Part shown: positions 1 to 21,048 of the stretch, piece after piece
How positions within the stretch are numbered: the stretch's first letter is position 1
Layout of the letters: every line of letters starts with the position of its first letter
IMG/VR virus record: IMGVR_UViG_3300022752_000463
Coordinates: 1 to 21,048 of that record
Length of the DNA stretch: 21,048 nt
Source: a virus
Direction: 5' to 3' (one strand)
The notes under the pieces: generated by a model
The model's database searches: none
Seen by the model: only the letters and a program-made list of their open reading frames with translations
What the model was told of the DNA's origin: nothing
Program-made: the position numbers and the translations under genes

Positions 1-1292
1 GCGGCGTTGGCAACGATTTGATAAAAGTCTGTCCGTGGATCCTTAAGATAGGCCTGGACCACGTCTTCAGTGCCTTGAAGACCGAGCAGGTGGGCGTAAT
101 GAATCAAGATCCGTGGTTCTTGAGACGAGAAATCGCATGCAGCCCACGTCTGCCCTTCTTCGGGGAGGAACAAACCCCTTACCATCGGGCCGATCACCTC
201 GTGGCGGGCCGGAACCTGTTGAAGGTTGGGGTTGGACATGGAAAGCCTGCCTGTGACCGTACCGCCATCATCAGAGCGCATCTGGTTGATATGCGGGTGG
301 ATACGACCGTCGTGAGCGGAGAAGTCCAAGTAAGGCTGTAGGAACGTGCCGTGGGTCTTGTTCAGTTCACGCGCTTCGATGATCTGTTTGCAGATCGGAT
401 GCTCATGCGATTCAAGGAACGACTTCGTAAAGCTTGGCAAGCCGTTCGTGGTCCGTTGGTATTGAATACCGAGATTGTCAAATCCTGTAGCGATGCTGGC
501 TGCGGCCCAGATGTCCACGGGTGACCTACATGCCTTACGAATCTCTTTGACTAAGGCCTGCTCACGCTCGCGCATTTGCTCGATGAGCTGCTGCGCCTTG
601 TCGCGGTTAAATCGAATACCACGGCGGGTGATATTGACCAGCACCGGCAACAAGTCCGACTCCAGCTCAAAGATTGATTCAACTTCCTCGTTGCGTAGGA
701 TGATCTTGAAATGCTGCCAAAGCTTGAGCGTCAATGCAGCGTCTTGCTCGGCGTACTCGCCCACATACATCGCGGGGAGCTTCCAGAGTTCCTTCTTGGC
801 GTGGACGTTGAAGTCCTGCGCTGCTTCCTTCAGTCCCTGTTCTGACTTAACCTCTTTGAGGTAATCGAAACCGAGGGCGTTAAGGGCGTAGCTGAATCGG
901 TTTTCATCGATGCAAGCAGCGGCGACCATGGTGTCAATGATTCGACCCCGCACATTAAATCCAGAGGCGAGAAGCCATCCAAGGTCATAGGCGGCGTTGT
1001 GCATAATCTTGGGAGCGGGAAGCTCAAGCACACGTCGAATGAATCGCTCAACGATCCCACGGTCAAGATTACCTCCACCTTCATGAGCAACTGGGAAGTA
1101 TCCCCGCCACCCGTCAACAGCAATGGAGTAACCGACAATGTAGCCGTCGTTTCTTGGCCATCCTGGGCCAAACCGTTCCATGTTTGGGTCACGTGTTTCC
1201 AGGTCAATTGCAATCTCCTTGGCGTCGGACAGATCCGGGAACGAGGCTGGAGGCACCCACTCCGAGGCCCGTGGGAAAAGGGGCATGGTCAC
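1..1292 (-). CDS. Family A DNA polymerase with 3'-5' exonuclease, partial (C-terminus off left edge)
   Basis: Replicative DNA polymerase of the PolA/T7 type. I read 430 residues from the minus strand before the window ends. The proofreading exonuclease domain comes first, with all three motifs: D30-x-E32 (IDLET), N99..D103 (NAAYDLGWL) and Y180-x3-D184 (YAEQD). The polymerase domain then shows TVTGRLSMSNPNLQQVPAR at 345-363, the family A signature. Motif A follows at 387-394, DFSSQEPR, keeping the metal-binding Asp and the Glu steric gate. Motifs B and C lie beyond the edge. I chose the GTG at 1292 because AAAGGA sits 8 nt upstream and GTGA overlaps the stop of the helicase gene; ATG at 1286 is the alternative, with a poorly spaced SD. 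The gene is last in the visible replication operon. No long ORF is listed here because the gene lacks its stop; the listed ORFs in this stretch are antisense or frame shadows. Confidence 0.95.
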   Translation of the reverse strand, partial: MTMPLFPRASEWVPPASFPDLSDAKEIAIDLETRDPNMERFGPGWPRNDGYIVGYSIAVDGWRGYFPVAHEGGGNLDRGIVERFIRRVLELPAPKIMHNAAYDLGWLLASGFNVRGRIIDTMVAAACIDENRFSYALNALGFDYLKEVKSEQGLKEAAQDFNVHAKKELWKLPAMYVGEYAEQDAALTLKLWQHFKIILRNEEVESIFELESDLLPVLVNITRRGIRFNRDKAQQLIEQMREREQALVKEIRKACRSPVDIWAAASIATGFDNLGIQYQRTTNGLPSFTKSFLESHEHPICKQIIEARELNKTHGTFLQPYLDFSAHDGRIHPHINQMRSDDGGTVTGRLSMSNPNLQQVPARHEVIGPMVRGLFLPEEGQTWAACDFSSQEPRILIHYAHLLGLQGTEDVVQAYLKDPRTDFYQIVANA

Positions 1293-2788
1293 AATCGGAA
1301 TCCTTTGTTTGAATTGTTGGGTAACACTAGATGCAGCGCTTTGCGTGTGCGTGTGACGCCGACATAAAAAAGCCTGTTGATATCGTCGGGGTTTGTTTCA
1401 TACGACTTGGCGAATTTTGTTGATAGATCCATGAAAAGTAGAACGTTATCAGCTTCTCCACCTTTTGCGCCGTGGATCGTGGACAATTTTATCTTTGGCA
1501 TCGTATTAAGTTTTACACCACGTCGCAACAAGGCAATGATGTACTCACGTTGCTCAAGGCTGATCTTGGTCAGTACCTCATGCCAGATGCCGTCTGTGAG
1601 TAGCCCCCACTTATTGTGCAATAACTGTAGGCCATAGAACTGATCCTCTGGCGCGTTAGGAAGCTTCTTGAATCCTTTGGCAACGAGCCCCGAGTCAAGA
1701 TAAGCGTAAATTGTTTGAACAGTCGATAGCGGCACTTCGCCGCCCTTGCGCAGCATCTCCCAGCCGTAGACGGCAGTAAGCACCTTCTCGCTGATGCTCC
1801 GATGGCCAAATCTTTCATAAAGTAGCCCTTGGCTCTTGAGCCAATTGGGCATCTCATCGAGCATGTAGTTGGCTGCGGCCATCACGAGCCATTCCCCTTG
1901 GGTCATATCGACGTAAGAAAAATGGCTATAGGTTTGGATGCTGCCTTCTTCTTCCCTCGATGACCATTCCTTTGGTTGGCGTTTAGTGATGCTCTTTACC
2001 ACGCGCTCAGCCAGTGCGTGGACCGTGGCAGGGATGCGGTAGGATTTGTCCAATACTTTAACTTCGCCTGGATAGGCCAAAAACGAATCCACATCGGCTC
2101 CGGCCCAGTTATAGATTGCCTGATCATCATCACCTGCCAAGAAGACGCGGTCTGAGCGCTTAGCGAGATCCTTGACAAGCATCCATTGCAAGCGGGATAG
2201 ATCTTGTGACTCGTCAATGATTAATGCATCGAGCTTTGGCAACAGATCAGGTTGTTCAACAATCATCTCCAAGAGATCGGTGAAGTCCAAGAGCCCTTGT
2301 TCTGTTTTGTAGTGCCGATAAGCACGCTCCACGTACTCGAAATGAAACCATTCGATCTGGAGATTGGACTGGTTATAGTGGGTCTTTAGATCGAGGCCCT
2401 TGATGCGTGCAAGGTTGATCTCGTTAAGGATTGCGTTATCCGCGCGTGAGATGAACCCTTCGCCTTCTGTCTCCGTTCTGATCTCTAGACCACAGGTTTT
2501 TCCAAACTCCCGATAGTGCTCATCTTGCATCATCTCCTTGGCGCTCACCCCCAGGCACCGAAACGCTAGGCTGTGCAGCGTTCTGAACCACGGAAAGTCG
2601 GTGATTGGGTTTAGATGCGGGAATTTTGCTATGGCTCGGTCCCGTGCCTCGTTGGCTGCCTTTCTTGTAAACGCGAAGTACCCGATCTTGTTCGACGGGG
2701 TGTCGTTCGCCAGCTCTGTCTGGACCACGTTTAGCAGGTACGTGGTTTTGCCCGTACCTGGGGGACCAAAGACTTTTTGTGTTGTCAT
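1289..2788 (-). CDS. UvrD/Rep-like superfamily 1A DNA helicase
   Basis: ATP-dependent 3'-5' DNA helicase or translocase, 499 aa, shorter than bacterial UvrD (about 720 aa). Motifs in order: Walker A GPPGTGKT (8-15), motif Ia FAFTRKAANEA (38-48), Ib FRTLHSLAF (68-76), Walker B DESQD (192-196), motif III GDDDQAIYNWAGAD (219-232), motif IV SYRIP (249-253), motif V STIHGAKGGE (436-445) and motif VI LFYVGVTRT (473-481). All ATPase and coupling motifs look intact, so it should be active; the small size means reduced accessory domains. ATG at 2788 has a GGGGA SD, 12 bp after the primase stop, and its own stop overlaps the polymerase GTG. Lying between primase and polymerase, it is probably a replication or recombination helicase. 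Whether it is the main fork helicase cannot be read from sequence. Confidence 0.93.
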   Translation of the reverse strand: MTTQKVFGPPGTGKTTYLLNVVQTELANDTPSNKIGYFAFTRKAANEARDRAIAKFPHLNPITDFPWFRTLHSLAFRCLGVSAKEMMQDEHYREFGKTCGLEIRTETEGEGFISRADNAILNEINLARIKGLDLKTHYNQSNLQIEWFHFEYVERAYRHYKTEQGLLDFTDLLEMIVEQPDLLPKLDALIIDESQDLSRLQWMLVKDLAKRSDRVFLAGDDDQAIYNWAGADVDSFLAYPGEVKVLDKSYRIPATVHALAERVVKSITKRQPKEWSSREEEGSIQTYSHFSYVDMTQGEWLVMAAANYMLDEMPNWLKSQGLLYERFGHRSISEKVLTAVYGWEMLRKGGEVPLSTVQTIYAYLDSGLVAKGFKKLPNAPEDQFYGLQLLHNKWGLLTDGIWHEVLTKISLEQREYIIALLRRGVKLNTMPKIKLSTIHGAKGGEADNVLLFMDLSTKFAKSYETNPDDINRLFYVGVTRTRKALHLVLPNNSNKGFRL

Positions 2789-2800
2789 CCTAGTTCCCCG

Positions 2801-4330
2801 TCAAAACGGGCTCCCCTTTTTCATGGTAGGTGTTTCAAAAGGTGCTTCTTGTTTCGGGAAGCACGGTACACGCCACACGCGTGTGGTGCGCCCTTTAAGG
2901 AACAAGGGCAGTGGTTCACCGCCCAAATCCCGCAAACGCTGCGCCATCTTAGGAGCGGTTAGGCCTTTGAAATTGTTGCGGTTCAGATGGTCTTCTAGAT
3001 CCTTAATGCGGAAGTAAACGCGCTGTTCTTCTTCATCCACCCAGGGTCTGCCCATGAGGATTTCATCACGATCCATGGCTTGTTGAATGTGGGTAGTAAA
3101 CTCTTCAACGAGCGCCGTAAACCGGCCAGTTATGGTTGTGTCTTCAGAAGCCTCTTGGATTTGCTCAAGCTCGACCATTTCTTGCAAGAGGCCATTGAGT
3201 ACCTGTTCCCAATCTTGTTTACGTAAGGTTGGCGGAAGGAGGTTGACCTTTTCCATGCACGACTTTTGGAACGCCGTCTGGTTGTGGAGACTCTCTGTGT
3301 CGAGTTCAACACGCCTTCCGTTGATATCCAAGAACCATAGTGGAGGCTCACTGTTGTACTTGGAGAGGGCAGACATTTTAGGAGAATCAGGGCCATCGGC
3401 ACCAATGCCAAACTTACGAGTACGACAAAGACCAGCATTACAAAATGAATTAATCGGGGCATCTTTACACTTGTACTTGTAATCTTTCTTAGTCAGTTGC
3501 TTGACGATGACTTGAAGCTCAGTTAAGCCCAAGGGCGGTCCGAAATACTTTTGATTGTGCTCAGCGAGTTTGTCTTCCCAGCTTGTCGTTCCGGTTTTTT
3601 TGAGATAGATCCCTATGTTGAAAAGACCATTGTTCCTTGTGCCTTCAGGAAAGCCCTGGTTGCACAGCGTCTGAAGACAGGGGGGACCGTCCTTGATGGG
3701 CTGCTCGGGCTTTGCTGGTGTTTCGGGAGGCGTGAGCGGTGGGCCTTGAACCGCGTTGTCATACAAACGATAAAACTCTTCAATCGTTGCGGCGCTGCCA
3801 TCTTCTTTAATGGCGTATCTAAGGGTTTCATCGCCACCAAAATAAGGAAGATTTAAGAAGTTGCCCGTGTCGCCGCGATCAACAAGGATTTCGCTTTGCT
3901 TAGGGAAGATCTCCCTGCCTGATTCCCCGAGGATCGCAGCGCACGCCGTGAGATAGGCACGCATGTCAGCGGCAGGGATGGGTTCCTTGGTAAAACAAAA
4001 AACATGAGCGCCGCCTGACTTACTTCGGCATACCACAAGTGGGAGGTTTAACGCCTGTATGCGTTCCACAAGTCCTTTGTGATCGAGGGGATACTGATCA
4101 ATGTCAATACAACCCCATATACAAGAATTATCAGAGCGGATAGGGATAATGCCAAGAGAAGGCTCAGCGCCTTGAAGGTGTTTAACCCATAAATCTTTAA
4201 CTGGCGGCTGTCTAACCACCACGGCTTTTCCTGCTTGTTTTCCATCTCCTCGTGCCTTCTCGATTTTATAGGTGCCATAGGCAATATCGAGCCCTTCAAA
4301 AATTGCCATGAAACGTGCGATATCAATCAT
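2801..4330 (-). CDS. Archaeo-eukaryotic primase (AEP, TOTE-type) with C-terminal Cys and winged-helix-like regions
   Basis: Primase or primase-polymerase, 509 aa. The AEP catalytic core is visible: metal-binding CIDID with D76 and D78, the nucleotide-binding SKSGGAHVF (103-111, H109), and FLNLPYFGG (158-166). This pattern matches the AEP family named after TOTE conflict systems, which also occurs in phage replication genes. A helical PriCT-like segment follows around 217-245 (CLQTLCNQGF..RNNGLFNIGIYL). A Cys cluster comes next, C288, C297 and C302, ending in CRTRKFGIG, possibly metal-binding. The C-terminus (about 428-490, YFRIKDLEDHLN.. to VWRVP) resembles the winged-helix tail of phage primases. 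No Walker A is present, so this is not a primase-helicase fusion. The ATG has only a weak GAGAAAG SD and follows a hairpin after the ssDNA-binding gene. Its place in a run with UvrD and PolA supports a replication role. Confidence 0.85.
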   Translation of the reverse strand: MIDIARFMAIFEGLDIAYGTYKIEKARGDGKQAGKAVVVRQPPVKDLWVKHLQGAEPSLGIIPIRSDNSCIWGCIDIDQYPLDHKGLVERIQALNLPLVVCRSKSGGAHVFCFTKEPIPAADMRAYLTACAAILGESGREIFPKQSEILVDRGDTGNFLNLPYFGGDETLRYAIKEDGSAATIEEFYRLYDNAVQGPPLTPPETPAKPEQPIKDGPPCLQTLCNQGFPEGTRNNGLFNIGIYLKKTGTTSWEDKLAEHNQKYFGPPLGLTELQVIVKQLTKKDYKYKCKDAPINSFCNAGLCRTRKFGIGADGPDSPKMSALSKYNSEPPLWFLDINGRRVELDTESLHNQTAFQKSCMEKVNLLPPTLRKQDWEQVLNGLLQEMVELEQIQEASEDTTITGRFTALVEEFTTHIQQAMDRDEILMGRPWVDEEEQRVYFRIKDLEDHLNRNNFKGLTAPKMAQRLRDLGGEPLPLFLKGRTTRVWRVPCFPKQEAPFETPTMKKGSPF

Positions 4331-4358
4331 TTCTGCTTTCTCAGAATGGGGTACTTAC

Positions 4359-4378
4359 CGCTGGGCTTTCCCCCAGCG
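4359..4378 (-). promoter_or_regulatory. Intergenic RNA hairpin between ssDNA-binding and primase genes
   Basis: A perfect 7-bp GC-rich stem (CGCTGGG / CCCAGCG) with a 6-nt loop lies in the 50-bp gap, starting 3 bases past the stop of the upstream gene. On the minus strand it is followed by GGTAAGTACC, not a U-run, so it is a poor intrinsic terminator. It could act as an attenuator, a processing site or a 3'-end stabiliser that sets expression of the upstream protein above that of the primase. Confidence 0.45.
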
Positions 4379-4380
4379 CA

Positions 4381-5169
4381 TCAGAAGGGGATTTTTCCGT
4401 CAATCGAGTCGCCAAGCTCCGACTCGTGTTTGATTTTCACTTCCCCACGGCTCACGGACTCTGCAAATTGCTTTGCAGGCATGTAAACCGAGGCAATTTG
4501 TTCAGAAGGAATAGAGCCAATACGCTCAATCTCCCAACCGTACCACTTGCCTTTGTCATTGCTTTCCTGCAAGGTCGTCAGCCGATACATCTGGCTATAT
4601 ATCGGTGGTGTATACGGGCCGTTCTTGCCCATCAACTTCACCGACATCATCATTGAATTCCACTTCCTGGACTTCTTCAGTTGTGTGGACTTCATGACGA
4701 TCAACGCAGGGGTCGGGATGCCATCGTCACTTACCACCATCACGTAGTGATTAGCGGTGTTTTCGATGTAGTTCCCATTATCCAAATAGTCCTTGTTGTC
4801 ACCCGATATGCGGTGGGTGCGGCTAAGGATATCGGACGTTGCTGAGTAGATCTGCACAGGCGCGCCCGATGAACCGCTGCCACGCGGTGCCCACTCAATG
4901 TACTGCCGTACGTAGGCGGTCGGAACGACGACCAAGCCTTTCTTGCCATCGAAAAGCTCTTGGGTCACTGTGTTGAAGATCATCCCAGGCATAGCACCTT
5001 CAACAACACCGATTTCATCGGAATTGTTGGTCAGTGCTTTTAAAAACGGAAGAGCAAAATCGCTCTTATCCATTTGCTCAAGACCCGCGCCTGCATCCGC
5101 CTCGAAGGCTTCGACGATTGCGATTGCAGTTGTCGTGGGTTTTACTGTTGCTACTTCACCTTTTGCCAT
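4381..5169 (-). CDS. Putative single-stranded DNA-binding protein
   Basis: 262 aa with no signal peptide or membrane segment. The N-terminus is Ala-rich. The middle is rich in beta-type and aromatic residues, for example GLVVVPTAYVRQYIEWAPRG and KNGPYTPPIYSQMYRL, which suits an OB-like nucleic-acid-binding fold but does not prove it. The last 13 residues, SELGDSIDGKIPF, are acidic then end in Ile-Pro-Phe. This resembles the tip of bacterial SSB (DDDIPF), which docks partner proteins, and the acidic tails of phage SSBs such as T7 gp2.5. The gene lies directly upstream of primase, helicase and polymerase, where phages often place their SSB. ATG at 5169 has AAGGAA 8 nt upstream. I know no exact family, so the call rests on tail and context; another recombination or replication accessory protein is possible. 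Confidence 0.55.
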   Translation of the reverse strand: MAKGEVATVKPTTTAIAIVEAFEADAGAGLEQMDKSDFALPFLKALTNNSDEIGVVEGAMPGMIFNTVTQELFDGKKGLVVVPTAYVRQYIEWAPRGSGSSGAPVQIYSATSDILSRTHRISGDNKDYLDNGNYIENTANHYVMVVSDDGIPTPALIVMKSTQLKKSRKWNSMMMSVKLMGKNGPYTPPIYSQMYRLTTLQESNDKGKWYGWEIERIGSIPSEQIASVYMPAKQFAESVSRGEVKIKHESELGDSIDGKIPF

Positions 5170-5192
5170 GATTCAATTTCCTTGGTTCGTGA

Positions 5193-5741
5193 TTACGTTG
5201 ACTTAATGCTTGCTTTGTTGCCGATGTACACGCCGAATAATTCGGTTGGTACTTCACGCCCCTTGGTCAGCATCTCTTTGACCCAGGCCTTTAAGGTCTG
5301 GGGTTCTATCTTCTCGTTCTGCTCAGCGGGAAAGCCTTGCGTAGCGAGGAGACCCAGTAGACGAGCACAAAGCTCGTCTTCGCGACGGCCAAACCGCACC
5401 GTCACAGTGTTTTTGATGATGTCATCGTAGCCATGCTCACGCAGCCATGCATAGGCTTCAGCCTGCCGAGCCTTGCTGATGGTTGCGCTGTAAAACTGCT
5501 TGACTTCGATCTTGCTGCCATCATCCATTGCAAAAGACTTGAGCCCCAACTCTGCGAAAGCCTCGGGCAGTGATTCTTCCGTCAGCTTTCGGTAGTTGTC
5601 TTGCTTTTCCGAGAGCGAAGTCTCAAGCTCCTCGATCTCCTTTTCCAAGAGTTTGGCACGCTTGGCGAGCTGGGCAATGCCAGCAAGCTTGTCGTCTGCC
5701 ACTTGCAGGGCACCAGCGTCTTGTTCAAAAACTTCACTCAT
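5193..5741 (-). CDS. Conserved-type phage replication-module protein with N-terminal coiled coil, function unknown
   Basis: 182 aa from ATG 5741, which has a strong SD (AGAAAGGAGAAA) a few bases upstream. The frame is open up to 5798 but that part lies inside the preceding gene. Residues about 18-60 form a likely coiled coil rich in Leu, Lys and Glu (AKLLEKEIEELETSLSEKQ). A compact part follows with ESLPEAFAELGLKSFAMDDG, then YSATISKARQAEAYAWLREHG and IIKNTVTVRFGRRED, and an end rich in TLKAWVKEM and VPTELFGVYIG. From memory, phage early regions carry proteins of this build (helical N-terminus, then a DDG-K turn, WLREHG, IIKN), but no function is established that I can name. It overlaps the upstream small gene by 8 bp and sits 23 bp before the putative SSB gene. 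A Gam-like DNA-end protector is a weak alternative suggested only by the coiled coil. Confidence 0.85.
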   Translation of the reverse strand: MSEVFEQDAGALQVADDKLAGIAQLAKRAKLLEKEIEELETSLSEKQDNYRKLTEESLPEAFAELGLKSFAMDDGSKIEVKQFYSATISKARQAEAYAWLREHGYDDIIKNTVTVRFGRREDELCARLLGLLATQGFPAEQNEKIEPQTLKAWVKEMLTKGREVPTELFGVYIGNKASIKST

Positions 5742-6066
5742 AAATTTCTCCTTTCTGTGGAAACAAATCAACCTGGATCGGAATGTACCGACGCTCAAGC
5801 TTATCCCATTTCAGGCACTTATACCTTCCATGGTTTCGGCTTGCCGCCACGGCGCTCACAATGCTAATTGCCGTGGGATCCCCGATGAAGAGCAGGTAGT
5901 CATCATCGGTGAATTTTTCCAACCGTCGTTGCACGCGTGCTACGGTGGGGGCCACCGAAAAGGACACTTGCACGTTGTTGGGTAAAAGCACTTCAACTTC
6001 GCCGAAGTCCAAAGCGGAAGAGATATTGTGCTGACCGGTCTCGGTCACAGCGTAAACTTTTGGCAA
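5734..6066 (-). CDS. Small phage early protein, function unknown (TTG start)
   Basis: 110 aa, first gene of the leftward replication operon. I take TTG at 6066 as the start because the SD AAAGGAG lies 7 nt upstream and no good ATG exists in frame; GTG at 6048 is a poorer choice. Visible features are an N-terminal VYAVTETGQHNISSALDFG, a central FTDDDYLLFIGDP, then AISIVSAVAAS and GRYKCLKWDKLERRYIPI. The YLLFIGDP...LKWD..RRYIP arrangement recalls small proteins often seen in early regions of aquatic phages, but I cannot assign a family name. It has no membrane segment, and no enzyme motif is recognised. It is translationally coupled to the next gene by an 8-bp overlap. Its leading position suggests early expression. 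Confidence 0.82.
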   Translation of the reverse strand: MPKVYAVTETGQHNISSALDFGEVEVLLPNNVQVSFSVAPTVARVQRRLEKFTDDDYLLFIGDPTAISIVSAVAASRNHGRYKCLKWDKLERRYIPIQVDLFPQKGEIYE

Positions 6067-6145
6067 CGTCTTTCTCCTTTCTCAAAACGTCAATGCAGTG
6101 TACACTGTGATTTCGGACGATGCAAGTCCGCTAGAAAGGAGAAAC
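6067..6145. promoter_or_regulatory. Divergent control region with 12-bp palindrome and mirrored SD sites
   Basis: This 79-bp gap separates the leftward replication operon from the rightward SNF2-nuclease pair, so promoters for both should lie in or near it. It holds the perfect palindrome CAGTGTACACTG (6096-6107), a candidate operator. The palindrome places TACACT, a -10-like hexamer, on both strands. On the minus strand TTGCAT lies 17 nt upstream; on the plus strand TTCTCA lies 16 nt upstream. Both -35 matches are weak. A 5-bp stem CGGAC/GTCCG (6114-6130) lies in the rightward leader. The SD 12-mer AGAAAGGAGAAA occurs on the plus strand at 6133-6144 and on the minus strand at 6071-6082. A phage-specific sigma or RNA polymerase could use other signals. 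Confidence 0.45.
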
Positions 6146-7600
6146 ATGGAAGAGCAATATCTGGCGAATTATCCCTACCGCAACAAGCCCTATGCGCACC
6201 AAAAAGCATATCTTGAACGCTTTTGGCGCAAGCCTTTAGCAGCGCTTTTTGCTGATATGGGAACAGGCAAAAGTTATATGTTAATCAATAACTTAGCCAT
6301 GCTTTACGACAACGGGGAAGTCAATGCTGCGGTGATTGTGGCACCCAAGGGGGTGTATAGAAACTGGCTCGACATCGAGATCCCAAAGCACATGCCAGCG
6401 CATGTACTTTATCGCGCGGCACTATGGACGCCTTCTCCACGCAAAGCTGAAAAGGCGGCACTGGATTCCATTTTTGAGGTCACTGAAGACCTGAAGATTT
6501 TGGTCATGAATGTTGAAGCGTTCTCAACGGACAAGGGCAAACAGTTTGCACATCGCTTTGTATTGTCACACACAGTGATGATGGTGGTTGATGAAAGCAC
6601 AACCATCAAAACGCATACCGCTGCAAGGACCAAGAACATTTTAAAAGTGGGCAGGCTTGCACGATTCAGGAGGATCATGACGGGATCGCCTGTTACAAAA
6701 ACGCCTATGGATCTTTTTTCACAGTGCAACTTCTTGTCCTCGGATTGCTTGGGTACGGATAGTTTTTATGCCTTCCAATCCCGCTTTGCCGTGGTGATCG
6801 AGCGTCGCCTAGCTTCGCATTCATTCAAACAGGTCGTAGGATTTCAACGTCTTAACGAGCTGCAAATGTTGATAAGCCGATTCAGTTTTCGAGTGACCAA
6901 AGAAGAATGCTTAGATCTTCCTGAGAAGGTTTTTGTGCGCCGCGATGTGGAACTCACCGATGAGCAACAGGCTGCATATAATCAGATGAAGGCCATGGCG
7001 CTTGCACAGTTCTCTACCGGAACCGTGTCCACGGTCAATGCGCTTACGCAATTGATGCGTTTGCACCAAATTGTGTGCGGATTCGTAAAGCTTGATGATG
7101 GCCAGATCCAGGAGCTGCCTAACAACCGCATTCAGGAATTGCTTAATACGATTGAAGAGACCTCAGGCAAGGTCATTATTTGGGCGACTTATAGGCACGA
7201 CATTGAAGCGATTCATCTTGCCTTACAGAAAGCTTACGGCATGGACTCCGTAGGTGTGTATTACGGCGACACCAAGCTTGATGAGCGGCAGCGTGTGATC
7301 GAGCAGTTCCAAGATCCGGGGTCCTCGATGCGATTTTTCGTAGGCAACCCACAGACGGGGGGCTACGGGATCACGCTCACAGCGGCAAGTGACGTTATCT
7401 ATTACAGCAACAGTTTTGATCTAGAAAAACGATTACAGTCCGAGGACCGTGCTCACCGGATCGGGCAAACGAACAAGGTAACATACATTGACTTAATTGC
7501 ACCCAAAACGGTGGATGAAAAGATCGTGAAAGCTTTGCGCGATAAGATCAACATCGCAACGCAAGTTCTTGGTGAGGAGATTAAGCAATGGTTGATTTGA
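6146..7600 (+). CDS. SNF2/DEAD-like superfamily 2 helicase
   Basis: 484-aa ATP-dependent DNA translocase. Motifs: Gln-containing YAHQKAYLERF (16-26), Walker A DMGTGKS (37-43), Ia VIVAPKGVYRNW (63-74), motif II DEST followed by IK (149-154, the SNF2-like DES..IK form), motif III TGSPVTKTPMDL (179-190), GKVIIWATYR (341-350) opening the second RecA domain, motif V GGYGITLTAA (405-414) and motif VI QSEDRAHRIGQ (431-441). The last of these is diagnostic of SNF2-type proteins. I use ATG 6146 with AGAAAGGAGAAA just upstream; a GTG at 6098 would extend the ORF but starts inside the palindrome and has no SD. It overlaps the nuclease gene by 13 bp, so the two are co-expressed. Phages often carry such a helicase with a nuclease and SSB in replication or recombination modules. 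The exact substrate is unknown. Confidence 0.93.
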   Translation: MEEQYLANYPYRNKPYAHQKAYLERFWRKPLAALFADMGTGKSYMLINNLAMLYDNGEVNAAVIVAPKGVYRNWLDIEIPKHMPAHVLYRAALWTPSPRKAEKAALDSIFEVTEDLKILVMNVEAFSTDKGKQFAHRFVLSHTVMMVVDESTTIKTHTAARTKNILKVGRLARFRRIMTGSPVTKTPMDLFSQCNFLSSDCLGTDSFYAFQSRFAVVIERRLASHSFKQVVGFQRLNELQMLISRFSFRVTKEECLDLPEKVFVRRDVELTDEQQAAYNQMKAMALAQFSTGTVSTVNALTQLMRLHQIVCGFVKLDDGQIQELPNNRIQELLNTIEETSGKVIIWATYRHDIEAIHLALQKAYGMDSVGVYYGDTKLDERQRVIEQFQDPGSSMRFFVGNPQTGGYGITLTAASDVIYYSNSFDLEKRLQSEDRAHRIGQTNKVTYIDLIAPKTVDEKIVKALRDKINIATQVLGEEIKQWLI

Positions 7601-8283
7601 TTCCGATTCGCCCGTTATACAGGTATGAAGTGCTTACTCGGTATGACGGAGCTGAGGGCCGCACTTATGGTGATCAAAAGTTGCCTAGCGTGACGCGCAT
7701 TCTGGATGAAACCAAGGACAAGGCAAAATTAGAGGAATGGAAACAACGCGTCGGGGAAGAGGAAGCGGAGCGCATCAAAAACAATGCAGGTGCCGTTGGA
7801 ACATATATGCATAGTGTGATTGAGCGGATGGTGGCTTTCCGAGACCTAGGTCGGCCCACAAACTGGGAGATGATCAAAGGCTACGAAATGGGCTATCGCT
7901 TGATCAATGAGCAGTTCAAAGACATCGATGAGATCTGGGGCTCGGAAGTCACCCTGTTCATCCCGAATCGCTATGCAGGGACCACGGACATGGTTGGGGT
8001 GTACAAGGGCAAGTCAGCGATTATTGACTTTAAGCAATCCAATAAGCCTAAACGCCATGAATGGATCACGGATTACTTTCACCAGCTCTCGGCCTACGCG
8101 CTTGCGCATGACTATCAGTTTGGCACGGAAATTGAGATGGGTGTGGTGATGATGGCGATGCAATCCGGTGGTACGCAGGTCTTTACGACCACCGGACGGG
8201 AGTTTAACCAGTATAAGACCGGCTGGCTTGAGCGCGTGGAGAAGTACTACCGCAATATGGCATCAAACGGGAAGAGCCTTTGA
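7588..8283 (+). CDS. PD-(D/E)XK nuclease, RecB/Cas4-type exonuclease
   Basis: 231-aa predicted DNA exonuclease. Signature residues in order: LPSVTRIL (32-39), GTYMHSVIERM with H75 (RecB-type His motif), acidic E120 (GSEV), D134 in GTTDMVGVYKG, the catalytic D147-F-K149 in AIIDFKQSNK, and Q166..Y170 in YFHQLSAYA. This is the order found in RecB, Cas4 and phage PD-(D/E)XK exonucleases. The four-Cys iron-sulfur cluster of many Cas4/AddB proteins is absent. ATG 7588 has GAGGAG 8 nt upstream and lies inside the SNF2 gene end. The pairing suggests a helicase-nuclease working together at DNA ends, perhaps for recombination or genome processing, comparable in role to T7 gp6 exonuclease. The last 37 bp overlap the convergent virion gene on the other strand. 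Confidence 0.92.
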   Translation: MVDLIPIRPLYRYEVLTRYDGAEGRTYGDQKLPSVTRILDETKDKAKLEEWKQRVGEEEAERIKNNAGAVGTYMHSVIERMVAFRDLGRPTNWEMIKGYEMGYRLINEQFKDIDEIWGSEVTLFIPNRYAGTTDMVGVYKGKSAIIDFKQSNKPKRHEWITDYFHQLSAYALAHDYQFGTEIEMGVVMMAMQSGGTQVFTTTGREFNQYKTGWLERVEKYYRNMASNGKSL

Positions 8284-11200
8284 AGCATTTCCCTTGCCTG
8301 GGGCTGCGGTTGCCCTTGAGCCTGGGGGCGTCCTGGTTGGGGGCGCTGCGCGAAACTGCTTAACAGCCCACGAGAGGGTGGTGCAGCAGGGAGTTTTGCC
8401 CGCAGCCGTTGCGCTGCTGCTTGAGCCATGGTTGGTGGTGCAGGCTGCTCGGGCTCTTGCTCACCGGCAGTCAAGCCAGTGTTGATCAAATAGCCCCTAA
8501 GCATTTTTGCAAACTGGATTTTTTGCTCCTCAGTGCGCCCTTTTCTAAGCAACTGAACCATGAAACCGGGCTCTTGAGCAGCGCGCTCTAACAACGCACG
8601 GACGCTTTCGTTAGGTAGTTTATCTAACATTTCCCGCATCATCCGCGATCCAGCCGATGCGGCCAGTAGCGTCGATCCACCTTCCGCAAGCCCCGCACCC
8701 ATACGAGCACCTACTACACGAAGCATCAAGTCTTCAACCATATCAGAGCTATCAAGAACTCGATCGAGGACCTGCTTGTTGCCCATCACTGCTTGAACAC
8801 GAGACAGCTCGCCAATAAGCTTTTTGACATTAGCAAGTTCGCCGCGCTGCATAACGCCAGTGTCCACGAGGAGATCTGCCATCGAAGGGCGACCCGTGGA
8901 GGTAGGCTTAAAGAAGGCATCGTAGTACTGCTGGAAGTCCAACTTTTCTGCGCCGCCCGCTTTCATGTAGGCGTAGTCGTAGATGCCTGACTTAAGCGCA
9001 TCGACAAGATCTTGATTGACCTGCGTGCTCACATCAACGCCAGCGGCTTTGAGGCGTGCGATCTCTTCTGGGCTTTTCATGCCCGTGCGTGCAGCCTGCA
9101 CAAGACGGCGGAAGTTTTCTGCTGGGTTTTTGCTGTTGAGGGCGTCTGACACAACGCGCGCAGGGCTTTCATCAAAAAACTTAACAAAAGTCGCTTGTTT
9201 CCTCAGTTTTGTTTCAATGGCGCTGTTCTGCTTTTGGATCAGATCCAATGCATTTTGTGCGCGCGTGGCATTCTCAAGATCCTGGCGCAACCCAGGGATA
9301 CCGTTGACTAGATTTTCATTTTCGTTCAACCAACGTGACAGCCTGCCCGTGTTGAGCTTACCCGTCGCAGGATCAATTGAAGCGGCAGCAGCAAGGCGCG
9401 TGCCTCGTTCAACAGCATCCGATGTAGACACCGCGCGCGGCCCAGCGCGGTTGACGGCATCTTCAAGGATCCTGGCCCGTGGGTCATTAGGTCCGAAGTC
9501 TGCAACGTATTGATTGTGCAAACGAGGCAGCATATTAACCGCGTTTTGGATTTGCTCCATGCGGGCGTTGATGACATCGGCGTTGCCGCTAAAGGCCCGT
9601 GAGACAAGAATCTCGGGAATAATACGATCCGCTCCAGTACGTGTCACAGCGCGCATGTCTCCCGCAAAGGTGCGGGTAAAGCTGTCGTTGAGTTCCTTGG
9701 AAAAGGCCCGCGCTGCATCGTAGGCAGGATTGCGAACCTGATCCATGTCATCGAGCAATGCTTCAGAGAACTTGGAGTAGAAGGCGTAATTAGCACGCTC
9801 ACCTCTTGCTTCTGCGTCCATGGCCAAACGAAGCATGTCGCGACGTGCATTGACCAAATCGCCTACGTTGATCGCGCCACGACGGACAAAGTCTTTGCCC
9901 GCTTCAATAAGCTCTTTCTTTGTGTCTTCGACCTGTCCTTTCATGCCCGCATAGGACAAATCTTTCTTTGTGATGGTTGAGAACTGGCGCTGAAGCGTCT
10001 GATAAGCGTCGTACAAATCAGGGTTGGACTCTTGACCAAACTTCAATAATTGATCAGGGGTGAGGTTTTTGACATTCTGTGCTTTGGAAAGACGTCCGTA
10101 AATGTCTTTGACGATTGCAGGAAACTCCCGGTTATAGTATTCGGGAGACATCTCCGATCGGATCGTGTCAAATTGCTTAGTGAAGTTGCTTGCAACAACT
10201 GCTTGTCCATCGGTTAGACGTGTGACGGCAGCGCGAATTTGATCGCGACTCGCCCCTTGTTTACGCATGTTTGCGACGGTCTCGTTGACCTGAGCGCGGA
10301 TTGCCTTGGGCACGTCGGTCCAAAGCGTGTGCTCCACTTCGCGAGCGTCTTTCAAAGCTGCATCGACGTTCTCTCGGATCACACGTCCAATCTGCAAACG
10401 ATTAGCAGGGGTGTCTTTTGTAATATTTGCAATAGCAACTGCCGCTCTTGCATCCGCATTTGCAAGACGCCCTTCAAGTAACTGGCGAAAATAATCTGCT
10501 CGCAAGCGTGCTGCATCTTGAAGCGCGGTGGGATCACCCGATCGATTCAAGACGTTGATCATCTCAACAATCGCCTCTTGAGCTTTCCTGCCCTGCTCAG
10601 CAACTTTGGGGCCGAAGACGTCATTTTGCCTAGCCAGTGATGTCTCAAGAATCGTTAAAGGTAAATCGCCCGTCTTCTGAGCAGCAGTCATACCAGGAAC
10701 AATGCCTGGGTCACGCAGCGCTTTAATGAGATTCGGCAAATAATCCTTATTGAATTCCTCAGCCCATTTGTCTGGATCACTTGCTCGAAGCTCGGGCTTG
10801 TATTGATCTTGAAGAATAGTGGCAAGTCGATTGGCGGCTCGTGTCTCATTTGCACCAGTCGAAAACCGAGACAATACTTTGCGAGAAAGGTCCACGACCA
10901 AACCCCCGCCATACATGATTAACCTATTAGGGCTGAAGAGCCCTCCGGCTATTTCTCCTGTTATGCGTGGTGCAGTTTGCCCTGGAGCCAAACCCTCTGC
11001 GATACCTGCCCCAACGCCTGAGCCAATAGATGCTTGCGTTTCTAGCACACCATAAAGAATAGGATGTTTCTTTGCGTAGCCTCCGACTTTATTTAAAAAG
11101 TCTAAGACGCGAACGCCTGTGGATGGGTTGATGGTGTAGCCCAAAGGCAAAAAGGCAAGACCGCCGCCCGTAGTCTTTCCAGCTTCACGAAAAGGTTTTA

Positions 11201-11585
11201 AGTCTGGGTCGGTCTGCTCATCAAAAAGACGCTTAGTGGTCTCTTCACCAATCTGTCCGCCACCAATGAGTCCTGCTCCAGCGCCAAGCAAAGTGCCAGC
11301 CACCGTTGTATAGGGTTGTCCAAAAGGAATTCTTGAGCTTGCTGCAAAGCCTGTGCGTGCGCCACCATAAGCACCCAAGGCAGCGGGCGACTGCTCAACA
11401 AGTCCTGAAACAAGCCCTTTAGCGTACTCCGATGCAAGATCTGTAAACCCTGGTTCAGGGGATGCTTCGCTGGAAATGCTTCCAATATCCCCTTTCGTCG
11501 GTGCATCGGGGTTGAGCTGGAACTCAGTCGGTCTAGCACCAGCAGGGCTGGAGATACTGTCAATGCTAAGCGGTTTATCAGCCAT
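8247..11585 (-). CDS. Large virion structural protein, probably internal or ejection protein
   Basis: 1112 aa, the longest gene here and the last of the virion operon. The N-terminal 50 residues look disordered. Residues about 60-110 and 135-235 hold Gly/Ala-rich hydrophobic stretches (TLLGAGAGLIGGGQIG; GGLAFLPLGY; SGVGAGIAEGLAPG) that could insert in membranes. The bulk (about 240-1020) is a long helical region rich in Ala, Arg, Asp and Asn without enzyme motifs that I recognise. The C-terminus is Pro/Gln-rich (PQPGRPQAQGQPQPQ) before a short hydrophobic end. Size, helicity, glycine zippers and last position resemble podovirus internal core or ejection proteins such as T7 gp16, but I see no transglycosylase motif. 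ATG 11585 has AGGGG as SD, overlapping the stop of the 671-aa gene. Its stop lies 37 bp inside the nuclease gene on the other strand. Confidence 0.8.
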   Translation of the reverse strand: MADKPLSIDSISSPAGARPTEFQLNPDAPTKGDIGSISSEASPEPGFTDLASEYAKGLVSGLVEQSPAALGAYGGARTGFAASSRIPFGQPYTTVAGTLLGAGAGLIGGGQIGEETTKRLFDEQTDPDLKPFREAGKTTGGGLAFLPLGYTINPSTGVRVLDFLNKVGGYAKKHPILYGVLETQASIGSGVGAGIAEGLAPGQTAPRITGEIAGGLFSPNRLIMYGGGLVVDLSRKVLSRFSTGANETRAANRLATILQDQYKPELRASDPDKWAEEFNKDYLPNLIKALRDPGIVPGMTAAQKTGDLPLTILETSLARQNDVFGPKVAEQGRKAQEAIVEMINVLNRSGDPTALQDAARLRADYFRQLLEGRLANADARAAVAIANITKDTPANRLQIGRVIRENVDAALKDAREVEHTLWTDVPKAIRAQVNETVANMRKQGASRDQIRAAVTRLTDGQAVVASNFTKQFDTIRSEMSPEYYNREFPAIVKDIYGRLSKAQNVKNLTPDQLLKFGQESNPDLYDAYQTLQRQFSTITKKDLSYAGMKGQVEDTKKELIEAGKDFVRRGAINVGDLVNARRDMLRLAMDAEARGERANYAFYSKFSEALLDDMDQVRNPAYDAARAFSKELNDSFTRTFAGDMRAVTRTGADRIIPEILVSRAFSGNADVINARMEQIQNAVNMLPRLHNQYVADFGPNDPRARILEDAVNRAGPRAVSTSDAVERGTRLAAAASIDPATGKLNTGRLSRWLNENENLVNGIPGLRQDLENATRAQNALDLIQKQNSAIETKLRKQATFVKFFDESPARVVSDALNSKNPAENFRRLVQAARTGMKSPEEIARLKAAGVDVSTQVNQDLVDALKSGIYDYAYMKAGGAEKLDFQQYYDAFFKPTSTGRPSMADLLVDTGVMQRGELANVKKLIGELSRVQAVMGNKQVLDRVLDSSDMVEDLMLRVVGARMGAGLAEGGSTLLAASAGSRMMREMLDKLPNESVRALLERAAQEPGFMVQLLRKGRTEEQKIQFAKMLRGYLINTGLTAGEQEPEQPAPPTMAQAAAQRLRAKLPAAPPSRGLLSSFAQRPQPGRPQAQGQPQPQAREMLQRLFPFDAILR

Positions 11586-11593
11586 GAAAGCCC

Positions 11594-13609
11594 CTAGTTG
11601 CGAACTCTAAATTGGCCCGTTGGAACGTACAAGAATTCAGTGCCTGGAGGAAGCTTTGCGGCTTCTTCCACGGATTGAACGCGAACGGGCAAGCCCATCA
11701 TGTTGCGAAGATTCTTAATTTCTTGAACTTTAAGATTAGCTTCTCGCCTAAACTCAGGACCCAAGCTGGTGTCTCTAGACTTTTTCTCTGCGCCAGTCAT
11801 GATGCCCGTGAGCACATCATCGATGGCAATAAGCCTGTTTTGAAAAGCAGCAGGCCGGTCAATATACCCAGGTAAGAGGTTGAGACTTTCCTGAATATCT
11901 TTACGTTCATCGTTGCTTAAACGCGCGGTTTCTTGCAGTCCCTTAACAATCTGCTTAACAGAATTAGTTATCGCGGTTACTGAACGTTCGTATTTTGGGT
12001 CAACAATACCACCAATAACAGGAAGGCTGAAAATATCTGCTCGAAGCTTGTTTAAGGGACCCGTGCCTGTCCGGGCAAGATTATAAAGTGTAGGTGGTCC
12101 AATCACAGCGGCATCAGAGGTAGTAGGTGCTTGCGCTGCACTCAACGCCTGAGTCGAAGCAGGCGCTGCACCAGGAGTAGCAGCGCCTAGGGCCGTGGTC
12201 GGTGGTGCGGCACCAGGAGCCGTGGTCGGTGGTGCGGTAACCAAGGGCCGTGTTCCAAGGGCCTTGGCCCGCGAGCGAACGGCCTCTTCTAGAGTAGGAG
12301 TCAGTTTGTTTTGCCTGTAGCCTATAGTTATGGTCTCGCCACTTACAGCGTCTTTACCTTTTTCTTCTGTGACTTGAGTGTAATCTCTTATTGCTAGCTC
12401 TAAGGCCATCGTGTCCGCAGTATTCTCTCCCGCAGCAAAACTTGCGATGACCGTTGGGTTTGACATCAAAGCCATGCGTTTAGCCGGTGTGAGCCCTGCA
12501 TCAGGCCTTGGCCTACTGGCCCTTATGCGTTCAAGCTCTTCTTGTGTATCGCCCTTAAGGATGTCTCGACCTAGCTGCTGCAACATGCCTTCACGTTTTA
12601 ACAAAGCGGCACGCTCCGACTCGCGCTCTTTCTCTGCGGCCTGGATACCTAAGAGCTTGATCTGTTGCGCCATCTTCTCTGCTTCCGAAGCACGCGCACC
12701 AATCTGCGCTGGAAGCTGGCTGGCAGCACCCGCAAGACGAGCAGCGAAAGAACCCCTAAGCGGTTGCCCCGTGCGTGGATCCACATTTCCGGCCAATGCA
12801 AGACCTGCTCCTGCTAAATCAAAAAGCATTTGGGCTTGAGTAAGGCCTTTGTCTTGCCCAAGCAACCTTTGATACATCTGCGTCGCATCGGCTACGCGGG
12901 ACTCCATGGTCTTTGTACTGGTGGTAGCCGGAGCAAAGACATCAAACAGGGCCTTTTTAGCTGCCTCACGTTGTTCAGGAGTCAACAGGCGAGAGGCAAT
13001 GCCCAGATTCGTTGTTGAGGCTACTCCTTGAGATGGTTCACTGTCATCGGCTTCGACGCCATCTTCGTCGGAGCCATCTCTAAAATTTTGGACATACCCT
13101 CCCCGAGCCATACCCATCGGGGCCTGTGGTCCTTGGGCCGTGGGCAATGAACCAATGCCCCCTGGTGGCATGCCATCCGGTGGCATGGGCGGCGGACCTT
13201 GGGGAGGAGGCATGGGTGGTGCAGCACCTTCCGGAGGCATAGGCGGCGGACCTCCGGCAGGAGGCATTGGAGGAGCGCCCGCAGGCATGCCCTGAGGCAT
13301 GGGCTGTTGGCCTGCAAGCACGGGCTGTAGCAATGCAAGTACTTCGGGAGGGGTTTGCTGCGCAGCGTTGTAGCCCACCATGTCAGCAAGCTCCTCGAAC
13401 CGCGCATCAACCGAGCGAACATCGCCTCGTAAGTTATTCATGAGGATCTCAGGCGAATCAGGGTGGCGGTCCATGAGCATTGCCATGTCCGCTTCATCGC
13501 CATCATCCTCCGTGTCGTCTTCACCCATCAAAAGCGACATGATTCCAACTTCGTCGGGATCTAACTTTTTGCCCTGAAATAAGGGGCGATCTAGCACTTT
13601 AGATTTCAT
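11594..13609 (-). CDS. Virion-associated protein with acidic N-terminus and Met-Pro-rich repeats
   Basis: 671 aa from ATG 13609; GTG at 13612 is directly adjacent, but the AAGGA SD spaces better to the ATG. Residues 30-45 are strongly acidic (EDDTEDDGDEAD). Residues 102-150 form a low-complexity Pro/Met/Gly tract with repeated PPMPP units. At 167-179 stands MARGGYVQNFRDG, a short signature also echoed in the 666-aa protein. The middle is helical (AQMLFDLAGAGLALAGN, QLPAQIGARASEAEKMAQQIKLLGIQ), followed by an Ala/Thr/Pro linker with a repeated PTTAPGAA-like unit, and a folded-looking C-terminal part ending in PPGTEFLYVPTGQFRVRN. No enzyme motif is seen. It lies between two other large structural genes with gaps of 8 and 9 bp, so a virion or assembly role is inferred; the exact place in the particle is unknown. 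Confidence 0.8.
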   Translation of the reverse strand: MKSKVLDRPLFQGKKLDPDEVGIMSLLMGEDDTEDDGDEADMAMLMDRHPDSPEILMNNLRGDVRSVDARFEELADMVGYNAAQQTPPEVLALLQPVLAGQQPMPQGMPAGAPPMPPAGGPPPMPPEGAAPPMPPPQGPPPMPPDGMPPGGIGSLPTAQGPQAPMGMARGGYVQNFRDGSDEDGVEADDSEPSQGVASTTNLGIASRLLTPEQREAAKKALFDVFAPATTSTKTMESRVADATQMYQRLLGQDKGLTQAQMLFDLAGAGLALAGNVDPRTGQPLRGSFAARLAGAASQLPAQIGARASEAEKMAQQIKLLGIQAAEKERESERAALLKREGMLQQLGRDILKGDTQEELERIRASRPRPDAGLTPAKRMALMSNPTVIASFAAGENTADTMALELAIRDYTQVTEEKGKDAVSGETITIGYRQNKLTPTLEEAVRSRAKALGTRPLVTAPPTTAPGAAPPTTALGAATPGAAPASTQALSAAQAPTTSDAAVIGPPTLYNLARTGTGPLNKLRADIFSLPVIGGIVDPKYERSVTAITNSVKQIVKGLQETARLSNDERKDIQESLNLLPGYIDRPAAFQNRLIAIDDVLTGIMTGAEKKSRDTSLGPEFRREANLKVQEIKNLRNMMGLPVRVQSVEEAAKLPPGTEFLYVPTGQFRVRN
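12192..12237 (-). repeat. Two 19-bp direct repeats in a Thr/Ala/Pro linker
   Basis: GCCGTGGTCGGTGGTGCGG occurs at 12192-12210 and 12219-12237, period 27 bp or nine codons, encoding the repeated PTTA.GAA-type linker of the 671-aa protein. An in-frame duplication is the simplest origin. Confidence 0.8.
13160..13306 (-). repeat. Low-complexity Met-Pro-Gly coding repeat
   Basis: This stretch encodes residues 102-150 of the 671-aa virion protein. Degenerate units of the form PPMPP(E/D/A)G recur about five times, and on the plus strand related GGCGGCGGACC and GGCATGGG blocks recur. The tract is probably a flexible, extended linker, with repeat number liable to change by slippage. Confidence 0.8.
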
Positions 13610-13618
13610 CACTATTCC

Positions 13619-15370
13619 TTACATAAGCCCGACTTTTTTAGCTCCCGCTGCCGCAGAAATACCCGCAATTCCAAGTCCCGCTGCTGTTTGGAAGGGGCTT
13701 GCAGCAGGTTGACTTGATGCGATCAACGAACTCTGCGTGCTAGGGGCCCCTCTGTATATATCCGAAACGTACGCAAGCTGTTGGTAAGGAGCTATCGTAT
13801 CTTGCATACTGGTTGCTCGAATGGCGTCAAGCTGTGCTTGTTTATTGGCCTGTTCCATCGCTCCAATGCTCATCATCGTACTGACATCAGCTTGGCCTAG
13901 TTGAGAAGCTGCTTGACCAAGCGCTGCTTGCTGTGTTCCAAGCTGGCCCATGGCAGCTCCCGACTGATTGAGAACACCTGCGCGTTGCAGGTCAATACCC
14001 GCGCGCTGCGCGGCTAATGAACCAACGCCTTGGCCAAGGGTTCCATAAAGACCCGCACGTTGCGCATCAATGCCTGCTTGTGCTTGAGCAATTTGTGCAG
14101 GCAACATACCCCCAAGCTGGGCTTCTTGCGCACCTAAACTGCCCGCTAACTGCACGCCAGCCTGCCCGAGCTGCGCTTGTTGGATATTCTGTTGCCCTCT
14201 CAAGCCTCCAATACCTTGCATGGCAGAAGCCTGTTGGAGCGCTTGTTGTTGCTTGGTCTGCTCAAGTTGCGCCATCTGCATGGCCGTATTAGCATCAAAT
14301 CCGGCCTGCTGGAATCGCTGCGCGGCAGCTTGTAGGCCAAGTTGCGCTCCCTGCACACCGTATTGTTGATTAGCCTGTCCAGCAGCAATTTTTGCTTGTT
14401 GTTCGGCGTTAAATTGTTGTTGAGCTTGCTGATACGCCTGCTGTAAACCAGTCGCTTGGATGTCGCCTAGCTGTGTAGCCAGATTACGCCGTGCTTCTGC
14501 CTCAACGACACCTTCTCTTGTTCCGCCAAAAGCACCGGAACGTACCGCTTGCGCTGCACGTCCTTGTCTTGCAATGGCGTCTTGACGTAGGGCCTCACGG
14601 GTTTGGATGTCCACCACATTTTGCATGTAGGGAGACATCATGCTTGCTGCGGTTCCCGGAGCAGCAAACGACGAGGTGTTTATTTTTCCACTAGGTCCTA
14701 CGCCTTGTGCGGCAAGAGCCGCTTCTTGCGAGGCTAGTCCAGCCGTACCCATGGCTCCGGTTAAGGTTCTTTGGGCTGGGCTAAAGTTAGAGGGACCTGC
14801 TGTCTGTAGGATGTTGTAAGCTTGATTAATTGCTTCGTTAGAGCGGCCAAGGTCTGCTTGTAGGTAATCATTAAGGCCCATTCGAGCCCCTTGGATGGCA
14901 CCAATGCCCGAACGTACCTCGTCAAGGCCTTGGCCTGCGAGCGTGCTGTACCTAGAGAGCTGGCCCGCTGCCCCTAAGCCTGCGCTCATGGCATCTTGTG
15001 CAGACTTAAATTCAGGGGCCACGTCTAAACGTGCGGCAAGTTCCGCACCTTGTTGCGTGAGCGCTTGTCCTTGGGAAATGCCTTGAGAGCCTGTGTTTAA
15101 ATAATTCGCGTAGGCACCAATGCCTTGCCGTGCAAGATCTCCAGCTTGGATTTGCCCCGCTGACGGTCCCGCTACTTCATAGGCAGGAAGATCAAGGGGC
15201 ATGTTGTAGAGTTGACGAGCTTCTTCAATAAGCCCCAACCGATACGCTGCAATCCTCGGGTCTTCAGCGGTATAGCCTACTTGATACTGAACATTACTCC
15301 CCGCAGGTAGCCCTGGAAGAGGCCCTGTTATAGCACCTGGAGCAGTGCTCAACCCAGTTGTCGTACTCAT
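13619..15370 (-). CDS. Ala/Gln-rich helical virion protein, probably internal or tail-associated
   Basis: 583 aa, dominated by Ala, Gln and Gly, and almost wholly predictable as helix. The best landmark is residues 245-295: MSPYMQNVVDIQTREALRQ, then RAAQAVRSGAFGGTREGVVEAEARRN. An NPY/SPY..V.D followed by GAFGG(T/S)R is a pattern I recall from structural proteins of many tailed phages. After it come heptad-like Gln/Ala repeats (QQAYQQAQQQFNAEQQ) and a repeated AGIDAQRAGLYG / AGIDLQRAGVLN unit at about 430-470. The C-terminus is hydrophobic and Gly/Ala-rich (LGIAGISAAAGAKKVGLM). ATG 15370 has AAGGGA 6 nt upstream, inside the end of the 666-aa gene. An internal core or ejection-type protein fits, in the role of T7 gp14/gp15; tail-fibre assembly is less likely. 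Confidence 0.8.
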   Translation of the reverse strand: MSTTTGLSTAPGAITGPLPGLPAGSNVQYQVGYTAEDPRIAAYRLGLIEEARQLYNMPLDLPAYEVAGPSAGQIQAGDLARQGIGAYANYLNTGSQGISQGQALTQQGAELAARLDVAPEFKSAQDAMSAGLGAAGQLSRYSTLAGQGLDEVRSGIGAIQGARMGLNDYLQADLGRSNEAINQAYNILQTAGPSNFSPAQRTLTGAMGTAGLASQEAALAAQGVGPSGKINTSSFAAPGTAASMMSPYMQNVVDIQTREALRQDAIARQGRAAQAVRSGAFGGTREGVVEAEARRNLATQLGDIQATGLQQAYQQAQQQFNAEQQAKIAAGQANQQYGVQGAQLGLQAAAQRFQQAGFDANTAMQMAQLEQTKQQQALQQASAMQGIGGLRGQQNIQQAQLGQAGVQLAGSLGAQEAQLGGMLPAQIAQAQAGIDAQRAGLYGTLGQGVGSLAAQRAGIDLQRAGVLNQSGAAMGQLGTQQAALGQAASQLGQADVSTMMSIGAMEQANKQAQLDAIRATSMQDTIAPYQQLAYVSDIYRGAPSTQSSLIASSQPAASPFQTAAGLGIAGISAAAGAKKVGLM

Positions 15371-15373
15371 AAC

Positions 15374-17374
15374 TTATCCCTTACGCCCTTCAAGCATTTT
15401 CATGAGTGAGTAAAGCCGTTTTGCGCCTTTTCTCCGAGAGCCATTACCAATGGAGCGCACTGCTTTGGCTGTGAAAACAAACTCCCCATCAGACAAAAGC
15501 GCGGGTATAGAGTCAGAAGTCCCGGTTCCAGGCCCGCTGATATGTCCTTGTTTCTTAGGGTAAGTTGTTCCACCTATTTCCAGAGACATGATCCCCCCTT
15601 TTGCAGCCCTAGTAGGCAGCGGCAGTTGATATTGAGGCGGGGTCCGTGGCCCATAGCCCCTGGATCCTAAAAGACCACCAAAAGTCAACGGTCTAGCATA
15701 AGCTGGGTTGAACATGTCCATAGCTGCAAGGTCAGGTGCAGCAGCCGGTTTGGTTTTAAACCCGCCCAGGGCTGCGGTTCCGACGAGTGCTGCTGCGGCC
15801 ATAGGGCCGTAAGTGGAAAGTATCCCAGGTTCAAAGCGCTTAGCGACCTCTAAAATCTCTTTTGTAACAGGAGCATCAGCAGGAAGCCCCATTAGATTCT
15901 TAGCTTTACCAATAGCCTCGGTGAGTCCTGCTTCTGCCCGAGCAGCAGGAGAAAGGCTTCTATACATGCCTTCCAGGTCGAGGTTTTTTGCTGACTCAAA
16001 AAACCCAGGGGCGGGCTGTTGAGCCGCTCCTAGATCTAAGGTTTGATATTGAGAGTAGGAAATTGGTTTTCCATCTAAAAGAACTTGGGGCTCAGGGGCA
16101 ATAAACGCACTTTGATTGCCAGCTGAAAGAGACTTAGGGGCAATAAACGCACTTTGATCGCTTATTGAAAGAGGTTCATAAGGAAGAGACATCCTTCCAC
16201 CAGCGGGGGCAACAGAAAGAGGAGTTTTAACGGGAAGAGGTTCATAAGGACGGTCTAGGACAGAAGCCTCCGTCCCTCCTGCGGGTGTAAACCCTTGGCC
16301 TGGAGCATAAGACCCTGCTCCATTGTTCATTTGAATACCCACTAATTCATCGGGAGCAAGGCCCCCTGTAACAGTACTAGGAAAATTAGCCATAGCCTCA
16401 ACATTAGCCAATGCCCCCGGTTGTGCGCCTCCAGGTGTAATACTCACCGTATCTGGCCCCGTCGGAGTTCCGCTAGGCGTCACAAGACGGTTAAATTGTT
16501 CGCCTACGGTTGTGCCGCCTGTATAAGAACCCGTATCAAACGATCCTCCAGAGACGCCCGAAAGCGCACCTGCGGTAATACCGCCTACCGCTCCTGCCTT
16601 CACCGCATCTTTAAGATTTCCTCCAGCAAGTAGCGTTGATCCTGCGCTACCGACAAAGCCCATGGTGGCTGCAACACCTATTTCAGACGTAACCCCCAAC
16701 TCAAAAGCGGCTGCTGGACCTAAAAAATATCCCAACGCAACCGTTGTAATGATCTTGCCTACCGTGCTACTTGCAAACTTCTTAACGGCCTTCGCAATAT
16801 TGCTAAAAATATTCCCGTATTCCGGCAGTCCTGTAACGGGGTTAATCGTTCCTGCACCGCCCATACGCTTGAGCATCGCCGCTTCATCCGGCGTAATGTG
16901 CGCAAGCATGGTGTCGCCATGCCGACCGTATTGGGCAAGAGAAGCTAGACCACCTTGGGCCATTTTTGAAGGGGACTCAGGCCTTTCTACCGTCATTTGA
17001 TCAAGCGCCATGTTCAATGCGCCAAAGAATGTAGGATCAAATTGCTCCGGTAGCAGATCCTCTGTTACCCCACGACGCATGTATTCACGGCGTAATGCAG
17101 GGTAGTCACGAGGGTTGGCTAAAATGAGATCTATCATCTCATTAAGCATGGTCAAAGTGTCTAAAGGCACCTTTAAAGCCCTTAGCTCATTAACAAAATT
17201 GTTAACAGTGCTTGGGTCTACTTGTGCGCCAGCGCTAAGTAACTCGTCCCCAAATTGCTTGGGCGGGATGTTTTGGCGCATTTCCTCGTAAACAGCCATC
17301 TGCTCGGGGCCTACGGCTGGTTTAGGGGCACTACCCGCTTGGGGAAGCGCCATAATACCTTGCATTTCTTCCAT
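15374..17374 (-). CDS. Phage structural protein with GDTM..HITP and SDSIPA..SDGEFV motifs
   Basis: 666 aa. The N-terminal 130 residues are helical, with YPALRREYMRRGVTEDLLPE then QFDPTFFGALNMALDQM. MAQGGLASLAQYG (138-150) leads into RHGDTMLAHITPDEAAMLKR (151-170) and GTINPVTGLPEYG (175-187). A hydrophobic Gly/Ala-rich region with possible membrane-active helices spans about 205-275. A Pro/Ser-rich middle holds repeated QSAFIAP and PYEPL units. The C-terminus has KGGIMSLEIGG (592-602), GPGTGTSDSIPALLSDGEFV (about 614-633) and a basic tail. I recall the GPGTGTSDSIPA..SDGEFV and GDTM.AHITP motifs from structural proteins of many environmental phages, where their role is not settled. ATG 17374 has AGGAAAGG 7 nt upstream and follows a structured 86-bp leader. 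A tail or ejection-complex role is inferred from position. Confidence 0.82.
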   Translation of the reverse strand: MEEMQGIMALPQAGSAPKPAVGPEQMAVYEEMRQNIPPKQFGDELLSAGAQVDPSTVNNFVNELRALKVPLDTLTMLNEMIDLILANPRDYPALRREYMRRGVTEDLLPEQFDPTFFGALNMALDQMTVERPESPSKMAQGGLASLAQYGRHGDTMLAHITPDEAAMLKRMGGAGTINPVTGLPEYGNIFSNIAKAVKKFASSTVGKIITTVALGYFLGPAAAFELGVTSEIGVAATMGFVGSAGSTLLAGGNLKDAVKAGAVGGITAGALSGVSGGSFDTGSYTGGTTVGEQFNRLVTPSGTPTGPDTVSITPGGAQPGALANVEAMANFPSTVTGGLAPDELVGIQMNNGAGSYAPGQGFTPAGGTEASVLDRPYEPLPVKTPLSVAPAGGRMSLPYEPLSISDQSAFIAPKSLSAGNQSAFIAPEPQVLLDGKPISYSQYQTLDLGAAQQPAPGFFESAKNLDLEGMYRSLSPAARAEAGLTEAIGKAKNLMGLPADAPVTKEILEVAKRFEPGILSTYGPMAAAALVGTAALGGFKTKPAAAPDLAAMDMFNPAYARPLTFGGLLGSRGYGPRTPPQYQLPLPTRAAKGGIMSLEIGGTTYPKKQGHISGPGTGTSDSIPALLSDGEFVFTAKAVRSIGNGSRRKGAKRLYSLMKMLEGRKG
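16094..16158 (-). repeat. Two 23-bp direct repeats encoding QSAFIAP units
   Basis: A 23-bp sequence occurs identically at 16094-16116 and 16136-16158, period 42 bp (14 codons), inside the 666-aa structural gene. Two 14-bp copies of GAGGTTCATAAGGA (16171-16184 and 16237-16250), encoding PYEPL, flank the pair on one side. This marks recent in-frame duplication in the Pro/Ser-rich linker. Confidence 0.85.
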
Positions 17375-17460
17375 GTTAGTACCTTTCCTGTTGAGCCATG
17401 GTCCTTGGACCGCGCGTCGGGAAAGGACGCGAAAGATGGCCTAAATTATGCTTGATTACC
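17375..17460 (-). promoter_or_regulatory. Structured 86-bp leader upstream of the 666-aa structural gene
   Basis: This is the largest gap within the virion operon. An outer 5-bp stem GCCAT/ATGGC (17395-17399 with 17436-17440) encloses two inner hairpins: CGCGTC/GACGCG with a 7-nt loop (17413-17431), and GGTC/GACC in the dyad GGTCC..GGACC (17400-17411). Together they could form a three-way junction in the minus-strand RNA. No U-run follows, so it is not a standard terminator. Between the structure and the start lie the SD AGGAAAGG and a 7-codon ORF (MAQQERY), probably fortuitous. An attenuation, processing or translation-control role is possible. No convincing promoter is visible. Confidence 0.4.
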
Positions 17461-17793
17461 CTAGTTCCTGTCCATCTCTAGATAGGAAATGACAAAGTCC
17501 ACCGTCGTAACACTTGCCGTAACTTTCAATACATCTGTTTCTTCCATGTTCAAAGGCACGCCGCTGAACACGTCCATGGTGGCATTGGTAGGCAGCACGT
17601 ACGATTTAAGCAGTGAATATCCCGTAGCACCGCCTGCTGGATAAAGCTTTACATCTAGGGTGGCACTGCTTGCATTGCGGTTTGTGACACGTAAAGACGC
17701 TACTGTCGCGGCATTGGCCGCAGGTACTGTGTAAAGAGCCGATTCTGTACTAGCAGCAGGCGTCAACACATCCCGAAAATATTTATTGGCCAT
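17461..17793 (-). CDS. Small beta-rich virion protein
   Basis: 110 aa with no membrane segment or signal peptide. The alternating polar and hydrophobic pattern (ESALYTVPAANAATVASLRVTNRNASSATLDVKLYP...YSLLKSYVLPTNATMDVF...DVLKVTASVTTVDFVISYLEM) predicts a small Ig-like or beta-sandwich fold. I recall short proteins of this kind, with a VYTVPA opening and a VLKVTAS close, beside tail and fibre genes of environmental phages, where they are taken as decoration or tail-associated subunits. ATG 17793 lacks an SD: CTTTTTAAC precedes it, and the stop of the previous gene lies 1 bp away, so termination-reinitiation coupling is likely. It ends before the structured leader. An exact particle location cannot be read. 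Confidence 0.82.
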   Translation of the reverse strand: MANKYFRDVLTPAASTESALYTVPAANAATVASLRVTNRNASSATLDVKLYPAGGATGYSLLKSYVLPTNATMDVFSGVPLNMEETDVLKVTASVTTVDFVISYLEMDRN

Positions 17794-17794
17794 G

Positions 17795-18502
17795 TTAAAA
17801 AGATGATATGAAATTAATGGTCAGAATCACTGACGGGATGGCTGGCCGTGTGGGCGACGTTCCCGCAGCATAATGCTCTAAGTACACATTAAGACTATCG
17901 GACCACCACGCGATCTCAAGATAGTCATTAACAGGATCATCCACTGTAAAGATGCCTGTGATGGCAGGGACGATGTGTGACCAGATGGTGGAACTTTTAC
18001 GAGCAGGCACATCAAAGCGTGTATTACTAAACGGGTAGTTTGTCCCGGTGTCCTTGGCCCACACTTCAAACTCCGCTGCCGTGTTGCCACGATTGGTAAC
18101 CTGGAGCGTAAAGGTAACGAGGTATTCGCCAGCGCAGGGTACTTTGATACGGCTGTTGTTGGTGACTGTGATGCCATTGCCAAGTGCGACGGTGTCGTAG
18201 GTCAGCAAGTTCTCGCCTGTGATGCTGGCATTCGATTGATCAGTCTCCGAGAGCAGCATGGCATGCGGTAATGCAATACCATTACTGATCTGGGAGCCAC
18301 GGATCCCGGCTGCAAAACCAGCGCCCCCGGCAGCAGGTCCAAACCACCTTGTGGCCCCTGCTTGATTCTGATCAAACACTGAGCCATAGGTGTTATTGAG
18401 CTGCAAAATAACCTGTTCTAGGGAGCGAACAAGCTGGTTGAACTGCCCCGGATCATACTGCGGCGACGCATTTGGTAGCCTGACGTTGAAGATCTTGCTC
18501 AC
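17795..18502 (-). CDS. C1q/TNF-like beta-sandwich virion protein, putative fibre or decoration protein
   Basis: 235 aa from a GTG start. The N-terminal 40 residues contain YDPGQFNQLVRSLEQVILQLNNTYG, an amphipathic helix of the sort that anchors or trimerises phage fibres. A Gly-rich linker around 55-75 leads to a C-terminal beta domain: IKVPCAGEYLVTFTLQVTNRG, then EFEVWAKDTG, FDVPARKSSTIWSHIV, DYLEIAWWSD and PSVILTINFISS. The spacing of strands and the G-Y/E-Y-V-F-type edge recall C1q/TNF-like jelly rolls common in phage surface proteins. No strong SD precedes the GTG; the upstream nozzle gene ends 6 bp earlier, which suggests coupled translation. A head-fibre, tail-fibre or host-contact role is inferred. 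Confidence 0.78.
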   Translation of the reverse strand: MSKIFNVRLPNASPQYDPGQFNQLVRSLEQVILQLNNTYGSVFDQNQAGATRWFGPAAGGAGFAAGIRGSQISNGIALPHAMLLSETDQSNASITGENLLTYDTVALGNGITVTNNSRIKVPCAGEYLVTFTLQVTNRGNTAAEFEVWAKDTGTNYPFSNTRFDVPARKSSTIWSHIVPAITGIFTVDDPVNDYLEIAWWSDSLNVYLEHYAAGTSPTRPAIPSVILTINFISSF

Positions 18503-18508
18503 GGTAAT

Positions 18509-20386
18509 CTATCTATAGCCATCAGGTTGCAAATCGACCCGCATCGTGCCATAGCGCCAGTTATCGTCTTCTTGGTCGCTTTCAATCCGAAGGCTGATCT
18601 GCCTGCCTCGCGCACGCGTGTCTACTTTATTGGTGGTTGGCGTAATGACGTAAGGATCCAAGGAACTTGGATTGGCAGTCTCTTGCGGGTAATAACGCAA
18701 AAGCAGATGCACCGTTAAATTGCCTACTTGGTTCTTAAAATCAGGGATGAAACGCTTCATATACATCACCTGATCGCCATCGCCAATGTCAAAATAGCCT
18801 GATTTAATGTAGGACGTAAGGGCCGTTTGACTGTCTTCATCCACCCCGTTTACTCCAACTTCTTGCAAGTACACCGCACCACGGCCCGCCGTGAGGCCGT
18901 AAATCGTGCCATCTACCGGTGTTTGCGTGCTACTAGGAAGGTATTCCGTAGCCACCGGATAGTTGTAGGTTCCAATGTCGCTCCAGGCTGTGCGTGGCAT
19001 CGTGCCGATATGCCAAGTATTTTCGAGGTAGTTATAAGTCACAAAACGATTAGGGAACGTCGCTCCGGTAGAGCAGTACCACCACGTTACCTCGTTAAAT
19101 TGTGAATTAACCCCTGCAATAAATTTATTGGCCTGCCTGAATTCAATGTCCTTGAACACATAATCCTGAACCGTGCAGGCTAGTTTTTTAACCGTGCCGT
19201 CAAAAACATAAAACGCATTGATCCCCATCCAATAGGCAACGCCGTTAACATCAACGGCTGCATGAGGGCCTGCACAATCGCAATTTGCACCAAGCTGCTG
19301 AAAGCCGAAGGTGTACGGGGGGCCGACGTACTGCATGCCGTGCATAGCCCCATTGGTGAAGATCAATATCTGTCCACGTGACCGAATAGCGCTTACGATG
19401 TAGGTGCCGTCTGTTAGTCGCTGGCCACCCGCTGTATTAGTCGCAGACTCAGAAAACGTGTTGGGGTCTTCTTGGTTTGAAAACCTTACAAACATGGGGT
19501 CCTGCGTTGAGGGCGTGCCGACCGTAGTCTCTGTGCCAAAACACACAAGATGTCGATCAGGGGTGGAGACTAAAGCAAAGTTGCTCTTTGTAGGAGCACC
19601 ACTAATCGCTGTAGCACGCGTCGAGGTGAATGAAGCATCGTATAGGTATATTTCCCCTTGCACGAGCTGACAAATGACATCTTCTCCAAAGTTGTCGAAT
19701 TGCCAGACGCGGGATGTAAGCGTCAATGCCGCTGACGGTGGACGAGGCGTGCCAAAAGTAGATGCGCCCCAAACGCCCACACCCCAGCCAAGATCCTGAA
19801 AAGAGTCCTCTTGTCCTACATGAATTTGATAAGCCCCGACAACCGCTGCGCCGCCGTTGCCCACATCGCTGCTGTTGGCCGTTACACCAACCTGGATGGT
19901 GTAGGTGTTAACTGTAGGAACCGTGAGGATCTGGAATTGTGCATTAAGGTAAGTGGCCGTGACGTTTCCACCAAGGCTCACGGCACCACTGAAGGTCACA
20001 AAATCACCGACGATAGCGCCGTGTGCAGTATCTGTGACTGTGACAATGTTGCTGCCGTTTGAGGCGGCAAAAGTAACGTCCCCTGCTGCGGTGGTTACGC
20101 GAATGGGGGTAATGTCGTACCAATTGCCGCCATAGAACGTATATAACTTGCGTGTAGTGCCTACAATTAACCGTGGAACTCCGACTAAGTCGTTCCATGT
20201 AATGATGTCACTAGGTAGCCCTATGAGATATTCAGCCTGCGCATTGAACCAAGTCCAACCGCCTAATTTCTCAGGCAGACCGTATCGGAACCGGATGTAA
20301 TCACCATCGATCCACCCGCCCTCAGCACCATATTCCGTGTTTTGTTTATCAATTCCTGGCTTCAGGAATAGTCGCAGCAGTGGCAT
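18509..20386 (-). CDS. Tail nozzle / DNA-stabilisation-type protein (P22 gp10/T7 gp12-like)
   Basis: 625 aa. The N-terminus, LFLKPGIDKQNTEYGAEGGW then DGDYIRFRYGLPEKLGGW, is the opening of P22 gp10-type packaged-DNA stabilisation proteins, and such proteins share a beta-propeller nozzle fold with T7 gp12. Repeated Trp/Gly blade-like motifs follow (RKLYTFYGGNWYDITP, RHLVCFGTET, NGVAYWMGINAFYVFDG). Residues about 100-180 (VTFAASNGSNIVTVTDTAHG..VGDFVTFSGA) look like an inserted beta domain. The C-terminus RARGRQISLRIESDQEDDNWRYG, then MRVDLQPDGYR, closes the fold as in that family. It forms the tail tip that plugs DNA after packaging. ATG 20386 has GAGGTGA as SD, overlapping the end of the lysozyme gene. 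Family-level placement is good; the P22 versus T7 assignment is less certain. Confidence 0.85.
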   Translation of the reverse strand: MPLLRLFLKPGIDKQNTEYGAEGGWIDGDYIRFRYGLPEKLGGWTWFNAQAEYLIGLPSDIITWNDLVGVPRLIVGTTRKLYTFYGGNWYDITPIRVTTAAGDVTFAASNGSNIVTVTDTAHGAIVGDFVTFSGAVSLGGNVTATYLNAQFQILTVPTVNTYTIQVGVTANSSDVGNGGAAVVGAYQIHVGQEDSFQDLGWGVGVWGASTFGTPRPPSAALTLTSRVWQFDNFGEDVICQLVQGEIYLYDASFTSTRATAISGAPTKSNFALVSTPDRHLVCFGTETTVGTPSTQDPMFVRFSNQEDPNTFSESATNTAGGQRLTDGTYIVSAIRSRGQILIFTNGAMHGMQYVGPPYTFGFQQLGANCDCAGPHAAVDVNGVAYWMGINAFYVFDGTVKKLACTVQDYVFKDIEFRQANKFIAGVNSQFNEVTWWYCSTGATFPNRFVTYNYLENTWHIGTMPRTAWSDIGTYNYPVATEYLPSSTQTPVDGTIYGLTAGRGAVYLQEVGVNGVDEDSQTALTSYIKSGYFDIGDGDQVMYMKRFIPDFKNQVGNLTVHLLLRYYPQETANPSSLDPYVITPTTNKVDTRARGRQISLRIESDQEDDNWRYGTMRVDLQPDGYR

Positions 20387-20389
20387 TCC

Positions 20390-20860
20390 TCACCTCATTA
20401 ATGCAGCTTCTGCCGCCCTGCGGCGCGTGAGACCCGGAAGCACGCGACCCGCTGCCTTGTTCCAGAGCAAACACTGCTCCGCAGCACCATCCCAATCTCC
20501 CGCGTCAACACGTCGTTTAAACGTGGAAATCCTGTAGTTTCCTAGTCCGCAATTGTACGCCCAGCTTACTGTTGCAGCAATGCGTCGTGGGGAAGCATTT
20601 GGAAGTGTCGGACTAAGTTTGCAAAGTCCTACATAAAAGTAATGAATGTGATGGTCTAAAGCATCCTCGCACTGCTCCATCGTCCAAATGGTTCCTGGAT
20701 GAATATCAGGGCCGGTTGCTCCCCAGCCAATGGTCCAAGGATGTCCCTTGGTTCCGGGGTCAGGATAAGATTGAACTCGACCGTCAGGCAAACGTCTAGC
20801 TAGCCCTTCAAAGGGCTTGATTAATACATCTCTAGCTAGCTTCTTTGCCTCTTCATTCAC
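20390..20860 (-). CDS. Phage lysozyme (endolysin), GH24 muramidase
   Basis: 156 aa from GTG 20860; a TTG at 20899 in the same frame would add 13 residues inside the upstream gene. The enzyme cleaves beta-1,4 bonds of peptidoglycan. Catalytic residues: E18 (KPFEG), D34 (SYPDPG) and T43 in PWTIGWG, the E..D..T triad of T4-type lysozymes, with an insertion between E and D. The C-terminal NCGLGNYRISTFKRRVDAGDW and LPGLTRRRAAEAALM match the conserved GH24 end (N.G.G..STF.., GL..RR..E..L). It has no signal peptide or SAR helix, so it should wait in the cytoplasm for a holin. The GTG overlaps the stop of the membrane gene upstream as GTGA, giving coupled expression. Its SD is weak. Confidence 0.93.
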   Translation of the reverse strand: MNEEAKKLARDVLIKPFEGLARRLPDGRVQSYPDPGTKGHPWTIGWGATGPDIHPGTIWTMEQCEDALDHHIHYFYVGLCKLSPTLPNASPRRIAATVSWAYNCGLGNYRISTFKRRVDAGDWDGAAEQCLLWNKAAGRVLPGLTRRRAAEAALMR

Positions 20861-21048
20861 GATCTTTGATATTTTTCTATAGCCCGACCAACATACCAAA
20901 AACCGACCACCATCGTAAACAAACCAAAGTCATCCTCATCCCAGACCTTGGTCACAACTTCTGCCCAGTGTGCACCCGTCTGAAACGCGATAACAAGCGC
21001 AGCCGCTTTGACTGCCGCATACATACCGAACAAAGCCCAAGTAATGCC
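20857..21048 (-). CDS. Putative holin / small membrane protein, partial (N-terminus off right edge)
   Basis: 63 residues are visible; the gene begins beyond the window. Reading from the edge gives GITWALFGMYAAVKAAALVI then AFQTGAHWAEVVTKVWDEDD, then FGLFTMVVGFWYVGRAIEKYQRS. The first 20-25 residues form one hydrophobic segment, and FGLFTMVVGFWYVG can form a second, short one. A charged basic tail follows. A short membrane protein directly upstream of, and overlapping (GTGA), the lysozyme gene is the classic position of a holin. A structural membrane protein is the alternative, since holin function cannot be shown from sequence. No listed ORF covers it because the start is missing. Confidence 0.65.
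   Translation of the reverse strand, partial: GITWALFGMYAAVKAAALVIAFQTGAHWAEVVTKVWDEDDFGLFTMVVGFWYVGRAIEKYQRS

Follow-up and report, generated by a model that had tools for sequence, protein, structure and literature searches.

Two late proteins of a virus, P4 and P2, harbour short peptides built around a pair of glycines, which raises the question of whether these peptides constitute one shared signal and, if so, whether that signal serves docking or processing. The window analysed here is the whole viral record of 21,048 bases, and its late strand is transcribed in the order lysozyme, a 625-aa protein, two smaller proteins, P4, P3, P2 and P1. P4 (666 aa; 15374..17374, minus strand) is a tape-measure-like or ejection protein by its PHROG matches and by its homologue in phage DSL-LC04, which is annotated as tail tape measure protein. 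P3 (583 aa; 13619..15370, minus strand) resembles a DNA ejection protein weakly in PHROG (E 0.0015) and lacks the [MF]AxGG motif, P2 (672 aa, a 672-codon ORF; 11594..13612, minus strand) is an unnamed late-cluster protein without a PHROG match, and P1 (1112 aa; 8247..11585, minus strand), which lacks the motif, has a DSL-LC04 homologue annotated as DNA transfer protein. The 625-aa protein belongs to phrog_3287 (virion structural) and its DSL-LC04 homologue is annotated as stabilization protein. Past P1 come genes for a helicase of the SNF2 type and for a nuclease-like protein, on the opposite strand, and replication genes.

DSL-LC04 is the nearest named phage among those found, and its genome is described in the passage cited as assembled from lake water; HTVC023P-type pelagiphages, which the cited passage of their authors places in the Podoviridae, are more distant from the window. 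The gene order around P4 is probably that of a short-tailed (HTVC023P-like) phage. PHROG and Pfam revealed no tail-tube family among the eight late ORFs of the window, which does not include the head/tail region, and no gene is named tail tube in the DSL-LC04 annotation; in Venkman, a phage with only the N-terminal block of P4 described below, two genes are annotated as tail tube A and tail tube B. The cluster resembles that of P22-like podovirus ejection proteins in that P4 and P2 follow a stabilisation-protein gene and are accompanied by the ejection-like P3 and the DNA-transfer-like P1, but differs in that no ejection family of Pfam or PHROG matches P2 or the body of P4. From gene order, weak family matches and homologue annotation we infer that P4 and P2 are virion or ejection proteins. 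Passages cited in this analysis are from PMC11445458, PMC10611076, PMC9599517, PMC13033339, PMC10038345, PMC3224144, PMC7291167 and PMC8954989.

The three peptides, one in P2 and two in P4, are all found where the original prediction had placed them: motif 1, MAQGGLASLAQYG, at P4 residues 138-150 (16925..16963, minus strand), motif 2, MARGGYVQNFRDG, at P2 residues 168-180 (13073..13111, minus strand) and motif 3, AAKGGIMSLEIGG, at P4 residues 590-602 (15569..15607, minus strand). The start it gave for the whole feature, 13097, falls inside the motif 2 peptide, and the two genes, described as neighbouring, are separated by the 583-aa gene P3 (13619-15370). That the peptides follow linkers holds for P2, with a Pro/Met/Gly-rich linker at approximately residues 100-165, and only partly for P4, in which motif 1 comes after a confidently predicted helical region (residues 23-127).

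Conservation and range of the motif

As first worded, K, R or Q before GG and a large hydrophobic residue, the motif is not enriched: 2000 within-protein shuffles of the window's 16 ORFs lead one to expect 2.4 sites where 3 were found (P = 0.44). The pattern likewise stays at chance level in DSL-LC04, HTVC010P, HMO-2011, lambda and the part of Venkman that was scanned. The residue before GG is free, being K, R or Q in 47 of 85 distinct P4 sequences around motif 1 and another residue in 38, and K/R/Q was rejected as part of the motif. Preceded by alanine, A[KRQ]GG[ILMVFYW], a pattern picked only after the peptides were known, gives 3 sites against 0.31 expected (P = 0.0015).

What is conserved is a different set of positions. 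In the 85 P4 segments (drawn from 100 ORFs after leaving out identical segments and those with fewer than 40 residues upstream), GG is followed by L, I or V in every case, and alanine stands two residues before GG in 84 and directly after the hydrophobic residue in 84; this invariance defines the P4 motif as [MF]AxGG[ILV]A. All four glycine codons are in use at both positions of the pair, which is counted in support of selection acting at the protein level.

The slightly wider form [MF]AxGG[ILVYPFM] occurs in 123 of the 156 relatives of P4 and in 40 of the 72 of P2. Six other late genes, with 454 relatives in all, have it in none (P1 0/18, P3 0/121, P5 0/79, P6 0/63, P7 0/150, lysozyme 0/23), so that in these relatives it is restricted to two of the window's eight late genes. 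Among the remaining 441 of the 1123 unique ORFs counted in the relatives' loci it is found twice, and one of these two carries the N-terminal block of P4. Expected numbers from shuffling are about 5.9 for P4, 1.1 for P2, 2.9 for P3, 1.5 for P7 and 1.2 for the others. Selection favours the P4 figure, since many loci were fetched by blocks beside the P4 motif (the 80 best of 553 and the 80 best of 590); P2 and the other genes were not picked in this way. The strict pattern itself was sharpened after looking at the data. The proposed motif search of the proteome and its relatives has left the form as worded at chance and yielded a sharper [MF]AxGG form that is restricted and conserved, and a shared short signature is supported. 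The feature is real, conserved and wider than the original prediction had it. Among the papers listed in a literature search, with most subscription papers outside it, no title or abstract start describes an [MF]AxGG motif.

P2 carries the motif as an isolated conserved stretch, MAxGGxVQxF..G, inside a variable linker. Among the 67 relatives of P2 with 230 aa or more, 37 have the strict form; of the other 30, eight read M[KY]xGG[ILY]VQ[NRH]F and 22 have another sequence or leave the site uncovered. A PDB search with the P2 profile gave nothing convincing (best E 0.086).

Two further sites had gone unmentioned before, GGIGSLP in P2 and GIM near both N-termini (P2 residues 23-25, P4 residues 6-8). 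GGIGSLP (P2 residues 151-157; 13142..13162, minus strand), a second GG site 20 residues upstream of motif 2, is nearly invariant in 14 close P2 relatives and weaker in the wider set, with commonest-residue frequencies for GGIGSL of only 0.32-0.62 in 68 P2 rows. GIMSL (P2 residues 23-27; 13532..13546, minus strand) has commonest-residue frequencies of G 0.97, I 0.96, M 0.81, S 0.50 and L 0.75. Its counterpart GIMAL (P4 residues 6-10; 17345..17359, minus strand) follows a pattern, GI[MA][SATD]L, that 82 of 153 P4 relatives contain within residues 1-40, against only 9 of 70 P2 relatives. The shorter G[ILV][MAG][SAD]L has 6 sites in the window against 0.52 expected and is also present in 97 of 121 P3 relatives; 136 of the 154 sites there read G[IL]G[AS]L, in sequence rich in Ala and Gln, and the pattern was therefore not counted as the same motif.

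DSL-LC04 has five strict sites in 3 of 87 ORFs (0.35 expected; none of 200 shuffles as high), a check also made over 84 of its 85 annotated genes: two in P4, one in P2 and two in a PcfJ-like protein encoded between the terminase and portal genes. Thirteen relatives of the PcfJ-like protein were found, and all nine with a covered N-terminus carry both FA[MV]GGPVGQ and MA[DL]GGL[VI]DI, six of them also FAEGGE. A 114-aa protein near the portal gene of DSL-LC04 has a looser YAKGGLVTS close to its end, and its 100-aa counterpart has a site of this type in 9 of 13 PcfJ-like loci. P4 (L119) and the PcfJ-like gene (L211) occur together on contig 3300032318_001383. In lambda the sole strict [MF]AxGG ORF of 69 is the tape-measure protein gpH (0.17 expected), with FATGGF at residues 733-738 of 853, about 115 residues before the end, and YATGGY 45 residues further on; in HMO-2011, of which 50 kb of 55 were covered, the sole one of 67 ORFs is gp25, a protein of the late cluster rich in Ala and Gln (0.21 expected). 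With one match each against such expectations, these two are suggestive only. No strict motif was found in HTVC010P or in the portion of Venkman that was scanned.

P4 modules and their link to tape-measure proteins

Motif 1 begins a 48-residue N-block (P4 residues 138-185; 16820..16963, minus strand) that is near-invariant in alignments of 15 and 62 rows, with the consensus MAxGG[ILV]AxL...GRxGDTMLAHITPxEAAxLKxxGGxGTINPxTGLPE and at least 553 relatives among the 600 viral stretches listed. Upstream of GG only [MF]A is conserved and downstream the conservation runs for about 40 residues. Venkman gp46 and ctz7E20 keep the core of the block without AxGG. A PDB search with the N-block profile gave nothing convincing (best E 0.91).

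Motif 3 opens a C-terminal module (GPGTGTSDSIPALLSDGEFVFTAKAVR) common to siphophage tape-measure proteins, with the consensus AxGGIMxL..GG.TYPRKxGxIxGPGTGTSDSIPAxLSDGEFVFTAKAVR. P4 matches ten PHROG families, seven of them named tape measure and all through this module, which is present in 986 phage records at E≤0.1 and in two PDB sequences named tape measure protein: 8zdo, with two module copies and a length of 1,699 aa, that given for the Douge tape measure, and 8rk3, whose 1,158 aa is the length of the JBD30 tape measure. P4 thus has the C-terminal GPG..SDSIPA.LS.GEFV module of siphophage-type tape measures, and the relationship does not extend over the full length, for approximately residues 590-665 alone match the PHROGs and most of the phage records. 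The match to the DSL-LC04 homologue covers 57% of the query.

Ten siphophage regions were fetched from 60 records listed of the 986, and nine have the module by pattern. Directly upstream of it seven of nine have GGx[VI]xGPG, and seven of nine have AxGG within 25 residues, the strict [MF]AxGG being found in only three. The longer P4 layout recurs in one of the nine, Vibrio phage Vpas_PP24 (ASGGLMGSFPRKGRFISGSG...SDSIPAM), and the Cherrybomb426 module has no GG upstream. GG and a hydrophobic residue lie within 50 residues upstream in 73 of 120 distinct C-modules; for stretches taken at random from these proteins the figure is 470 of 1726. Polar residues are common after GG (GGD, GGE, GGS). JBD30 gp46, Douge gp16 and lambda gpH share with P4 a GPG..SDSxxAx.S.xEF module that is preceded immediately or at a short distance by GG or AxGG, the match for gpH being weak (10.7 bits). 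P4 differs from such tape measures in its length of 666 aa, its helical N-terminal region, a second, distinct AxGG block and a gene order that is probably of the short-tailed type.

The AlphaFold models of P4 improved with the alignment, from a poor one (15 rows, mean pLDDT 50.5) to one with a mean pLDDT of 61.7 (62 rows), in which the helical region at residues 23-127 is well predicted. Both motifs lie at low confidence, with pLDDT below 50 at residues 588-617 and, bar two residues, at 138-157, stretches that are read as probably disordered. After motif 3 a hook is predicted, consisting of strands 624-626 and 633-635 and helices 636-642 and 647-663, with a mean pLDDT of 54 at residues 621-630, which makes the first strand weak, and of 76-86 at 631-660; the tape-measure-type module with this predicted hook spans P4 residues 610-663 (GHISGPGTGTSDSIPALLSDGEFVFTAKAVR...KMLEG; 15386..15547, minus strand). 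A fold search with the P4 model gave nothing in the PDB at E≤0.001 and one uncharacterised viral protein at 5.6e-4. JBD30 gp46 has a comparable predicted hairpin-helix hook, for its authors, in the passage cited, predict two helices and a short hairpin at tape-measure residues 1022-1066 and suggest, after T5, that the hook holds the tape-measure chain in the baseplate; the module match of P4 on this protein spans residues 1003-1056. According to the cited passages, cryo-EM of JBD30 and Douge resolved only the last few tens of tape-measure residues, and the hook is therefore a prediction in both.

Docking, joint or cleavage site

In the proposed mechanism, [MF]-A-x-G-G-hydrophobic is a short linear motif that two members of the ejection (pilot) cluster carry in stretches resembling linkers. 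The AxGG peptides would dock P4 and P2 to one shared site on the particle or the delivery channel, and the P4 peptide would lead into a hook that anchors the chain. Such a reading fits a linker-stretch peptide that unrelated proteins of one cluster have, in some cases in tandem, and that in tape measures lies beside a predicted hook. The peptides also have what is expected of a short linear docking motif, conservation confined to an island within variable, disordered sequence of non-homologous proteins, the disorder being low AlphaFold confidence in P4 alone. Counted against docking are the polar residues after GG in the C-module, the three of nine siphophage modules with the strict form, the 30 of 67 P2 relatives without it, the lack of the motif in HTVC010P and scanned Venkman, the N-blocks of Venkman gp46 and ctz7E20 without AxGG, and the weak first strand of the hook. 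On balance, the reading that the peptide docks or anchors ejection and tape-measure-like proteins, with a putative partner common to both, has about an even chance of being correct.

Another explanation, possible but less probable, is that there is no common signal and GG is a flexible joint before conserved modules, the two P4 sites having arisen by an old duplication and the P2 site as a convergent linker. The earlier view that the likeness does not reflect homology of whole domains is indeed only half right, since both P4 sites lead conserved blocks that may be distant copies; P2 and P4 were not grouped together in the searches made. The N- and C-blocks have a common 11-residue core in register (DTMLAHITPEE / DSIPAxLSxGE), and HTVC023P gp79, which reads DTMLAQLADGEFV, has half of each block and looks intermediate. 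Against the podovirus C-blocks alone the N-block scores 11.6, which is not significant, as 9.5% and 5.8% of 137 decoys score as high. When siphophage tape-measure sequences are added to the C profile it scores 16.8 and 17.6 (best C-side decoys 14.2 and 14.2), and when the bridging HTVC023P row is dropped, or only siphophage sequences are used, 14.4 and 15.2 (best C-side decoys 13.1 and 12.3), exceeding all 137 C-side decoys in these four profiles. One of 137 N-side decoys, however, scores 15.7, above two of the four N-block scores, and the hhalign probability never exceeds 18.1%; an early comparison that included the motif aligned only 15 motif residues, at 14.6%. Because the bridging row was chosen for resembling both blocks, their homology is held as no more than probable: the two P4 blocks may be old copies of one module, with a detection that depends on the sequences added. 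The polar residues tolerated after GG in the C-module also suit a plain joint, but a free linker would not be expected to keep both flanking alanines in 84 of 85 segments or to recur in the PcfJ-like and 114-aa proteins.

Cleavage of P4 and P2 at GG, by which a protease would separate domains at maturation, is unlikely. In its favour, cited passages report for lambda and T5 that the tape-measure protein is cut while the tail is being assembled, the FATGGF of gpH lies about 115 residues before its end, and DSL-LC04 genes are annotated as ATP-dependent protease and peptidase M15A-like. The T5 site, by the passage cited, follows an Arg, the passages cited give no cleavage site for gpH, the conserved side of the N-block is the one downstream of GG, and no Pfam protease family was found among the 16 ORFs of the incomplete window. 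As conservation continues past GG and no such family was matched, cleavage fits less well, and the processing half of the original proposal gained no support. The shared feature is real, and a docking or anchoring peptide is more likely than a cutting site.

Chance likeness of glycine-rich linkers, with which the numbers for the [KRQ]GG form would agree, is very improbable for the refined motif in view of its conservation and restriction. An internal start at MA(R/Q)GG, giving the N-terminus of a second, shorter product, would suit the Met that precedes Ala in 60 of 85 N-blocks, but Phe replaces it in the other 25, on which ground this most improbable of the readings was rejected as largely refuted. 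In a double-glycine (C39) leader, GG closes a short N-terminal leader; this candidate was ruled out, as the motifs begin at residues 138, 168 and 590 of proteins of 666-672 aa.

Known targeting peptides and significance

Capsid-targeting sequences of T4 internal proteins are short peptides common to unrelated packaged proteins. The docking peptide proposed here may be compared with them as a short peptide in unrelated proteins, the PcfJ-like copies lying near the N-terminus, and differs in that the P4 and P2 motifs are internal and that no sign of cleavage was found for them. The cargo-loading peptides of encapsulins are short, Gly/Ile/Leu-rich, serve docking and are mostly terminal; GGIGSL appears superficially like them, at an internal site of P2.

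Tape-measure and ejection proteins build the DNA channel across the cell envelope, and their recruitment and retention are poorly understood. A motif and a hook common to a probably short-tailed aquatic phage and to long-tailed phages, perhaps including lambda, would link two delivery machines. The motif would offer a few residues to mutate and could assist in picking out ejected or packaged proteins among genes whose function is unknown. More tentatively, and with considerable doubt, [FM]AxGG-hydrophobic may be an unrecognised recruitment motif of tailed phages by which tape measures, podovirus ejection proteins and some head-cluster proteins (the PcfJ-like and 114-aa proteins) would dock to a common partner in the particle or in the delivery channel. 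If so, proteins could join the ejected set by gaining a few residues.

Early genes and features of P2, P3 and P4

Three early genes at 4381-6066 of the window gave Pfam matches to families named after gp34, gp33 and gp32 of phage Pam3. P3 (13619-15370) is rich in Ala, Gln and Gly, and its relatives with long matches range from 294 to 876 aa in length. The sequence GIM is conserved close to the N-termini of both P4, the 666-aa tape-measure-like protein, where it falls at 17345-17359, and the 672-aa P2, where it falls at 13532-13546.

AxGG-type motifs in other phage proteins

A PcfJ-like gene, flanked by terminase and portal genes, is found in phage DSL-LC04 (L188:10344-12821) and at the related loci L204-L216; its product carries three tandem [FM]AxGG-type repeats close to the N-terminus (four in L205), beyond which the relatives diverge, as seen when L213 was compared with L204. 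HTVC103P gp79 (L016:6136-7431), which adjoins the portal gene, has MATGGLMNM, ATGGLMKM and a tape-measure-type C-module. In the lambda tape-measure protein gpH (L219:10542-13103), GEFVFTKEATSRIGVGNLYRLMRG is bracketed by FATGGF and YATGGY and matches the C-module weakly (10.7 bits).

Distribution of the P4 blocks

In HTVC023P gp79 (L014:16792-17742), DTMLAQLADGEFV joins the cores of both P4 blocks. The GDTxLAH...GGSGTINPxTGL block of P4 lies at the N-terminus of shorter, ejection-like proteins devoid of AxGG in Venkman (gp46, L190:13959-14867) and ctz7E20 (L191:7932-8993), and therefore looks mobile.
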